A DNA stretch of 64,000 bases from Marivivens sp. LCG002 (GTDB lineage: Bacteria > Pseudomonadota > Alphaproteobacteria > Rhodobacterales > Rhodobacteraceae), in NCBI RefSeq assembly GCF_030264275.1, contig NZ_CP127165.1, positions 1,662,001 through 1,726,000 on the forward strand, read 5' to 3'. This document shows, piece after piece, positions 1 to 64,000 of this stretch (the first letter of the stretch is position 1; every line of letters begins with the position of its first letter). The notes under the pieces are model-generated. The model worked only from the letters and a program-made list of their open reading frames with translations, searched no databases and was not told where the DNA came from. The position numbers were made by a program, and so were the translations under genes.

Positions 1-2
1 CT

Positions 3-2051
3 GCCGAGGTGTCGGCAAAGGTGGGCAGACGCACGATACAGTTGGAGCGTCTCGGGGGTGCGGTCTTTGGTGCTGAAATTCCCAAGGGCAAAGTGACTTT
101 GACCGCGAAGACGGCCGAGGGTCATAGTTGGAGCTTTGTCGATCCTTATGGATTTGGTCCGGTTCTGACGGACGTCGACGCCTATCTCATCGGCGAAGGC
201 ACGCATAAACGGCTTTGGGAAGCGCTCGGCGCGCATGTCACCACTCACGAGAAAACCAAGGGCACGCATTTCGCGGTCTGGGCGCCGAATGCCCGCGCCG
301 TCTCGGTGGTCGGGACCTTCAACAACTGGCACCCTGCCCGCGCGCAAATGCGCCGTGTCGGACACACGGGCGTTTGGGAAATTTTCCTCCCCGATGTCGG
401 CGAAGGCGACGCCTATAAATACCGCATTCTGGGCGCTGATGGGGCCGCGCATTTCAAAGCCGATCCCGTCGGTTTCGGCGCACAGCATCCGCCCGAACAG
501 GCAAGCATCGTGCGCGACATCAAAGGCTACGGCTGGTCGGACAAAGCATGGATGAAGCGCCGCGAGGTCGCAAACCGGCGCGATAAACCGATTTCGATCT
601 ACGAAGTGCATCTGGGCTCATGGCGCCGCCGCTATGACGAGGGTGGACGCCCGCTTTCCTATAAAGAGCTGGCCGTCGAATTGGTCGGCTATGTCAAAGA
701 TCTCGGCTTTACGCATATCGAGTTTCTGCCCGTCTCCGAATTCCCCTTTGACGGCTCTTGGGGCTATCAGCCTGTGGGGATGTATGCGCCGACCACCCGC
801 TTCGGTCCTCCCCATGAGTTCCGCGATCTGGTGAATGCGGCCCATGATGCGGGCCTCGGGGTTCTGCTGGATTGGGTGCCGGGCCATTTCCCTGCCGATG
901 CGCATGGGCTTGGCCGCTTTGACGGAACCGCGCTCTATGAACATGCCGACCCGCGTGAAGGGTTCCATCAGGACTGGAACACCTTGATCTATAACTACGG
1001 TCGCACCGAGGTCAAAAACTACCTCGTGGCCAATGCGCTCTATTGGCTTGAAGAATATCATGTGGATGGCATCCGCGTGGATGCAGTCGCCTCGATGCTC
1101 TATCGCGACTATTCCCGCAAAGAAGGCGAATGGGTCCCCAACAAGGACGGCGGACGCGAGAACTATGAGGCCATCGGCTTTCTTCAAGCGATGAACGTCG
1201 AGAGCTATGGCGCGCACCAAGGGATCATGACCGTCGCCGAGGAAAGCACCTCCTTCCCGCAGGTCACGGGCGCAGTGCACAACGGCGGTCTTGGTTTCGG
1301 CTATAAATGGAACATGGGCTGGATGAACGACACGCTCTCCTACATGGAGCGTGATCCGATCTATCGCAAACACCATCACCACCAGATGACCCACGGCATC
1401 AGCTATGCGTTTTCGGAGAATTTCATCCTTCCGATCAGCCATGACGAAGTGGTGCACGGCAAAGGCTCGATGCTCCACAAGATGCCCGGCAATATCTGGG
1501 AGCAGTTTGCCAACCTTCGCGCCTATTACGGGTTCATGTGGGCCCACCCCGGCAAGAAGCTGTTGTTCATGGGCTGCGAGTTCGGCCAGCCCGAAGAATG
1601 GAACCACAACGTCCAGCTCGATTGGGACGCCTCGCACCGTGCGCCGCACAAAGGCGTGCAGGACCTTATACGCGATCTCAACAAACTCTACGCCGGAACG
1701 CCCGCGCTTTATCTCAAGGACTGCGAGCATGACGGTTTTGCGTGGGTGAACGGGGGCGATACCGAAGCCTCGACCCTCAGTTTCTTGCGCTTTGGCGGCA
1801 AAAAGGACGCGCCTGTTCTGACCGTCTGCAACTTTACGCCTGTCGAGCGCGGCAGCTACCGCGTCGGGGTCCCGACGCTCGGGCTCTGGGAAGAACTCAT
1901 CAACACCGATGCCGCCTGCTACGGAGGAGGAAACCGTGGCAACTACGGCGGCGTCACAGCCCAAGAGGTGCCCTGTGACGGGCATCCCTATTCTATCGAA
2001 ATCACAGTTCCACCGCTTGCGACGGTTATTTTCCGCGTCAAGCGTCCATAA
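3..2051 (+). CDS. glgB: 1,4-alpha-glucan branching enzyme, 5' end cut by window
   Basis: GlgB cuts an alpha-1,4-glucan chain and rejoins it as an alpha-1,6 branch during glycogen synthesis in the cytoplasm. The visible 682 codons hold a CBM48-type N-terminal beta-sandwich (AVWAPNARAVSVVGTFNNW) followed by a GH13 barrel. By window numbering the catalytic residues are the nucleophile D360 in GIRVDAVAS, the acid/base E413 in TVAEES and the transition-state D481 in ISHDEVVHGKGS. Family members run to about 730 residues and the reading frame is open at the left edge, so the GTG at position 9 is probably not the start and roughly 50 residues are missing. First visible gene of the glycogen operon; glgC follows after 15 bp. 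Confidence 0.95.
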   Translation, partial: AEVSAKVGRRTIQLERLGGAVFGAEIPKGKVTLTAKTAEGHSWSFVDPYGFGPVLTDVDAYLIGEGTHKRLWEALGAHVTTHEKTKGTHFAVWAPNARAVSVVGTFNNWHPARAQMRRVGHTGVWEIFLPDVGEGDAYKYRILGADGAAHFKADPVGFGAQHPPEQASIVRDIKGYGWSDKAWMKRREVANRRDKPISIYEVHLGSWRRRYDEGGRPLSYKELAVELVGYVKDLGFTHIEFLPVSEFPFDGSWGYQPVGMYAPTTRFGPPHEFRDLVNAAHDAGLGVLLDWVPGHFPADAHGLGRFDGTALYEHADPREGFHQDWNTLIYNYGRTEVKNYLVANALYWLEEYHVDGIRVDAVASMLYRDYSRKEGEWVPNKDGGRENYEAIGFLQAMNVESYGAHQGIMTVAEESTSFPQVTGAVHNGGLGFGYKWNMGWMNDTLSYMERDPIYRKHHHHQMTHGISYAFSENFILPISHDEVVHGKGSMLHKMPGNIWEQFANLRAYYGFMWAHPGKKLLFMGCEFGQPEEWNHNVQLDWDASHRAPHKGVQDLIRDLNKLYAGTPALYLKDCEHDGFAWVNGGDTEASTLSFLRFGGKKDAPVLTVCNFTPVERGSYRVGVPTLGLWEELINTDAACYGGGNRGNYGGVTAQEVPCDGHPYSIEITVPPLATVIFRVKRP

Positions 2052-2066
2052 GGGGGGAGAGACGAA

Positions 2067-3326
2067 ATGGTTGAAAACAGAAGACTGACACAGCGCTCGA
2101 TGGCCTTTGTCCTTGCAGGCGGAAGAGGGAGCCGCCTTCAGGAACTCACCGACCGCCGCGTCAAACCCGCCGTCTATTTCGGCGGCAAGACTCGTATCAT
2201 CGACTTTGCCCTGTCGAATGCGATGAACTCGGGCATTCGCCGCATGGCGGTTGCGACCCAATACAAGGCCCACAGCCTTATCCGCCACTGCCAGCGCGGT
2301 TGGAACTTTTTCCGTGCCGAGCGCAACGAATTCCTCGACATCCTGCCTGCATCGCAGCGGATGGACGAAAGCAGCTGGTATCGCGGCACCGCCGATGCCG
2401 TCACCCAGAACATCGACATCGTCGACAGCTATGACGTCGACTATGTGATCATCCTTGCGGGCGACCACATCTACAAGATGGACTATGAAATCATGCTCCG
2501 TCAGCACGTCGAGACCCAAGCCGATGTGACCATCGGATGCCTGACCGTGCCGCGCATGGATGCCACCGCCTTCGGCGTGATGGCCACCGATGCAACGGGT
2601 CGTATCACGTCCTTTCTTGAAAAACCCAAAGACCCGCCCGCAACCCCCGAGGACCCGAGCCTCGCGCTGGCCTCGATGGGCATCTACGTTTTCAACTGGA
2701 AGTTCCTGCGCGAGCTTCTTCTCAAGGACAACGAAGACCCCAATTCGAGCCATGACTTCGGCAATGACCTCATCCCCGAGATCGTCAAGAACGGCAAAGC
2801 CATGGCGCACCGTTTCGACGAAAGCTGCGTGCGCGATGAAGGCGCTCCCGCCTATTGGAAAGATGTCGGCACCGTCGATGCCTTTTGGGAGGCGAATATC
2901 GATCTCACCAGCTTTACGCCCGAACTGAACCTTTGGGACAGCAAATGGCCGATCTGGACCTATTCCGAGAGCGTGCCGCCCGCCAAATTCATCCACGATG
3001 AAAAGGACCGCCGCGGGATGGCGATTTCCTCGATGGTATCGGGGGGCTGTATCATCTCGGGAACCGAAGTGCGTAACTCGCTCCTCTTTACCGAGGTGCA
3101 CACCAATTCCTATGCCGTCCTCGATCACGCGGTGGTTCTGCCCTATGTGACGGTCCAGCGCTCGGCGCGTCTTCGCAAAGTGGTCATCGACCGCGGCGTC
3201 GTCATCCCCGAAGGCCTCATCGTCGGCGAGGACCCGATCGAAGACGCCAAGTGGTTCCGTGTCACCGACAAGGGCACAACGCTTATCACCCAAGACATGC
3301 TCGACAGAAGGGCAGCAAGCCTATGA
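2067..3326 (+). CDS. glgC: glucose-1-phosphate adenylyltransferase (ADP-glucose pyrophosphorylase)
   Basis: GlgC makes ADP-glucose and pyrophosphate from ATP and glucose-1-phosphate, the committed and normally allosterically controlled step of bacterial glycogen synthesis. The 419-residue protein has the N-terminal nucleotide-binding motif LAGGRGSRL, the following [11 protein letters not shown] segment, the WYRGTADAV motif, the FLEKPKDPP substrate-binding segment and a C-terminal left-handed beta-helix tail. Length is normal for the family. The ATG follows a GGGGGGAGAG ribosome-binding site. Its stop codon overlaps the glgA start (ATGA), so the two are translationally coupled. Confidence 0.97.
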
Positions 3327-4753
3327 TCAATGTGCTCTCGGTCACTTCGGAATGTGCGCCTCTCGTGAAAACGGGAGGGCTGGCTGATGTTGCGGGCGCG
3401 CTTCCCGGCGCGCTCCGATCCGAGGGCGTTGATATGCGCACCCTGCTTCCGGGATATCCCGCAGTGCTTAAGGCGCTTGGCAAGGCCAAGGTCGAGCTTG
3501 AGATTGCGGATCTCTTCGGGGGCGCGGCGCGGGTGCTTTTCGGCCAGGCGACGGGGCTTGATCTTTATGTGATAGATGCCCCGCATCTCTTTGATCGGCC
3601 CGGAAATATCTACCTTGGCCCCGATGGCAAAGACTGGCCCGACAATCCGCAGCGTTTTGCGGCGCTCTCTTGGGTCGCCGCCAAAATCGGCGCCGAAGGG
3701 ATCGGCGGTTGGTCCCCAGCGATCATTCACGGGCATGACTGGCAAGCGGGCTTTGTTCCCGAATACCTACGTCTTCTGAATGCCGACCCCAACCTGCGCA
3801 CCGTGCTGACGATCCATAACATCGCCTTTCATGGCATCGCACCGCCCGAGGCGATCAAGACGCTCGGACTTGATCCCAAGCGGTTCGACCAAGGCGGATA
3901 TGAATTCTGGGGCCGCGTTTCGGCGCTCAAGGCGGGTCTTATGGGGTCGGACCGTCTCACGACCGTCTCGCAAACCTATGCCGAGGAGTTGATGACCGAC
4001 AGTTTCGGCATGGGCTTTGACGGCGTGATGCGGTTCCGCCGCAACGAGCTTTTGGGGATTTTGAACGGGATCGACCTTGGGGTCTGGGACCCTGCGACCG
4101 ATCCAAATATCAAACCGTTCAAAACCCCGAGCGGCAAGGCCGCCAACAAAAAGGCGCTACGCGAGGAATTCGGCCTTCCCGATGCGGAGGGCCCGCTCTG
4201 CGTTGTGGTCTCGCGACTGACCGAGCAAAAGGGGCTGGACCTCTTGCTCAACGCGATCCCCACCCTGACCGCCAAGGGGGGACAGCTTATCGTTCTGGGC
4301 GCGGGAGATGCCGTGCTCGAAGCGTCGTTCCGCGCCGCCACTTCGAACCCGAATGTCGCCGTTCACATCGGCTATGACGAAGCGCTCTCGCACCGCTTGA
4401 TTGCGGGCGGGGATGCGATCCTCGTGCCGTCACGGTTTGAACCTTGCGGTCTGACCCAGCTTTACGGGCTGCGCTACGGCACGATCCCCGTTGTCGCCCT
4501 CACGGGCGGGCTTGCCGATACGGTGATCAACGCCTCGCCTGCGGCTCTGTCCAAGGGCGTGGCCACTGGCCTCCAATTCGCCCCGATCACAACCGAGAGC
4601 CTGCGCAATGCGCTGTCCAAGCTCTGCACCCTTTATTCGGACAAGCCTGTCTGGCAGAAGATGCAGAAAAACGCGATGGCGCAAGCGGTTGGATGGGAAA
4701 CCTCGGCCAAGGCTTACGCCGCGCTCTACGAGGAACTTGCAGGCAGGTCATGA
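3323..4753 (+). CDS. glgA: glycogen synthase, GT5
   Basis: GlgA transfers glucose from ADP-glucose to the non-reducing end of the growing alpha-1,4-glucan. I start it at the ATG that overlaps the glgC stop, giving 476 residues, the usual GlgA size; the longer upstream frame is just glgC read out of frame. K16 lies in the KTGGLADV motif that binds ADP-glucose, and E373 in RFEPCGLTQ is the conserved retaining-GT-B glutamate. Two Rossmann domains are evident. The stop overlaps glgX by ATGA. Confidence 0.97.
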
Positions 4754-6828
4754 GCAGTAACATCCCGATCTCGGAAGGCCATCCTTATCAACTCGGCGCG
4801 ACTTTTGACGGCGATGGCGTGAACTTTGCGATCTTCTCGCAAAATGCCACGCGGATGACACTTTGTCTTTTCGATGACGACGACAACGAAGTTCTCAACA
4901 TCGATCTTCCCGAGCGTTCGGGCCATGTCTGGCATGGCTATTTCCCCGGAATGCGTCCGGGGCAGCGCTATGGCTATCGGGCCAGCGGTCCCTATGATCC
5001 CGCGAACGGGCATCGCTTCAACCCGCACAAACTTCTCCTTGATCCCTATGCCAAGAGGCTCACGGGGCACCCTATCCTGTCGGACGAGGTTTTCGGCTAT
5101 ATCGCAGGTCATGCGGACGCGGATCTGAGCTTCGACGACCGCAATTCCGCACCTTTCATGCCGCGCTGCGTTGTGGTCGATCCTGCTTTCAGCTGGGGCC
5201 GCGACACGCAGCTCCATATCCCCCCGAGCGAAACCGTTCTCTACGAGGCCCATGTCAAAGGTCTCACTGCGGGGCGCAAGGATGTTCCGAACAAGGGCAA
5301 GTTCCTCGGGATGGCCTCTAAGCCGATCCTTGATCACCTGAACAATCTGGGTGTGACCTCGATCGAGTTGATGCCTGTGCATGCCTTTCTCAATGAAAAG
5401 TTCATGACCGATAAGGGGCTGACGAACTATTGGGGATACATGTCCCACGGGTTCTTTGCCCCCGATCCGCGTTATCTGGCCTATGACGATATCGCAGAAT
5501 TCCAGCAGATGGTCGCGCGCTTCCATGCGGCAGGCATCGAGGTGATCCTCGATGTGGTTTACAACCACACCGCCGAAGGCAACCAGATGGGGCCGACGCT
5601 TTCGTTCCGCGGGCTCGACAACGCCAGCTATTACCGCCTGATGGACGACAAGCGCTATTACGCGAACGACTCAGGCTGCGGCAACGTTCTCAATCTCGAT
5701 CATCCCTTCACGCTTCGGCTTGTGATGGACAGCCTGCGCTATTGGGTCGAGGTCATGCATGTGGACGGGTTCCGTTTCGATCTTTGCTCGACCTTGGGCC
5801 GCACGCGCGGCGCCTTTGACCGTGACGGGCCGTTTTTCCGCGCTGTGCGTCAGGACCCCGTGCTGAACAGGGTCAAGCTCTATGCCGAACCTTGGGATAT
5901 CGGCGAAGGCGGCTATCAGCTCGGTGCCTATCCCGCCCCCTTTTACGAGTGGAACGACAAATACCGCGATCAGGTGCGCCGCTATTGGCGCGGGGATGAA
6001 GGCACGGTCACAAAGTTGGCAAGCCGCATCGCGGGCTCTGCGCTCCGGTTCGACCATGACGGACGCCCCGCCACCTCTTCGGTGAATTTCATCACCGCCC
6101 ATGACGGGTTCACGCTCATGGATACGGTGAGCTACAACGAAAAGCACAACGAAGCCAACGGCGAGGACAATCGCGACGGCCATTCGAACAACTGCTCGGA
6201 CAACTGCGGTGTCGAAGGTCCGACCGATGACGCAAAGATCAACGCGATCCGCGCCCAACGGCGGCGGAACATGATGGCGACCCTGATGCTCAGCCAAGGC
6301 ACGCCGATGATCCTTGCGGGGGACGAAATCGGCAACAGCCAAGGCGGAAACAACAACGCCTATTGTCAGGACAATGAAATCGGCTGGGTCAATTGGGACG
6401 AACCCGACACCGAGTTTCTGGAGTTTTGCAAACAGGCGATTGCCTTTCGCAAGGCCCACCCGATCCTTCGGCAAAAGCGGTTCCTCCATTCCCGCTCGCG
6501 GCTCATTGACGGAGCGCCTGATCTCTTTTGGCGCCGCGCCGACGGTGAACCGATGCAATCCGAAGATTGGAGCAACCCCGAGCACCGATTGCTTGTGGCC
6601 GAATTGCGTATGGCCTCGGGGACACCCGAATATGCGCCGCGCGAAGGGGCGATCATCGCGGTCTTCAATGCAGGCGAGGAAGACCGCGTCGCCCTTCCCG
6701 TTCCGCCCAAGGGCAAAATCTGGCGCCGAAGCTTTGATACCTCACCCGCTGCGCCCCAAGACGCTGGGACCGAGCGGCTTATTCACGGCAACAGCGTTGT
6801 CGCCTTCGTCTTGAAACCCGAAAGTTGA
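4750..6828 (+). CDS. glgX: glycogen debranching enzyme, GH13 isoamylase type
   Basis: GlgX hydrolyses alpha-1,6 branches left on limit dextrins during glycogen breakdown. The start is the ATG overlapping the glgA stop, giving 692 residues, normal for the family. An N-terminal CBM48-like domain (residues about 10-130) is followed by the GH13 barrel, with D344 in GFRFDLCST as nucleophile, E380 in YAEPWDIG as acid/base and D452 in TAHDGF as third carboxylate. The motif DNEIGWVNW near residue 540 is typical of GlgX. Having synthesis and debranching genes in one transcript suggests that glycogen turnover is set mainly at enzyme level. Confidence 0.96.
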   Translation: MSSNIPISEGHPYQLGATFDGDGVNFAIFSQNATRMTLCLFDDDDNEVLNIDLPERSGHVWHGYFPGMRPGQRYGYRASGPYDPANGHRFNPHKLLLDPYAKRLTGHPILSDEVFGYIAGHADADLSFDDRNSAPFMPRCVVVDPAFSWGRDTQLHIPPSETVLYEAHVKGLTAGRKDVPNKGKFLGMASKPILDHLNNLGVTSIELMPVHAFLNEKFMTDKGLTNYWGYMSHGFFAPDPRYLAYDDIAEFQQMVARFHAAGIEVILDVVYNHTAEGNQMGPTLSFRGLDNASYYRLMDDKRYYANDSGCGNVLNLDHPFTLRLVMDSLRYWVEVMHVDGFRFDLCSTLGRTRGAFDRDGPFFRAVRQDPVLNRVKLYAEPWDIGEGGYQLGAYPAPFYEWNDKYRDQVRRYWRGDEGTVTKLASRIAGSALRFDHDGRPATSSVNFITAHDGFTLMDTVSYNEKHNEANGEDNRDGHSNNCSDNCGVEGPTDDAKINAIRAQRRRNMMATLMLSQGTPMILAGDEIGNSQGGNNNAYCQDNEIGWVNWDEPDTEFLEFCKQAIAFRKAHPILRQKRFLHSRSRLIDGAPDLFWRRADGEPMQSEDWSNPEHRLLVAELRMASGTPEYAPREGAIIAVFNAGEEDRVALPVPPKGKIWRRSFDTSPAAPQDAGTERLIHGNSVVAFVLKPES

Positions 6829-8701
<1,873 letters not shown>

Positions 8702-8944
8702 GGGTCCAGCCCTTGTGATGAACTATACTTTCGATAATTTTAGCCCAAACTAACGCATATATAAAACGAAGATTTGCAGAGACCGGCACGAAGATTGCCG
8801 CATTCTTTGGTCCAAATCTCCCCTATGGCGATTAGAGTTTCGCAGGTTAAATTCAGGATGGTAACGCCGTTCTCCAACCGGAATCATCGCCGCAACTCAA
8901 AATTCGGGTCATTAACCTAACCCAAGGTTGAAACATGGTGTGGC

Positions 8945-8992
8945 AAAAGGCGCGAGGGGCTCTGCAGAACTTTCCCCATCCCGCGCCCTTTC
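8945..8992 (+). other. long imperfect hairpin, possible small RNA or terminator
   Basis: AAAGGCGCG near 8946 pairs with CGCGCC(C)TTT near 8990, and inside it GGGG pairs with CCCC around a 14-base loop, with a small internal bulge. The arms are too long to be casual in a non-coding region. No clean run of T follows on the plus strand, so a plain terminator is not the best reading; a structured RNA is possible. Confidence 0.3.
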
Positions 8993-9103
8993 GGATAGAG
9001 CATGCAAAAAAACCACCGCCCCCGCGCGGATCGGGTTAAGCTCGTTTTGTTAAGCCCGCGACATCATTTCAGTTTACACATTTCAAACTTTGCATATGAG
9101 ATG

Positions 9104-9132
9104 TTGACAGAGCCGATAATAGGCATCATATA
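9104..9132 (+). promoter_or_regulatory. sigma-70 promoter of the sulfide oxidation operon
   Basis: A perfect -35 TTGACA (9104-9109) is followed after 17 bp by CATATA (9127-9132). The -10 element overlaps the palindromic operator at 9130-9153. The ATG of the first gene is about 70 bp downstream. Confidence 0.65.
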
Positions 9133-9153
9133 CATTTCAAATTCAAAATGTAT
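9130..9153. promoter_or_regulatory. palindromic operator over the -10 of the sulfide operon
   Basis: ATACATTT and AAATGTAT form perfect 8-bp arms around an 8-base spacer whose centre, AATT, is also symmetric. The 10-mer ACATTTCAAA in this site (9132-9141) recurs at 9078-9087, upstream of the -35, 54 bp or about five helical turns away. ArsR-type sulfide sensors (BigR, SqrR) repress homologous operons through AT-rich palindromes, so such a repressor is the natural candidate. No regulator gene is adjacent. Confidence 0.6.
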
Positions 9154-9202
9154 CGACGCCGATTCCCGATGGATGGCCTCGTTGAGAACCTAGGAGACAG
9201 AC

Positions 9203-10087
9203 ATGACCAACTACCCCGTCAACATGGACCTCATTCCCGAAGTCAAAGCCTTCTTCGATCCCGCCACCTGGACGATCAGCTATATCGTCAAGGACCCGAG
9301 CAGCACCTCTTGTGCGATCATCGACTCGGTTATGGACATCGATTACGCCGCTGGCCGTATCACCTATGAACACGCCGACGAGCTGATCAACTATATCGAA
9401 ACCAACGGGCTCAAGCTCGAGTGGCTTATCGAAACCCACGTGCACGCCGACCACCTTTCGGCCGCGCCCTACATCCAGAACAAGCTGGGCGGCAAGATCG
9501 GCATCGGCAAGAACATCACCATCGTTCAGGACGTTTTCGGCAAAGTCTTTAACGAAGGCACCGAGTTCCAGCGTGACGGCTCGCAATTCGACGCCCTGTT
9601 CGAAGATGGCGACACCTATATGATCGGCAATATGCAGGCTTTTGCGATGCACACCCCCGGTCACACTCCCGCTTGTATGACCCATGTCGTCGGGAACGCA
9701 GGTTTCGTGGGCGACACGCTTTTCATGCCTGACGGCGGCTCGGCACGTGCCGACTTCCCGGGTGGTGATGCTGGTATTCTCTTTGACTCGATCCAGAAAG
9801 TGCTCGCTCTTCCGGAAGAGACCCGTCTCTTTATGTGCCACGACTATGGCCCGAACGGCCGCGACATCGAGTGGGAAACCACTGTCGGCGACGAGAAGAA
9901 GCACAACATCCACGTCGGCGAAGGCAAAACCAAAGAAGACTTCGTCAAATTCCGCACCGAGCGCGATGCCCAGCTGGATATGCCCCGCCTGATCATCCCC
10001 TCGCTGCAAGTCAATATGCGCGCTGGCGAAATCCCGACCGACAAGGACGGACGCCCGATGCTCAAAGTGCCGGTCAACGGCATCTAA
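9203..10087 (+). CDS. metallo-beta-lactamase-fold persulfide dioxygenase, ETHE1/Blh type
   Basis: Oxidises glutathione persulfide (or a similar persulfide) to sulfite using a mononuclear iron centre. The 294-residue protein carries the metal motif H79-V-H81-A-D83-H84, H154 in HTPGHT, D171 in VGDTLF and H213 in MCHDYG. Acidic PGG and LPEETRLF segments match the Blh group found beside BigR-controlled sulfide genes. The ATG has an AGGAGA ribosome-binding site 8 bases upstream. First gene of the operon, 27 bp before the sulfide:quinone reductase fusion that would supply its persulfide substrate. Confidence 0.9.
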   Translation: MTNYPVNMDLIPEVKAFFDPATWTISYIVKDPSSTSCAIIDSVMDIDYAAGRITYEHADELINYIETNGLKLEWLIETHVHADHLSAAPYIQNKLGGKIGIGKNITIVQDVFGKVFNEGTEFQRDGSQFDALFEDGDTYMIGNMQAFAMHTPGHTPACMTHVVGNAGFVGDTLFMPDGGSARADFPGGDAGILFDSIQKVLALPEETRLFMCHDYGPNGRDIEWETTVGDEKKHNIHVGEGKTKEDFVKFRTERDAQLDMPRLIIPSLQVNMRAGEIPTDKDGRPMLKVPVNGI

Positions 10088-10114
10088 TAACGGATCCATA
10101 GGGGAGCAAAGATA

Positions 10115-11791
10115 ATGGATATCAAGAAGATCACACCGAAACTGTCGGTGGCGCCGCAAATCGCGGCAGCAGATATGAAGGCACTGGCCGAGGCCGGCTT
10201 CCGCTCGATTATCTGCAACCGTCCCGACGGCGAGGGTGCGGACCAACCGACCTTTGAAGAAATGGAAAAGGCGGCCAAGGCTGCAGGCATCGAAGCGGTG
10301 TATCTTCCCGTTATCTCGGGCAAGGTTGTGGACGAAGACGCTGTTGCCTTTGGCGAAGCGCTCGACAGCCTTCCCGGCCCTGTGCTCGCCTATTGCCGCA
10401 CGGGCACCCGCTCGACCACGCTCTGGGCATTGTCCCAAGCGGGCAAGATGAGCACCTCGGACATTCTCGCAGCGGCCAAAGCTGCGGGCTATGATATGGG
10501 CGGTGTTGTCCGCCGTATCGTCAACGGCGGCAAGACGCCCACCACCACGACCGATGCCAGCTATGACATCGTGATCGTCGGCGGTGGCGCGGCAGGCATC
10601 TCTGTGGCCTCTTCGATCCTTGCGCGTCGCACAGATCAGACCATCGCGATCATCGATCCGGCCGATATCCACTATTACCAACCGGGCTGGACCCTCGTTG
10701 GGGCGGGTGTTTTCCACCCCGAAGATACCTCCAAGACCATGGGAAGCCTTATCCCCAAGGGCGTGCATTGGATCAAATCCGCTGTTGCCGCCTTCGAGCC
10801 GAAAGACAATGCCGTCATCCTCGATGGCTGCCGCGTCGTGGGTTACAAGCGTCTTATCGTCTGCCCCGGTCTCAAGCTTGACTGGAACCGCATCGAAGGC
10901 CTCGTCGAGACGCTTGGTCGCAATGGTGTGACGTCGAATTATCGTTATGATCTCGCGCCTTACACATGGAAGCTTGTGCAAGAGATGAAGGAAGGCCGCG
11001 CGATCTTCTCGCAGCCTCCAATGCCAATCAAATGCGCAGGCGCGCCGCAAAAGGCGCTCTATCTTTCGGGCGACCATTGGTATCGCAACGGCACGCTCAA
11101 GGACATCGATATCCAGTTCATGAACGCCGGCGGCGTGCTCTTCGGGGTCAAGGAATATGTCCCCGCTCTCGAAAAATACGTCGAGAAATACGATGCTACG
11201 CTGAACTTCTTCCACAATCTTGTGGCGGTGGATGGTCAGGCCAAGACAGCGACCTTCGAAGTGGCCAAGCCCGAAACCGAAAAAACGCGCGTCACGGTCG
11301 AGTTCGATATGCTCCACGTCGTGCCGCCGCAAACCGCACCCGACTTTATCCGCGTCTCGCCGCTCGCCGATGCGGCGGGCTGGGTGGACGTCGATCAGGC
11401 AACGCTTCGTCACAAGACCTACGAGAACATCTGGTCTTTGGGCGATGTGATGAACGCTCCGAACGCCAAGACCGCTGCGGCGGCGCGTGTTCAGGCCCCC
11501 GTGGTTGCCGAAAACGTCATCGCCGACATCGACGGCAAATCCGCCGCGCGCCAATACAACGGCTACGGCTCCTGCCCGCTCACCGTCGAACGCGGCAAGA
11601 TCGTTCTTGCCGAATTCGGCTATGGCGGTGCGCTGCTCCCGAGCTTCCCCAAAGCGGTGCTTGACGGCACCAAGCCGACCCGTCTGGCGTGGTGGCTGAA
11701 AGAAACGGCGCTCCCGCCGATCTATTGGAAGGCCATGCTTCGTGGCCGTGAATGGATGGTCAAACCCGAAAAGGTCACCGTCTCGAACTGA
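10115..11791 (+). CDS. DUF442 (Blh phosphatase-like) domain fused to sulfide:quinone oxidoreductase
   Basis: Residues 1 to about 140 are a DUF442/TIGR01244 domain with a rhodanese- or phosphatase-like active-site loop, C94-RTGTR. Residues from about 150 are a flavoprotein with the FAD motif VGGGAAG and the signatures of mitochondrial-type sulfide:quinone oxidoreductase. The pair expected to form the redox-active disulfide and trisulfide is present: C307 in KCAGAPQK and C487 in GSCPL, 180 residues apart as in the human enzyme. It should oxidise H2S at the membrane, pass electrons to quinone and hand the sulfane sulfur to a thiol acceptor. The fused domain may be that acceptor, making this a sulfur-relay protein. 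A GGGGAG ribosome-binding site precedes the ATG. Confidence 0.9.
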   Translation: MDIKKITPKLSVAPQIAAADMKALAEAGFRSIICNRPDGEGADQPTFEEMEKAAKAAGIEAVYLPVISGKVVDEDAVAFGEALDSLPGPVLAYCRTGTRSTTLWALSQAGKMSTSDILAAAKAAGYDMGGVVRRIVNGGKTPTTTTDASYDIVIVGGGAAGISVASSILARRTDQTIAIIDPADIHYYQPGWTLVGAGVFHPEDTSKTMGSLIPKGVHWIKSAVAAFEPKDNAVILDGCRVVGYKRLIVCPGLKLDWNRIEGLVETLGRNGVTSNYRYDLAPYTWKLVQEMKEGRAIFSQPPMPIKCAGAPQKALYLSGDHWYRNGTLKDIDIQFMNAGGVLFGVKEYVPALEKYVEKYDATLNFFHNLVAVDGQAKTATFEVAKPETEKTRVTVEFDMLHVVPPQTAPDFIRVSPLADAAGWVDVDQATLRHKTYENIWSLGDVMNAPNAKTAAAARVQAPVVAENVIADIDGKSAARQYNGYGSCPLTVERGKIVLAEFGYGGALLPSFPKAVLDGTKPTRLAWWLKETALPPIYWKAMLRGREWMVKPEKVTVSN

Positions 11792-11801
11792 TCCCCAACG
11801 G

Positions 11802-11819
11802 CTCGCCCTTGCGGGCGGG
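11802..11819 (+). other. intergenic hairpin between SQR and SulP genes
   Basis: CTCGCCC and GGGCGGG pair (one G-U) around a TTGC loop in the 74-bp gap. No T-run follows, so it is more likely an mRNA-stability or attenuation element than a full terminator. Confidence 0.35.
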
Positions 11820-11865
11820 CCACCCTCGGCCTCCTCCCCCGTGCCGATATGCAAGGCTGCAACTT

Positions 11866-13602
11866 ATGAACTTCTCCAAACTGACCCGCTATGTTCCTGC
11901 CCTCGAATGGGGCCGGAAATATAACTCCGACGCTCTTTCGAACGACCTTATCGCCGCCGTGATCGTGACGATCATGCTGGTGCCCCAGTCGCTCGCCTAT
12001 GCTTTGCTCGCGGGTCTGCCGCCCGAGGCGGGTATCTATGCCTCGATCGTTCCGATCATCTTCTATGCCATCTTCGGCACGAGCCGTGCTCTGGCCGTGG
12101 GCCCCGTGGCTGTCGTCTCTCTCATGACCGCCGCCGCTGTGGGTCAGGTCGCCGAAGCAGGCACCATGGGCTATGCCATGGCGGCTTTGACGCTCGCGCT
12201 TTTGTCGGGTGTCATGCTGCTCCTGATGGGCGTCTTCCGCCTCGGGTTCATTGCAAACTTCCTCTCGCACCCTGTGATCGCGGGCTTTATCACCGCCTCG
12301 GGTATCCTGATCGCGGCCAGCCAGCTCGGTCATGTTCTCGGTGTCAAAACCACGGGCCATACGCTTCCCGAGATGATCGAGTCCCTTGTCGTCGGTCTTC
12401 CGACCATGAACTGGATCACCGCCATCATCGGCATTGCCGCAACGGCCTTTCTCTTCTGGGTCCGCAAGGGGCTCAAGCCGCTTCTTCTATCCAAAGGCGT
12501 GCCGCCGCGTCTTGCCGATGTTCTGACCAAGGCAGGCCCCGTTGCCGCCGTTGTGGTCACCACCGTTGTCGTTTGGCTCTTTGGCCTTGAAAACCATGGC
12601 GTCAAAGTCGTCGGCGACGTGCCCCAGAGCCTTCCCCCGCTGACCATGCCCGACCTCTCGCCCTCGCTCGTCGGTCAGCTCTTCGTGCCTGCCCTTCTCA
12701 TCACCGTCATCGGCTTTGTTGAGTCCATTTCGGTTGCCCAGACGCTTGCTGCAAAAAAGCGTCAGCGCATCGACCCCGATCAGGAACTCATCGGCCTTGG
12801 TGCTGCGAACATCGGTGCGGCCTTTACAGGCGGCTATCCCGTCACCGGCGGCTTTGCCCGCTCGGTCGTGAACTTTGACGCAGGGGCAGAAACGCCGGCG
12901 GCAGGTGCATTCACTGCGATCGGTCTTGCCATCGCCGCTGTTGCCCTCACCCCGCTCGTCTACTTCCTTCCCAAAGCCACGCTTGCCGCGACCATCATCG
13001 TTGCCGTTCTAAGCCTCGTCGACCTCTCGATCCTCAAGCGCAGCTGGGGCTATTCACGCCCCGACTTCATCGCCGTGGCCGCGACCATCCTTCTCACGCT
13101 GCTTCTTGGCGTAGAGACGGGTGTCTCGGCAGGCGTCGGTCTCTCGGTCGTGCTCTATCTCTTCAAAACCTCGCGTCCGCATATCGCTGAAGTGGGTCTT
13201 GTTCCGAACACCCAGCACTTCCGCAACATCAAGCGTCACACGGTGGAAACGCATCCCTCGCTTCTCACCATCCGCATCGACGAAAGCCTCTACTTCGCCA
13301 ATGCCCGTTTCCTTGAGGACTATGTCTACAACCGCGTCCAGAAGGACTGCGAACTCAAGAACGTGGTCTTCATGTTCTCGGCCGTCAACGAAGTGGACCT
13401 CTCGGCGCTCGAAAGTCTTGAGGCAATCAACTCGCGCCTCAAGGACATGAACATCATGCTTCACCTGTCCGAGGTCAAAGGCCCCGTCATGGACCGCCTC
13501 AAGCGCTCGCACCTGCTGCATGATCTGAGCGGTGAAGTGTTCCTCTCGCAGTTCGACGCGATGCATAAGCTCACGCCCATGAAGGCTACAGCAGCCGAGT
13601 GA
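11866..13602 (+). CDS. SulP family anion permease with C-terminal STAS domain
   Basis: A 578-residue secondary transporter with about 10-12 membrane segments and the SulP signature region GLPPEAGIYASIVPII, followed from about residue 440 by a cytoplasmic STAS domain. SulP proteins move sulfate, bicarbonate or other anions. Following persulfide dioxygenase and sulfide:quinone reductase, export of sulfite or sulfate, or uptake of a sulfur anion, is the inferred role. I start at the ATG of MNFSKLTRY; the frame upstream reads through the intergenic hairpin and has no transporter-like residues. The stop abuts the end of pxpA on the other strand with no spacer. Confidence 0.92.
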   Translation: MNFSKLTRYVPALEWGRKYNSDALSNDLIAAVIVTIMLVPQSLAYALLAGLPPEAGIYASIVPIIFYAIFGTSRALAVGPVAVVSLMTAAAVGQVAEAGTMGYAMAALTLALLSGVMLLLMGVFRLGFIANFLSHPVIAGFITASGILIAASQLGHVLGVKTTGHTLPEMIESLVVGLPTMNWITAIIGIAATAFLFWVRKGLKPLLLSKGVPPRLADVLTKAGPVAAVVVTTVVVWLFGLENHGVKVVGDVPQSLPPLTMPDLSPSLVGQLFVPALLITVIGFVESISVAQTLAAKKRQRIDPDQELIGLGAANIGAAFTGGYPVTGGFARSVVNFDAGAETPAAGAFTAIGLAIAAVALTPLVYFLPKATLAATIIVAVLSLVDLSILKRSWGYSRPDFIAVAATILLTLLLGVETGVSAGVGLSVVLYLFKTSRPHIAEVGLVPNTQHFRNIKRHTVETHPSLLTIRIDESLYFANARFLEDYVYNRVQKDCELKNVVFMFSAVNEVDLSALESLEAINSRLKDMNIMLHLSEVKGPVMDRLKRSHLLHDLSGEVFLSQFDAMHKLTPMKATAAE

Positions 13603-14346
13603 TCAAAGCCGAGCGAGGCTTACGCCTTGCGCCGTCAAACCAACCCTGAGAGAGGCGGCGATTTCGACCGCCTCTTTTGTATCTCCGTGCAGGCAAATCG
13701 TGTCGATCTTGCAGGGAATGCGCTTGCCGCTTTGGGCGATGATGGCCCCCTCGTCGAGCATCCGCAAAATGCGCTCGGTGATCAGAGCGGGATCATGAAG
13801 GACCGCGCCCTCTTGCGAGCGATCCACGAGTGTCGCATCGTCGTTATAGGCACGATCCGCGAAAATCTCGCCCGCCCAGTCCGCGCCCAAGTCACGCGCG
13901 ACGGCCTCCTGAGCGGTGGCCGCGATGACCATCAGCACGATATCGGGCTGGACCTTGAGAGCGGCCTCGTAACAGGCCCGCGCAATCTCGGGCTCTTCGC
14001 TCGCCATATTGGCCAGAGCGCCATGCAGTTTGAGATGCCGCACGCGCCCGCCCAGAGACTTCGCCACACCGATCGCCGCGCCAAGCTGATAGGCAGTCAG
14101 CGCGCCAAGCTCCTCTGCCGAAAGGCGCATACGCGTGCGCCCGAAGTTCGGCTTGTCGTCATATCCGGGATGCGCCCCAAGACCGACGCCCGAACGCAGC
14201 GCCTCGGCCATCGTCTCGCGCATAGTGGTCAGCGAGCCCGCATGAAACCCGCAAGCGACATTGGCCGAGGTGACAATCGACAAAAGCGCTGCATCATTGC
14301 CGATGCCCTCGCCCATATCCGCATTCAGATCCACTTTCAGAGCCAT
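13603..14346 (-). CDS. pxpA: 5-oxoprolinase subunit A, LamB/YcsF family
   Basis: PxpA, PxpB and PxpC together hydrolyse 5-oxoproline (pyroglutamate) to glutamate with ATP, removing a toxic by-product of glutamine and glutathione chemistry. The 247-residue protein opens with the family signature VDLNADMGEG, followed by SANVACGFHAG, GAHPGYDD and KLHGAL, all strongly conserved. Its start overlaps the 3' end of pxpC by 10 bp, so the minus-strand order is pxpB-pxpC-pxpA. Confidence 0.95.
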   Translation of the reverse strand: MALKVDLNADMGEGIGNDAALLSIVTSANVACGFHAGSLTTMRETMAEALRSGVGLGAHPGYDDKPNFGRTRMRLSAEELGALTAYQLGAAIGVAKSLGGRVRHLKLHGALANMASEEPEIARACYEAALKVQPDIVLMVIAATAQEAVARDLGADWAGEIFADRAYNDDATLVDRSQEGAVLHDPALITERILRMLDEGAIIAQSGKRIPCKIDTICLHGDTKEAVEIAASLRVGLTAQGVSLARL

Positions 14347-15341
14347 TCCTCGTCCCCCGTAATCATGCCGTCGATTAGCTGATAGGCTAAAAGATCCGCG
14401 ATTTCATGCGGATCGCGCACGAGCGGCTCTATCGTGCGCTTCATGGCCTGTATTTCCTTTTCGTACGGGACATGGAGCCTATCGGCCTCGTCGAGCGAAA
14501 TCGAAGCGAACCGAAGGGGCGCCCCGACACCCGCCTGCGCGATTTTGGGAAGATCGGCGGGAATGACCGTCCCGATCCTCGGATAGCCCCCGATGGTCTG
14601 GCAATCGGCCAAAAGCACATAGGGCCGACCATCACCCGTCATCTGGATATCGCCCACCGTGATAAAGTCGGACACGCGGCTAAGCTGCCCTTCGGCGGCA
14701 AAGCCGATACCGTCAAAGGCCAAGGCGACACCCTGCCGATTGCCCCTAGGATCGCGTTTAAAGCCGGTTTCTTCGAACCGCGCGAAAGTAGCGCCGTCGA
14801 AAAGATGCGATTGCGATCCTTTCACAAAACGGATGAGCCCGCCTGAAAAGCGATCCTGTTGACGGAGTTTGACGAGCGCGCCCGTCCCGCCCCCGATGCG
14901 AAAGCTCTCGCCGCCTGTGATGGCGCTGCCGATGCCCGCGCTGCTCTGGACCGAACGGCTCCCCAGTATTTCGTCGCTCAGGATACCGCCGCGCGGGGTG
15001 AGATAGCCATAGACACCCCGTTCGGCCGCCCCGATCTCGAGCATTGCACCCTTTTCGATGCGATGAACCGCGCCCCAAAGAAGCGGCTTGCCGTCGACAC
15101 TTGCGCGCATCGGAGCGCCCGTCAGGGCAACATCGCAGATTTCATCAAAGCGGAACCGCCCGCCATGCCCCGCCATTTCGAGCGAGGCCCCACAAGCGCC
15201 ACCCAACAGAGCCGCCGCTTCGCAGAGTGCCAAAAGATCGGCCGCACCACCGACCGAGATGCCGCTTGCAAAATGGCCCAAGCGTCCGAAATCCTGAAGA
15301 CTAAGGTGCGGGCCGCCCGATTGGATGATGATCTGGGTCAT
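14337..15341 (-). CDS. pxpC: 5-oxoprolinase subunit C, biotin-dependent carboxyltransferase family
   Basis: The 334-residue protein begins with the KipA/PxpC signature (IIQSGGPHLSLQDFGR) and has the GAADLLALCEAA and later GYPRIGTVIPADLPK segments typical of the family. It partners PxpB, and together they resemble the two halves of allophanate hydrolase. It overlaps pxpB by ATGA and pxpA by 10 bp, indicating coupled translation. The older annotation urea carboxylase-like or allophanate hydrolase subunit 2 refers to the same fold. Confidence 0.93.
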   Translation of the reverse strand: MTQIIIQSGGPHLSLQDFGRLGHFASGISVGGAADLLALCEAAALLGGACGASLEMAGHGGRFRFDEICDVALTGAPMRASVDGKPLLWGAVHRIEKGAMLEIGAAERGVYGYLTPRGGILSDEILGSRSVQSSAGIGSAITGGESFRIGGGTGALVKLRQQDRFSGGLIRFVKGSQSHLFDGATFARFEETGFKRDPRGNRQGVALAFDGIGFAAEGQLSRVSDFITVGDIQMTGDGRPYVLLADCQTIGGYPRIGTVIPADLPKIAQAGVGAPLRFASISLDEADRLHVPYEKEIQAMKRTIEPLVRDPHEIADLLAYQLIDGMITGDEEWL

Positions 15342-16066
15342 AGGGTTTCGAGCCTCGCGCCGCCCATGGGGTCGGACAAAAGCCCGTCGAACTCGCCCCG
15401 ACCGATGGGCACAAAACGCACCTCGTCCCCCGCGGTCAGTGCTACAGGTGCCGCGCGTCCTAGATCAAAGGGACGAAAACCCGTCTGCCCGATCTGTCTC
15501 CAACCCGTTGCGGATCGATTGGCAAAAAGAACGATCTGCCGCACGGCGACCGTGATCGCGCCCTGAGGCACAGCTTCGGTAAGGCTGGTTTGACGGGGAA
15601 TGTCCCATGCCTCTGGCAAAATACCAAGATAGGGCTGACCGGGGGCGAACCCAAGCGCCAAGACCGAAAGGCGCGCTGCGCAAAGCTCCCCTATCAGGGC
15701 CTCTTGGCCAAGCCCTATCATATTCGCCACTTCGGTCAGTTGCGGCGCAGCGGAGGCGTCAAAGCAAACGGGAATGGTCCAACGCCTCTGCGCGCGATCA
15801 TCGTCGGCCCTGAAGTCACGGACCTTCTCCTCGAGCAAGGCGACAAAGGCCGCCCTTGCCACTTTAACCGGATCAAAACGCACAAAGACCGAAGTCAAAG
15901 ACGGCGCAGCTTCGATCACGCCCTCCAGCGGCGCGATCACCTTGGCCAGCGCAATCGCCGTTGCATTGGCGGCCTCGGTCAGACTGTCGGACACGCGAAG
16001 CACATAGCCATCCGTGCCGAGCGGATATATACGGATATGCGCGTCTTGGGGTCTTTGCTCTACCAT
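15338..16066 (-). CDS. pxpB: 5-oxoprolinase subunit B, KipI/allophanate hydrolase subunit 1 family
   Basis: A KipI-type protein with the family motifs LALGFAPGQPYLG and IPRQTSLTEAVPQGAI, and the ending GDEVRFVPI, about 242 residues from the ATG at 16066. A TTG 51 bp further upstream would also keep the frame, but those extra residues do not look like family sequence and would run through a TTGACA-like promoter element. First gene of pxpBCA, divergent from a 62-codon ORF across about 160 bp containing a palindrome. Confidence 0.9.
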   Translation of the reverse strand: MVEQRPQDAHIRIYPLGTDGYVLRVSDSLTEAANATAIALAKVIAPLEGVIEAAPSLTSVFVRFDPVKVARAAFVALLEEKVRDFRADDDRAQRRWTIPVCFDASAAPQLTEVANMIGLGQEALIGELCAARLSVLALGFAPGQPYLGILPEAWDIPRQTSLTEAVPQGAITVAVRQIVLFANRSATGWRQIGQTGFRPFDLGRAAPVALTAGDEVRFVPIGRGEFDGLLSDPMGGARLETL

Positions 16067-16127
16067 GGCTTTTGGTGGTCTTTTCGCTGTGGTCTTGTCA
16101 ATCGTTACGCGGATCAATTCCCTGAAA

Positions 16128-16143
16128 ATAGATCAAAATCTAT
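16128..16143. promoter_or_regulatory. palindrome ATAGAT-CAAA-ATCTAT in the pxpB upstream region
   Basis: Perfect 6-bp arms around 4 bases, midway between the divergent pxpB and small-ORF starts. The size fits a dimeric regulator site such as those of GntR-family proteins, which often control 5-oxoproline or amino-acid catabolic genes; the regulator is not in the window. Confidence 0.4.
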
Positions 16144-16224
16144 CTGTTTACGCCTTCTTATCCGTCAGGGGCCTAAGGTCGTTCCGTGGCCCGCAATCCT
16201 GCGGGATTATGTGGGAGAAGACCA

Positions 16225-16413
16225 ATGACGACATTTCAATCGAATGATCACAGCGCCACCCAGAGCAAAACGGATCGGCTTTTCGCCGAGTTGCATCGGG
16301 TCGAAAAGCAAATTCATATCAAATCCGATCTTCAGATGCCCAAGCGACCGCCTGCCCCCAAAACGATCCTCGAAGCGATTAGCCTGATCGGACTGTCGAG
16401 CCTGATGGATTGA
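16225..16413 (+). CDS. small hypothetical protein, 62 aa
   Basis: I do not recognise it. The ATG at 16225 has a good GGAGAAG ribosome-binding site at the right distance. The product is hydrophilic and charged at the N-terminus, with a proline-rich centre (MPKRPPAPK) and a short hydrophobic end (AISLIGLSSLMD). The layout, a promoter-sized region shared with pxpB plus a strong Shine-Dalgarno, favours a real small gene. Confidence 0.5.
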   Translation: MTTFQSNDHSATQSKTDRLFAELHRVEKQIHIKSDLQMPKRPPAPKTILEAISLIGLSSLMD

Positions 16414-16646
16414 CGGTTTTTTGACACCATTGACGGGTTTCCGACAGGGTCCTTTGGACCTTCAACTGTGCGGATGCCGATTTGACGCAACTCGGGTTTG
16501 ATCGACATAGTCGGCGTTATCCCCTCTCTGTCTCTACGGCGGCAGAGCGTCCCAAACGGGTGATGCCTGTCCCGATTGCACACCCAAGGAAACCGTGTCC
16601 AAGATTTGGATGCGGTTTCTTACTTTGCGCATGGACTTTGGAGTGT

Positions 16647-16654
16647 TAGCGCTA
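16647..16654. promoter_or_regulatory. TAGCGCTA palindrome before the AGE epimerase gene
   Basis: TTAGCGCTA lies about 35 bp upstream of the favoured start. LacI-family operators are palindromes with a central CG, as here, but the symmetric core is only 8 bp. Candidate sugar-responsive site. Confidence 0.25.
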
Positions 16655-16688
16655 GAAGATGCCGCCAAAGCATCCTTGGAACCGCAAA

Positions 16689-17894
16689 ATGACCATCTCG
16701 GCTGACCGACTTCTTTCGCACGCACATGACCTGTTCCGCTTTTTCGGCGCACCTTCGGTGAACCCCAAAGGCGGCTTCTATCAGCTCGACGGGAACGGAG
16801 CGCCGATCATAGGCGGCGAAAACGGCACGCTGCGCGAGCTTCATGAAACCACGCGCATGGCGCATTGCTATGCTCTCGGCACCTTAATGGGGATCGAAGG
16901 CGCGCGCGAGATCATGGATCACGCGATGGACTTCCTTCTCCATGGCCACCGCGACACTGTGAACGGCGGATATTTCTGGGGCGTCGACGACAGCAGCCCC
17001 CTGCGCAGCGACAAACAAGCCTATGGCCATGCCTTTGTGCTCTTGGCGGCCGCGAGCGCCGGCCTTGCGGGACACCCCGAAGCCAAAGCGCTCCACGAGG
17101 ATGTTATGACAGTCATCCTCGCCCGTTTCTGGGACGAAAGCGCTGGCGCAATGACCGAAGAATATACCGCAGATTGGCAGAGGCTCAGCGACTATCGCGG
17201 GCAGAACTCCAATATGCATAGCACCGAAGCGCTGATGGCCGCCTATGAAACTTGGGGCGATGCGCGCTGTCTTGAAATGGCGGTCCGTATCTCAGAGCGC
17301 GTGATCAACACCAACGCCCGCAAGGCCGGCTGGGTCGTGCCCGAGCATTTCGACCAGAACTGGAACGTCGAACCCGATTTTGCGGGCGATCCGATGTTCC
17401 GCCCTGCTGGCACCACACCCGGACACGCCTTGGAATGGGCCCGTCTTTTGGTTCAGCTCTGGCACCTGACGGATCGCGCCCACGACTGGATGAAAGAAGC
17501 GGCCCTCGCTCTTTTCGAGACCGCAGTTACCCAAGGCTGGTCCGAGCCGCGCGGCGGGTTTCACTACACGCTTGAGTGGGACGGCACGCCCGCGATGCGG
17601 AACCGTTTCTGGTGGCCCTGCTGTGAAGGCGCGGCGGCGGCTTCGGTCCTTGCCAACCTGACCCAAGACCAAACGATTAAGGACTGGGAAGCGAAAATCT
17701 GGCAAGTTCTCGAAACCGATTTCATCGACCACGCCAAAGGCGGCTGGTGGCCCGAAGTCGACGAGAACGGCGCCCCCCGCACTACGGTCTTCAAAGGCAA
17801 ACCCGACATCTATCATGCCCTCCAAGCCTGCCTGATCCCGCTTTTCCCGCAGGACAAAGGCATCGGGCCGAGCATCAAGGCGAGTACAGCATAA
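16689..17894 (+). CDS. AGE family sugar epimerase/isomerase
   Basis: An (alpha/alpha)6-barrel enzyme of the N-acylglucosamine 2-epimerase/YihS superfamily, 401 residues. Members interconvert aldoses and ketoses or 2-epimers, such as mannose/fructose, cellobiose or sulfoquinovose/sulfofructose. Family features include the GHALEWARLL helix with its catalytic-type histidine, WWPCCEGAAA, and GGWWPEVDENG near the end. I start at the second ATG because the first (16659) sits directly after an operator-like palindrome and encodes an uncharacteristic MPPKHPWNRK tail. Substrate cannot be read from sequence; the sugar-rich surroundings suggest mannose or a disaccharide. Confidence 0.88.
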   Translation: MTISADRLLSHAHDLFRFFGAPSVNPKGGFYQLDGNGAPIIGGENGTLRELHETTRMAHCYALGTLMGIEGAREIMDHAMDFLLHGHRDTVNGGYFWGVDDSSPLRSDKQAYGHAFVLLAAASAGLAGHPEAKALHEDVMTVILARFWDESAGAMTEEYTADWQRLSDYRGQNSNMHSTEALMAAYETWGDARCLEMAVRISERVINTNARKAGWVVPEHFDQNWNVEPDFAGDPMFRPAGTTPGHALEWARLLVQLWHLTDRAHDWMKEAALALFETAVTQGWSEPRGGFHYTLEWDGTPAMRNRFWWPCCEGAAAASVLANLTQDQTIKDWEAKIWQVLETDFIDHAKGGWWPEVDENGAPRTTVFKGKPDIYHALQACLIPLFPQDKGIGPSIKASTA

Positions 17895-18110
17895 CATCTG
17901 CGATTTTTCAGTAAACTTGCTCCAAACGCATGTTTTCTTGCAGTCGGCAATAGGCGGTAGGTGAGTGATCAAAGACCTACTTTGAACCTTTCGAGAGCAA
18001 AGCTTAACGCGCTTATAAGTATACCTAATCTTGCCATCGGTGGCGGCGGGAGTAACGTGGGCCAAGACGACGGGTTTGCACCCATTTTGCGTCTTTTCAA
18101 GAAAGCTCCC

Positions 18111-18995
18111 ATGACTGCCCAATTATACCGCCAATCGAACACGCTCGGCATTGTTTTGGCCGGCACATCCTTTGCCTTTTTCGCCCTCGCAGATGCCATC
18201 GCCAAGCTGATGGCCGATACTTATCATCCGGTTCAGGTGGCCGGCTTGCGCCAGCTCGGGCTTTTGGCAGGGGTGCTGCTCTGGATTGCGATCAAGGGGA
18301 CCAAGGATCTCAGAACTCAGCAGCCCAAGCTCCAGATTTTCCGCGGGCTTTGTGCTTCGCTCTCGGCGGTTCTTTTTGTCTTTGCACTCCGTTATGTGCC
18401 GCTTGCCGATGCGACCACGATTGCCTTTGTCGCTCCGTTCTTCGTAACGATCCTTGGGTCGCTCTTCCTAAAGGAACCAATCGGACCGCGCCGCTGGTTC
18501 GCGGTCGGTGCGGGATTTACGGGCACGCTCATCGTCATGCGACCGGGGTTCGAGGGCTTTCATCCTGCCTATCTTCTGGTGCTCGTCGCCGCGCTCCTTT
18601 TTGCAACGCGCCAGCTGATTTCGCGCAATCTCAGCACCACCGAAAGCACCGTCTCGACCGTTGCCTTTACCGCAGGGGTGAGTGCCGTTGTGCTTGGCAT
18701 CGGGCAGATCTTTGTCTGGAAGCCCATAGCTTCGGAACATATCCTTCTTTTCGTCATCTACGGTATCTTGGCTGCTGTAGGAGAATTGCTGGTAATCAAG
18801 GCGCTGGAAATCGCGCTCGCCGTCGCGGTTGCTCCGATGCAATACACCATGATCATCTGGACCAGCATCCTCGGGTATCTGATTTTCGGACAAACGCCAG
18901 ATACGCTCACCCTCATTGGGACGACGATCATCATTGTCTCGGGGCTCTTTACCATCTGGCGCGAATATCAATTGGGGCGGCAGCGGTCAGAGTGA
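18111..18995 (+). CDS. EamA/DMT family transporter
   Basis: About 294 residues with ten hydrophobic segments arranged as two EamA repeats, as in RhaT/EamA metabolite exporters. The start is set at the ATG of MTAQLYRQSNTLGIVLAG, which directly precedes the first membrane helix. An earlier GTG at 17961 adds 50 residues with no family character and spans promoter-like DNA. Followed 61 bp later by a hydrolase gene, possibly the same transcript. Substrate unknown. Confidence 0.85.
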   Translation: MTAQLYRQSNTLGIVLAGTSFAFFALADAIAKLMADTYHPVQVAGLRQLGLLAGVLLWIAIKGTKDLRTQQPKLQIFRGLCASLSAVLFVFALRYVPLADATTIAFVAPFFVTILGSLFLKEPIGPRRWFAVGAGFTGTLIVMRPGFEGFHPAYLLVLVAALLFATRQLISRNLSTTESTVSTVAFTAGVSAVVLGIGQIFVWKPIASEHILLFVIYGILAAVGELLVIKALEIALAVAVAPMQYTMIIWTSILGYLIFGQTPDTLTLIGTTIIIVSGLFTIWREYQLGRQRSE

Positions 18996-19056
18996 CACAT
19001 TGCGCGACTGACCTTTCCTGCGCTATGCGCCCCGAGCAAATGGGTGGGAGAGCAGA

Positions 19057-19878
19057 ATGACAGCGCTGGACGGCATCAATGTCGAGACCTTTGGCACAGG
19101 GCCGCGGCGTGTGGTGGCGCTTCATTGTGCACTCGGCCGTGCCGCCACATGGTCCGCTCTGTCCCGTCATCTCGAGGAGGCAACGATCACCGCCCCCGAC
19201 TGGCCGAGCCATGGCAAAAGCGTGCCTTGGACCCGCAATGACCTTATGCTTGAAACAGCTATCAGTATCGCGGCCGAGTGCATCGGAGGTGAGCCTGTCG
19301 ATCTTGTCGGACACAGCTACGGGGCTTTGGTTGCGCTTCACCTTGCGACCGAGCGCCCCGAGTTGGTAAAGAGCCTGACCCTCATCGAGCCGATCTTTCT
19401 AGTTGCTTGTGCACATGATGCGCCCGAGGTGCTCGACAGCTATCTCGCCGATATGCTCCCGCATTTCGAAAGCCTGATGGCGGGAGACACCGAAACCGCA
19501 GCGAAGGAGTTCATCGGCATGTGGGGTGGCGGCGCAAGTTGGGAGCACATACCCGAGCCCGTTCGTGCGGGTCTTGTGGCGCAAATCCCCGTCATCACCG
19601 CCTGTCGTCCCGGAGACTACAACAGTGCCAAGGATGAAGAGGCGCTCGCCCGTCTGGGACGTTTGACGATGCCAGTCCTGCTCGTCCACGGAGATCGCAC
19701 GGTAGAGATCATCAAGGTGATCATGCAGAGCCTTGCGCGCCGCCTTCCCCAAAGCGAAAGCGCCGTGATCGAAAAGGCAGGACATATGGTCGCGAATACC
19801 CATGCAAAAGTTATTGCAGAGATCCTGACCCGTTTTTGGACAGAACAGGAAAACCGCCTCGTTTCGCCCTTGTGTTAG
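19057..19878 (+). CDS. alpha/beta hydrolase
   Basis: A 273-residue alpha/beta-hydrolase with the oxyanion region ALHCALG, the nucleophile elbow GHSYG, the acid region VLLVHGDRT and the histidine in EKAGHMV. Cytosolic, no signal peptide. A GGGAG ribosome-binding site is present. It sits in the run EamA transporter-hydrolase-Dabb-MFS, which may process and move a small organic molecule, but the substrate is not evident. Confidence 0.88.
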   Translation: MTALDGINVETFGTGPRRVVALHCALGRAATWSALSRHLEEATITAPDWPSHGKSVPWTRNDLMLETAISIAAECIGGEPVDLVGHSYGALVALHLATERPELVKSLTLIEPIFLVACAHDAPEVLDSYLADMLPHFESLMAGDTETAAKEFIGMWGGGASWEHIPEPVRAGLVAQIPVITACRPGDYNSAKDEEALARLGRLTMPVLLVHGDRTVEIIKVIMQSLARRLPQSESAVIEKAGHMVANTHAKVIAEILTRFWTEQENRLVSPLC

Positions 19879-19928
19879 CGCAAGCAACGGCAGCATAGTC
19901 CGGCAAATCAATTTTTTGGATTTGCCCC

Positions 19929-20219
19929 ATGATACGCCATGCTGCGCTGTTCCGCCTGACTCATCCCAAGGGGTCTGAGGCGGAAACACGGTTCCTCGAG
20001 GCGCTCGCCACATTGAGCGACATTCCGGGTGTTTTGGACTTTGCCATCTCGCGCGAGATTAGCCCCAAGAATGCATTCGACTTTGCGGTGTCGATGAGCT
20101 TCGCGGATCAAAGCGCCTATGACGCCTATAACGTCCATCCGCTGCATGTGACCTTTGTTCAGGACAAATGGCTCCTCGAAGTCGCCGAGTTCATGGAACA
20201 CGATACGGTCGCACTTTGA
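19929..20219 (+). CDS. Dabb (stress-responsive alpha/beta barrel) domain protein
   Basis: A 96-residue dimeric ferredoxin-like barrel protein: MIRHAALFRLTHPKGSEAET at the N-terminus, HPLHVTFVQ near the end. Dabb proteins range from plant stress proteins to small cyclases and olivetolic-acid cyclase-like enzymes. Its stop overlaps the start of the MFS gene by one base (TGATG), so the two are coupled. Confidence 0.85.
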   Translation: MIRHAALFRLTHPKGSEAETRFLEALATLSDIPGVLDFAISREISPKNAFDFAVSMSFADQSAYDAYNVHPLHVTFVQDKWLLEVAEFMEHDTVAL

Positions 20220-21427
20220 TGAAAAACAAACTCGGAAGGCTCTCTTTCACACCGATTACGGTGCTGCTCGGGGTCGCGATCTTTCTGATCGGGATTACAG
20301 CGGCCTCGGTTAATCCATATCGCGGAATTCTTGCGATCGATAATCTGGGGATGTCTAACGACACCTTTGCCTTGGTGCTGACCTTCGGCTCCATCGCGGC
20401 TGCAATCGGCTCGGTCATTATGGGCTATGTGTCGGATCGCGTGAATGACAGGCGCAAGCTGGTCATCGGCGCAGCGCTAGCGGGGGCAATTGCTTACGGG
20501 CTCATTTTCTTCGTCCAGACCCAGCTTTCGTTCATCATCGCGGTCTGTGTGTTTCTGCCCTTTGGCGGTGCGGTCATGTCGCAAAGCCTGTCCTATGCCC
20601 GCGCCCATCTCAACGATACGCTCGGGCCTCAGGCCGAATTCATGATGTCGCTCTTGCGGACCCTCTTTTCTGTGGCGTGGATCATCGCGCCCCCCGCGGC
20701 AGGATGGATCGCCGCGAACCAGTCTGTTTTCCTGATCTTCCTCATCGCGGCGATTGCCCAGATCGGGGCTGCGCTGACCTATGTCGTTATTCTTGGTCGC
20801 CCCGAAGGCGCTATCCCCAAGACTGCACCCCAACCCCAAACATCGGGGATCGCCAAGGAACGCGCCCTCCCCCTCTCCAAGATTTTGGGACTTATGGGCG
20901 TTATGGGTGCGCGGATCGCTGTTCTTGGCCACATGACGGTCTTTCCGCTCTTTATGGTCAATGACGCGGGCGGAACCTTGGGACAGCTGGGGCTTGCCTC
21001 GGGCCTTGCTGCCTTTCTCGAAGTGCCGCTTATGCTCGCGTGGGGCTATGCGGCAATGCGCCTGCGTAAAGAAGGGATCATCGTTGCAAACGCGGTTGTC
21101 TTTGCGATCTATCTCTTTGCCCTCGGGCAAACGCAGACCGTAGTCCAAGTTTTCTGGCTTCAGGTTTTGAACGCTTTGGCGATTTCGGGGCTTTTGACCA
21201 TGATCATCAGCTATACCCAAGAAGCGATCAAAGGCCGCGTCGGTCTTTCGACCTCTCTCTTGGACGTCATGACGCTGATCGCTGGTTTTGTGAGTGCAGG
21301 TCTCATCGCTTTTCTCGCAACAGAGGAGCACTACGCGGCCGTCATCTCGGCTCTGGCGTTTTTCTCACTCGCGGGTGCAGGATTGCTTTTTGCGGGCTGG
21401 CGGCTCGAAGGTAAAACCGAAAGCTGA
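20219..21427 (+). CDS. MFS transporter, sugar-efflux-like
   Basis: 402 residues with 12 predicted membrane segments, and the cytoplasmic loop-2 motif GYVSDRVNDRRK characteristic of the major facilitator superfamily. Overall pattern resembles SetA-type sugar efflux transporters. The ATG shares a base with the Dabb stop codon. The gene ends 72 bp from the convergent alpha-glucosidase gene, with a hairpin between. Confidence 0.85.
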   Translation: MKNKLGRLSFTPITVLLGVAIFLIGITAASVNPYRGILAIDNLGMSNDTFALVLTFGSIAAAIGSVIMGYVSDRVNDRRKLVIGAALAGAIAYGLIFFVQTQLSFIIAVCVFLPFGGAVMSQSLSYARAHLNDTLGPQAEFMMSLLRTLFSVAWIIAPPAAGWIAANQSVFLIFLIAAIAQIGAALTYVVILGRPEGAIPKTAPQPQTSGIAKERALPLSKILGLMGVMGARIAVLGHMTVFPLFMVNDAGGTLGQLGLASGLAAFLEVPLMLAWGYAAMRLRKEGIIVANAVVFAIYLFALGQTQTVVQVFWLQVLNALAISGLLTMIISYTQEAIKGRVGLSTSLLDVMTLIAGFVSAGLIAFLATEEHYAAVISALAFFSLAGAGLLFAGWRLEGKTES

Positions 21428-21448
21428 TCCCTCATTCACAAATGAAAA

Positions 21449-21472
21449 GGCCCACGTCGCAAGACGCAGGCC
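21449..21472 (-). terminator. intrinsic terminator of the alpha-glucosidase gene
   Basis: GGCC-ca-CGTC-gcaa-GACG-ca-GGCC forms a hairpin with a small internal loop. Read on the minus strand it is followed by TTTTCATTT, so it terminates leftward transcription; it may also stop readthrough from the MFS gene. Confidence 0.6.
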
Positions 21473-21499
21473 AGTTCTGCCTTAGGGAGGCATTTCGAG

Positions 21500-23089
21500 T
21501 TAGGCGCGGCGCCCGATAAATACGCCGTTCGGTCCGAGTTCAAGCGTCGCGCCCGAAACGGTCGCGTTGTTCGAAACATCGGCAGCCAGTGTATCGGTCA
21601 GAGCAACGCTCTGCGCCTCGTTCGAGAGGTTGAAGTAGCAATAAACCTCGCCCCCGCGCGCAAAGCCGAGCACTGGCTCGGGTAGGTCAAAGAAGGTGGT
21701 GCCACCCGATTTAAGCGCCTCGCTGCCTTTGCGATAGGCGAGCATGTCCTTGTAGAACGCACGAACCGAAGCTTCGCCCTGCTGCGCTGAATAGCTGCGC
21801 TCGAACTGGGGCGCTTTGATCGGGAGCCACGGCTTCACCTCTGAAAAGCCGCCGAATTCCGACTGGGAATCCCAGACCATCGGCGTGCGGCAACCGTCAC
21901 GGCCCTTGTCCTCGGGCCAGAACATGATGCCCTGCGGATCGGTCAGCTCTTCATAGAGCATCTCGGTTTCAAGCTGGCCATGCTCCTCACCCTGATAGAG
22001 GCAGATCGAGCCCTGAAGCGACATCAAAAGTCCGCCCGCAAGTTTCGCAAGATCATCATGGCTTGCCGCATAAGGCATCCAGCGCGTGGCGTGACGCACC
22101 ACATCATGGTTCGAGAACGCCCAGCAGGGCCAACCGTTCGGAGCAAGGCCAAAGAACTCTTCGATCTGTTTGCGGAAATGCGCCGCCGTGAACTTAAACC
22201 CAAGCATTTCAAACGAATAGGCCATATGGAGACGACCATCGCTGGTGTATTGGCCCATCATTTCCGTCATGTGGTGGGTCTCGCCCACTTCCCCAACCAG
22301 CGTGCGATCATCGTATTCATCCATCAAAGCCCGCATCTTCTTGAGGAACTCGAGGTTCTCGGGCTGGTTTTTGGAGTAGAGGTGATACTGCATATCATAG
22401 GGCTTCCACGCAGTCCGAGCCTCGGGACGGAAATCCGCTGCGTCATCGCGCAAAAGCTTGTCATGGAAGTAGAAGTTCACGGTATCGAGACGGAACCCGT
22501 CGACCCCGCGATCCAGCCAGAACCGCAGCGTATCGAGCGCATATTCCTGAACTTCGGGATTGTGGAAATTGAAGTCAGGTTGCTCTCGCAGGAAGTTGTG
22601 CAGGTAATACTGCTTGCGGCGCGGCTCCCACTCCCATGCGATACCGCCAAAGATCGCCTGCCAATTGTTCGGGGCGGTGCCATCGGGGCGTGGATCGGCC
22701 CAGACATACCAATCAGCTTTGGGATTGGTGCGGCTCGAACGCGATTCCTGAAAGAAGGGATGCTCGTTCGAGGAATGCGAAATCACCTGATCGATCAGGA
22801 CCTTGATGCCAAGCGAATGCGCTTTGGCGACCATATCGTCGAAATCCTGAAGCGTGCCGAAGGTGGGGTCGATGTCGCGGTAATCCGAGACGTCATAGCC
22901 CATGTCGCGCATCGGCGAGGTAAAGATCGGGCTAAGCCAAATCGCGTCAACACCAAGATCTGCAATCGCTTCTAAACGCGAGGTAATTCCCGGAATATCG
23001 CCGATACCGTCGCCGTTGCTGTCCATGAACGAGCGCGGATAGATCTGATAGATCGTCGCCCCTCTCCACCACTCTGATGTTGCAGCCAT
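21500..23089 (-). CDS. alpha-glucosidase, GH13
   Basis: Hydrolyses alpha-glucosides such as sucrose, maltose or trehalose imported by the adjoining ABC system (AglA-type). The 529-residue protein starts at the ATG preceded by GGAGGAAAGA. GH13 motifs: IDQVISHSS (region I), the nucleophile in GFRLDTVNF (II), the acid/base in VGEVGE (III) and AFSNHDVVRH (IV). The start WWRGATIYQIYPRSF is typical of oligo-1,6-glucosidase/alpha-glucosidase enzymes. No signal peptide, so it acts on imported sugar. Two CCGAAACGTTTCGG operators lie in front of it, shared with the divergent regulator gene. Confidence 0.94.
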   Translation of the reverse strand: MAATSEWWRGATIYQIYPRSFMDSNGDGIGDIPGITSRLEAIADLGVDAIWLSPIFTSPMRDMGYDVSDYRDIDPTFGTLQDFDDMVAKAHSLGIKVLIDQVISHSSNEHPFFQESRSSRTNPKADWYVWADPRPDGTAPNNWQAIFGGIAWEWEPRRKQYYLHNFLREQPDFNFHNPEVQEYALDTLRFWLDRGVDGFRLDTVNFYFHDKLLRDDAADFRPEARTAWKPYDMQYHLYSKNQPENLEFLKKMRALMDEYDDRTLVGEVGETHHMTEMMGQYTSDGRLHMAYSFEMLGFKFTAAHFRKQIEEFFGLAPNGWPCWAFSNHDVVRHATRWMPYAASHDDLAKLAGGLLMSLQGSICLYQGEEHGQLETEMLYEELTDPQGIMFWPEDKGRDGCRTPMVWDSQSEFGGFSEVKPWLPIKAPQFERSYSAQQGEASVRAFYKDMLAYRKGSEALKSGGTTFFDLPEPVLGFARGGEVYCYFNLSNEAQSVALTDTLAADVSNNATVSGATLELGPNGVFIGRRA

Positions 23090-23108
23090 TCTTTCCTCCC
23101 TTGGGCAG

Positions 23109-23122
23109 CCGAAACGTTTCGG
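23109..23122. promoter_or_regulatory. LacI-type operator, copy 1
   Basis: Perfect 14-bp palindrome CCGAAACGTTTCGG with the central CG typical of LacI-family sites, about 20 bp upstream of the alpha-glucosidase start. Confidence 0.85.
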
Positions 23123-23140
23123 AATCATCAAGAGGGTTGC

Positions 23141-23154
23141 CCGAAACGTTTCGG
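23141..23154. promoter_or_regulatory. LacI-type operator, copy 2
   Basis: A second identical CCGAAACGTTTCGG, with symmetry extending one more base on each side, 32 bp from copy 1 (about three helical turns) and 45 bp before the regulator start. Suggests autoregulation plus control of the glucosidase. Confidence 0.85.
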
Positions 23155-23198
23155 GATGGCAAGCATATTTCTCAAAGACCTATGAAAGCGAACAAACG

Positions 23199-24221
23199 AT
23201 GACGACACTCAAAGACCTCAGCCGCCATCTGGGACTCTCGGTCACCCAAGTTAGTCGTGCGCTCAACGATCATTCCGACGTCAGCGACGGCACAAAAGAG
23301 CGCGTGCGTCAGGCCGCTTTCGAACTCAACTACCAGCCTAACCTTATGGCGCGGCGGCTTGTGACAGGTCGTTCGGGCATCGTGGGCTTTCTCCAACCAC
23401 GCATCCCGACTTCGGCTGAATCCGCGTTTTTCACCAACTTTCTTTCGGGGCTTTCCGAGAATTTCGCCAAATTCGATCGACAATTCATGCTGCATATGTC
23501 GGACAAAACCACCGACGAGCTCGAGGCCTATGACCGCCTCGTCCGCACCCGCTCGATTGACGGTTTTGTCGTCACCGAACCCGCTTTTGATGACAAACGG
23601 GTCAATTTTCTGAGAAAAAAGAAGATTCCCTTTGTGCTTCACGGGCAAACGATGGATGCGCCGGATTATCCGTTTTTCGATATCGACAACGTCGCGGTTG
23701 GGTATGACCTCACCAAAATGCTGATCGACCGTGGGCACAAACGGATTTTGTTTATCAACGGCGCACAGGCCGCCTCTTATGCGGAGCGCCGTGTGATAGG
23801 CTATCAAAAAGCTCTGAAAGAAGCTGGCATCAAGTTCGATCCCGATATGGTCGTGCGCGGCAACATGGTCGCCGAGACAGGGCTTCTTGAAACCATTCGG
23901 GCTTTTCAACGCTCAGGCGAAAAGCCGACTGCGATTATTGCGGGCAATACACGAATCTCGACCGGCGCTCTTATGGCTCTTTCTGCAATGGGGCTTTCTA
24001 TGCCCGACGATGTTTCGCTGGTGGCGCATGACGATCAGCTTCCCGCCGACTCGAACGGTGATTTGCCCCGCCCCGTCTCGGGCACCTCCTCACCTCTGAG
24101 CGCCAGTTGGGAACCTCTGGCCGAGAATCTCAGCCGTTTTTTGGACGGAGCAGAGCTTTCCGAAGTGCAAACCATCGCGCCGCACACCTTTGTTGACCTT
24201 GGGTCAATCAAGACTATCTAA
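23199..24221 (+). CDS. LacI family transcriptional regulator of alpha-glucoside genes (AglR-like)
   Basis: 340 residues: an N-terminal LacI helix-turn-helix (LKDLSRHLGLSVTQVSRALND), hinge, and a periplasmic-binding-protein-like sensor domain. Placed between alpha-glucosidase and the ABC importer and flanked by three identical operators, it is almost certainly the repressor of this locus, released by an alpha-glucoside. A compact 109-bp divergent promoter region separates it from the glucosidase gene. Confidence 0.92.
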   Translation: MTTLKDLSRHLGLSVTQVSRALNDHSDVSDGTKERVRQAAFELNYQPNLMARRLVTGRSGIVGFLQPRIPTSAESAFFTNFLSGLSENFAKFDRQFMLHMSDKTTDELEAYDRLVRTRSIDGFVVTEPAFDDKRVNFLRKKKIPFVLHGQTMDAPDYPFFDIDNVAVGYDLTKMLIDRGHKRILFINGAQAASYAERRVIGYQKALKEAGIKFDPDMVVRGNMVAETGLLETIRAFQRSGEKPTAIIAGNTRISTGALMALSAMGLSMPDDVSLVAHDDQLPADSNGDLPRPVSGTSSPLSASWEPLAENLSRFLDGAELSEVQTIAPHTFVDLGSIKTI

Positions 24222-24271
24222 CTGATACAAAAACATTTTTATAAAAATACTGCGTCCTTCAATCTGAGTAA

Positions 24272-24300
24272 TTGACAAATGAAGGGCGCGGACCTTAACC
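24272..24300 (+). promoter_or_regulatory. promoter of the aglEFGK-like operon
   Basis: TTGACA (24272-24277), 17-bp spacer, weak -10 TTAACC (24295-24300). The LacI operator copy 3 begins 4 bp after the -10, over the expected transcription start, the classic position for repression. Confidence 0.55.
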
Positions 24301-24303
24301 TAA

Positions 24304-24317
24304 CCGAAACGTTTCGG
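24304..24317. promoter_or_regulatory. LacI-type operator, copy 3
   Basis: CCGAAACGTTTCGG, identical to copies 1 and 2, 70 bp upstream of the substrate-binding protein gene and just downstream of its promoter. Confidence 0.85.
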
Positions 24318-24387
24318 TGAATTTTCGAAGTTCCGGACCGTTTGGGACGCACATCGCGTCTGCCATTACTTTTTGGGAGGAAACACT

Positions 24388-25659
24388 ATGGCAAAATCAC
24401 TGAAAACCATTGCACTTCGCGGCACCGCTGCTGCGTTCGTTGCTGTGGCTGGTGTATCGGCACAGGCTGCTGAAATCACCTACGTCTCGGGCGCAACCGG
24501 CGCTGCTATCGAAAACTTCGCTGCGCTTGTTAAGCCATGGGAAGAAGCAACCGGCCACACCGTGACCATCGTTCCGATGCCTTCGTCGACCACTGACCAG
24601 TTCGGCCAGTATCGTCTGTGGCTCGCTGCCGGCAACGGTGACATCGACCTCTACCAGACCGACGTTATCTGGGCTCCGCAGCTTGCAGAGCACTTCGTTG
24701 ATCTGCGTGAAGCTGCTGGCGACCTCGTCAACGAGCACTTCCCCTCGATCATCGAATCCCAGACCGTAGACGGTAAGCTCGTTGCTCTTCCGATCTTCAC
24801 CGACGCACCGGCACTCTACTACCGCAAGGACCTTCTCGAGAAGCACGGCGCTTCGGTTCCGACCACCTGGGAAGAGCTGACCGCAACCGCTCAGATGGTT
24901 CAGGACGCAGAGCGCGCTGCCGGCAACTCGGAAATCTTCGGCTTCGTATGGCAGGGTAACTCCTACGAAGGTCTGACCTGTAACGCACTCGAGTGGCTCA
25001 AGTCCTCGGGCGGCGGCCAGATCGTTGAAGCCGACGGCTCCATCTCGGTCAACAACGCAAACGCCGCAGCTGCTCTCGAGCTCGCTGCTTCGTGGGCAGG
25101 CACCATTTCGCCCGAAGGCGTTCTTTCCTATCAGGAAGAAGAAGCCCGCGGCGTATGGCAGACCGGTAACGCTGTCTTCATGCGTAACTGGCCCTATGCC
25201 TACTCGCTCGGCAACGGCGCAGACTCGGCAGTTGCCGGTCTCTTCGACGTAGCTCCGCTTCCGTCGGGCCAAGGCCACGGCGTATCGGCTGCAACGCTCG
25301 GCGGCTGGAACGTAGCTGTTTCGAAGTATTCGGACGATCAGGAAGCCGCGATCAGCCTCGCAGTTTACCTCGCTGGCGCCGAAGCCCAGAAAACACGCGC
25401 TCTCAACGAGTCGAACCTTCCCACCATCATGAGCCTTTATGATGACGCAGATATCGCTGCTCAGCAGCCGATCATCCCGCGTTGGAAGGACGTCTTCCTT
25501 GCAGCCGTTCCGCGTCCGTCGGCACCGACCCGTCAGGACTACAACGAAGTTTCGACCTTGTTCTTCTCGGCCGTTCACAGCGTTCTTTCGAAAGAAGCCA
25601 ACGCAGCTGACGCCCTTGCAGATCTCGAAGCCGACCTCCAGGACCTTCTGGACAAGTAA
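24388..25659 (+). CDS. ABC transporter substrate-binding protein, alpha-glucoside (AglE-like)
   Basis: 423-residue periplasmic sugar-binding protein with a Sec signal peptide ending ...GVSAQAA. The mature part begins EITYVSGATGAAIE and has the sugar-binding family 1 fold. A strong GGGAGGAAA site precedes the ATG. Base use is distinctive: runs of GTT, GCT and GAC codons and frequent ggtctc/ctcgct pairs differ from neighbouring genes and fit very high expression. A GC-rich hairpin follows, between this gene and the permeases. Confidence 0.93.
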   Translation: MAKSLKTIALRGTAAAFVAVAGVSAQAAEITYVSGATGAAIENFAALVKPWEEATGHTVTIVPMPSSTTDQFGQYRLWLAAGNGDIDLYQTDVIWAPQLAEHFVDLREAAGDLVNEHFPSIIESQTVDGKLVALPIFTDAPALYYRKDLLEKHGASVPTTWEELTATAQMVQDAERAAGNSEIFGFVWQGNSYEGLTCNALEWLKSSGGGQIVEADGSISVNNANAAAALELAASWAGTISPEGVLSYQEEEARGVWQTGNAVFMRNWPYAYSLGNGADSAVAGLFDVAPLPSGQGHGVSAATLGGWNVAVSKYSDDQEAAISLAVYLAGAEAQKTRALNESNLPTIMSLYDDADIAAQQPIIPRWKDVFLAAVPRPSAPTRQDYNEVSTLFFSAVHSVLSKEANAADALADLEADLQDLLDK

Positions 25660-25702
25660 TTCCTCCCAACTCTGTTAAACTCAGTTAAAACAGAGACGAG
25701 GT

Positions 25703-25730
25703 CGGGGGCGCAGTTTACTCTGCGCCCCCG
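25703..25730 (+). other. hairpin between substrate-binding protein and permease genes
   Basis: A perfect 11-bp stem (CGGGGGCGCAG / CTGCGCCCCCG) with a 6-base loop and no T-run. In sugar ABC operons such elements protect the upstream message or attenuate the downstream genes, giving excess binding protein. A weaker repeat CTCTGTT...AACAGAG lies just upstream (25670-25695). Confidence 0.7.
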
Positions 25731-25763
25731 AACTGCTCCTGATGGTGGACAACGAGGAACCCC

Positions 25764-26744
25764 ATGACTCAATCCAACACCAAATTTACCGGTCTCGCTT
25801 CAGGGAAGAACCTAAACCTTCAGCAAAAACGCATTCGCTCGGCTTATGTTTTTCTCGCGCCGATGATCATTATGCTTGTGATCGTCGCTGCTTGGCCCCT
25901 TTTCCGCTCGATTAGCTTTTCCTTCACAGACGCAAGCGCCAACACGATTTTCAATGGCCAGTCGGAATGGGTGGGCTTTGAAAACTACCTAGAGCGCCGT
26001 GTGCGCGCCAATGGCGAAGTGCGCTGGCGCGGTGTGCTTGCCGATGCCGATTGGTGGAACGCTGTATGGAACACCGTCCGCTTCTCGATTGTTTCGGTCA
26101 CGCTTGAAACGCTGCTCGGGCTTTTGGTTGCTCTTGTCCTCAACCTCGAATTCAAAGGCCGCGGCCTTGTGCGTGCGGCGATCCTGATCCCTTGGGCGAT
26201 CCCGACCGTTGTGTCGGCACGTATGTGGGGCTGGATGCTCAATGACCAATTCGGGATCATAAACCACATTCTCTTGAGCGTCGGTTTGATCGACTCTCCG
26301 ATTGCATGGACCGCGCAGCCTGATACGGCAATGCTTGCGGTGCTGATCGTCGATGTGTGGAAGACGACGCCCTTTATGGCGCTCCTCATCCTTGCCGGTC
26401 TCCAAATGATCCCGCGCGACATGTATGAAGCGGCCAAGATCGACGGGATCAACCCGATCAAGGTCTTCTTCAAGGTTACGCTCCCGCTCTTGAAGCCCGC
26501 GATCCTTGTTGCGGTGATCTTCCGTGCGCTCGACGCGCTCCGGATCTTTGACCTGATCTATCTTCTCACGCCGCAGTCCGGCTCGACCATGACGATGTCG
26601 GTTCTCAGCTACCGCGAGATCCAACAGTTCGGGGACTATGGTGAAGGCTCTGCAATGTCGACGCTCCTGTTCCTGATCATCACGACCTTCGTGCTCTTGT
26701 ATATCAAACTGGGCCGTTTGAACCTCGGTGGGGAGACACGCTAA
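25764..26744 (+). CDS. ABC sugar transporter permease 1 (AglF/MalF-like)
   Basis: 326 residues, six membrane segments and the EAA loop [20 protein letters not shown] that docks onto the ATPase. A long periplasmic loop precedes helix 2, as in MalF/UgpA-type subunits. Its stop overlaps the start of permease 2 (TAATG). Confidence 0.93.
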
Positions 26745-27574
26745 TGAAACGCTCGAAACTTAGAACAACCGCCTTTTACTTTTGCGTTGCTCTGATCGTC
26801 ATCATTGCGGTTTTCCCGTTCTACTATGCGATCATGACCAGCTTTGAGACGGGCACAGCGATCTTCCGTCCGAACTTTCTCCCCGAAAGCTTCTCGTGGG
26901 ACAACTACAAGGCCATTTTCAGCCGTTCGGGCTTTATCCGCTCGGTCCTGAACTCGGTGCTGATTGCGGGCGTCACCGTGGGCGCGGCGCTTCTTCTGGC
27001 AGTCACCGCCTCCTATGCGCTGGCGCGTGTCCGCTTCAAAGGTCGCGGACTGCTCCTCATGACCATCCTCGGCGTTTCGATGTTCCCGCAAATCGCGGTT
27101 CTGTCGGGCCTTTATGAGCTGGTCAAACTCCTCGGGCTCTACAACACGCCTTGGGCGCTGGTGCTCAGCTATACGATCTTCACCCTGCCCTTCACCGTCT
27201 GGGTTCTGACCACGTTCATGCGTGATCTTCCGATGGAAATCGAAGAAGCAGCGATCGTGGATGGTGCAAGCCCGTGGATCATCATCACCCGTGTGTTTAT
27301 GCCGCTTTTGTGGCCCGCACTTGTGACGACCGGTCTTCTGGCCTTCATCGGGGCATGGAACGAATTCCTCTTTGCTCTGACCTTTACCATTTCGGCAGAT
27401 CAACGCACCGTTCCCGTGGCGATCGCGCTTCTTTCGGGCGCAAGCACGCAGGAAATCCCGTGGGGTCCGATTATGGCAGCGAGTGTGGTCGTGACCATTC
27501 CGCTCATCGTTCTCGTGCTCATTTTCCAACGCAAAATCGTAGCTGGCCTCACGGCTGGTGGCGTCAAAGGCTGA
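26744..27574 (+). CDS. ABC sugar transporter permease 2 (AglG/MalG-like)
   Basis: 276 residues, six membrane segments, EAA loop [20 protein letters not shown] near residue 165. Translation is coupled to permease 1 by a one-base overlap. It ends 13 bp before the ATPase gene. Confidence 0.93.
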
Positions 27575-27587
27575 TAAGAGGCTTCAA

Positions 27588-28592
27588 ATGGCAAACATCA
27601 CACTCAAATCGGTCCGCAAATCTTTTGGCGGTATTGAAGTCATCAAGGGCATCGATCTTGAAATTCGCAAAGGCGAGTTCATGGTCTTTGTCGGTCCCTC
27701 GGGCTGCGGTAAATCCACGCTCCTTCGTTTGATCTCGGGTCTCGAAGAAATCACGTCTGGTGATCTTTTGTTCGACGACGAAAAGGTCAACGACGTCGTG
27801 CCCTCCGAGCGCGGCATCGCCATGGTGTTCCAGAGCTATGCGCTCTACCCGCATATGAACGTCTACGAGAACATGGCGTTCGGATTGAAGCTCTCTAAGA
27901 GCACCAAGGCAGATATCGAAGAGCGCGTCCGCAAGGCCGCCGAAATGCTCCAGATCGACCACCTTCTCGACCGTCTGCCCCGTCAGCTTTCGGGCGGTCA
28001 GCGTCAGCGTGTGGCCATCGGCCGTGCGATTGTCCGCGACCCGCGTGTGTTCCTCTTTGACGAACCGCTCTCGAACCTCGATGCTGCGCTGCGCGTTGCA
28101 ACACGTCTCGAGATCGCCAAGCTGCACCACGACATGAGCAACGTCACGATGATCTATGTGACGCACGATCAGGTCGAAGCGATGACCCTTGCCGACCGTA
28201 TCTGCGTGCTGCGCGATGGTCTGGTGGAGCAGGTCGGCACTCCTGCCGAGCTCTATGAAAAGCCGAACTCGGTCTTTGTCGCGGGCTTCATCGGCTCGCC
28301 CAAGATGAACTTCCTCACAGGCAAGTTCGCAGAGGCCGCCAACTGCACCACGCTCGGTATTCGTGCAGAACACATCGAGATCGTGGACGAAAGCGAAGCC
28401 ACTTGGACCGGTAAAGTCGTTCACGCCGAAGATCTCGGCTCGGACCACTTCCTCTTTGTGGACATCGGCTCAGAAGAACCTGTGGTCGTGCGCCAAAGCG
28501 GCAAGCTTGTGCGCGGACTTGGCGGAACGGTTTCGCTCCGTCCGCTTCCAGGTCATCTTCACCTCTTCGGGCCGGACGACAAGCCCCTCTAA
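27588..28592 (+). CDS. ABC sugar transporter ATP-binding protein (AglK/MalK/UgpC-like)
   Basis: 334-residue ATPase with Walker [11 protein letters not shown]-loop [10 protein letters not shown], signature [14 protein letters not shown], Walker [14 protein letters not shown] and the switch histidine in [11 protein letters not shown], then a C-terminal TOBE/OB regulatory domain. I start at MANITLKSV, after AGAGGC; the ten residues upstream in frame are not family-like. Last gene of the importer operon, followed at once by a bidirectional terminator. Confidence 0.94.
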
Positions 28593-28598
28593 TAAGTC

Positions 28599-28624
28599 AA
28601 AGGGCGCCGCAAGGCGCCCTTTTC
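28599..28624. terminator. bidirectional intrinsic terminator
   Basis: AAGGGCGCC-GCAA-GGCGCCCTT, a 9-bp stem with GCAA tetraloop and T-tract TTTTCATTT on the plus strand and AAA/TTT flanks on the minus. It separates the convergent importer operon and catabolic operon, which end 6 and 0 bp from it. Confidence 0.85.
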
Positions 28625-29012
28625 ATTTGGCTTCCAGCTCTTCGAGCACTTTCCTTGCGGCTCTGAAGCATTCGAGCGCTTGGGGCACGCCGCAATAGAT
28701 CCCGATCACATGGATGATTGCGCGGATTTCTTCCTTGGTTACACCGTTGTTGATCGCACCGCGGCAATGCAGCTCCCATTCGTGCATCTTGCCGAGCGCG
28801 CCGATCATCGAGAGGTTCATCATCGAGCGGGTCTTTGCGTCGATCACGTCGTCACCCCAGCCAAAACCCCAGCACCACGCCGTCATCGCCTCTTGGAAGG
28901 GGCGCGTAAAATCGTCTGCAGCGGCAAGGTTCTTTTCGACATAGTCCGCGCCAAGGGTAGCTTTGCGCTGCTCTAGTCCTTTAAGAAACAGGTCTTCGTC
29001 AAATACGCTCAT
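28623..29012 (-). CDS. carboxymuconolactone decarboxylase (CMD) family protein
   Basis: 129 residues of the AhpD/CMD helical fold: FTWCWGFGWGD-type opening, NLSMIGALGKMHEWELHCRGA with the conserved acidic-histidine pair, and NGVTKEEIRAIIHVIGIYCG. No CxxC of peroxidase-type AhpD, so it groups with PcaC-like decarboxylases or isomerases. I start at MSVFDED after AAGAAAGG. Last gene of the six-gene operon, 29 bp after the aldehyde dehydrogenase. Confidence 0.85.
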   Translation of the reverse strand: MSVFDEDLFLKGLEQRKATLGADYVEKNLAAADDFTRPFQEAMTAWCWGFGWGDDVIDAKTRSMMNLSMIGALGKMHEWELHCRGAINNGVTKEEIRAIIHVIGIYCGVPQALECFRAARKVLEELEAK

Positions 29013-29041
29013 CTCGGGCCTTTCTTGCAAGTTCCCCCACG

Positions 29042-30520
29042 CTAGCGCATCACAAAGGGGTTCGCCATCGGTGCGTCGGATGTATTGATCCAGGTGGTCT
29101 TGGTGCGGGTATAGTCGAGAACGCTTTCAAGCCCTGCCTCGCGTCCATACCCCGATGCGTTGAACCCACCAAAGGGTGCGATGGGCGAAATCGCGCGATA
29201 GGTGTTGATCCAACAAATCCCCGAGCGGATGCGTTTGGATACGCGATGCGCCCGTGCAAGGTTTTGGGTAAAGATGCCAGACCCAAGGCCATATACGCTG
29301 TTGTTGGCCAGCGCGATTGCCTCTTCCTCGGTATCGAAGGCAAGGAGCGACATGACGGGGCCGAACATCTCGACATGGAGTGTTTCAGTCTCGGGTCCGT
29401 TGCATTCGACCAGTGTCGGGGCCACGAAATTGCCGGCCCGCTCCACGGCTACCCCGCCGAAATGCACAGTTGCCCCCTGCTCTTTCGCCTTGGCGAGGGT
29501 CGCTTCGATCTTGCGCACCTGCGCCTCGGTGCAAAGGGGGCCGACATGGGTGGTGGAGTCCAGTGGATCACCGATCACGATGCCCTTGGCCTTTTCTGTG
29601 ATCTTCTCGATGAGTGCAGGCAGGATTGACCGCTGCACGAGACCACGGGTTCCCGCCACGCAAGACTGCCCCGAAGCGCCAAAGTTTCCAGCAATAAGCC
29701 CATTAGCCGCCCCGTCGAGGTCGGCATCGTCGAAGACCAGAATGGGGGACTTGCCGCCAAGCTCCAGCGTCGTCACCGCAAAGTTCTCGGCCGAATTTCG
29801 GATCACATGACGCGCGGTTTCCGGCCCGCCTGTAAAGGCGATGCGGTCCACCATCGGATGCCGCGTCAAAGGAGCCGCGCAGTTCTGGGCGTCACCTGTA
29901 ATGACCGAAACAACACCAGCGGGGAAGCCCGCCTCTTCGATCAGTTTTGCAAATTCAAGCATTGGCGCAGGCGCCTGCTCGGAGGCCTTGAGAACGACCG
30001 TGCAGCCCGCTGCGAGTGCTGGGCCAAGTTTGGTTGCAGTAAGGAACATCTGGGCATTCCACGGCACCACGGCGGCGACCACCCCGATGGGCATGCGCGA
30101 GGTAAAGACATGCATGTCGGGCTTGTCGATGGGAAGGACTGCGCCCTCGATCTTATCCGCCAGCCCTGCGAAATAACGGTAGTAGTCCCCGACATAGCGC
30201 GTCTGGCTTGAGGTTTCGGCCAAAAGCTTGCCGCTGTCCGTCGTTTCGATCGCCCCAAGTTCGGCGGCACGTTCCTCGATCAGATCGGCAAGACGATAGA
30301 GCAGCTTGCCCCGCGCCGTGGGGGTGATGTCGCGCCACTTCGGATCATCGAGCGCACGGGCAGCGGCCCGAACCGCACGATCCACGTCTGCAGCGCTGGC
30401 ACAAGCAAAGGTCGCCCAAGTCTGCCCCGTCGCAGGGTTCTGGGTTTCCATCACCTGCCCTTTGCTGCCTTCGGTCCAAGCGCCATCGATGAAGAGCTGA
30501 AAATGCGGTTGTTTGGTCAT
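29042..30520 (-). CDS. aldehyde dehydrogenase family protein
   Basis: 492-residue NAD(P)-dependent aldehyde dehydrogenase. E253 in LELGGKSP and C287 in SGQSCVAGTR are the general base and nucleophile at the usual spacing, and the C-terminal FGGFNASGYGREAG segment is typical of betaine-aldehyde/5-carboxymethyl-2-hydroxymuconate semialdehyde-type enzymes. In the operon it would oxidise a semialdehyde released by the upstream monooxygenase and hydrolase steps. Confidence 0.93.
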   Translation of the reverse strand: MTKQPHFQLFIDGAWTEGSKGQVMETQNPATGQTWATFACASAADVDRAVRAAARALDDPKWRDITPTARGKLLYRLADLIEERAAELGAIETTDSGKLLAETSSQTRYVGDYYRYFAGLADKIEGAVLPIDKPDMHVFTSRMPIGVVAAVVPWNAQMFLTATKLGPALAAGCTVVLKASEQAPAPMLEFAKLIEEAGFPAGVVSVITGDAQNCAAPLTRHPMVDRIAFTGGPETARHVIRNSAENFAVTTLELGGKSPILVFDDADLDGAANGLIAGNFGASGQSCVAGTRGLVQRSILPALIEKITEKAKGIVIGDPLDSTTHVGPLCTEAQVRKIEATLAKAKEQGATVHFGGVAVERAGNFVAPTLVECNGPETETLHVEMFGPVMSLLAFDTEEEAIALANNSVYGLGSGIFTQNLARAHRVSKRIRSGICWINTYRAISPIAPFGGFNASGYGREAGLESVLDYTRTKTTWINTSDAPMANPFVMR

Positions 30521-30529
30521 AGTCTCTCC

Positions 30530-31561
30530 TCACCCGAATGCGGGCATGACGTCGTCGATGAAGCGGGCAAGCGAGGCGCGTTTGCGCTCGGTTGTCATGC
30601 CACTATCCACCCAGAACGAGAATTCATCATAGCCCAAATCCTCGTAGCGTTTGATATGGTCGATCACCTCTTGCGCCGTGCCCATTGTCAGATCGCGGCG
30701 CAGGTTCGCAGGGGCCATCATCGCGTTGGCGTCCATATCCTCCTGGCTGATCGTTTCGATCAGACCTTGCGAAATCGGGCGCTTATTCTGGAACCATGCG
30801 CCGAAGTAATTGTAATAGCGGCTGAAATCCTTGGCAGCTTGCTCAAGATCAGCCTCGTCTGCCCCGACATAGCAATGGTGAAGAAGCATGATCTTGGGCC
30901 GTTTGCCCCCCGCCGCACAAGCGTCATTGAAACGGCCCATGAGAGTTTCGACCTCGGCCATCCCCTGCCAAAGCGGCGTAACTTGAACGTTAAAGCCGTT
31001 CTGGACAGCAAATTCGTGGCTATTGGGGTCCCGCGCGGCGATCCAGATCGGCGGGCCGTCTTTTTGCACGGGCTTGGGCGACGAGGTGGTGGCTGGGAAG
31101 GAATAATAGGTGCCTTCATGGGCGCAGTCCCCCTCCCAGAGCTTGCGGATCAGGGGCGCTGTCTCGCGCATCCGCTGCCCTGCATCCCATGCATCAAGGC
31201 CAGGCATCAGGCGCTCGTATTCATAGCTATAGGCGCCGCGCGCAATCCCGATCTCAAGCCGACCGCCCGTCATAAGGTCGGTCGCCGCAGCCTCACCCGC
31301 TAGTTTGATCGGATGCCAGAAGGGAGCAATAACCGTGCCGGTTCCGAGCTTTACGTTTTTGGTGCGATGGGACAGGTCCATGATCGACAGGAACGGATTG
31401 GGCGAGATGGTGAACTCCATCGCGTGATGTTCCCCCGTCCAGATCGCCCGCATCCCGCCTTGGTCGGCCATTTCGCAAAGCCCGATGAATTCGGAATAAA
31501 GCGTCTCGTGCGATTGCGAGGGGTCCAGACGCTCCATGTGAGCAAAGAGTGAGAAGTCCAT
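30530..31561 (-). CDS. LLM-class (luciferase-like) flavin-dependent monooxygenase
   Basis: 343 residues of the bacterial luciferase TIM-barrel family: WTGEHHAMEFTISPNP near residue 45, LGTGTVIAPFWHP, RLEIGIARG, and PPIWIAARDP. These enzymes use reduced FMN and O2, and the reduced flavin is presumably supplied by the flavin reductase encoded immediately upstream (18 bp). Some members catalyse oxidative cleavage of N-heterocycles. Substrate here is not determinable from sequence. Confidence 0.9.
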   Translation of the reverse strand: MDFSLFAHMERLDPSQSHETLYSEFIGLCEMADQGGMRAIWTGEHHAMEFTISPNPFLSIMDLSHRTKNVKLGTGTVIAPFWHPIKLAGEAAATDLMTGGRLEIGIARGAYSYEYERLMPGLDAWDAGQRMRETAPLIRKLWEGDCAHEGTYYSFPATTSSPKPVQKDGPPIWIAARDPNSHEFAVQNGFNVQVTPLWQGMAEVETLMGRFNDACAAGGKRPKIMLLHHCYVGADEADLEQAAKDFSRYYNYFGAWFQNKRPISQGLIETISQEDMDANAMMAPANLRRDLTMGTAQEVIDHIKRYEDLGYDEFSFWVDSGMTTERKRASLARFIDDVMPAFG

Positions 31562-31579
31562 GAAAAGGCGTCCTTTTCG

Positions 31580-32494
31580 TTAGCTGTAATGAAGATCACC
31601 GCCGTCGACATCCCCGACATAGAGGCCGAACTGCCCCGTCAGATATTCGCCGGCATAGCGGGTCAGCGTGGCGCCCTGACCCGGCACGGGAAAACGGAGC
31701 GCGCCAAGTTGGTCGATTGGGACGAACTGGCCGTGGGGTGTCTGACCGTCGATCATCGACGCACGAAAACAGGTGTGGTGCTCTGCGCTGTCGGAGTGGT
31801 CATAGATCGAATAGACCTGACCGAGCCGCGCGTTGAGCCCCATATCCGTGAGCCTTTGGATCATCGCATCGCGCAAAAGTCCGCGCCGCTCGACCTCAAC
31901 TTGAGGAAGAGCAAAGCCGCCTTCGACGGGGATCAAAAGGATCTTGCCCTCGCTCTCGACAATGGCCGAGGCGATATTGGCAAGCCCCCGCGCAGGCGCA
32001 CGCGCCGCCTTTTGCTCGAGACCGAGCGAGAAATACTTGCCACCCGCATATCCAAGACCGCGCTTGTCGCTCTGCTCGAACACGGCCACCTGCCCCATAA
32101 GAACGATATGATCGCCCGCATCGATGATCTGATGCGTTTTGCAGCTAAAGGTCGCCGCCGCGCCCTCCATCACGGGGATGCCATGGCAATCAGGTGTGGT
32201 CGGCACTTGGGCAAAGCGGTCGCCCTTGAAGCTGGCAAAGATGTTGGAGACGGTTTCCTGCCCTTCGGCCAAAACGCTGACCGCAAAATGAGTGCAGCTT
32301 TCGAACTTGGCAAAGCTGGAGAGGAACCGCCCTGGACAAACCAGAAGCAAGGGCGGGTCCATCGAGACCGAGGTGAAGGAATTGGCCGTAAAGCCGAAAC
32401 ATTCGCCTGCTACATCGCGCGTGGTGACAACTGTAACGCCCGTCATAAAACTCCCAAAAGCAGAGCGCAGGGCGCGAGGATCGATTGCGGTCAT
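31580..32494 (-). CDS. flavin reductase with C-terminal Nudix-like domain
   Basis: 304 residues in two parts. Residues 1 to about 165 are a flavin reductase-like FMN-binding split barrel (LRSAFGSFMTGVTVVTTRD, GFTANSFTSVSMDPPLLLVC, HFAVSVLAEGQ). Residues about 170-295 look like a Nudix fold, but the Nudix box is degenerate: around GLLRDAMIQRLTDMGLNA the REXXEE glutamates are absent. So the tail is probably a ligand-binding or partner-docking domain. It overlaps the upstream hydrolase gene by 4 bp and precedes the monooxygenase it likely serves. Confidence 0.85.
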   Translation of the reverse strand: MTAIDPRALRSAFGSFMTGVTVVTTRDVAGECFGFTANSFTSVSMDPPLLLVCPGRFLSSFAKFESCTHFAVSVLAEGQETVSNIFASFKGDRFAQVPTTPDCHGIPVMEGAAATFSCKTHQIIDAGDHIVLMGQVAVFEQSDKRGLGYAGGKYFSLGLEQKAARAPARGLANIASAIVESEGKILLIPVEGGFALPQVEVERRGLLRDAMIQRLTDMGLNARLGQVYSIYDHSDSAEHHTCFRASMIDGQTPHGQFVPIDQLGALRFPVPGQGATLTRYAGEYLTGQFGLYVGDVDGGDLHYS

Positions 32495-33270
32495 CCCAGC
32501 ACCTCAGCAGCAAGCGCGAGAATGGCGCGGTTCACCTCGTCTCCATGGGTCATCGGCATCATATGTGCGGCTCCTTCGACGATCACGGCGCGGCCCTTTG
32601 GGGCGAGTGAGGCCATGGCTTGGCTCATCGCGGGGGTGGAATTGGGCTCGAGCGCGCCCGTCATGAAAAGCGCCGGCATCTCAAGCGCGGCCAATGCGCT
32701 GCGCGAAGGCCCGTCAGAGGTTGCAAAGACGCCATAAGCTGCTTTGTAACCCTTGGGATCGGCACCAATGAGCCAGTCACGGCAAGCCAGTGCCTCGGGC
32801 GATTGCAGATCGTCGAACCAGCGTAACAACGTCGGAGTCGGATCGCCTACGGCGCTCTCGCTCAGTCCCGCCGCCCTCTTGCGGACGGCTTTCGCGGCCT
32901 CGGGACTGCGTTCGAAAATCGAATTGAGGGCCACAACGCCGCGCACCTTTTGCGGATAGCGCGCCGCCAGATCGAGCGCGATCATCGCCCCCATCGAATG
33001 TCCGACGACTAGAGCGCTCTCCTCAATCACCTCGGCAACAAGATCGCTATAGCGGCCAAGAGAGATTTCCCCCGCAAGCGTCGCGCTTTCGCCGTGCCCA
33101 GCCATATCGGGGGCGATCACCTCGAAGCCTTGGGAAAGCGGGCCGATCTGTGCGCCCCACGCTTCGGCCCGAAGACCGACGCCATGCAAAAGCACGATTT
33201 TCGGCCCCTGCCCTTGGCGGATCGCACGCAGCGCCCCAAGGTCAGACCGCTGCCGGATTGTCCAGATCAT
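32491..33270 (-). CDS. alpha/beta hydrolase
   Basis: 259 residues with the oxyanion segment LLHGVGLRAEAW, the nucleophile elbow GHSMG, and the catalytic histidine in EGAAHMMP. Resembles 3-oxoadipate enol-lactonase-like and C-C or amide ring-opening hydrolases. Its start lies 29 bp inside the upstream DUF1185 gene and its stop overlaps the flavin reductase start by 4 bp, so it is tightly coupled to the pathway. Confidence 0.88.
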   Translation of the reverse strand: MIWTIRQRSDLGALRAIRQGQGPKIVLLHGVGLRAEAWGAQIGPLSQGFEVIAPDMAGHGESATLAGEISLGRYSDLVAEVIEESALVVGHSMGAMIALDLAARYPQKVRGVVALNSIFERSPEAAKAVRKRAAGLSESAVGDPTPTLLRWFDDLQSPEALACRDWLIGADPKGYKAAYGVFATSDGPSRSALAALEMPALFMTGALEPNSTPAMSQAMASLAPKGRAVIVEGAAHMMPMTHGDEVNRAILALAAEVLG

Positions 33271-33841
33271 GCCCGAGGTCTTTCAAATCCTGATAGCGGT
33301 CGCCAATACGGTGATGCGGCCGGCCCGTGGTTGCACCGCCAAGAACGACGACGATCTCGTCTGCGCATGGGGCGTCGGGGATCGAGAATTGGACAGTAAG
33401 ATAGTGCGACCGCCGCCCCGCATCGTTCTTGTCCATCAGCGGCACCATGATGGGCGCATTCGCAGGACCACGCGTATTTGTGAAGGAGAGATAGGACTTT
33501 GCTTGCACGGCTTCGCGGAAATGGTTCCCGAACCGCAGGGTGTGTATGAGGCCGGAGGCGTGCTCCACCTCGCCATCAAGCCCCACGACGGCGGCTTTGC
33601 CATAGGCCTCGATCGCCTCGCCCGAGCCAGCCAAGGCGATGATGCGGCGGGTCAACTCTTCGCCCAAGGGCGGTGCAATCTCGCGGATCAACGGGCCAAG
33701 GTCCTCGACATAGCGCCCTGCCCATGGGTTCTTGACCACTGCGGCGACGGCAAACATGCGCCAGGGGCGCGGCGCAGGGCGAAAGCCCTCGATCAAGGTT
33801 TCCTCGTCATAGGTGACGAACTTGCGAATTTCCAAGGTCAA
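33242..33841 (-). CDS. amino acid synthesis family protein (DUF1185)
   Basis: About 199 residues, PF06684-type: LEIRKFVTYDEETLIEGFRP, MFAVAAVVKNPWAG, GEAIEAYGKAAVVG and a final GRPHHRIGDRYQD. I start at a TTG (33841) because GGGAGG lies 6 bases before it; the in-frame ATG at 33868 has no such site. The family has a chorismate-mutase-like fold and no settled reaction, but recurs in catabolic operons like this one. First gene of the operon, divergent from a LysR regulator. Confidence 0.82.
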   Translation of the reverse strand: MTLEIRKFVTYDEETLIEGFRPAPRPWRMFAVAAVVKNPWAGRYVEDLGPLIREIAPPLGEELTRRIIALAGSGEAIEAYGKAAVVGLDGEVEHASGLIHTLRFGNHFREAVQAKSYLSFTNTRGPANAPIMVPLMDKNDAGRRSHYLTVQFSIPDAPCADEIVVVLGGATTGRPHHRIGDRYQDLKDLGHDLDNPAAV

Positions 33842-33885
33842 AACGGTCCTCCCACGTTGGAAGACCATCTGCTCTCACATCGCTG

Positions 33886-33914
33886 ATTTTGACAAACGAG
33901 ATAAAATGCGGCAA
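33886..33914 (-). promoter_or_regulatory. promoter of the DUF1185-CMD operon
   Basis: On the minus strand, -35 TTGCCG (33914-33909), exactly 17 bp, then -10 CAAAAT (33891-33886), 45 bp before the TTG start. The LysR-type palindrome lies just upstream of the -35, as expected for activation. Confidence 0.5.
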
Positions 33915-33918
33915 AGGC

Positions 33919-33933
33919 ATTAGCGTTACTAAT
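33919..33933. promoter_or_regulatory. LysR-type binding site (T-N11-A)
   Basis: ATTAG-CGTTA-CTAAT, a 15-bp interrupted palindrome matching the LysR-family T-N11-A pattern, located between the divergent LysR gene and the operon -35. Confidence 0.6.
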
Positions 33934-33947
33934 GGCTGGGTTCCATC

Positions 33948-34793
33948 ATGGCGCGATCACTCCCTCCACTCAACTGGTTCCGCTCGTTCGAGGCGGCGGC
34001 GCGGCACCTTAATTTCACTGCTGCGGCGGCGGAACTTGGCCTGACGCAATCGGCGATCAGCCAACAGGTCCGGTCGCTTGAAACCCGTTTCGGCGTGCAG
34101 CTTTTCGAGCGCAAGGCGCGCGGTCTTTCGATCACGGACGATGGCCGCAAGCTCTTGCCGCAGGTCGGGGCAGCGCTTGAAATTCTAGGTGCAGCCTCTT
34201 CAACCTTTGATGCAGGCCCGACGGAACAGCTCTTGACCATTGCAACCTCGGTCAGCGTGGCCCAGTGGATCCTTGCCCCGAGGATCGACGCGTTTCTAGC
34301 AAATCACCCTGATCTTCGCGTCCGCTTTCTGTCCACAGTCTGGCCCGACGAATTCAAAGCTTCGATTGCGGATGTCGAGATCCGCTTCGGTGCGGAAAAA
34401 CAGGTCGGCCATAATGCCGTGCGCCTTGGTCCCGATTATCTTGTCGCGATTTCCAAAGAACCGCTGGACGGTCTTGAGGGACAAAGAATGATCGAAACGG
34501 TCGGCACCTCGATGTCCTGGCAAAACTGGAGCGCAGCGCATTGCAGGCAACAAACCCTCGTGCCGAGCCTTTATACCGACAGCTTCGGCCTTGCGCTCGA
34601 ACTCGCATCCAAAGGTCAAGGCGTGGCATTGACGAGCTCCCTTCTTGCTGCGGGCGCACTAGCCAAAGGGGAGCTTTTCCAGATCGGGGATGCGATCCTT
34701 GTGAACCCCGAAGGCTATTTCTTAGCCATCGATGAAAACGTCAAAGCAGCAGGAGCGTTTCGGGATTGGCTCCTCGACGCAATTGCCGCCTAA
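33948..34793 (+). CDS. LysR family regulator, GcvA-like
   Basis: 281 residues. The N-terminal winged helix (LPPLNWFRSFEAAARHLNFT, LTQSAISQQVRSLETRFGVQLFER) is of the GcvA type, followed by a LysR effector domain from about residue 90. Divergent from the six-gene catabolic operon and with a palindromic box in the shared 106-bp region, it probably activates that operon in response to its substrate. Confidence 0.9.
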   Translation: MARSLPPLNWFRSFEAAARHLNFTAAAAELGLTQSAISQQVRSLETRFGVQLFERKARGLSITDDGRKLLPQVGAALEILGAASSTFDAGPTEQLLTIATSVSVAQWILAPRIDAFLANHPDLRVRFLSTVWPDEFKASIADVEIRFGAEKQVGHNAVRLGPDYLVAISKEPLDGLEGQRMIETVGTSMSWQNWSAAHCRQQTLVPSLYTDSFGLALELASKGQGVALTSSLLAAGALAKGELFQIGDAILVNPEGYFLAIDENVKAAGAFRDWLLDAIAA

Positions 34794-34795
34794 GC

Positions 34796-35230
34796 TCAAA
34801 CCTTCTGCGTGACAAAGACGCCCAGCGCCATGATGGCAAGACCCACGCCGCGGGTCAGGCTGATCGGGGTCTGGTTCGCCCCAAAAAGACCAAAGTGGTC
34901 GATGATCGCCGCCGAAATCAACTGACCGATTAGAACGAAGAAAACCGCATTCCCAACCCCGATCTTAGGCGCAATCCATGTGACCGAAAGAACGTAGAAT
35001 GCCACGAATGTGCCCCCGAGAAAGAGGTGCTTGGGCGCTGTCACCAGCTTGGCGAAGCCTGCGCTGCCCGTCATGAGGGCCGTGACAAAGGCAATCGTGA
35101 GGGCCACGACAAAGAGCACAGTGGCCGCCGCTGCAGGCGATCCAACATGGCGGCCAAGCGCGGCATTCAAAGCCGCAAGCATCGGGATGCCGATCCCAGC
35201 AAGCAGCATGACAAACTGTGATCCACCCAT
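34796..35230 (-). CDS. DMT family transporter, YdcZ/DUF606 type
   Basis: 144 residues with about five membrane helices (MLLAGIGIPMLAALNAALGR start, ISLTRGVGLAIMALGVFVTQ end). Half-size members of the drug/metabolite superfamily act as dimers. It ends 2 bp from the convergent LysR gene. Substrate unknown. Confidence 0.85.
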   Translation of the reverse strand: MGGSQFVMLLAGIGIPMLAALNAALGRHVGSPAAAATVLFVVALTIAFVTALMTGSAGFAKLVTAPKHLFLGGTFVAFYVLSVTWIAPKIGVGNAVFFVLIGQLISAAIIDHFGLFGANQTPISLTRGVGLAIMALGVFVTQKV

Positions 35231-35297
35231 TTCGCCTCTCCCTTAATTTGAGCGGAGCGTAAACGGGCGCGGCAGGAGTTCAAGCGCTAGTTTGCCG

Positions 35298-36173
35298 CTA
35301 GACGGTAAGTGGGATCGCCCCGTCCCCCCGCAGCTCTCGGGCGAGATAGTCGGAAAGCCGCGAGGTGATCGCGCTTGTCTCGCCAAGTCCAGTTACCAAG
35401 GCAAGTTCAAGGACAGGTAGCGGTGGAAGCCCCTCGGCCTCGCCCAAGGGCACAAGGCCAGCGGTAATGGAAGATTCAACCATGCCTACGATGGCAAGCC
35501 CCGCTTGCGCTACGGCCACAAGCCCCAACAGGCTCTGGGTTGATGTGACAACGCGATAGGAAACATCTGCGGTTTGGAGCGCCTCGAGCGCGATGCGCCG
35601 CGCGATGTCGCCCGCATCGAACAACGCCACGGGAAGCGGATCGCGTAGCCACGCCTTATGCTCGAGCGACCCTGCCCAAACGAAACGCTCGCGTCGGAAC
35701 ACCGTAAAGCTTTGCCCCATCTCGCGGGTCACAAGGGCAAGGTCGAGCTTGCCTTCGTCAATGAGACGCAAAAGCTTTGGGGATTTGTCAAAGGTGAGCT
35801 CTACATCGACAAGCGGATACTCCTGCCCGAACCGCGAAATAGCAGGTGCGAGGAGCCATGTGGCGTAATCTTCGGGCATACCAAGCCGCACGGCTCCGAC
35901 CGCCTCTCCCCCGCGCAGGCTCGCCAGAGCCTCGTTCGAGAGGCGCAAAAGTCGCCGCGCATGAAGGAGAAGCTCCTCGCCGGCTGGATTGAGCCGCAGC
36001 GAGCGTCCCTCTTTGTGGAACAGCGGGCGACCGACCGTCTCCTCCAAGCGCTTTATCTGCATGCTGACGGCCGATTGACTCCGTCCGACACGATCCGCCG
36101 CAAACTGGATATTCCCGCAATCCACAACGGCCACAAAGCTTTTGAGGAGCACAAGATCTAGCGGGTCTGACAT
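35298..36173 (-). CDS. LysR family transcriptional regulator
   Basis: 291 residues. The helix-turn-helix covers about residues 18-40 (IQFAADRVGRSQSAVSMQIKR), followed by a substrate-binding domain. Divergent from an EamA transporter across 92 bp that contain a clear T-N11-A palindrome, so it likely controls that transporter and itself. Confidence 0.9.
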   Translation of the reverse strand: MSDPLDLVLLKSFVAVVDCGNIQFAADRVGRSQSAVSMQIKRLEETVGRPLFHKEGRSLRLNPAGEELLLHARRLLRLSNEALASLRGGEAVGAVRLGMPEDYATWLLAPAISRFGQEYPLVDVELTFDKSPKLLRLIDEGKLDLALVTREMGQSFTVFRRERFVWAGSLEHKAWLRDPLPVALFDAGDIARRIALEALQTADVSYRVVTSTQSLLGLVAVAQAGLAIVGMVESSITAGLVPLGEAEGLPPLPVLELALVTGLGETSAITSRLSDYLARELRGDGAIPLTV

Positions 36174-36186
36174 AGTTCAGATTTCC

Positions 36187-36201
36187 TGATGCTTTTCATC
36201 A
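36187..36201. promoter_or_regulatory. LysR-type binding site (T-N11-A)
   Basis: TGATG-CTTTT-CATCA, a 15-bp interrupted palindrome 14 bp upstream of the LysR start. A second small palindrome, ATTC-GTTT-GAAT, follows at 36207-36218 and may be the activation half-site towards the transporter. Confidence 0.55.
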
Positions 36202-36265
36202 AATCTATTCGTTTGAATGGATCGATGTCCAGTCGTTAGATGACCGGGAAATCAGGGAGTGCGCC

Positions 36266-37156
36266 ATGAACTATCGAACCGGAATCTTCTTCGTGCTGGC
36301 ATCGGGTGTTCTATGGTCATTCCATGGGACAATCATTCGCCAGCTAGACGATGCCCAAGCCTGGACCGTCCTCTTTTGGCGCTCGCTTGCGATGCTGCCT
36401 GTGCTTTGGGTGCTTGTCTCGTTTCGATCGAACGGCGCACCGGTCAAGGCCCTCCGCGCCTCTGGATGGATCGGTTTTCTCGGCGGCCTTGGGTTGGTTG
36501 CCGCGATGGGCGGTGCAATCGTAGCCTTTCAAACGACCACAGTCGCGAACGCGGCCTTTTTGCTTGCTGCGTCGCCTTTCCTGGCGGCGATCATCGGCAG
36601 GCTGATCCTTAAAGAAGCAGTTTCGACCCAGACTAAAATTGCCATCGCACTGGCAATGTTCGGGATCTTTGTCATGGTGAAAGACGGACTTTCATCGGGA
36701 GCGCTCGTTGGAAACGTCGCAGGCCTTATTGCTGCCCTCGGATTTGCGTTTTTCAGCGTCACGCTGCGTTGGAGCAAGGCAGAAGACAGCCTCCCCGTCA
36801 CATTCATCGGCGCTGTGCTTGCCGTCATCATCGCCGGCGCATTCGCGATCGTGACCAATCAAGGGCTCGCGATCACATATACCGACCTTGCTTGGTGCGT
36901 GCTGATGGGAACCGTCACGTTGAGCGGAGGGAAGATACTCTACACATTGGGAAGCCGCACGGTGCCTTCTGCCGAACTCACGCTTTTGTCGAATACGGAA
37001 GTCTTGCTCGCCCCGATCTGGGTCTGGCTGATCCTTGGTGAAGTCGCCAGCTTCGGAACCATTCTCGGCGGCTCTATCGTGCTTGTCGCGATCGCCTATA
37101 GCGCACTAAGCCGCGTCCGCAGAAAGCTGCCGCCAATCGCAGCAACGCCCGTTTAG
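36266..37156 (+). CDS. EamA/DMT family transporter
   Basis: 296 residues, ten membrane segments in two EamA repeats, beginning MNYRTGIFFVLASGVLWSFHG. Divergent LysR partner upstream suggests inducible export of an amino acid-like or other small metabolite. Its 3' end overlaps by 4 bp the convergent small membrane protein gene. Confidence 0.88.
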   Translation: MNYRTGIFFVLASGVLWSFHGTIIRQLDDAQAWTVLFWRSLAMLPVLWVLVSFRSNGAPVKALRASGWIGFLGGLGLVAAMGGAIVAFQTTTVANAAFLLAASPFLAAIIGRLILKEAVSTQTKIAIALAMFGIFVMVKDGLSSGALVGNVAGLIAALGFAFFSVTLRWSKAEDSLPVTFIGAVLAVIIAGAFAIVTNQGLAITYTDLAWCVLMGTVTLSGGKILYTLGSRTVPSAELTLLSNTEVLLAPIWVWLILGEVASFGTILGGSIVLVAIAYSALSRVRRKLPPIAATPV

Positions 37157-37392
37157 AGCAAGCACAGCGCGATATAGGGCACGACGTTGAACACGAGGAT
37201 CAGGATGTAATAGTTCATCAAGATCCTCGGTGCATCGGCCATCCAGTCGTCGATCGTATCTCCGAGAATGGCGCGCCCAATCCCCACCGCCAAATTGCGC
37301 AAGACTGTAACTTTGAGCATGCCCGCCGCAAAAAGCACCAGGTTGATAACGCTCATCCAGCCGAAAAACGCGAGTAATGTGCTGATGTCCAT
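37153..37392 (-). CDS. small two-helix membrane protein, DUF6868-like
   Basis: 79 residues with hydrophobic segments at about 5-25 and 55-78 and a charged middle (GDTIDDWMADAPRILMNYY). It resembles small proteins now grouped as DUF6868, from memory. I start at MDISTLLAF, which has AAAGGAG upstream; the longer frame adds residues without a ribosome-binding site. Function unknown. Confidence 0.75.
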   Translation of the reverse strand: MDISTLLAFFGWMSVINLVLFAAGMLKVTVLRNLAVGIGRAILGDTIDDWMADAPRILMNYYILILVFNVVPYIALCLL

Positions 37393-37486
37393 CGCAGGCT
37401 CCTTTCCTAGGTGATCCATAGCGATAGGTTCAGCATAACATCTTTTGCGGCTCAGCACCTAGATTTGGATCAAATGCGCCCCATGC

Positions 37487-37512
37487 AAAAGAGGCGCCGA
37501 AGCGCCTCTTTT
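37487..37512 (-). terminator. intrinsic terminator after the phytase-esterase-like gene
   Basis: Perfect 11-bp stem AAAAGAGGCGC / GCGCCTCTTTT with CGAA loop, 24 bp beyond the stop of the minus-strand gene. Confidence 0.85.
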
Positions 37513-37536
37513 CAAATATTGTCTGTAGAAGTCGGA

Positions 37537-39687
37537 TCAGAACTGGCCGATCGACCAGAAGAAGGTCTCGCCCGAGCTGTCATCGACGCCATCGTTGTCG
37601 GTCGACATCCAGATCGTGCCGTCCTCCATGATCGCCATGCCTTCGATCTTGTCCACGATATAGCCGCCTTGGGCCGCCAGATCGGGGATCAGGTCATGAA
37701 CAACCTCTTTGGTCACGACGGGTAGCTCGCCGCCAAGGGTGGCAGGCACCATCTCGGAGAGCGCAACGCGAGTCACTTGCTTGATCTTGGCCGCAGCCCC
37801 GATCTGATTGTCGCGCTCGATCAGGTAAACATAGTCACCGTGCACCTGAATTTCCGACAGACCGATCCAGCCCGCTTCAACAGCGTCGAGCGGATAGAGC
37901 ACAGCGCCCCATTCCTTCGTATCGGTGTTATAGGCAACGAGCTTGGTGAAACCTGCGGCGTCATCTGCCCATTCGCGCTGAACCGCCATCCAGAGGGTGT
38001 CGCCGACTTTGGTGATCCCCTCAAAGCCGAAACGGGTCTCGACAGCCAGAAGCTCGGCGGGAAGCGCGATCTCTTCCTTGATCTCACCTTTTGAATTCAC
38101 ATGCAGGAGTGCATGGGGGACAAGGCGGTCGGTGCGGCCTTCGGAGGCGATCCAGTAGCCGCCCTCGCCATCAAGGGTGATGCCTTCCATATCGAGTTTT
38201 TGTGCCGCATGACCTGCGCGGGTGACATCGGTCGCCGCGATGATGCGGGCGGGCGTTTGCGACGGATCGATGGTGAAGATACGCGGTTGGAAGCCGTAGA
38301 AGCTATCGTTAACCGCATAGATCATACCGTTTTCATCGGCGACCATGCCAGAGATCGCCCCCCAGCCGATGAGCTCGTCTGCCCCTTCCGAGGTCAGTTG
38401 CGGATAGGCGGCGGGAGCATCCTGAAGCTCGTAGATCATGACATGGGCGCGCGCGCCCCCATCTTCGCCAAGATCAACCTCGTTCGCGGTAGCCAGAAGC
38501 CCGCGCTTGGGAATGGCAATCGCACCCTCGGGCGAAATTCCCGAAGGCAGCACCTGTTTAAACACTGGGTTTGCAGCATCGGTCACATCGTAAACCGAAA
38601 TGGTTGAAGCGCGCTCAGAGAGGATGAAGGCATAGGTCACTTCTCCGAATTTGGCGATTTCCATGCCCTCAGGCTCTACGCCTTTGGCGTCCGAACGTTT
38701 GTCGGGATAGTGGCCTGCCTGAATGATCGGAGTTTCAAAGGCATTGCCCGACTCCCAAACCAGCGTGCCGTCTTTGTGGAAGACAGTGATCGAACGCGAC
38801 CCGCCGTCCATGTCGCCTTCGTTGGCGATCATCACTTGGTCGTTGTCGATCCACTGAAGCCCATCGGGCTCACGAAGACGTGCGGGCTGGCTTTCGGTAA
38901 AGACCAAGGCGCCACGCTCGTCCGTAGCGTCTATGCCTTCAAGATCGACACTGCCTGCCGAGAACTGGCTCTGGACGGAACCGTCAGCATTCAGAACGAT
39001 AATGGCATTGTTTTCCTGAAGCGTTACGGCGATCTCGCCGTTGGCATTCACGTCGACAAACTCGGGCTCGGGATCTTCAGGAGCAATCTCGGTGAGACCC
39101 GTGACGTCGATTTTCTTGAGCGTGGCGCAGTCCATGGCCTCATTCGCGATGCCGACGGTGACCATATAACCAGCAGGCTGTTGCCCGACACGGCCGTTGC
39201 CGAAATCTTCGTCGCGCTCGTTCTCGATGGCGACGACGACCGTATCGCCCGCGTCGGTGTGTGCGGTCGAGTCAGGCTGTCCACCAAGATCGCATTCGCC
39301 CATGATCGAACCATCAGCCAGATTGACCGAAACGAGCTTGCCCGAGGGGTTGGTATAGGATTCCGAAGTATTGACGCCCACAAAGGCGGTATTTCCGATC
39401 ACGGTGACAGAGGTCGGCTCGCCCTCCAAAGCGACACTGCCTTTTGCCTTGGGCGCCTTGGGATCGGTGATATTGATAAGGCCGACGACGCCAAGCGGGC
39501 TATCGGTATAGACAAGGGTCATACCATCATCCGAGGCCGCGATGATCTCGGCAGAGGATTGAGCCGTTTGGTCTGCATTGTTGAGCGGGGTCGCAAAAGA
39601 GGAAATACGGTTGAAGTTCATCTCGGCCATCGCTTGACCGGCGGCCAACGCAAGGATCGAAGTCAAACAAACGGACTTGAAGGTCAT
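37537..39687 (-). CDS. secreted esterase-like activity of phytase family protein
   Basis: 716 residues with a Sec signal peptide (cleavage after AGQAMA). The N-terminal half (about 30-440) reads as a YVTN/choice-of-anchor-like beta-propeller (GEPTSVTVIGNTAFVGV, EPDGLQWIDNDQVMIANEGD, EGMEIAKFG). The C-terminal third (about 450-716) matches the phytase-like esterase domain PF13449, with KLDMEGITLDGEGGYWIASEG and FGFEGITKVGDTLWMAVQ. Likely periplasmic or extracellular, possibly acting on organophosphates, but neither activity nor metal ligands can be assigned with confidence. Confidence 0.85.
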   Translation of the reverse strand: MTFKSVCLTSILALAAGQAMAEMNFNRISSFATPLNNADQTAQSSAEIIAASDDGMTLVYTDSPLGVVGLINITDPKAPKAKGSVALEGEPTSVTVIGNTAFVGVNTSESYTNPSGKLVSVNLADGSIMGECDLGGQPDSTAHTDAGDTVVVAIENERDEDFGNGRVGQQPAGYMVTVGIANEAMDCATLKKIDVTGLTEIAPEDPEPEFVDVNANGEIAVTLQENNAIIVLNADGSVQSQFSAGSVDLEGIDATDERGALVFTESQPARLREPDGLQWIDNDQVMIANEGDMDGGSRSITVFHKDGTLVWESGNAFETPIIQAGHYPDKRSDAKGVEPEGMEIAKFGEVTYAFILSERASTISVYDVTDAANPVFKQVLPSGISPEGAIAIPKRGLLATANEVDLGEDGGARAHVMIYELQDAPAAYPQLTSEGADELIGWGAISGMVADENGMIYAVNDSFYGFQPRIFTIDPSQTPARIIAATDVTRAGHAAQKLDMEGITLDGEGGYWIASEGRTDRLVPHALLHVNSKGEIKEEIALPAELLAVETRFGFEGITKVGDTLWMAVQREWADDAAGFTKLVAYNTDTKEWGAVLYPLDAVEAGWIGLSEIQVHGDYVYLIERDNQIGAAAKIKQVTRVALSEMVPATLGGELPVVTKEVVHDLIPDLAAQGGYIVDKIEGMAIMEDGTIWMSTDNDGVDDSSGETFFWSIGQF

Positions 39688-39995
39688 CTATTACTCTCGC
39701 TGATAGAAGGAATTTGCGAGCGGACCTTGAGTAAATTTCATGACCTAAGGTTAACGTTTAGATGACACTTTTGTAAAATATGTCAGAGACTTGGACGTCA
39801 TAGTTTCAGCACTGGATGAAATCGGCAACGCGGATCACCATCGAGATACTCTCAAGAGGCAGCTTCCGCCCATCATGAATTCCGGTTCGGAATGGCAATC
39901 CTTGGCTCAGGATACCTCTTGTCGCCGTCTCAGGGTTGCATGACCCCAAGGTTCTGTGCGCATAGTCAAAGAACAGGCAAAACCGGAGCACAAAG
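39688..39995. other. 308 bp intergenic region
   Basis: Divergent promoters for the phytase-esterase-like gene and the SH3 lipoprotein. It contains TGACA-N13-TGTCA at 39763-39785. No supported gene; the minus-strand ORF crossing it has no start or family character. Confidence 0.5.
39763..39785. promoter_or_regulatory. TGACA-N13-TGTCA repeat upstream of the phytase-like gene
   Basis: An interrupted inverted repeat about 75 bp before the start. The minus strand reads CTGACAT...GTGTCAT, faintly like Pho-box half-sites, but spacing does not match the 11-bp period of PhoB sites. Confidence 0.2.
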
Positions 39996-40286
39996 ATGAA
40001 CAGAAAAACTCTCTCGCTCTTCGCCTTCCTTGCCGTTCTGGCGGGATGCGGCAACAGCATTCTGACCAATCCTGTCTCTGTCGAGCGCGCAGGTGAAGGT
40101 GAATTTCTGAAACTGCGGGCGGGCCCCGGTCTCGGGTATCGGATCGTGCTTGGGCTTCCAGATGGCACGCGCCTTCAAAAAGGCACCTGCACCACCGAAG
40201 TCGGCCAGCTTTGGTGCAAGGTCTCGCTTGCTGATGCGCCGCAGGTGACGGGCTATGTCGCAGCGGATTATCTGTCGGACTTCTGA
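39996..40286 (+). CDS. SH3 domain lipoprotein
   Basis: 96 residues. A lipoprotein signal with lipobox LAGC (cysteine 18) is followed by a bacterial SH3 domain (EFLKLRAGPGLGYRIVLGLPDGTRL ... WCKVSL ... GYVAADYLSDF). It should be anchored in the periplasm, where SH3b domains bind peptidoglycan or peptides. Convergent with nrsF, whose stop is 28 bp away. Confidence 0.85.
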   Translation: MNRKTLSLFAFLAVLAGCGNSILTNPVSVERAGEGEFLKLRAGPGLGYRIVLGLPDGTRLQKGTCTTEVGQLWCKVSLADAPQVTGYVAADYLSDF

Positions 40287-40313
40287 TCTGCGCAAAGCAT
40301 GGTGCCAGAGCGC

Positions 40314-40916
40314 CTAGACGCTCAGCACCCGCTTTCCGATCAAATGACCAATAGCGCCGCTGACCACAATCCCGGCCGTATACCAAAGAAGATAAAAGGC
40401 AGGTGCATCTTCAACGCAGTGCACCGCATAGATCGAGGCCGAAACCGCCCCTGCAAAGAGCCCAGTGAGAAAGCCGCGCTCGGCGGCAAAGGGTTCGACG
40501 CGATGGCGAAGGCCTGCAAACATCAGCCCGATAACGGGGAGCGCAAGCAGCGGGATCGAAACGAAACAGGCGAGCGCCGTCTGCCCCATCGGATCGCCGC
40601 CCATTGCAGCAGCGCCGCCCCACAGGACCGCAATCGCCGTGCCCGTAATCCAGAGGGGGCGCATATTTGCCCGCTCTCCGACGGGTGCACGCGTCAAAAG
40701 CCGCGTAAGCCCCACCAAGACAAACAACGTAAAGAAATGTTTGGCCTGAACGGGACCTGCTTTCAAAGCATCGATCAAATCGGGGCGCAGCCCGTAAAGA
40801 ACCAACACCAAAACAACCGTGCACAGCGCTCCAATCACCGCACGAGCGATCAAACGAGGCCGCTTTGCAGGGGTCGCATCGGCAGCAAGGGCTGCAATCA
40901 GCTCATCGGTTTCCAT
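40314..40916 (-). CDS. nrsF: NrsF (DUF1109) membrane anti-sigma factor
   Basis: 200 residues with six membrane helices. NrsF holds SigF at the membrane until heavy-metal or oxidant stress. C117 (in LACFVS) and C167 (in VHCVED) are exactly 50 residues apart, the same spacing as the two conserved cysteines reported to matter in Caulobacter NrsF, which suggests the same metal- or redox-sensing mechanism. It overlaps sigF by 19 bp and is divergent, as a pair, from the bufferin operon. Confidence 0.9.
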   Translation of the reverse strand: METDELIAALAADATPAKRPRLIARAVIGALCTVVLVLVLYGLRPDLIDALKAGPVQAKHFFTLFVLVGLTRLLTRAPVGERANMRPLWITGTAIAVLWGGAAAMGGDPMGQTALACFVSIPLLALPVIGLMFAGLRHRVEPFAAERGFLTGLFAGAVSASIYAVHCVEDAPAFYLLWYTAGIVVSGAIGHLIGKRVLSV

Positions 40917-41455
40917 TCTTCGTCCTTTCGTGCCATGTCGGCCAGCCGTCTGAGCGCGCGGTGCAAAGCCACGCGCATCGCTCCGGGTGCCATACCGAAT
41001 TTGGTCGAGAGTGTTTCGGCATCAAGCCCCTCGACTGCATGTCCCCTTACCAAAGCGGCATCCTTCTCCGAAAGCCGCGCGAGGGCCTGTTCCAGATGCA
41101 AGCCTGCAAGCGGGTCGCTCGTTTGCGCCCCGATGTCTGCATGATCATCGATAGGCTCATGGGGCGCACTACTGCGCACCATACGCACTAGATCGATCGC
41201 CTTGTGCTTGACGATGATCCGCACCCACGGGAGCAAAGGACGGGTCTGGTCCCAGCTGCCGCGTTTGAGGTGGATGGAAAGCAAAGCTTCCTGCACCACA
41301 TCCTCGACAAGGTTTGCATGAACAAAGGCAAGGTCCCGCCGCGCCATCGCACGCATGCGAGGCGCGAGAAGCGAAAGACATTGGGCATAGGCACGGCGGT
41401 CTCCCACCAGCCCTTTGCGCATCAAATCTTCGATCTCGTGATCTTGCGTTGTCAT
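40898..41455 (-). CDS. sigF: ECF sigma factor SigF
   Basis: 185-residue ECF sigma factor. Sigma-2 region (VEDVVQEALLSIHLKRGSW with the core-binding helix) and sigma-4 region (EGLDAETLSTKFGMAPGAMRVALHRALRRLA) are clear. Gene order sigF-nrsF and the divergent bufferin genes match the Caulobacter SigF system, which responds to copper, chromate and cadmium. A GTAAC-N-CGAA promoter stands before the divergent operon; I see no matching promoter before sigF itself. Confidence 0.9.
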   Translation of the reverse strand: MTTQDHEIEDLMRKGLVGDRRAYAQCLSLLAPRMRAMARRDLAFVHANLVEDVVQEALLSIHLKRGSWDQTRPLLPWVRIIVKHKAIDLVRMVRSSAPHEPIDDHADIGAQTSDPLAGLHLEQALARLSEKDAALVRGHAVEGLDAETLSTKFGMAPGAMRVALHRALRRLADMARKDEEWKPMS

Positions 41456-41545
41456 ACCTCTCTATACGCGAGGAAGGAGGCCCGCGTTACACAAGGTTCG
41501 AATTATTTCAGTTTCAGCCCGAGCTTTCACACTAAAGCGAGCGGC

Positions 41546-41571
41546 GTAACAAATCGCGCCCCCTTTGCGAA
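41546..41571 (+). promoter_or_regulatory. SigF-type ECF promoter of the bufferin operon
   Basis: GTAACA (41546-41551), 16 bp, then CGAA (41568-41571). This agrees with the GTAAC / CGAA elements described for SigF promoters in Caulobacter. The precursor ATG is 48 bp downstream. Confidence 0.7.
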
Positions 41572-41619
41572 AGCCTTGATGCAGACGATGAGATCTGCCT
41601 CAAAACCGGAGACTGAAGA

Positions 41620-41925
41620 ATGACCGTTGATAAGAAAACCCTCACTCTTGCTGCTGTTGTCGCTGCGGGCCTTGCCCAAATGACGCTTCCCGCCCATGCC
41701 GCAGGTCAGGAAAAATGCTTTGGCGTCGCTCTTGCGGGCGAGAATGGCTGCGCCGCAGGCCCGGGCACCACTTGTGCAGGCACCTCCAAAGTCGACTATC
41801 AAGGCAATGCATGGACGCTGGTCCCCGAAGGCACCTGCGCTGAAATCGAACTCCCCGCGATGCAGGATGGCTCCCCGCGTATGGGCTCGCTCACCGAGCT
41901 TGACCGCGATCTCCCGCAGGCTTGA
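41620..41925 (+). CDS. bufA1: bufferin precursor, DUF2282 family (BufA1-like)
   Basis: 101 residues. A cleavable signal peptide (to about AHA, residue 27) precedes a core with four cysteines, C33, C44, C52 and C73, in the DUF2282 pattern ([33 protein letters not shown]). In described bufferins the inner cysteines are converted to thiooxazoles and the outer pair forms a disulfide, giving a periplasmic copper-binding peptide. Here the C-terminus continues for about 28 residues past the last cysteine. First gene after a SigF-type promoter; a strong hairpin separates it from the modifying enzyme. Confidence 0.9.
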
Positions 41926-41935
41926 TCCCGCAATT

Positions 41936-41961
41936 GCTGCGCGGGGATACCCCTGCGCAGC
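41936..41961 (+). other. hairpin between bufferin precursor and MNIO gene
   Basis: GCTGCGC-GGGG-ATA-CCCC-t-GCGCAGC: an 11-bp stem with a single bulged T and a 3-base loop, 10 bp after the precursor stop and 24 bp before the next start. No T-run, so probably an attenuation or mRNA-protection element raising precursor over enzyme. Confidence 0.75.
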
Positions 41962-41984
41962 GAACCCAATAGCCGGAGGTTCAC

Positions 41985-42824
41985 ATGCCCTTCACACAGC
42001 TTCCCCAAAGCGCAGGGGTCGGGTTCAAACCCGCCCATTACGATGATCTGACCGAGGCTGGCGCGGTGACATGGCTTGAGGTGCATGCCGAGAACTATAT
42101 GCTCGACGGTGGCCCGCGCCGCGCGATGATGGCCGAGCTGTCCGAACGGTTTGCGATATCCGCCCATGGCGTCGGGCTCTCTATCGGCGGTGAAGATCCG
42201 CTTGATCGCGACCATCTCAAGCGGCTCAAGGCGTTGATGGACTGGCTGAAGCCCGCGCAGTTTTCCGAGCATTTGGCGTGGTCCTCTCATGGCGGGGCCT
42301 ATCTCAATGACCTCCTGCCCCTTCCCTATACCAAGGCCACGCTTGAAACCGTCTCTGCGCATATCAGCGAGGTTCAAGATGTTTTGGGGCGGCGTATGCT
42401 TCTTGAAAACCCCTCAAGTTATCTCTCGTTCACCGAAAGCACGCTCTCCGAGACCGATTTTCTGGGCGAAGTGGCCCATCGCACCGGCTGCGGGATGCTT
42501 CTCGACATCAACAATGTCTTTGTTTCCGCGACCAATCTTCGCCTCTCGGCTGAAGCCTATCTCGAGGCCTATCCAATTGAACATGTGGGCGAGATACATC
42601 TTGCTGGTCATCATGCCCAAGAGATCGAGGGCGGCACGCTTTTGATCGACAGCCACGGGAGCGAAGTCGCCGATCCTGTCTGGACGCTGTATGAGCGCAC
42701 CATCACCAAGATCGGCCCGCGCCCAACTCTGATCGAATGGGACAACGACGTGCCCGATTTCGCAACGCTGGAGCGCGAAGCGGCGCGGGCGAATACGATC
42801 TTGCAAAGACGGGTTGCCGCATGA
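41985..42824 (+). CDS. bufB1: multinuclear non-heme iron oxidase, DUF692 (BufB1-like)
   Basis: 279-residue TIM-barrel MNIO, of the same family as MbnB of methanobactin synthesis, that oxidises cysteines of the precursor peptide. Candidate iron ligands are visible in order: LEVHAENYM, SAHGVGLS, FSEHLAWS, LLENPSSY, LLDINNVFV, EIHLAGHH, DSHGSEV and LIEWDND. Cytoplasmic. A CCGGAGG site precedes the ATG. Its stop overlaps the partner gene by ATGA. Confidence 0.93.
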   Translation: MPFTQLPQSAGVGFKPAHYDDLTEAGAVTWLEVHAENYMLDGGPRRAMMAELSERFAISAHGVGLSIGGEDPLDRDHLKRLKALMDWLKPAQFSEHLAWSSHGGAYLNDLLPLPYTKATLETVSAHISEVQDVLGRRMLLENPSSYLSFTESTLSETDFLGEVAHRTGCGMLLDINNVFVSATNLRLSAEAYLEAYPIEHVGEIHLAGHHAQEIEGGTLLIDSHGSEVADPVWTLYERTITKIGPRPTLIEWDNDVPDFATLEREAARANTILQRRVAA

Positions 42825-43555
42825 GCCTTCAATCCAGTTTTGCAAGGGCGGTTCTAAGGCCCGAGGCCGAGACGCCCACCCCTCTCACCGCGCCTGACGA
42901 GCGGACAGTTGCCACGCGGTTCAACGTCTATCGCAACAATGTGACCGTCTCGCTGGTTGAAAGCCTGACAGAGGCCTTTCCCGTCATTGCCAAACTTGTC
43001 GGCGAGAACTTCTTTACCGCCATGGCCCGCGAGTTCGTGAGGAACCATCCCCCCGCCTCTCCTGTCATGGCTTTCTATGGCGATGCCTTTCCCGATTGGA
43101 TCGCGGGTTTCCCCCCCGCGGCATCCCTCCCTTATCTGGGCGAGGTCGCGAGGATCGAGCAGGCACGGCGCGAAGCCTATCATGCAGCCGACGCGCAACC
43201 CTTTGCGATCGAGAGGCTCTCAGAGGTCCCACCCGAAGATCTGCCGCTATTGCGCTTCGGTCTGCATCCCTCAGTGCGCTTTGTGACAACGCGGCACCCC
43301 GCTTTGGCCATTTGGGCGCGCAATTCGCAGGCCGCACATTTGATCGATGCCCCTGCGGGCGAGGTTTTGATCACGCGGCCCTACTGGACCCTGATTATGA
43401 ACGCAGCGCCAAGCGGCACTATCGCCGCCCTCAGCGCCCTTGGGCAAGGCAGATCTCTTGGAGAGGCACTGGGCGATATCGATGACGCCCCGTCCATACT
43501 TGCCACCCTCTTTTCATCAGGCGCAGTTGTCGAAAGGACCTCGAACCATGAATGA
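42821..43555 (+). CDS. bufC1: DUF2063 (HvfC/BufC) putative DNA-binding-fold partner protein
   Basis: 244 residues. The N-terminal DUF2063 part (FARAVLRPE, ATRFNVYRNNVTVSLVESLTEAFPVIAKLVGENFF) is followed by a second helical region. These proteins partner the MNIO and help recognise the precursor (RiPP recognition element-like role, from work on related systems). I start at the ATG overlapping the bufB1 stop, with frame upstream being bufB1 read out of frame. It overlaps the DoxX gene by 8 bp. Confidence 0.9.
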   Translation: MSLQSSFARAVLRPEAETPTPLTAPDERTVATRFNVYRNNVTVSLVESLTEAFPVIAKLVGENFFTAMAREFVRNHPPASPVMAFYGDAFPDWIAGFPPAASLPYLGEVARIEQARREAYHAADAQPFAIERLSEVPPEDLPLLRFGLHPSVRFVTTRHPALAIWARNSQAAHLIDAPAGEVLITRPYWTLIMNAAPSGTIAALSALGQGRSLGEALGDIDDAPSILATLFSSGAVVERTSNHE

Positions 43556-44117
43556 ACCGAACCCAGCACTTTTGACAAAAGTCTTTGGCCTTTTGCGCCG
43601 TATCGAGGAGACCGAACTTCCGCGCGGCGTGGGTCTCCTTGGATTGGGAACCCGCCTCGTCTTTGCTTCGGTGCTTTTGCGGTTCTTCTGGTCGTCCGCG
43701 CTCACCAAGATCGACGGCTTCGGCCTTTCTCTCAACGCCTATGCCCAGATTTTCCCGCGCAAGATGGAGGCTTTGGGCTATGATCCGAGCCAGCTTGCAG
43801 CGCCCTATCACTTTATTGCCGCATTCGGCACGATCGCCGAGTTCGTCCTTCCGCTCTTTATTTTGATCGGGCTCTTCACTCGCCTTTCTTCACTGGCAAT
43901 GATCGGATTTATCGGTGTGATGACGCTCACCGATATCTATGGCCACGGACTGACTGCTGAAACGATTGGAAGCTTCTTCAACCGCTTTCAGGATGAAGTC
44001 ATTGCGGACCAAAGGTTGCTTTGGGTCTGGATGCTGATCGTCCTCGGCGTCACTGGGGGTGGAAAGATTGCCGTCGATCGCCTCTTGTTCCCCCAGCCGC
44101 GAGAATCCGCAAAGTGA
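43548..44117 (+). CDS. DoxX family membrane protein
   Basis: 189 residues with four membrane helices; DoxX fold segments include FFWSSALTKIDGF, FAVAAFGTIAEFVLPLFILIG-like stretches and MTLTDIYGHG. DoxX proteins accompany bufferin and other DUF692 operons and are thought to carry electrons or assist oxidation at the membrane. Start at MNEPNPALL, 8 bp inside the DUF2063 gene, so translation is coupled. Confidence 0.9.
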   Translation: MNEPNPALLTKVFGLLRRIEETELPRGVGLLGLGTRLVFASVLLRFFWSSALTKIDGFGLSLNAYAQIFPRKMEALGYDPSQLAAPYHFIAAFGTIAEFVLPLFILIGLFTRLSSLAMIGFIGVMTLTDIYGHGLTAETIGSFFNRFQDEVIADQRLLWVWMLIVLGVTGGGKIAVDRLLFPQPRESAK

Positions 44118-44167
44118 TCCAGAACCAAGGACGCAGCGTAAAGAGAGAAAGAACAAAGGACCGCATT

Positions 44168-44746
44168 ATGCGCTTTCTCGCTGCCACTCTCGCCATTCTC
44201 CTTGCAACAACCGCTTCGGCCCATGCGCCCGTGATCAACAACGGCCAAGCGCCAATGACAGTCGACGCCCCCTATGTCGTCGAAAACCCCGAGCATTCCA
44301 AAGCCATCTTTTCCGAGTTGACCGGCGCGCCGCAGTTCTATCGGATCGACTCCGATGTCGACTTCAAGTTTTATACGGGTCTGACCGCGCCCAAACTTGA
44401 GGGCTGCGGCCTCAAAGAAACCTTTGACCTTGAGGTGCTGGATCAGGATCTCAAAAAGATCGACGAACGCAAAGGCAACAGCGCCGAGTGGTGGGCGTGG
44501 TATGAGGAATACGGCAAGACCTGGTATTGGGTCGGCCCAGAAATCGGCAAGGATTTCCTCTCTGACCGTATCTATCCTGCGGGCACCTATTACATCAAAG
44601 TTTCGAACGCTTCGAACTCGGGCAAATATGCCCTTGTGGTCGGGGATGAGGAAAAATTTGGCTTCGGCACAATCGCGGGCATGGTGCTCAACAATACCAT
44701 GGGCAAAATCCGCGACGGCTGGTGGGACGAGGCCGACTGTAACTAA
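44168..44746 (+). CDS. secreted protein, PPC-domain-like, last gene of the bufferin operon
   Basis: 192 residues with a clear Sec signal peptide (ends ASAHA). The mature protein has two cysteines (GCGLKET and the C-terminal ADCN), many aromatic residues (WWAWYEEYGKTWYW), and a PPC-like beta-sandwich ending AGTYYIKVSNASNSGKYALVVGD. It lies 50 bp after the DoxX gene. I know of no assigned role; carriage or stabilisation of the metallophore in the periplasm is a guess. Confidence 0.75.
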   Translation: MRFLAATLAILLATTASAHAPVINNGQAPMTVDAPYVVENPEHSKAIFSELTGAPQFYRIDSDVDFKFYTGLTAPKLEGCGLKETFDLEVLDQDLKKIDERKGNSAEWWAWYEEYGKTWYWVGPEIGKDFLSDRIYPAGTYYIKVSNASNSGKYALVVGDEEKFGFGTIAGMVLNNTMGKIRDGWWDEADCN

Positions 44747-44752
44747 GGCGTC

Positions 44753-45487
44753 TTAGCCCAAATCGATATCCGGTAGGCTGTCGAAGGCTGACTTTAAGGC
44801 ATGCCCCCAACCTTCTGATATCGTTTTGAAATACGCGTCATCTGCGCCGATCCTACGGCGCAGACCAGTGGACAGGATATCTGTTTCGTAGGTCTGAAGA
44901 TCAAGCGGCAAACCAACAGATAGATTGGCCTTGATCGTCGAGTCAAAGCTCACAAGCAAGAGCTTGACCGCTTGCTCCCAGCTCATGTCGGGATCATAGG
45001 CCCGCACGAGAATAGGCCGACCGTATTTGGTCTCGCCGATCTGGATAAAGGGCGTGTCTACGCTCGCTTCGATAAAGTTGCCTTCGGGATAGACCATGAA
45101 GAGACGCGGCTCGCCGCCGTTGATCTGCCCGCCGACGATCACCGTGGCGTTAAAGGTGGCATCGGCTCTCTGCCCCACATCAGCGTTGCGCATGATCACT
45201 TCGCGGAGCGTATCACCTACCAGACGCGCGACCTGAAACATCGATGGCACTTCGAGGATGGATGGCGCCCGTTCATCGGGGGCTTTGGTCCGCTCCTCGA
45301 GGATAGACATAAGCGCCTGCGTGGTGGCAAGGTTGCCCGCCGTCATCAGCGTGATGCAGCGCTCGCCTTCCTTTTCGAAGGTGAACATCTTGCGGAAGGT
45401 CGAGATATTATCGACGCCGGCATTGGTCCGAGTGTCCGACATAAAGATCAAACCACGGTTCAGCCGCATTCCAACGCAATATGTCAT
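44753..45487 (-). CDS. Anbu proteasome-like peptidase
   Basis: 244 residues of the Ntn-hydrolase proteasome family, ancestral beta-subunit type. After removal of Met1 the N-terminal nucleophile T2 is exposed (MTYCVGMRL), with D18 in FMSDTRTNAG and K33 in TFRKMF at the positions of the HslV catalytic residues. Anbu assembles into open helical particles. It is convergent with the bufferin operon (6 bp) and follows the transglutaminase gene by 9 bp on the minus strand, its usual company. Confidence 0.9.
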   Translation of the reverse strand: MTYCVGMRLNRGLIFMSDTRTNAGVDNISTFRKMFTFEKEGERCITLMTAGNLATTQALMSILEERTKAPDERAPSILEVPSMFQVARLVGDTLREVIMRNADVGQRADATFNATVIVGGQINGGEPRLFMVYPEGNFIEASVDTPFIQIGETKYGRPILVRAYDPDMSWEQAVKLLLVSFDSTIKANLSVGLPLDLQTYETDILSTGLRRRIGADDAYFKTISEGWGHALKSAFDSLPDIDLG

Positions 45488-45496
45488 TTCTTACGC

Positions 45497-46303
45497 CTAC
45501 TGTTGTTGCACCGAGAGCTGGACGTCCATGATCTCGGCGGCATTGCCAAATCGGGTTCCAGTTACAGGTGCAGCCTCGGCATAGTCCAGCCCCGATGCAA
45601 TGCGAACATAGCGTTTATCGGGGGAAATTCCGTTCGAAACGTCAAATCCCACCCATCCAAGCCCTTCGATAAAGGCTTCGGCCCAAGCATGTGTGGCATC
45701 TTGTTCCGTGCGATCATCCATCAAAAGATAACCCGAGATATAGCGCGCTGGCACATGTGCCAAACGACAGCAGGCAATAAAGATATGGGTGTGGTCCTGA
45801 CAGACGCCGTGCCCTGCTTTGGCGGCCTCTTCCGCGCTCCAATGCACCTCGGATTTGCCTGTCTCATAGGCAACCGCCGCGCGGATCACGGACGAAAGGC
45901 TATGGAGCCACTCAAGGCTACCCACTGCGCCCGTCGCCGCTTGCGTCAAGGCGCGGCAGACGTCGCCCGCTTTGGTGAGCGGTGTCTGCCTTTCAAAGAG
46001 CCACATGGGCGCAAAACCCTGATGGGGGCCAAGAACGCCGTGGGTTTCGCGAAGCGTGATGACACCCTCGCTCGTAAGAGTGACCTCGGCCACATCGGGG
46101 GCAAAGCTTACCAAGGTGACAAGATTGCAGTGATGATCGACATATTCTGCCTCGACCTGACCGCCATCAATGTCCAAGCTCCATGACTGCACCGTCTGAC
46201 CCGTAGTGTCCGTGGGTTTCAGTCGAAGTTGCAAAAGCGCATAGGGCACAGGGGCGTCATAGCGATAGCTGGTCCGATGTCTGATCGAGAGTGTCTGTGT
46301 CAT
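45497..46303 (-). CDS. transglutaminase-like cysteine protease family protein
   Basis: 268 residues: N-terminal bacterial transglutaminase-like domain (LSIRHRTSYRYDAPV) and the catalytic core with GVCQDHTHIFIACCR (Cys), ATHAWAEAFI (His) and GWVGFDVSNG (Asp). Start is the ATG overlapping the alpha-E stop by ATGA; the 67 further residues of the open frame are alpha-E sequence out of frame. Probably cleaves or forms isopeptide-type bonds in the pathway of this cluster. Confidence 0.92.
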   Translation of the reverse strand: MTQTLSIRHRTSYRYDAPVPYALLQLRLKPTDTTGQTVQSWSLDIDGGQVEAEYVDHHCNLVTLVSFAPDVAEVTLTSEGVITLRETHGVLGPHQGFAPMWLFERQTPLTKAGDVCRALTQAATGAVGSLEWLHSLSSVIRAAVAYETGKSEVHWSAEEAAKAGHGVCQDHTHIFIACCRLAHVPARYISGYLLMDDRTEQDATHAWAEAFIEGLGWVGFDVSNGISPDKRYVRIASGLDYAEAAPVTGTRFGNAAEIMDVQLSVQQQ

Positions 46304-47244
46304 TGATAGAACCGATAATCGACCTCGATTTGTTGGCCGAGTGCCGAATTTTCCTTGAGGAAGGTTTGGATGAATTCGTGAAGTCCTTTGTCGAGCACCT
46401 CGTCGATCCCCAGCCCGTTGACCTTTTGCGTGATCGCATCGCACATCTCGTGCGAGGGATGGCGCAACCCGTAATCGGAGGCCAGATAACCCAAGTTCGA
46501 GCAAATCTTGGCCGCGCAGAATGCAAGGCTTCGCGGCATTCTGCTATCGAGGATAAGAAACTGGCAGATCTCGCGGGCACGCGGCTCTTGGCCATATGCC
46601 ATCTGGAAACCGCCCTCGCCTGATACGGACCGAAGGATCGTTTGCCATTGCACATTGTCGAGAGACGAGCCCACCGCTGCGACCGAGGGCAAAAGGACGT
46701 AATACTTCACATCGAGGATCCGCGCAGTGTTGTCGGCTCGCTCCATAAAGGTGCCGATCCGTGCAAAGTTGAAAATGTCGTTGCGCAGCATAGTCCCATG
46801 CAAGGCCCCTCGCACAAAGGCACTCTTCTGACGGATGAGAAGCAAGACATGCGGAAGATCACGCTCTTGCACCTTGCGGGCCAGGGCCTCTTTGAGCGAC
46901 ATCCAGCAATCATTGACCGCCTCCCAGACCTCTCGGGTCAAAGCGGTGCGCACGGTCTTGGCGTTACTGCGGGCCGCGTCAATCGCATTGAGAACGCTTG
47001 ACGGGTTGGCCCGATCACGCAGCATCCAGTCGATCGCGGTTTCGCGGGTCACAACACCGTCATAGACGGCGTTATAGCCCTCAAGCACGGCTGTCGTTTG
47101 CAGAATGCTGGTCCATTCCTCGTCGGTCGATCCCGACCGCGTCAGGGCAATGCGAAGCCCCGCTTCGATCAAGCGCGCTGTATTTTCGGATCGCTCAAGA
47201 TAGCGGAACATCCAGAAGAGACCGCCTGCGGTTTTTCCAAGCAT
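46300..47244 (-). CDS. alpha-E domain protein
   Basis: 314 residues, nearly all alpha-helical, of the bacterial alpha-E family: AGGLFWMFRYLERSENTARLIEAGLRI at the start, FARIGTFMERADNTARILDVKYY in the middle. The two ER-(S/A)-ENTAR-like repeats indicate a duplicated helical unit. It always travels with circularly permuted ATP-grasp ligases and is taken to be an adaptor. It lies 3 bp after the ATP-grasp gene and overlaps the transglutaminase gene. Confidence 0.92.
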   Translation of the reverse strand: MLGKTAGGLFWMFRYLERSENTARLIEAGLRIALTRSGSTDEEWTSILQTTAVLEGYNAVYDGVVTRETAIDWMLRDRANPSSVLNAIDAARSNAKTVRTALTREVWEAVNDCWMSLKEALARKVQERDLPHVLLLIRQKSAFVRGALHGTMLRNDIFNFARIGTFMERADNTARILDVKYYVLLPSVAAVGSSLDNVQWQTILRSVSGEGGFQMAYGQEPRAREICQFLILDSRMPRSLAFCAAKICSNLGYLASDYGLRHPSHEMCDAITQKVNGLGIDEVLDKGLHEFIQTFLKENSALGQQIEVDYRFYQ

Positions 47245-47247
47245 GAC

Positions 47248-48675
47248 TTACTCCTCCAGAACCCAAGTGTCTTTGGTCCCGCCGCCCTGAGACGAGTTGA
47301 CCACAAGGCTGCCCTTTTTAAGCGCAACCCGCGTGAGACCACCCGGTGTGATGTCGATACGGTCAGGGCTGACAAGGACAAAGGGGCGAAGATCGACGTG
47401 TCGAGGAGCAAGACCCGCTTTGGTAAAGATCGGCACCGTCGAAAGTGACAGCGTGGGCTGGGCGATATAGTTCGCAGGCCGCGCCTTGAGCTTGCGGCGG
47501 AAAGCTTCGATCTCTTTCTTGGTGGCGGTGGGACCGATAAGCATCCCGTAACCGCCCGATCCATGCACCTCTTTGACCACGAGTTCAGAGAGATTATCGA
47601 GCACATAGGCTAGACTGTCCGCTTCGCTGCACCGCCATGTGGGCACGTTCTGAAGGATCGCCTTTTCACCAGTGTAGAACTCGACGATATCGGGCATGTA
47701 GCTATAAATCGCCTTGTCGTCCGCAATCCCTGTTCCGGGAGCGTTGGCGATGGTGATCCCGCCCGCCTTGTAGACATCCATGATCCCAGGCACACCGAGC
47801 TGGCTGTTGGGATTGAAGTTCAGCGGATCAAGGAAGTTGTCGTCGACGCGGCGGTAAAGCACGTCAATCGCCTTATACCCTTGGGTCGTGCGCATCGCGA
47901 CGCGGCCGTCGATCACCCGAAGGTCGTTTCCTTCGACAAGTTCGACCCCCATCTTGTCGGCAAGAAAGCTGTGCTCGTAATAGGCCGAGTTGTGAATACC
48001 GGGGGTAAGGACCGCGACCGTTGGCTTGTCCCCTGCCATATCGGGTGCACAGGCCGCAAGCGACCGACGGAGCATCTTGGGATAGTTGGAGACCGGCATC
48101 ACCCGCGTCTTGGCGAAGAGCTCCGGGAACATCTGGAGCATCGTCTCGCGGTTTTCGAGCATATAGCTCACGCCCGAGGGTGTTCGAGCGTTGTCCTCAA
48201 GCACAAAGAACTCGTCTGGTCCTGTGCGCACAAGGTCGATGCCGACGATATGGGTATAGACACCTCCCGCAGGATTGACGCCCATCATCTGAGGAAGGAA
48301 AGCTTCGTTCTTGGCGATCATTTCCGCAGGGATACGCCCTGCTTTGATGATTTCCTGACGGTGATAGATGTCGAAGAGAAATGCATTGATCGCACGCACC
48401 CTCTGCTCGATCCCGCGAGAAAGCCGCGCCCACTCACGGCCCGATATGATACGCGGCACGATGTCGAAAGGGATCAAACGCTCGGACGCTTCGGCACGTC
48501 CATAGACGTTGAAGGTAATCCCAGTGAGGCGGAAAAGATCCTCCGCCTCCCTTTGTTTTTTGCGCAATCGGCTTGGGTTTTCACTCTCAAACCAGGTGCT
48601 GAATTCGGCATAGGGCGCGCGGAGCGCATCGCCCCCAAGGCCGTTCATTTCATCGAAGATCTGCGGCTTTTCCAT
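47248..48675 (-). CDS. circularly permuted type 2 ATP-grasp protein
   Basis: 475 residues. ATP-grasp ligase with permuted order: the LTGITFNVYGRAEASERLIPFDIVPRIISG-type opening, the core DNARTPSGVSYMLENRE, and KEVHGSGGYGMLIGP near the end. Such ligases form peptide-like bonds with ATP. First gene of a four-gene minus-strand operon with alpha-E, transglutaminase and Anbu, a set predicted to build and process a peptide or peptide tag. Confidence 0.92.
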   Translation of the reverse strand: MEKPQIFDEMNGLGGDALRAPYAEFSTWFESENPSRLRKKQREAEDLFRLTGITFNVYGRAEASERLIPFDIVPRIISGREWARLSRGIEQRVRAINAFLFDIYHRQEIIKAGRIPAEMIAKNEAFLPQMMGVNPAGGVYTHIVGIDLVRTGPDEFFVLEDNARTPSGVSYMLENRETMLQMFPELFAKTRVMPVSNYPKMLRRSLAACAPDMAGDKPTVAVLTPGIHNSAYYEHSFLADKMGVELVEGNDLRVIDGRVAMRTTQGYKAIDVLYRRVDDNFLDPLNFNPNSQLGVPGIMDVYKAGGITIANAPGTGIADDKAIYSYMPDIVEFYTGEKAILQNVPTWRCSEADSLAYVLDNLSELVVKEVHGSGGYGMLIGPTATKKEIEAFRRKLKARPANYIAQPTLSLSTVPIFTKAGLAPRHVDLRPFVLVSPDRIDITPGGLTRVALKKGSLVVNSSQGGGTKDTWVLEE

Positions 48676-48889
48676 AGTTCGATCTAGAAGCCTCTGCGCG
48701 CCGCCTACAATTTAAGGCGTTATCAAAATGGGGAATATTCAATCACTTGATTAAATTTTACTCACAACCACTGAGTGCGATCAGAAACTATGCATCCTGG
48801 GAAGCGCGGCGTGGAATCAAGCCGCTTGTCGGACTTGGCCTTACCGATCAGGGCAACTGACGAATGGGCGGGAATAGAACCGAAGCACG

Positions 48890-48923
48890 TAAAATAAAAA
48901 TGCCCCGCACAAAGGCGGGGCAT
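48890..48923 (-). terminator. intrinsic terminator of the secreted CxxNPxxC protein gene
   Basis: ATGCCCCGC / GCGGGGCAT 9-bp stem with 6-base loop. On the minus strand it is followed by TTTTTATTTT, a textbook U-tract, 24 bp beyond the stop. Confidence 0.9.
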
Positions 48924-48946
48924 GTCTTAAAAGGTCTTCGCTGAAA

Positions 48947-49579
48947 TTAGTTTGCGCTGCCAAGCTGTGCAAGAACTTGCTGCGAAACTGTGTTGCCGTT
49001 GTTGAACGACTGCTGAACGGCGAGAGCCTGCTGAACGCGGGCATTGATGGTTGCCTGCTCTGCAGCGTTCGAGCTCGGCACAAAGCCGACTTGCGGGTCA
49101 GCCGCAAGCTGAACAGCCTGCGATATCTGACGCAGAACAGCTGCGGACTTGTTACCAGTGTTACCGACGGCGACAACGGTTGCTACCACGGTGCCCACCG
49201 CGTTGTTCACAACTGTCGGCGAAACGCCAGCCGATTGAGCGACGGTGCGAACAGCTTGGAGAGCTTGACGAGTGCGAGCTGCGCAAGAAGCAGGGTTGGT
49301 TTCGCAAGCAGAGCGAACGACTGCAGCGTTTGCAGCGGTCACGGTCGCAACTGCGCGCTCGATCAGAGCCTGAGTAGCTGCGGCGTTACCACCCTGCTGT
49401 CGTGCAGCGGCAACGAGACGCTGAACGATCGCGGGGTTGGAAGCGCAAGCCTCTGGGTTAGCAGCACACTGCTGAAGCAGGGCTTCGAAAGAATTTCCAG
49501 CTGCTTGAGCGGAAACAACGCTTGCAGAACCTGCGGTCAATGCGGCAGCGATAGCAGCGACTGTGAGAAACTTTTTCAT
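48947..49579 (-). CDS. secreted Ala-rich protein with paired CxxNPxxC motifs
   Basis: 210 residues with a clean signal peptide (cleavage near VSAQA). The mature part is rich in Ala, Gln, Val and Asn. Two copies of C-x-x-N-P-x-x-C occur, C38-C45 (CAANPEAC) and C92-C99 (CETNPASC), each followed by an RxxxxAL-type helix, implying an internal duplication with small disulfide loops. I cannot name the family. Own terminator, own upstream region, next to the polysaccharide genes: surface or matrix protein is plausible. Confidence 0.8.
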   Translation of the reverse strand: MKKFLTVAAIAAALTAGSASVVSAQAAGNSFEALLQQCAANPEACASNPAIVQRLVAAARQQGGNAAATQALIERAVATVTAANAAVVRSACETNPASCAARTRQALQAVRTVAQSAGVSPTVVNNAVGTVVATVVAVGNTGNKSAAVLRQISQAVQLAADPQVGFVPSSNAAEQATINARVQQALAVQQSFNNGNTVSQQVLAQLGSAN

Positions 49580-49763
49580 CCTGAACCTCTTTGATCAAAA
49601 GCCCGAACAACAAACCTCTGATCGAGCGATAACTTTACCTGATTAGGTGGATACAACTACCCGAAAGAATTTCCAAGCTAAACTATTGGATGATCGCAAA
49701 AGAAAGTCGTATCTTTGTCGTTGCGCCACATAATTCAGCTTGGAACGGCGATTTACGCCCAAA

Positions 49764-51917
49764 TCAGCCGTAATATCCGTCATATCGATAACCGCGATTG
49801 CTTGTTTCCGAGCAACTCAGGACGCTCAGCATCTTGGCTTTGCCGCGAGTCGCCTTGGCAAGTTGGTCAAAAGCGCCGCGCACTTCGGATTGAGTCGCCT
49901 CACCGAAGCGCACACAAAGCAAAGCCGCATCCACGTGAGGCGCGACATATCGGGTGTCGACCACAGGGATTAGTGGCGCGGTATCGATGATGATAATGTC
50001 AAAGCTGTTCTGCGCACCACGGATCAGTTCAAGGAACGCCTTGGATTGAAGCGGGGCGTCCGTGGGAACGTTGGACTTCTTACGCCCTAGAATGATCCCA
50101 GCATTGGTAAGAGGATCAAGAACATAGAACTTTTCGATTTCCGGTGCGTCCTGAATGCCGCGGTCGGCCTCATTTCCACCAGCCGAGGCGAGTTTCATTC
50201 GTTCAAGCAGGAACTCGAGAAGGCCCAGCTCGGATTCGGCGGCAAGAAAGCCGTGAATACTCGGGTTGCGCAAATCGGCATCGATCAACAGCGTGGTTTT
50301 TCCGGCTGCCGCATAGGTTCGGGCCAACGCAAGAGCAGTCGTCGACTTCCCTTCGGCGGGAATGGAGGACGTCACGAGGATAACCTTGCCCTTACCTTCA
50401 TCGCCGATCTCTTCGTCGATGCTGGCACGCAGCTTGCGATAGCTTTCGGCAAAGGGTGACATCGGATCATTGACCACGCGGTCGGCCAAAGGCTCGCCGA
50501 CTTCGGTCGAGTTCACCTTTGGAATGACGCCGCCAAGACGGATCGGCAGAATATTCTGGAGCTGATTGGAGGACGTTACGCCCCCGAAGTAGAACTCTTT
50601 AAGGAGCGCAAGGCCGACCCCGATGCCGAGCCCCGCAACAAGCGCCAAAGCAAGCACGAGCTTCTTGTTGGGATAAGACGGGCGGGAGGGCTCCAAAGCT
50701 TCGGAGACAACGCGGCTGTTGGCGACCTGAAGCACCGCTTGCGTTTCAAGGTCGCGAATACGGCCGAGAAGCTGGTCATACTGGCGCTGCGCAATCCCTG
50801 CTTCTTGCTGGAGGCTGTAGATATCAGCGAGGGTCGAGGCGGAAAGTTCACTTTCCAGAACAGCGTTCTGCGCCTCGTCGATCAGAGCAATGCGATTGTC
50901 CTGCACCTCGAGCATTTGGGTTTCGAGCGCGCCCAAAGCAAGCGTGCCTTCTGCGGCAAGCTGCTCTTCCAGACGCGCCAAACCTTGTGCAAGATCAAAG
51001 GCTTCAGCAGTTCCTTCGCCCGCATCGGCAAGACGGCGCTGGAGGGTCTGGCGCTGACGTTCGAGCGATGCGAGGGCTTCGTTGCCGATCTGGTCGGCGA
51101 AGCTCGACCAGTCCGCGGCGGTATAGGCGAGACGCGCGCTGTCCAGTTGCGTTTGAAACTGGCCAAGTTGGGCCGAGGTATCCTGAAGTTGACGGCCGAT
51201 ATCGGCAAGCTCGATATTACCCGTTTCTTCGGCCAAACGGATGACGTTCACTTCGATGTAGTTGCGAAGCGCATCATTGCTGTTGGCAAGACGCAAACGG
51301 GCGGTTTCAAGCTGGCCTTGAAGCACATCGCGCGAAGCCATCGAGGTGCTGCTGCGGCTGGTGATCTGGTCTTGGATATAGGCCTGAGCATGGGTGTTGG
51401 CAATCAGGGCCGATTGATCGGGGTTCGGTGTCGTCACCTCGACCGCAACGATATAGGTCAGACCGCGACGACGCACCGAAAGCGAGTCCTTGAACGCCCG
51501 AATGGTGCCGGTCATCAGCTCGGTTCCCGAAGGCGCAGCAGAAAGCTCGAAGCCAAAAGCCGCCTTGAACTTCTCGGTGATCGAGAGCGAAGGACCGAAT
51601 TCAGGCGTGCTCTGTAGATCGAGAAGCTGGATCGTCTGGATGGCAAGGCTGTCGGACTTGAGGATTTCGACCTCGGTCTCGATGCGGGTGCTTTCCACCG
51701 AAGAGTTCGTCCCCGAAACCTGTGTCGGATCAAGAAGGTTCGTTTCCTGCGGATCAATCTTGACCAACGCAGTCGCAGTATAAAGCGGCGTCGCCCGCGT
51801 CAAATAGACAAAAGCCACAGCGAGAATGACAACAAGCGTCACAGCGATGAGTTTGATCTGCCGGCGAAGAACCGAGACGATATCTCTCAGATCAATAAAA
51901 TCCTGCCCGTTTTCCAT
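49764..51917 (-). CDS. polysaccharide chain-length protein fused to tyrosine autokinase (BY-kinase)
   Basis: 717 residues. A Wzz domain with membrane helices near residues 20-40 and 420-440 flanks a long periplasmic coiled coil (about 190-400). The C-terminal cytoplasmic BY-kinase domain has Walker A SSIPAEGKSTT (K524), Walker A-prime LLIDADLRNP and Walker B IIIDTAPLIP. It ends in a tyrosine cluster (YRYDGYYG) that would be autophosphorylated. Controls polymer length and export of exopolysaccharide. No wza-type export gene is present in the window. Confidence 0.93.
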   Translation of the reverse strand: MENGQDFIDLRDIVSVLRRQIKLIAVTLVVILAVAFVYLTRATPLYTATALVKIDPQETNLLDPTQVSGTNSSVESTRIETEVEILKSDSLAIQTIQLLDLQSTPEFGPSLSITEKFKAAFGFELSAAPSGTELMTGTIRAFKDSLSVRRRGLTYIVAVEVTTPNPDQSALIANTHAQAYIQDQITSRSSTSMASRDVLQGQLETARLRLANSNDALRNYIEVNVIRLAEETGNIELADIGRQLQDTSAQLGQFQTQLDSARLAYTAADWSSFADQIGNEALASLERQRQTLQRRLADAGEGTAEAFDLAQGLARLEEQLAAEGTLALGALETQMLEVQDNRIALIDEAQNAVLESELSASTLADIYSLQQEAGIAQRQYDQLLGRIRDLETQAVLQVANSRVVSEALEPSRPSYPNKKLVLALALVAGLGIGVGLALLKEFYFGGVTSSNQLQNILPIRLGGVIPKVNSTEVGEPLADRVVNDPMSPFAESYRKLRASIDEEIGDEGKGKVILVTSSIPAEGKSTTALALARTYAAAGKTTLLIDADLRNPSIHGFLAAESELGLLEFLLERMKLASAGGNEADRGIQDAPEIEKFYVLDPLTNAGIILGRKKSNVPTDAPLQSKAFLELIRGAQNSFDIIIIDTAPLIPVVDTRYVAPHVDAALLCVRFGEATQSEVRGAFDQLAKATRGKAKMLSVLSCSETSNRGYRYDGYYG

Positions 51918-51929
51918 TCCTACCTCTTC

Positions 51930-52727
51930 CTACACTACATTCGTTGCGGCGCTTCGCCCGTTTGCAATAAAAATCTGTCTATCCATAGTTGTGCCGGTAA
52001 ACCGCATCGCGGCCAAACGTCCAGTCTTATAGGCACCGATATCCAAATTAATTCGGTTCGGTCTTACATCGACATCTTCGACAATCGTATGACCATGCAC
52101 GAGAATTTCGTCGCCCTGATAACTGTCAGCGGCTTCGGGCGGCCCCCACAGAAGCAGCTCGGACGACTGCTGATCTTCCACTTTTCCGAGAGAGTAGCCC
52201 GCGTGTGCGAAACGATATTTTCCTACAACCAACGCAATGGGAAGGTTCTCGAGAAACGAAATATGCGTATCCGGAATACCTGCATCGAGCTTGCGCTTGA
52301 GCGTTCTGCTTTCGCCGCGGAACCCTTGCGGGGTATCTGGGCGAATACCATAGGAGGCAAGGGTCTCCTCGCCGCCGAACTCCACCCAGTTCATATGTCG
52401 CTCAGGTGTCTTGATAAACTCGAGCATCATGTCTTCATGGTTGCCGCGCAGAACCATCCGCTGAAATCCTACTGGCGCTGGTCCCATGAGGCGATCCAAT
52501 AGCCCCGCAGTTTCGGCCCCTCGGTCGACCACGTCACCAAGGCAGAGGATCAACTTGGGGCCAGGCACAAAGGCTCCATCCTCGACAATCTGGCGCTCGA
52601 TCTCGTTATAGAGACGCAAAGACCCGTGGATGTCGCCCACCGCATAGATGGCGGCCGGAAAGGTCGCGAGCTTCAGTATCCGACGAGTATTCGTCGCCTC
52701 GGCTGGTTTCTTGCGACCAAAGAGCAT
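51930..52727 (-). CDS. metallophosphoesterase, PP1-like serine/threonine phosphatase family
   Basis: 265 residues with all calcineurin-fold motifs: AVGDIHGS, CLGDVVDRG, LRGNHED, FAHAG and VHGHT. Start is MLFGRKKPAE after GGAGG; the upstream part of the frame belongs to the O-antigen ligase gene. It lies between polymerase (1-bp gap) and BY-kinase (12 bp), so it may reverse phosphorylation in the export system, where low-molecular-weight or PHP phosphatases are more usual. Confidence 0.9.
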   Translation of the reverse strand: MLFGRKKPAEATNTRRILKLATFPAAIYAVGDIHGSLRLYNEIERQIVEDGAFVPGPKLILCLGDVVDRGAETAGLLDRLMGPAPVGFQRMVLRGNHEDMMLEFIKTPERHMNWVEFGGEETLASYGIRPDTPQGFRGESRTLKRKLDAGIPDTHISFLENLPIALVVGKYRFAHAGYSLGKVEDQQSSELLLWGPPEAADSYQGDEILVHGHTIVEDVDVRPNRINLDIGAYKTGRLAAMRFTGTTMDRQIFIANGRSAATNVV

Positions 52728-52728
52728 C

Positions 52729-54165
52729 CTAAACCTCCCGAGCGCGGCTTCGGCGGGCAAGACCGAGCGCGACGATGATGACGAAGACATAGGTGTTGGC
52801 CGCAATCTCGAGGCTGAAATCGCCCATGGAGTGGATTGCACCCTGCACGATCACACCCGCAGCGGCGGCGGCAGGGAAATAGCTGCGCTCACGCGTTGCG
52901 ACCGAGCGCACCAGCATGACAAAGGCAACAAGAACGGCCAGCATCGGCAGCGACCCCGCAATGAGCCCCATCTCGGACCAGAGCGTGAGGTAGGTGTTAT
53001 GCGGCTTGTCCCAAACCACATCAGAGGACAGCCCTTCTCTGTGGAACTGCTCAAAGGCGATTTGATAGCAATCAAGCCCGACGCCCATCCATTTGTAAGA
53101 GAGCACCATGTCCCAGCTTTGCTTGAAAAGCTCGATGCGGGTATCGGAGTCGACAAAGATAAAGACCAGTCGATTAAGCATCTCTTGGCCCGAGACAGCG
53201 ACAAATCCGACGAGGCCGAGCAACAGCGCTGCGGAAGTCAAACCAAAGACGCGGACCGGTGAGACATCTGTGCGCAAGAGCAGCGCGACCATGGTGAACC
53301 ACGCCCCAACGAGGGTCGACAAAAGACCAAGACGCGAGGCCGAGGCCACGAGCGCAGCCAGGATCACAAGCACCAGAACCCCGACAAAGGCGACATCCGC
53401 AGTCATTCCCTTGCGCTTGGATTTGCGGTTGGGAGAGCGATGCGCAGGCGAGCGCATTTCAAAGACCATCATGGCCACGCCGATGATGACCCCGAAGCCC
53501 ATGAAGGTGGCGAAAGAGTTCCGGTTGATAAAGGTGCCCGTTGCAACGCCTTGGTAATCGGTCTTTTCCGCCAAAAGGAGCGTATCCCCGAAGACCGAGA
53601 GCGAAAGGAGCGCCCATGCCGCATGAAAAAGGATGATGTAGAACACCGTGCGCATGAGCTTTTCGGTGCGAAACCGATTGGTGCAGACCTCGCTCACCAG
53701 AACAAAGATCAGCCCATAAGAGAGCATCCGAGGCACAGCGAGCATTGTATGGCTCTGCGAGAAGCTCGGCGCGACCCCGAAGCCCGCAGCTTGGAGCGAG
53801 GCAAAAACCACCGCCAGACCGCCCAAAGCCACAATTACCCAATAGTTCTTGAGCTGCGAGGGACGATTGCGGTCCACGATCATGATCCCGATGAAATAGA
53901 CCAGACACAGGAGCGCGACGACGGCAATGGCCACAAACCACGCAAGCGGTCTATTCGCGCCATAAGGCACGGGGATGAGCGCAACGAATACCGCAATGGC
54001 CCAAGCCATACGATCATTCAATCGGCTGGCCGCCTTGGGGGATTCCGTTAGGCGCCGCTCGACGATCTCGACCTCTTCGAACTCGAAGAGCGTGTTGCCT
54101 TGCGGCTGGAGTTTCTCTCCTGCGCGACGAAGCTTGGAAGGGCGCTGGCTGTTGAAGTCTATCAT
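52729..54165 (-). CDS. O-antigen ligase/polymerase-like membrane protein
   Basis: 478 residues, about ten to twelve membrane helices, and a Wzy/WaaL-type periplasmic loop with MGVGLDCYQIAFEQFHREG and DKPHNTYLTLWSEMGLIA, which contains the conserved HNTYL-type motif. Probably polymerises or transfers the polysaccharide repeat. The start shares its base with the stop of the upstream gene. Confidence 0.9.
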   Translation of the reverse strand: MIDFNSQRPSKLRRAGEKLQPQGNTLFEFEEVEIVERRLTESPKAASRLNDRMAWAIAVFVALIPVPYGANRPLAWFVAIAVVALLCLVYFIGIMIVDRNRPSQLKNYWVIVALGGLAVVFASLQAAGFGVAPSFSQSHTMLAVPRMLSYGLIFVLVSEVCTNRFRTEKLMRTVFYIILFHAAWALLSLSVFGDTLLLAEKTDYQGVATGTFINRNSFATFMGFGVIIGVAMMVFEMRSPAHRSPNRKSKRKGMTADVAFVGVLVLVILAALVASASRLGLLSTLVGAWFTMVALLLRTDVSPVRVFGLTSAALLLGLVGFVAVSGQEMLNRLVFIFVDSDTRIELFKQSWDMVLSYKWMGVGLDCYQIAFEQFHREGLSSDVVWDKPHNTYLTLWSEMGLIAGSLPMLAVLVAFVMLVRSVATRERSYFPAAAAAGVIVQGAIHSMGDFSLEIAANTYVFVIIVALGLARRSRAREV

Positions 54166-54827
54166 CAGAATATTCCGCTTCCCGCCGCATTGCGGATCTG
54201 TCCGAGAAAGGCGCGAAGATCGCGCCCATCCGCGCCCGAGAGCGAAGCGGTCAACCAGTCTCGGTGCTCGGGGTATTGTGTGTAAATATCAGCAAGTACA
54301 AAGCGGTAGCGCGAAGATTGCACAACGAGAAGCGCATCCTGCTGGGCGGCCTCGGCAACCGTCTCTGGTCCAAGATCAAAGGCGAGCTTGAGCCGACGCG
54401 CGGCTTGCCATCCTTCGTTCGGCGCCAATTGGACCGCCATAACCAAGGCCGATCCAGCCTCTTCGACATTGCCGAGCTTTGCATCCGCATAAGCCATGAC
54501 GAAATGCGCAAGGCTGAAACTCGGCGCTGTCGTCAGCACAGCATCCGCAAGATCCTGACAGGCGGTCGCGACAGCCTCTTGTGCAAAGTTTCCCATCAAT
54601 GCGCCGATGCTCGACTCCATCAGGTCGATGCAACGGACGAGTTCTTGGGTCTGGGCAAAATAGGAATAAGGCTCTTCGAACCGCGCCTGCCCCGCAAGCG
54701 CATTGAGAAAGACGACCGTTTCGTCCTGATCATCGAAGGTGACTTTGTATTCGGGACGGAAGACGGCGGCGACAAAGCCTAAGAGGGCAAGCGCCAACAC
54801 CACTAATGTAACTCTGAAACTCCGCAA
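54165..54827 (-). CDS. membrane-anchored helical (TPR-like) protein of the polysaccharide locus
   Basis: 220 residues with one N-terminal membrane anchor (VTLVVLALALLGFVAAVF) and a helical periplasmic domain reminiscent of TPR units (APSFSLAHFVMAYADAKLGNVEEAG, ALVMAVQLAPNEGWQAARR). I do not recognise a named family. It overlaps the ligase gene by one base, so a role in assembly of the polymerase complex is inferred. Confidence 0.78.
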   Translation of the reverse strand: MRSFRVTLVVLALALLGFVAAVFRPEYKVTFDDQDETVVFLNALAGQARFEEPYSYFAQTQELVRCIDLMESSIGALMGNFAQEAVATACQDLADAVLTTAPSFSLAHFVMAYADAKLGNVEEAGSALVMAVQLAPNEGWQAARRLKLAFDLGPETVAEAAQQDALLVVQSSRYRFVLADIYTQYPEHRDWLTASLSGADGRDLRAFLGQIRNAAGSGIF

Positions 54828-55015
54828 GCCGGGCTCCGTTCCTCAAAACGCAGGCGAACTTTAGAGTATCCGCCATATCCTTTTGTATCGTTTAGCGACC
54901 ACAAAGAGGTAGGGCAACGGCTTAGGCGCGGGTTCAACAACTGTTTTTGAGGTTCAAGTGCCTCTTTTCACGCAATGCGCTCAGAGAAAGGGCGCAAAAC
55001 GAGCAGAGCGAGAAA

Positions 55016-55459
55016 TCAGCAGTAGCGGGAAGCACCCATCTGAACGATCTGGGCTCCGGAAAGAGCGACATATTGCTGTCCACCCAAATGCGCAGCGTTC
55101 TGAAGGAACCAGCGCCCCAGAACTGGAGGAAGGTTCGAAGCCATCACCTGAGTAGCATAACGATTTTGCTCGGCCGTGCCGCCAAATGGAGCGTGGAAGC
55201 CGAATTTTGCTTGGGGCGTTACGCACGTGAAGGGCGAGCCGAGATAGACGGTGCAGGCGGAGGCGCACCAGCCGTCAATTTTGATTACCTCGCCAGCGAT
55301 TGCAGCGATGCTGAGGGCGTTGAGATACTGTTGAAGCTGCCCGCCGGAGTCATTGCGGATGACGCGGACGCTTTGCGCGGCTTGCGTGGCAGTCGCACTC
55401 AAAGTCATCAGGATTACAAAGAGGCCGAGCGCCTTGGAAATTTTGTTCTTCATAGCCAT
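55016..55459 (-). CDS. secreted ClpP/crotonase-fold-like protein
   Basis: 147 residues with a signal peptide (to about TQAA). The body has a strand-turn-helix with G-x-C-A-S-A-C-T (DGWCASACTVYLG) followed by AKFGFHAPFGG. That pattern occurs in secreted ClpP-like proteins where the serine before AC is the putative nucleophile and the next histidine (GFHAPF) its partner. Four cysteines could form disulfides. Short compared with ClpP (about 195), so perhaps a reduced enzyme. No clear neighbour link. Confidence 0.7.
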   Translation of the reverse strand: MAMKNKISKALGLFVILMTLSATATQAAQSVRVIRNDSGGQLQQYLNALSIAAIAGEVIKIDGWCASACTVYLGSPFTCVTPQAKFGFHAPFGGTAEQNRYATQVMASNLPPVLGRWFLQNAAHLGGQQYVALSGAQIVQMGASRYC

Positions 55460-56086
55460 TCACTTTCAAATCTCGCTCGAAGGTGGAGGCATGGAGCTGC
55501 TTGAAAACGAACCGCAGCGCAGAGCACCTTGAAATGAAGGTATGCCTCTTGGTGAGCACCACTTTGGTGCCAGATGGCGGTTTGAAAATCTTGGCCGCGA
55601 AGGGCTAGCCGTCGGTTCAGCCGTGCAAGAGCACCTTCAAAGGTAGCGGTCAGCCGACCCCAAGCGAACCAAACAAAAGCCGAAAAGAATAGGACTCCCT
55701 CTACCTCAGGGGGAAAACGCCATACCGCCATCATCGGCCTCACCACTCAAACCCAAGGACAAGGGTGAGGGTAAAACCTTAAAGGAGCATGGATTCGCGG
55801 TGCGGAAGTGCGCGCGTTTTGAGTCGGATTTTAGGCTCTCTGAGCCGCACTCGCGCCCCAACGATTGAGGCACTTTACGCCTTAATAATCACCAAAACCT
55901 GCATTTCGGTGTCCCCAAATCAATCAAGCGGCGGAAATCATGATTAATATCCATACATTCGCTAAAAATTCATACAACTTAGATTGAAAATAAGTATCCA
56001 TTCGGCTAGCAGGAATATGCCTTTGATACTTGCCGCTTGGTGGAATCGTGGCACCTATGTGTGTGTTTCAGCCCTTGCCGGAGGGA
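55460..56086. other. 627 bp region without a supported gene
   Basis: Upstream of the ClpP-like gene and the sugar transferase gene. The last 150 bp are AT-rich, with two near-identical blocks, ATATCCATACATTCG (about 55948) and AGTATCCATTCGG (about 55993), likely regulatory. A minus-strand ORF at 55450-55746 exists but lacks a ribosome-binding site and family signature. Confidence 0.5.
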
Positions 56087-56779
56087 ATGATGAAAGATTT
56101 CAGTGCATTAGAGTTTGATGCCGCAAGCTATGAGGCGCCGCGTTCGCGCCGCATGGTGCGCAAATCGGTCTATACCCTTTTTGGTAAGCGCCTGCTTGAC
56201 CTCGTTATCGTGTTGTCGGCGATTATCCCGGTTAGCCTTATCGTCGGTGCGGCCTATGTTCTGGTGCGCATGAACGGCGGTCCAGGCTTCTACACACAAC
56301 TGCGCGTGGGCAAGAACGGCAAGCTCTTCAAATGCTACAAACTCCGCACGATGCATGTGGATGCTGAAGAGCGTCTCAAGACCCTTTGCGCCGAAAACCC
56401 CGAGATTGCAGCCGAGTGGCACAAGAACCAGAAGCTCAAGAACGATCCGCGCATCATCCGTTTCGGTAAATTCATGCGGGAGACCAGCATCGACGAGCTG
56501 CCGCAGGTCTATAACGTCCTCTTCGGCGATATGAGCATAATTGGCCCCCGCCCCTTTACCCCCGATCAAGATCGGTATTATCGGGAAGCTGGCGGCTCGG
56601 CTTATTATCAGCTCAAGCCAGGTCTCACAGGTCTTTGGCAAATCAAAGCGCGTGGAAGCTCTGAGTTTGTGACCCGCGTGGTTTATGACAATGCTTACGC
56701 CCGCACCCTCAGCCTCAAGAATGACATTCTGATCGTGCTCAAGACCTTTGCAGTGGTTCTGGCCCGCACCGGCGAATAA
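56087..56779 (+). CDS. priming sugar transferase (ExoY/WcaJ type)
   Basis: 230 residues. Transfers a sugar phosphate from UDP-sugar to undecaprenyl phosphate to start exopolysaccharide repeat synthesis. One membrane segment (LLDLVIVLSAIIPVSLIVGA) precedes the catalytic domain with KCYKLRTMHVDAEE, ETSIDELPQVYNVLFGDMSIIGPRP and KPGLTGLWQI. Start ATG after GGAGGG; the frame upstream is not conserved. Stands alone on the plus strand, opposite the other polysaccharide genes, with its own terminator. Confidence 0.92.
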   Translation: MMKDFSALEFDAASYEAPRSRRMVRKSVYTLFGKRLLDLVIVLSAIIPVSLIVGAAYVLVRMNGGPGFYTQLRVGKNGKLFKCYKLRTMHVDAEERLKTLCAENPEIAAEWHKNQKLKNDPRIIRFGKFMRETSIDELPQVYNVLFGDMSIIGPRPFTPDQDRYYREAGGSAYYQLKPGLTGLWQIKARGSSEFVTRVVYDNAYARTLSLKNDILIVLKTFAVVLARTGE

Positions 56780-56802
56780 CCCTCTCTTCAGTCGGAAAAA
56801 GT

Positions 56803-56836
56803 AAAAGCGCACGACTTTTATCGAGCGCTTTTTTGT
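56803..56836 (+). terminator. intrinsic terminator of the sugar transferase gene
   Basis: AAAAGCGC / GCGCTTTT stem, 14-base loop, followed by TTGTTTT. 23 bp after the stop codon. Confidence 0.75.
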
Positions 56837-56881
56837 TTTGGGCCAGCCCTATTGCGCCGCCCCGAAGCGTTCACCCCGAAC

Positions 56882-57949
56882 TTACTCGGGGTGGAAGAGA
56901 TGCGCCTTGGCAGGATCGAAACACAGCTCGATACCCGTGCCGCGCTCGAAGATTGCGTCCTTGGGAAGGGCTGCAATCAGGGTGCTGCCATCACCGAGCG
57001 CGAGGTTCATGACAGTTTCGCTCCCCAATCGTTCCGTCAGATTGACGGTGCCATGAAGGACGCCTGCGCCGTCCTTGATCTCGGGTTCGAGATACTGCGG
57101 ACGCACGCCAAGAACGAGAGTATCGCCGACCTTGGCGTCGATCTGAGAAGGAATCGCCACAGGGTCAAGGGCTGCGTTCGAAACAACGTATTTACCGTTC
57201 TCGGCCGACTGGACCTTGACCTCGAGGAAGTTCATCGACGGGCTGCCGATAAACTTGGCCACAAAGAGGTTGGCGGGCTTATGGTAGAGCTCCATCGGCG
57301 CGCCGATCTGCTGAACTTCGCCATCACGCAGCACAACGATCTTGTCGGCGAGCGTCATCGCTTCGACCTGATCATGGGTCACATAGATCATGGTTGCGCC
57401 AAGATCCTTGTGCAGCTTGCCGATTTCCATACGCATATCCATGCGAAGCGCTGCATCAAGGTTCGAGAGCGGTTCGTCAAAGAGGAACACTTTGGGATCT
57501 CGGACGATCGCGCGGCCGATGGCAACGCGCTGCCGCTGGCCACCTGAAAGTTGGCTCGGGCGACGATCGAGGAGATGCTCCATCTGGAGGATGCGGGCAG
57601 CCTCAGCGACCTTGGCTTCTTTATCCGCTTTCGGCGTTTTCGAGATGGTCAGGCCAAAAGCCACGTTCTCGCGCACGGTCATGTGCGGGAAAATCGCATA
57701 GGATTGGAAGACCATCGCTACGCCACGATCTTTGGGCTGGAGCTCGTTGACGACCTTACCGTCAATCGAAAGCTCGCCGCCCGTGATATCTTCGAGCCCT
57801 GCGATCATCCGCAGCAAGGTAGATTTGCCGCAGCCCGAGGGGCCGACGAAGACGACGAACTCACCGTGCTTGATCTCGATGTCGACGCCTTTGATGACGT
57901 CAACGGGACCGTAAGATTTTTTGATCTTATTGAGTGTAATATCTGCCAT
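56882..57949 (-). CDS. ABC sugar transporter ATP-binding protein (UgpC/MalK-like)
   Basis: 355 residues with Walker [11 protein letters not shown]-loop FQSYAIFPHM, signature [14 protein letters not shown], Walker [14 protein letters not shown] and switch [11 protein letters not shown], then a TOBE regulatory domain. About 60% identical by eye with the AglK-like protein in the same window, consistent with paralogous importers. Last gene of the operon, 3 bp after the glycosidase. Confidence 0.93.
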   Translation of the reverse strand: MADITLNKIKKSYGPVDVIKGVDIEIKHGEFVVFVGPSGCGKSTLLRMIAGLEDITGGELSIDGKVVNELQPKDRGVAMVFQSYAIFPHMTVRENVAFGLTISKTPKADKEAKVAEAARILQMEHLLDRRPSQLSGGQRQRVAIGRAIVRDPKVFLFDEPLSNLDAALRMDMRMEIGKLHKDLGATMIYVTHDQVEAMTLADKIVVLRDGEVQQIGAPMELYHKPANLFVAKFIGSPSMNFLEVKVQSAENGKYVVSNAALDPVAIPSQIDAKVGDTLVLGVRPQYLEPEIKDGAGVLHGTVNLTERLGSETVMNLALGDGSTLIAALPKDAIFERGTGIELCFDPAKAHLFHPE

Positions 57950-57952
57950 CGA

Positions 57953-58933
57953 TCAGTCCGCCTTCTCCAGATACAAGAGACCTTCGGCATCCACCAACAC
58001 ACGCTGCGGGTCGTGGATGTAGCCGCCGAATTGCTCTTTGCCGTAGTCGGCAAAGCCGAGGATGAAATACTCGCCGTCTTTTTCCACGATGCGGGCGGCG
58101 TAGCGCTCGCAAGGCACCGCGCCGTCGAGGAAACCGGGAGCGGTTTTCCACGGGCCGCGCGGATTGTCGGCGATGAGGTAATGATTGCCCGTAACAGGCG
58201 GAACACCTGCAGCGGCGATGCGATCCTTGGACCAATGCTCGTCTGCGGTGCAGAAGAGGCAATACCATTTACCGTTGATCTCGAAGACCTGAGGCACTTC
58301 GAGCTGGCCATAGTCGCCTTGGAATACGGGCGGCTGAAGCTCCCAGCGGATCAGGTCCTTGGACGTGGCAAAGCCAATGGCTCCGCCTGCGTTGGGCTCC
58401 TCAATGCCGGGCACGCGTGCGGTGAAATACATGAGCCAGCCGTCGCCATCGGGATCACGCATCACCCACGGGTCGCGCATCGCGCGGTCGTGCCAATGGC
58501 CGATAGCATGTTCACACTCATAGTATTTGGCGTTCGGGCCCGTGAGGTCGAGACATTGCCCGTCGCCCACACGCTCCCAAGAATGCATGTCGGTCGAGGT
58601 CGCATGGCCGACGCGCTGGTAAAGAGCCTTCTCGCTCTGACGGGTGCCGGTATAGAACAGGTGCCAAAGGCCATCATCGTCCTGAACCACGGAGCCGGTC
58701 CATGTGGTCTTGTCGTCCCAAGCGGGACCATCGCGCCACGGGGTAAGGCAGGTGCCAAGATGCTCCCAGTTGGTCAGGTCGGTCGAAACCGCATGGCCTT
58801 GGGTTACGTTGAAATGGCGCAGATCGGGATCGCCCAGCGATTTGTCGGCCTTGAGGAAGTAGCAGTGATGCTTTTCGCCGTCGAAGGCATACCAGCTGTC
58901 CCAGATCCATTGGTTTTCGAGTGCAAGAACCAT
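57953..58933 (-). CDS. clan GH-J-like glycoside hydrolase (GH32/GH68/GH43-like)
   Basis: 326 residues with a five-bladed beta-propeller pattern: W-D-S-W-Y near D12 (possible nucleophile), TTWTGSVVQDDDGLWHLFYTG, R153-D154-P155 (the RDP stabiliser motif of GH32/GH68), and E212 in LEVPQVF at the acid/base position. No signal peptide, so it works on an imported oligosaccharide. The canonical WMNDPNG and EC motifs of invertases are altered, so the substrate may be a fructoside or another sugar. Sits inside an ABC importer operon. Confidence 0.75.
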   Translation of the reverse strand: MVLALENQWIWDSWYAFDGEKHHCYFLKADKSLGDPDLRHFNVTQGHAVSTDLTNWEHLGTCLTPWRDGPAWDDKTTWTGSVVQDDDGLWHLFYTGTRQSEKALYQRVGHATSTDMHSWERVGDGQCLDLTGPNAKYYECEHAIGHWHDRAMRDPWVMRDPDGDGWLMYFTARVPGIEEPNAGGAIGFATSKDLIRWELQPPVFQGDYGQLEVPQVFEINGKWYCLFCTADEHWSKDRIAAAGVPPVTGNHYLIADNPRGPWKTAPGFLDGAVPCERYAARIVEKDGEYFILGFADYGKEQFGGYIHDPQRVLVDAEGLLYLEKAD

Positions 58934-58947
58934 TATTTTGTTCCTAG

Positions 58948-59826
58948 TTAGCCTTTGACACCCGTCGATGCGATCGACGCGATGAAGGCACGTTGCAAGA
59001 AGAGATAGAAAGCGAGAACGGGCACTGTGATCAGGCTGAGGTAAGCCATGATTTCGCCCCAGACGATATTGAGCTGGAAGAAGTATTGCAGACCGACCAT
59101 GACGGGACGGTATTGCTCTTCCTGCACGACCATGAGCGGCCAGAGATACTGGTTATACATGGCCAGAAACTTGAGGATTGCAGCGGTCGCAAGGACGGGG
59201 CCTGCAAGCGGCATAACGATGCGGCGATAAATCTGACCCCAGCTTGCGCCCTCGACGCGAGAAGCTTCTATCAATTCGCTCGGCAGGTCTTTGAAATACT
59301 GCACGAAGAGATAGATCGTCAGGCCATCGGCGATAAAGGGCACGATCTGAACACGATAGGTGTTGAGCCAGCCCGTGGTGAACCCCTCAAGCCCGATCCA
59401 AGGCAGTTTGGAGGCCAGAAGCAGCATCGGAATTGCGATGGTTTCAAAGGGCACGATCAAGGTCGCAAGGATGATCGAAAGCACGATATCCCTGCCCCGC
59501 CAGTTCAGGAACACGATCGAGAATGCCGCCATCGAGCAGATGAAAAGTGACAGGATCACGGTCACACCGGTGACGAGCATCGAGTTGAACACGAAGAGCC
59601 CGACAGGCGCACGTTTGAACGCAGATGTGTAGTTATCGAGGCTGATGTCGCCTACAGGCAAAAAGGCCCGCAAAGACGCCGTATCCAGCAAGAGCTGCTG
59701 GCTCGGCTTGAGCGAAGACATCACCATGAAGACAAGCGGGAAACAGAAGATCAAAGCGATGATCGTAAGAACCGTGTAGCGGGTAACAAGACGCAGACCG
59801 CGATTATCTGGAGATACGAGTGCCAT
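58948..59826 (-). CDS. ABC sugar transporter permease 2
   Basis: 292 residues, six membrane helices, EAA loop IEASRVEGASWGQIYRRIVM. UgpE/MalG-like. Its start overlaps the permease 1 stop by one base. Confidence 0.92.
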   Translation of the reverse strand: MALVSPDNRGLRLVTRYTVLTIIALIFCFPLVFMVMSSLKPSQQLLLDTASLRAFLPVGDISLDNYTSAFKRAPVGLFVFNSMLVTGVTVILSLFICSMAAFSIVFLNWRGRDIVLSIILATLIVPFETIAIPMLLLASKLPWIGLEGFTTGWLNTYRVQIVPFIADGLTIYLFVQYFKDLPSELIEASRVEGASWGQIYRRIVMPLAGPVLATAAILKFLAMYNQYLWPLMVVQEEQYRPVMVGLQYFFQLNIVWGEIMAYLSLITVPVLAFYLFLQRAFIASIASTGVKG

Positions 59827-60905
59827 CAGCGACGCTCCCTTGTGAGCCAGCGTTGAATGAGAGAGATCGACAGAACGATCACGAATAGGATCACCGAGAT
59901 GGTCGAGCCGCCCGAAATGTCCTGCTTGCCATAACCACGCTCGACCGCTTGGAAGACGATGGTTTGCGTGCTGTCGAGCGGACCGCCGTTGGTCATCACG
60001 TCGATCTGGCTAAAGAGCGCGAAGGCCTGCATGGTGATCACGATGAGCACCAGCACCGCCGTGTTGCGCAGCCCCGGCCAGGTCACATAGCGAAAGGTCT
60101 GCCACTTGGAGGAGCCTTCGATCTCCGCGGCCTCGTAAAGCGTCGGCGAAATGGTCTGAAGACCCGAGAGCCAGATCACCATGTGAAAGCCCACGGCCTG
60201 CCAAATCGACATCGCGATAATCGAACCCAAGGCCGTATCGGGGTTGCCAAGCCAGTCGATGGGGTTGAAGGCGCCAAAGGTGAGCGAGGAAAGGATATTG
60301 TTCAACAGGCCATTGTTGCCGTCGTAAATGAAGCGCCAGAGGAGCGAGACCACGACGATTGAAACCACAACCGGCATAAAGTAGATCGCGCGGTAAACGT
60401 TGATCCCCCGAAGCCTCTGGTTGATCAAGAGCGCAAGGCCCAAGGCAAGCCCGCCCTGCACAGGAGCCACCACGATCACAAAGATCAGAGTGTTCAGCAC
60501 AGCGCGCATAAAGACGACGTCTTTGGCAAGGATATAGGTGCGATTATCACCCGACTGCCAGCTTGTCAGCTCGCGCATCCCGTCAAGATTTGCGTAATCG
60601 GGATTGCCGCGTGTGAAATTGCGCAGTCTGGGATAGGTCGGAGCGCCGCTTTCGTCGCGCAGGATCTGTCCGCTCTCGTCCTTTTCAGGCTCGAGCGTGA
60701 TCATCCCCACTCCAAGAAGCGACTTGTAGTTCGTCAAGCCGACAAACTCGGTCGGGTTGGGCGAGATCAGTCGCTGGTTGGTAAAGGACAGGCCGATCGC
60801 GAAAAAGAAGGGCAGGATGATGAAGACAACCATCAACCCAAAACCGGGGAGCGCGAAAAGCCACCCTGCTTTGTTCGACGATGTGAGTTTGGAAGAAGTC
60901 GCCAT
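59826..60905 (-). CDS. ABC sugar transporter permease 1
   Basis: 359 residues, longer than usual (about 300) because of a large periplasmic loop between helices 1 and 2 (residues about 50-125, including EPEKDESGQILRDESGAPT). The EAA loop is YEAAEIEGSSKWQTFRYVTW. UgpA/MalF-like. A GC-rich hairpin lies just upstream. Confidence 0.92.
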   Translation of the reverse strand: MATSSKLTSSNKAGWLFALPGFGLMVVFIILPFFFAIGLSFTNQRLISPNPTEFVGLTNYKSLLGVGMITLEPEKDESGQILRDESGAPTYPRLRNFTRGNPDYANLDGMRELTSWQSGDNRTYILAKDVVFMRAVLNTLIFVIVVAPVQGGLALGLALLINQRLRGINVYRAIYFMPVVVSIVVVSLLWRFIYDGNNGLLNNILSSLTFGAFNPIDWLGNPDTALGSIIAMSIWQAVGFHMVIWLSGLQTISPTLYEAAEIEGSSKWQTFRYVTWPGLRNTAVLVLIVITMQAFALFSQIDVMTNGGPLDSTQTIVFQAVERGYGKQDISGGSTISVILFVIVLSISLIQRWLTRERR

Positions 60906-60935
60906 AATGCTGACCTTAAACGTCTGGAAGGAAGT

Positions 60936-60960
60936 CCCCCCGAGCCGAAGCCCGGAGGAA
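60936..60960 (-). other. hairpin between substrate-binding protein and permease genes
   Basis: TCCCCCCGAGC-CGAA-GCCCGGAGGA forms a stem with two mismatches. It parallels the hairpin at 25703-25730 in the other importer operon and probably sets excess binding protein. Confidence 0.5.
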
Positions 60961-60977
60961 CCATCCGCTTGGGAGGA

Positions 60978-62234
60978 TTAGTGGCCGTAGCCGCCGTTCT
61001 TCTCGATGTCGGCGTCGATTTCGTCGACAGCAGCATCGAGGGTGTCGGCAACGTCGGCACCGTTGGCGATGTCAGCCAGCGCCTTCTCGAATACTTTTGC
61101 CTGAACCACGTAGCCCGGGGTTACCGGACGAACGAGCGCCTGTGCTTCGGTCAGACCGAAGAACACGGACATCGGGCCACCGGCCTTGTAGTTTTCGGTC
61201 ATCTCAGCCGCAGCGGCCGTAGCCGGGATCAGGCCGATGCCGTTCGAGAAGTCGGCAAGGTATTTGTCCTGAAGCGCGAACTCGATGAAGGCCGATGCGC
61301 CCTCGGGGTGCTCGGAGCTTGCCGAAACGCCGAACTGCCAGGAGGCAGCACCGATTTTCGGGCCATTGCCGAAATCGGGTGCGGGAAGGAAGACGGTGTC
61401 ATCAAAGCTCTGGAGCGCACCAAGTGCCGCCCAGTTACCGTTCCAGGTAAAGGCGTATTTGCCGTTCGCAAAGCCGGTGTCGCGGTCAGCGCCGTCCTGA
61501 GTTGCTTGGGCATAGCCGCCGGTGAACAGACCCTGCCACCAGTTACCGAAAGCAACTGCAGCTTCGCCATTCAGAGCGCCTTCGGCAGTTTTGTAGGTCG
61601 AGCGGTCAACGATGTCACCGCCAAACGACTGAAGGAAGGGCGAGAAGGCATAGGGATACCATTCGCCGGTCCAAGCCATGCCGAGATCGAGCGCATAATC
61701 GAACTTGCCCGAATTCTTAGCAGCATCCAGAGCCGCTTGGAATTCTTCGCCGGTCCAGGGCTGCTCGAGGGTCGGAGTCCGAAGGCCCATTTCATCGAGA
61801 TACGACTGACGGGTCACGAGAGCAACGGCAGCATCCCAGAGACCGATCGAATAGAGCTTACCGTCCCAGTAGCCCTTGGGGCCAGGAAGGAAGGCTTCAA
61901 TCTTGGCTTCGTCGATTTGCAGCGGCTGCATGTAGCCCGACCACGCCCAATTCGGCATAACGGGGCCGTCGACGTCGAGTATGTCCGGAAGGTTGCCGGC
62001 AAGTGCGCCTGCAACGACAGAGTCGTTATATGCACCCTGCGGGAACGACTCGAGGCTGACAGACCAGTCGGACTGGCTTGCGTTGAAGTCAGCAACGATC
62101 TGGTTGATGATCTGGCTTTCGACTTCGTTGCCTGCACCGTGATACCACATGGTGAGTTCGGTCTGAGCGAAGGCAGCGCCCGACATACCTGCGGTCAGCG
62201 CCATGACGCCTGCAGAAAGTTTAAACAGTTTCAT
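60978..62234 (-). CDS. ABC transporter sugar-binding protein
   Basis: 418 residues with signal peptide (ends GAAFA) and mature start QTELTMWYHGAGNEVE, family 1 extracellular solute-binding protein. Start at MKLFKLSAG with GGGGGTT upstream; it lies 4 bp inside the LacI gene, so regulator and binding protein are co-translated. The unusually long reading frame upstream is LacI sequence out of frame. Confidence 0.92.
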   Translation of the reverse strand: MKLFKLSAGVMALTAGMSGAAFAQTELTMWYHGAGNEVESQIINQIVADFNASQSDWSVSLESFPQGAYNDSVVAGALAGNLPDILDVDGPVMPNWAWSGYMQPLQIDEAKIEAFLPGPKGYWDGKLYSIGLWDAAVALVTRQSYLDEMGLRTPTLEQPWTGEEFQAALDAAKNSGKFDYALDLGMAWTGEWYPYAFSPFLQSFGGDIVDRSTYKTAEGALNGEAAVAFGNWWQGLFTGGYAQATQDGADRDTGFANGKYAFTWNGNWAALGALQSFDDTVFLPAPDFGNGPKIGAASWQFGVSASSEHPEGASAFIEFALQDKYLADFSNGIGLIPATAAAAEMTENYKAGGPMSVFFGLTEAQALVRPVTPGYVVQAKVFEKALADIANGADVADTLDAAVDEIDADIEKNGGYGH

Positions 62235-63328
62235 TGGGGGTTCCTCCCGTTCGAAAGTGGAAAGCGGATCGTGTTGCCATCCGCCGGGGCAATAGCGGTC
62301 ACAGAGGACCGCCAATTCACAGGACCCGACACTAGCGTCGGGTTGATCTGTTCGTGGGTCTCGTCATTGATCAGCGACAGCAGCCAATCGGCAGCGCGCG
62401 CGCCCATAGCTGCATAGGGCAGCTCGGCAGTGGTCAATGGCGGGAAAAGCGTTTCCGCGATCACGCGGTAATTATCGTAGCCGGCAACCGAAATATCTTC
62501 GGGCATACGGATGCCGCGCGTGCGCAGGATACCATAGACGCGCATCGCCATCTCGTCGTTACCGCAGCACAGCACGGTCGGCGGATTGGGCAGCGAAAGA
62601 ATGCGGTCGATCGCATCCCATAGCACAGCGGAATTGCGAAGCTTGTCATGCATGAAACCTGTCGAGACAAGCTCGGGGTCGAATGCGATCCCCGCCTCTG
62701 CCAAAGCGCGCTTATATCCATCGAGACGGAGGCGCGTTGCATCCATCCCCTTGGGCAACGTCAGATAGCCGATGCGGCTGTGCCCTGCTTGGATCAGACG
62801 GGCAACAAGATCATGTTGTCCCCGCTCGTCATCAGGAAGCACTGACGGCGTTCCAAGGTCATCGTAGCAGTTGGCAAGCACCAAGGGCGTGCCCTTGGGT
62901 GCAGGCGGAAGCTCGACGCGCTGGTGATAGTCGGCCACATAGATAAGGCCCTCGGCGCGGTGCTCGACAAAGGTGCGGATAAGTTCGGGCACACGGGACG
63001 AGCTGCCGCCTGTATCGGCGATCATCAGCGTCATACCGGTGGCGGACATGACCGACTGAATGCCCTGAACGATGAGCAAATCAGGCAGACCCTTAGGCTC
63101 GTTGCCGTCTGATGTTGTCGAGATGGCGCCTGTGATCAAACCGATGAGGCCTGAGCGCGAAGATCGCATCATACGGGCAGCGTTCGACGGGACATAGCCA
63201 AGTTCGAGAATGGCCTTTTCAACGGCCTCGCGGGTCTTTTCACCGACCGGAGCATCCCCGTTGAGGACGCGGCTCACAGTCTTTGGCGAGACCCCCGCTA
63301 TCTTTGCTACGTCGTAAATCGTCGCCAA
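62231..63328 (-). CDS. LacI family transcriptional regulator
   Basis: LacI-type regulator: HTH IYDVAKIAGVSPKTVSRVLNG, then the hinge and sugar-binding domain. I choose the TTG at 63328 (365 residues) because GGGGAGG lies about 8 bases before it and the protein then begins directly at the HTH. The ATG at 63361 lies within the operator TGACACCGATGTCA and has no ribosome-binding site. Unusually it is the first gene of the importer operon, overlapping the binding-protein gene by 4 bp, hence autoregulated with its targets. Confidence 0.88.
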   Translation of the reverse strand: MATIYDVAKIAGVSPKTVSRVLNGDAPVGEKTREAVEKAILELGYVPSNAARMMRSSRSGLIGLITGAISTTSDGNEPKGLPDLLIVQGIQSVMSATGMTLMIADTGGSSSRVPELIRTFVEHRAEGLIYVADYHQRVELPPAPKGTPLVLANCYDDLGTPSVLPDDERGQHDLVARLIQAGHSRIGYLTLPKGMDATRLRLDGYKRALAEAGIAFDPELVSTGFMHDKLRNSAVLWDAIDRILSLPNPPTVLCCGNDEMAMRVYGILRTRGIRMPEDISVAGYDNYRVIAETLFPPLTTAELPYAAMGARAADWLLSLINDETHEQINPTLVSGPVNWRSSVTAIAPADGNTIRFPLSNGRNPQ

Positions 63329-63360
63329 ACGCTTGCCTCCCCAGTCTTGCGTAGAATCCA

Positions 63361-63388
63361 TGACACCGATGTCATGACACCGATGTCA
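63361..63388. promoter_or_regulatory. two tandem LacI-type operators
   Basis: TGACACCGATGTCA occurs twice back to back (63361-63374, 63375-63388). Each is TGACA/TGTCA symmetric with a central CG, as LacI family sites are. They lie 33 bp before the chosen LacI start. Confidence 0.8.
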
Positions 63389-63531
63389 CAATTAATCAAG
63401 CCGTTTGATTTATCAAGTTTTGGAGAGCGAATTGGCCAGCGGGGTTTGGCCTAACGGGCAGCGCCCTGAAAACTACGCCAATTCAAATTCTTAGGTATGG
63501 AATTTGGCGCCCTGCACAATCTGCACCGCAC

Positions 63532-63557
63532 AAAAGAAAAAAGGGCCCGAAAGCCCT
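63532..63557 (-). terminator. intrinsic terminator on the minus strand with no assigned gene
   Basis: Read on the minus strand: AGGGC-TTTCGG-GCCCT followed by TTTTTTCTTTTG. Strong U-tract. No minus-strand gene precedes it, so it could end a small antisense or leader RNA. Confidence 0.55.
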
Positions 63558-63635
63558 GCCCCCGCAGCAAATGTTGGCAGAAACAAGTCGACTGCAGGGA
63601 ATATCGCCAAGTATGGCACCTCCGGGGGCAAATTC

Positions 63636-63672
63636 TTGACTTTTGGGTGGCATTTTGCTACCTACTATGTAG
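63636..63672 (+). promoter_or_regulatory. promoter and palindrome of the ParD-like gene
   Basis: TTGACT (63636-63641), 17 bp, TACCTA (63659-63664). The -10 overlaps CTAC-TAT-GTAG (63662-63672), an odd palindrome that would suit autorepression by the antitoxin, as in most type II systems. Confidence 0.5.
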
Positions 63673-63687
63673 ATCAAGGAGGCGACG

Positions 63688-64000
63688 ATGGCGCAATCAG
63701 TAAAACTGGCCGATGAGATCATGGCCCTGGTCCGGTGTGAAGCAGAGCTACACAGCCGTTCAGTGGCTGGTCAGATTACCCATTGGCTTAAGATTGGGCG
63801 CGCGATCGAACATTCCGGTTCTTATGACCATGCACGCATCACGGCTGCGCTCGAGGGAAAGTTAGACACCACAGCGCTGACAGAAGAGGAAGAGATCGCC
63901 TGGCTTGAGTCATTCACCGAGAAAATGGGGCAAGCCTCTGAAGAAGAAGTAGCCTTCCACGCCAAACGCCGCAGACTAGGGCGGGGCGTTGGGCTCGATG
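63688..64000 (+). CDS. ParD-like antitoxin family protein, 3' end cut by window
   Basis: Open from the ATG at 63688 (site AAGGAGG 6 bases upstream) to the edge, 104 codons. The product opens MAQSVKLADEIMALVRCEAE and continues HSRSVAGQITHWLKIGRAIE, the pattern of the ParD-like family (PF11903) with its ribbon-helix-helix, then an acidic tail and KRRRLGRGVGLD. Family members are about 110-130 residues, so little is missing. The cognate toxin, if any, would start just outside. No stop is reached, so it is partial. Confidence 0.8.
   Translation, partial: MAQSVKLADEIMALVRCEAELHSRSVAGQITHWLKIGRAIEHSGSYDHARITAALEGKLDTTALTEEEEIAWLESFTEKMGQASEEEVAFHAKRRRLGRGVGLD

Follow-up and report, generated by a model that had tools for sequence, protein, structure and literature searches.

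The DNA analyzed here, a 64,000-nucleotide stretch from Marivivens sp. LCG002 (the window), carries a bufferin gene cluster beside genes for a sigma factor and a putative anti-sigma factor, and it raises the question of what controls such an operon and which metal it answers to.

Gene content and organization of the locus

Pfam and NCBIfam matches located the precursor, MNIO, DUF2063 and DoxX genes where the first-pass annotation had placed them, divergent from sigF-nrsF. The six genes, nrsF-sigF on one side and bufA-bufB-bufC-doxX on the other, span positions 40314-44117. The interval originally proposed, 40314-44746, contains all of them, but its end also takes in an unnamed gene, here called the sixth gene. 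The features are as follows.

40314-40916, minus strand: nrsF, putative membrane anti-sigma factor (PF06532, E 8.2e-32, 111.1 bits against a cut-off of 26.8)
40898-41455, minus strand: sigF, ECF sigma factor (Sigma70_r4_2, 31.7 bits against 25.7; Sigma70_r2, 24.7 against 24)
41465-41490, minus strand: SigF-type promoter of sigF-nrsF, GTAACGCGGGCCTCCTTCCTCGCGTA (signature GTAACG-N16-CGTA)
41546-41571, plus strand: SigF-type promoter of bufA, GTAACAAATCGCGCCCCCTTTGCGAA (signature GTAACA-N16-CGAA)
41620-41925, plus strand: bufA, Buf1 (DUF2282) bufferin precursor of 101 aa (PF10048, E 1.2e-23, 83.3 bits against a cut-off of 22.4)
41985-42824, plus strand: bufB, MNIO bufferin maturase (PF05114, E 4.6e-104; NF050167 MNIO_BufB, 379.3 bits against a cut-off of 310)
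42821-43555, plus strand: bufC, DUF2063 partner of the MNIO (PF09836, E 4.1e-26, 91.5 bits against a cut-off of 27.2)
43548-44117, plus strand: doxX, DoxX-family membrane protein (PF07681, 28.5 bits against a cut-off of 23.6)
44168-44746, plus strand: sixth gene, probable exported beta-sandwich protein (model pLDDT 88.3; collagen-binding-domain fold match)

The score of BufB with NF050167 bears out its assignment to the MNIO family, and the profile search found a single MNIO match in the genome. The sigF and nrsF genes overlap by 19 nt. The earlier description of the buf genes as one coupled operon holds for bufB-bufC-doxX, which overlap by 4 nt (bufB/bufC) and 8 nt (bufC/doxX), whereas bufA lies 59 nt before bufB; the starts used for bufC, doxX and the sixth gene are chosen later ATG codons within longer frames that begin at 42737, 43440 and 44021 in the list of open reading frames. 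Four products fell short of the narrow NCBIfam models: NrsF scored 84.6 bits against the equivalog NF042994 (cut-off 300), the bufC product 40.4 bits against NF050145 HvfC (cut-off 142), the doxX product 31.4 bits against NF050144 HvfX (cut-off 80) and SigF 137.9 bits against the best sigma-factor model (cut-off 198). The exact naming of the NrsF, sigma, HvfC-like and HvfX-like proteins is therefore weakened.

Conserved residues in BufA and BufB

BufA has Cys residues at positions 33, 44, 52 and 73. All four were kept in 109 of 109 sequences, and their 10-7-20 spacing recurred in 108 of these, including that of the window. Judged by eye, BufA has a hydrophobic N-terminus, a candidate Sec signal peptide, that ends in AHA-A. 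In BufB, residues H61, H96, E141, D174, N177, H205, D222 and H224 were present in every one of the 109 aligned rows. The BufB tree was built by a quick method, and one sequence (L125), which has a stop within its MNIO frame, was omitted as too short.

The BufB of the window shares 75% identity with a copy from another genus (L122) and only 62 and 58% with the two copies found in its own genus. This pattern would suit a locus that was acquired horizontally and is now silent and without function. Such an account is very improbable, given that all frames are open and that the four BufA cysteines, the listed BufB residues and both promoter signatures are intact.

SigF-type promoters and the NrsF cysteines

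Both divergent promoters of the window carry the signature GTAAC-N17-CG[AT]A. The Caulobacter SigF signature has been given as GTAACC-N16-CGAA (PMC3511200); the window promoters differ from it at the sixth base in both cases, and the sigF promoter also at one base of the -10 element. The sigF promoter lies so close to its gene, ending 9 nt ahead of the start codon used here, that an almost leaderless mRNA would be expected. Among bufferin loci of the family, GTAAC-N16..18-CG[AT]A was found upstream of bufA in 13 of the 16 that have sigF or nrsF in the stretch versus 1 of the 90 that do not, where shuffles made by permuting two-base blocks, rather than by strict dinucleotide shuffling, gave expectations of 0.06 of 16 and 0.36 of 90. 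In the 13 loci with divergent arrangement, a SigF-type site faced bufA in 11 and sigF in 12, counted with a looser pattern and without a shuffle control. One locus, L119, was classed as SigF-linked by its sigma gene; its genome gave no NrsF match and its bufA has no upstream signature.

Cys117 and Cys167 of NrsF each occurred in 14 of 15 aligned NrsF rows, the window row included. They lie 50 residues apart, as do C131 and C181 of Caulobacter NrsF, whose replacement reportedly leads to higher regulon expression (PMC3511200). NrsF also occurs apart from bufferins: 6 of the 23 NrsF-bearing genomes had no MNIO match.

Across the whole window genome, the SigF signature was not enriched, with 22 sites versus 47 for the reversed pattern, and the other 20 sites are thus mostly expected by chance. 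Seven genes behind these sites were identified. One of them, an exported MsrB-type gene (SelR, E 1.3e-44), starts 106 nt behind a SigF-like site that itself lies within a frame judged by eye to be fasciclin-like. Eleven other genomes had a relative of this gene at >=55% identity. A SigF-like site preceded the match by about 95 nt in G077, where nrsF and bufABC lie in the same cluster, and by about 370 nt in G035, which has no local SigF; none was found near the relatives in G006, G010 and G034, which are of the SigF type, or in G152, G106, G003, G052, G067 and G145. Caulobacter SigF is described as also controlling msrPQ (PMC8224329); the window genome instead has its SigF-like site before an MsrB-type gene, and neither of its two Oxidored_molyb matches had a SigF signature within 1500 nt. 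A SigF regulon beyond the bufferin locus was rejected on the signature count, and the MsrB lead is too weak to claim.

The gene downstream of doxX

The sixth gene distinguishes the window operon from the Caulobacter Buf1 operon. It begins 50 nt after doxX on the same strand, and the gap contains no plus-strand terminator-like site, although predicted sites of this kind occur at chance level. Pfam and NCBIfam profiles gave no match at E 0.01. Judged by eye, its residue His19 comes immediately after a plausible signal-peptidase site. This histidine occurs in 35 of 36 sequences, the exception (L092) matching only from residue 55; it is invariant in the 27 of the 36 that were aligned. The gene could accordingly encode a functional member of the system, exported and acting alongside the bufferin by binding copper through its mature N-terminal His. 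We consider such a role improbable: conservation does not extend to another histidine (His43 occurs in 22 of 36), the best fold match of the model is a collagenase collagen-binding domain, and the 50 fold matches listed include no copper protein, judging by their titles. The same points, the lack of a second invariant His, the fold and the lack of linkage, weakened the idea of a copper histidine-brace protein to which the conserved His19 had given rise, and this candidate was dropped.

The genomic context points the same way. None of the 35 loci of its relatives had a bufferin gene in the flank examined (short in some), and only 1 of 110 bufferin loci, that of the window, has the sixth gene. 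Nor was there a clear shared neighbor: among the 14 largest groups viewed, leaving aside that of the gene itself, one mixed and partly antisense group occurred at 8 of the 35 loci and the others at 4 or fewer. Since the relatives' loci show no linkage to bufferins, the sixth gene is probably a bystander, perhaps co-transcribed with the operon.

Bufferin loci and a proposed second wiring in the Rhodobacteraceae

MNIO systems, of which the first-pass annotation noted that few have been characterized in the Rhodobacteraceae, are not scarce there: 105 of 149 family genomes contain an MNIO gene. It is SigF linkage that is the minority state, at 16 of 110 bufferin loci. Of the remaining 94 operons, 78 adjoin thrS. 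Operons linked to thrS share the bufABC-doxX core with the window; sigF or nrsF was in the stretch at only 1 of the 79 thrS-linked loci, which carry a different conserved operator.

This operator lies upstream of bufA in 73 of 90 loci without SigF versus 0 of 16 SigF loci, as scored in a 34-base frame at a 15-bit threshold that was set after inspection; the operator was derived from the same loci in which it was counted, with the scored locus left out each time. At a threshold of 5 bits the counts were 75 of 90 and 1 of 16, with a site elsewhere in 12 of 106 loci. A hand-made pattern found it in 63 of 94 loci, and we prefer the score of 73 of 90. The operator is about 41 bp long and partly palindromic, with the core TnACG-N4-CGTGA-N2-CACG-N5-GTGA-N-T and a constant spacing to a -10-like box. 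These observations, SigF linkage as a minority state and thrS linkage with a distinct operator in the remainder, are what is new here; we make no claim that the operator is unpublished.

In the window genome spx follows thrS, the bufferin operon is absent from that place, and the sole bufferin locus is of the SigF type, which suggests that SigF-type wiring replaced the other one in this genome. For the family as a whole, we lean slightly toward a model in which two mutually exclusive controllers serve one copper-buffering operon: the common, thrS-linked state would be under a possibly dedicated activator acting at the ~41-bp operator, and a minority SigF-NrsF cassette, as seen in the window, would have taken its place, in most cases elsewhere in the genome.

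Discussion

Protein families, gene order, promoter signatures and the NrsF cysteine pair all support the resemblance to the Caulobacter bufferin system that had been claimed for this locus. Caulobacter CC3252-CC3257 are described as having the same gene set in the same numbering order (PMC3511200), so that the likeness to the SigF-NrsF Buf1 operon of Caulobacter crescentus/vibrioides extends from gene set and order to promoter signature and NrsF Cys distance. The two differ in that Caulobacter is reported to have two SigF-controlled MNIO operons (PMC3511200) and the window genome one MNIO gene. The present analysis itself establishes gene content, gene order, both promoter signatures and cysteine conservation.

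Which metal does the operon answer to? Copper reportedly induces the SigF regulon of Caulobacter, where a transposon insertion in sigF (sigF::Tn5) causes copper sensitivity (PMC8224329). Buf1 is described as carrying thiooxazoles and chelating copper (PMC12452194). The main signal or target could also be another metal, or else oxidative or sulfur stress, with chromate, cadmium, gold and silver as candidates and copper binding as a secondary function. The Caulobacter regulon was reportedly first found under chromium and cadmium, to which SigF responds; the homologous gig operons (Cupriavidus metallidurans, Legionella), which have been classed as bufferin clusters and are likened to ours by description rather than by sequence, owe their name to induction by gold (PMC12452194); a DoxX homolog has been tied to oxidative or sulfur stress (PMC12452194); and two SigF genomes have a SigF signature ahead of the gene for an exported methionine sulfoxide reductase, as would fit oxidative damage. 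However, inactivation of sigF in Caulobacter is reported to impair growth with copper severely while chromate and cadmium sensitivity stays near that of the wild type (PMC8224329), which, together with the copper-chelating thiooxazoles of Buf1, makes a primary signal other than copper unlikely.

We therefore regard it as very probable that the locus is a SigF-NrsF-controlled Buf1 bufferin operon with copper as the most likely metal signal and ligand. Copper as the signal in this organism is drawn by analogy, because other metals first revealed the Caulobacter regulon and SigF there is reportedly not strongly autoregulated. On the Caulobacter model, metal stress, most likely from copper, would cause membrane-bound NrsF to release SigF by way of its two cysteines, and the freed sigma factor would transcribe sigF-nrsF and bufABC-doxX from the two divergent promoters. 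BufB and BufC would turn the central residues Cys44 and Cys52 of BufA into thiooxazoles, the outer Cys33 and Cys73 may form a disulfide, and the exported peptide would chelate copper in the periplasm. Metal signal, chemistry, export and copper binding are all extrapolated from Caulobacter in this scheme.

The product is most likely a periplasmic copper-binding thiooxazole peptide. The terms "metallophore" and "secreted peptide" used earlier imply secretion for uptake and do not suit it, as bufferins are described as buffering copper by sequestering it in the periplasm (PMC12452194). Captophorins, a class of thiooxazole metallophores, have an MNIO and a DUF2063 partner in common with the window, and the authors who described them propose including bufferins in that class; the fontiphorin stretch analyzed in that report is of the repeated Lys-Cys kind, unlike the DUF2282 precursor of the window (PMC13097082).

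The operon of the window is a clean addition to the SigF-wired Buf1 class, itself a known kind. More weight falls on the family comparison: bufferins are very common in the Rhodobacteraceae, mostly without SigF and with promoters that share an operator. Surprisingly, most relatives seem to regulate this operon in a way other than SigF. Once identified, the protein that binds the operator would show a second way in which bacteria recognize that bufferins are required, and a single operon with two wirings offers a natural experiment on copper sensing.

Organization of the bufferin operon

The first-pass annotation had described a SigF-NrsF-controlled operon of the bufferin type at positions 40314-44746. 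Its observation was correct. The genes with their order and overlaps, nrsF-sigF divergent from bufA-bufB-bufC-doxX, the SigF promoter signatures and the conserved cysteines can all be read directly from the DNA. The interpretation also held in substance, the genes and signatures having been seen and the chemistry being assigned by homology. The operon belongs to an already known type, the Buf1 bufferin operon, and comprises the following:

40314-40916, minus strand, nrsF
40898-41455, minus strand, sigF
41620-41925, plus strand, bufA (DUF2282 precursor), divergent from sigF-nrsF
41985-42824, plus strand, bufB (MNIO)
42821-43555, plus strand, bufC (DUF2063 partner)
43548-44117, plus strand, doxX
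44168-44746, plus strand, sixth gene

BufB, the only MNIO match in the genome, exceeded the NCBIfam cut-off for bufferin maturases and matched the solved DUF692 protein 3bww (best stretch residues 8–212, E 4.9e-41), while the partner and regulator proteins scored above the Pfam cut-offs and below the narrow NCBIfam ones. The distance from bufA to bufB is 59 nt; bufC overlaps both bufB before it and doxX after it, consistent with translational coupling of these two pairs. The four cysteines of BufA were present in 109/109 sequences, with the spacing of the window conserved in 108; extra cysteines in 13 of the 109 are partly an effect of far start choice. In NrsF, 50 residues separate Cys117 from Cys167 (each present in 14/15 rows), the same distance as between the functional cysteines C131 and C181 in Caulobacter NrsF (PMC3511200).

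In Caulobacter, the holding of SigF by NrsF and induction by metals are established (PMC3511200, PMC8224329), and so are thiooxazole formation and copper chelation by the bufferin (PMC12452194). By homology, NrsF of the window would hold SigF until metals induce the system, and BufA would acquire thiooxazoles and chelate copper. By the same analogy, we infer that copper is the signal in Marivivens sp. LCG002.

The sixth gene and flanking genes

The ORF after doxX encodes 192 amino acids, His19 being the first residue after a plausible signal peptide, and no Pfam or NCBIfam model matched it. Judged by title, its 35 relatives (L060-L094) come mostly from proteobacteria, many of them metagenome bins; the flanking sequence available for them contained no bufferin genes, and no common neighbor stood out. 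Across the 36 sequences, His19 is conserved in 35, Cys80 in 36 and Cys191 in 34. The predicted structure (pLDDT 88.3) resembles the collagen-binding domains of collagenases (E 2.7e-05 for the best match, with a TM of 0.43 by query length), and a sequence-profile match to such a domain gave E 0.12. The gene occurs in 3/149 genomes of the family sample, that of the window included, and the window alone among 110 loci has it beside a bufferin operon. We treat it as a neighbor outside the bufferin system that may be co-transcribed.

Beyond it, on the minus strand at 44753-48675, lie the gene of a proteasome-type protein (PF00227) and, after it, three ORFs which by eye look transglutaminase-like, alpha-E-like and ATP-grasp-like. 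Near the other end of the operon, 37537-39687 encodes a large protein, predicted to be a phytase-like esterase and matching choice-of-anchor I; nothing evident assigns it to the system.

SigF-type promoters in the family

The 164 nt that separate sigF from bufA hold two opposed sites with the signature published for Caulobacter SigF, GTAACC-N16-CGAA (PMC3511200): GTAACA-N16-CGAA facing bufA and GTAACG-N16-CGTA facing sigF. For comparison, 149 Rhodobacteraceae genomes from 148 genera, nearly one per genus, were searched for MNIO genes, which were found in 105; within the genus of the window, bufB occurred in 3/7 genomes. The sample matches besides that of the window and two further same-genus matches gave 109 fetched stretches, hence with the window 110 loci in 107 genomes. 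With gene orders taken from profiles grown on the proteins of the window, and with stretches cut by contig ends possibly missing neighbors, 87/110 loci showed the order bufA-bufB-bufC-doxX and lacked both sigF and nrsF, and a sigF-like gene was present in the stretch at 16, of which 15 had nrsF and 13 were divergent as in the window. NrsF was found in 23/149 genomes (22 above the cut-off), six of which had no MNIO match.

GTAAC-N16..18-CG[AT]A preceded bufA at 13/16 loci with a sigma gene and at 1/90 without; the latter class has 94 loci, four of which were omitted, three because no bufA adjoins and one because its upstream sequence is too short. With exactly N17, the counts were 10/16 and 0/91. 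Among the 13 divergent loci, a SigF-type site pointed toward bufA in 11 and toward sigF in 12. SigF control, as predicted from these sites, is local.

One further SigF target is tentatively possible. Among the 20 other SigF-like sites in the genome of the window, one is followed after 106 nt by an exported MsrB-type gene (L014:882-1394), whose control by SigF would make sense because the periplasmic repair system msrPQ is under SigF control in Caulobacter (PMC8224329). In genome G077 (L259), a relative (55%) shares one cluster with nrsF and bufABC and is preceded by a SigF signature. The site in the genome of the window falls within a different reading frame, and most of the relatives have no such site.

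A different putative operator and thrS linkage

A spaced-word search upstream of bufA at loci without sigF revealed a different element, with the core TnACG-N4-CGTGA-N2-CACG-N5-GTGA-N-T and an additional TnAC ten bases upstream. After the last core T, A follows at 25 bases (50/75) and T at 29 bases (51/75), as in a TANNNT box. Scored with a matrix omitting the locus under scoring, this putative operator reached the 15-bit threshold at 73/90 loci without sigF (among L095-L201, for example L178 and L137) and at 0/16 SigF loci; lowering the threshold to 5 bits adds one SigF locus, L116. Elsewhere in 2.05 million strand-bases, only 1/106 loci had a site of at least 15 bits, namely L129, with a second strong copy between bufA and bufB about 389 nt after the bufA start. 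The exact core GTGANNCACNNNNNCGTGA occurred at 25 sites in 25 genomes picked mostly for carrying the element, of which 14, scoring at least 32.6 bits, are bufA promoters and the other 11, at 13.7 bits or below, lie elsewhere; the genome of the window had none. No regulator gene was seen, reading by eye, among the 26 largest neighbor groups viewed.

thrS adjoins the bufferin operon in 78/94 loci without sigF versus 1/16 with it. The sole signature-bearing locus without a sigma gene, L134 (genome G135), is thrS-linked, lacks the common operator and has a near SigF signature with N18; NrsF of that genome is on another contig, and SigF control in trans is possible there. L145 also has NrsF elsewhere in its genome, yet no SigF signature upstream of bufA.

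Proposed horizontal spread of the SigF-linked type

In a quick BufB tree, one group of 17 takes 14/16 SigF-linked rows, with a support of 86 that is below the starred level. The SigF label requires five changes versus a shuffled mean of 15.1, of which well-supported branches force only two. The BufB of the window pairs with that of a locus from another genus (L122; 75% identity, support 99), and its identity to the other two copies within the genus is 62 and 58%. These relationships are most simply read as horizontal spread of the SigF type.

In the genome of the window (L239), spx and csp come after thrS and no bufferin genes are present there, the single MNIO gene being elsewhere. The same bufferin-free arrangement was found in G153 and G039, both with the SigF type, and in four MNIO-less genomes of the genus (L240-L245); G152, of the same genus, has a thrS-linked operon. 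Given this pattern, the thrS-linked operon was most likely either lost from the genome of the window or never present in it, and the SigF-wired one is there instead. Worth following are the putative operator and the mutually exclusive occurrence of the two wirings, SigF/NrsF-linked in a minority of loci and thrS-linked in the majority.
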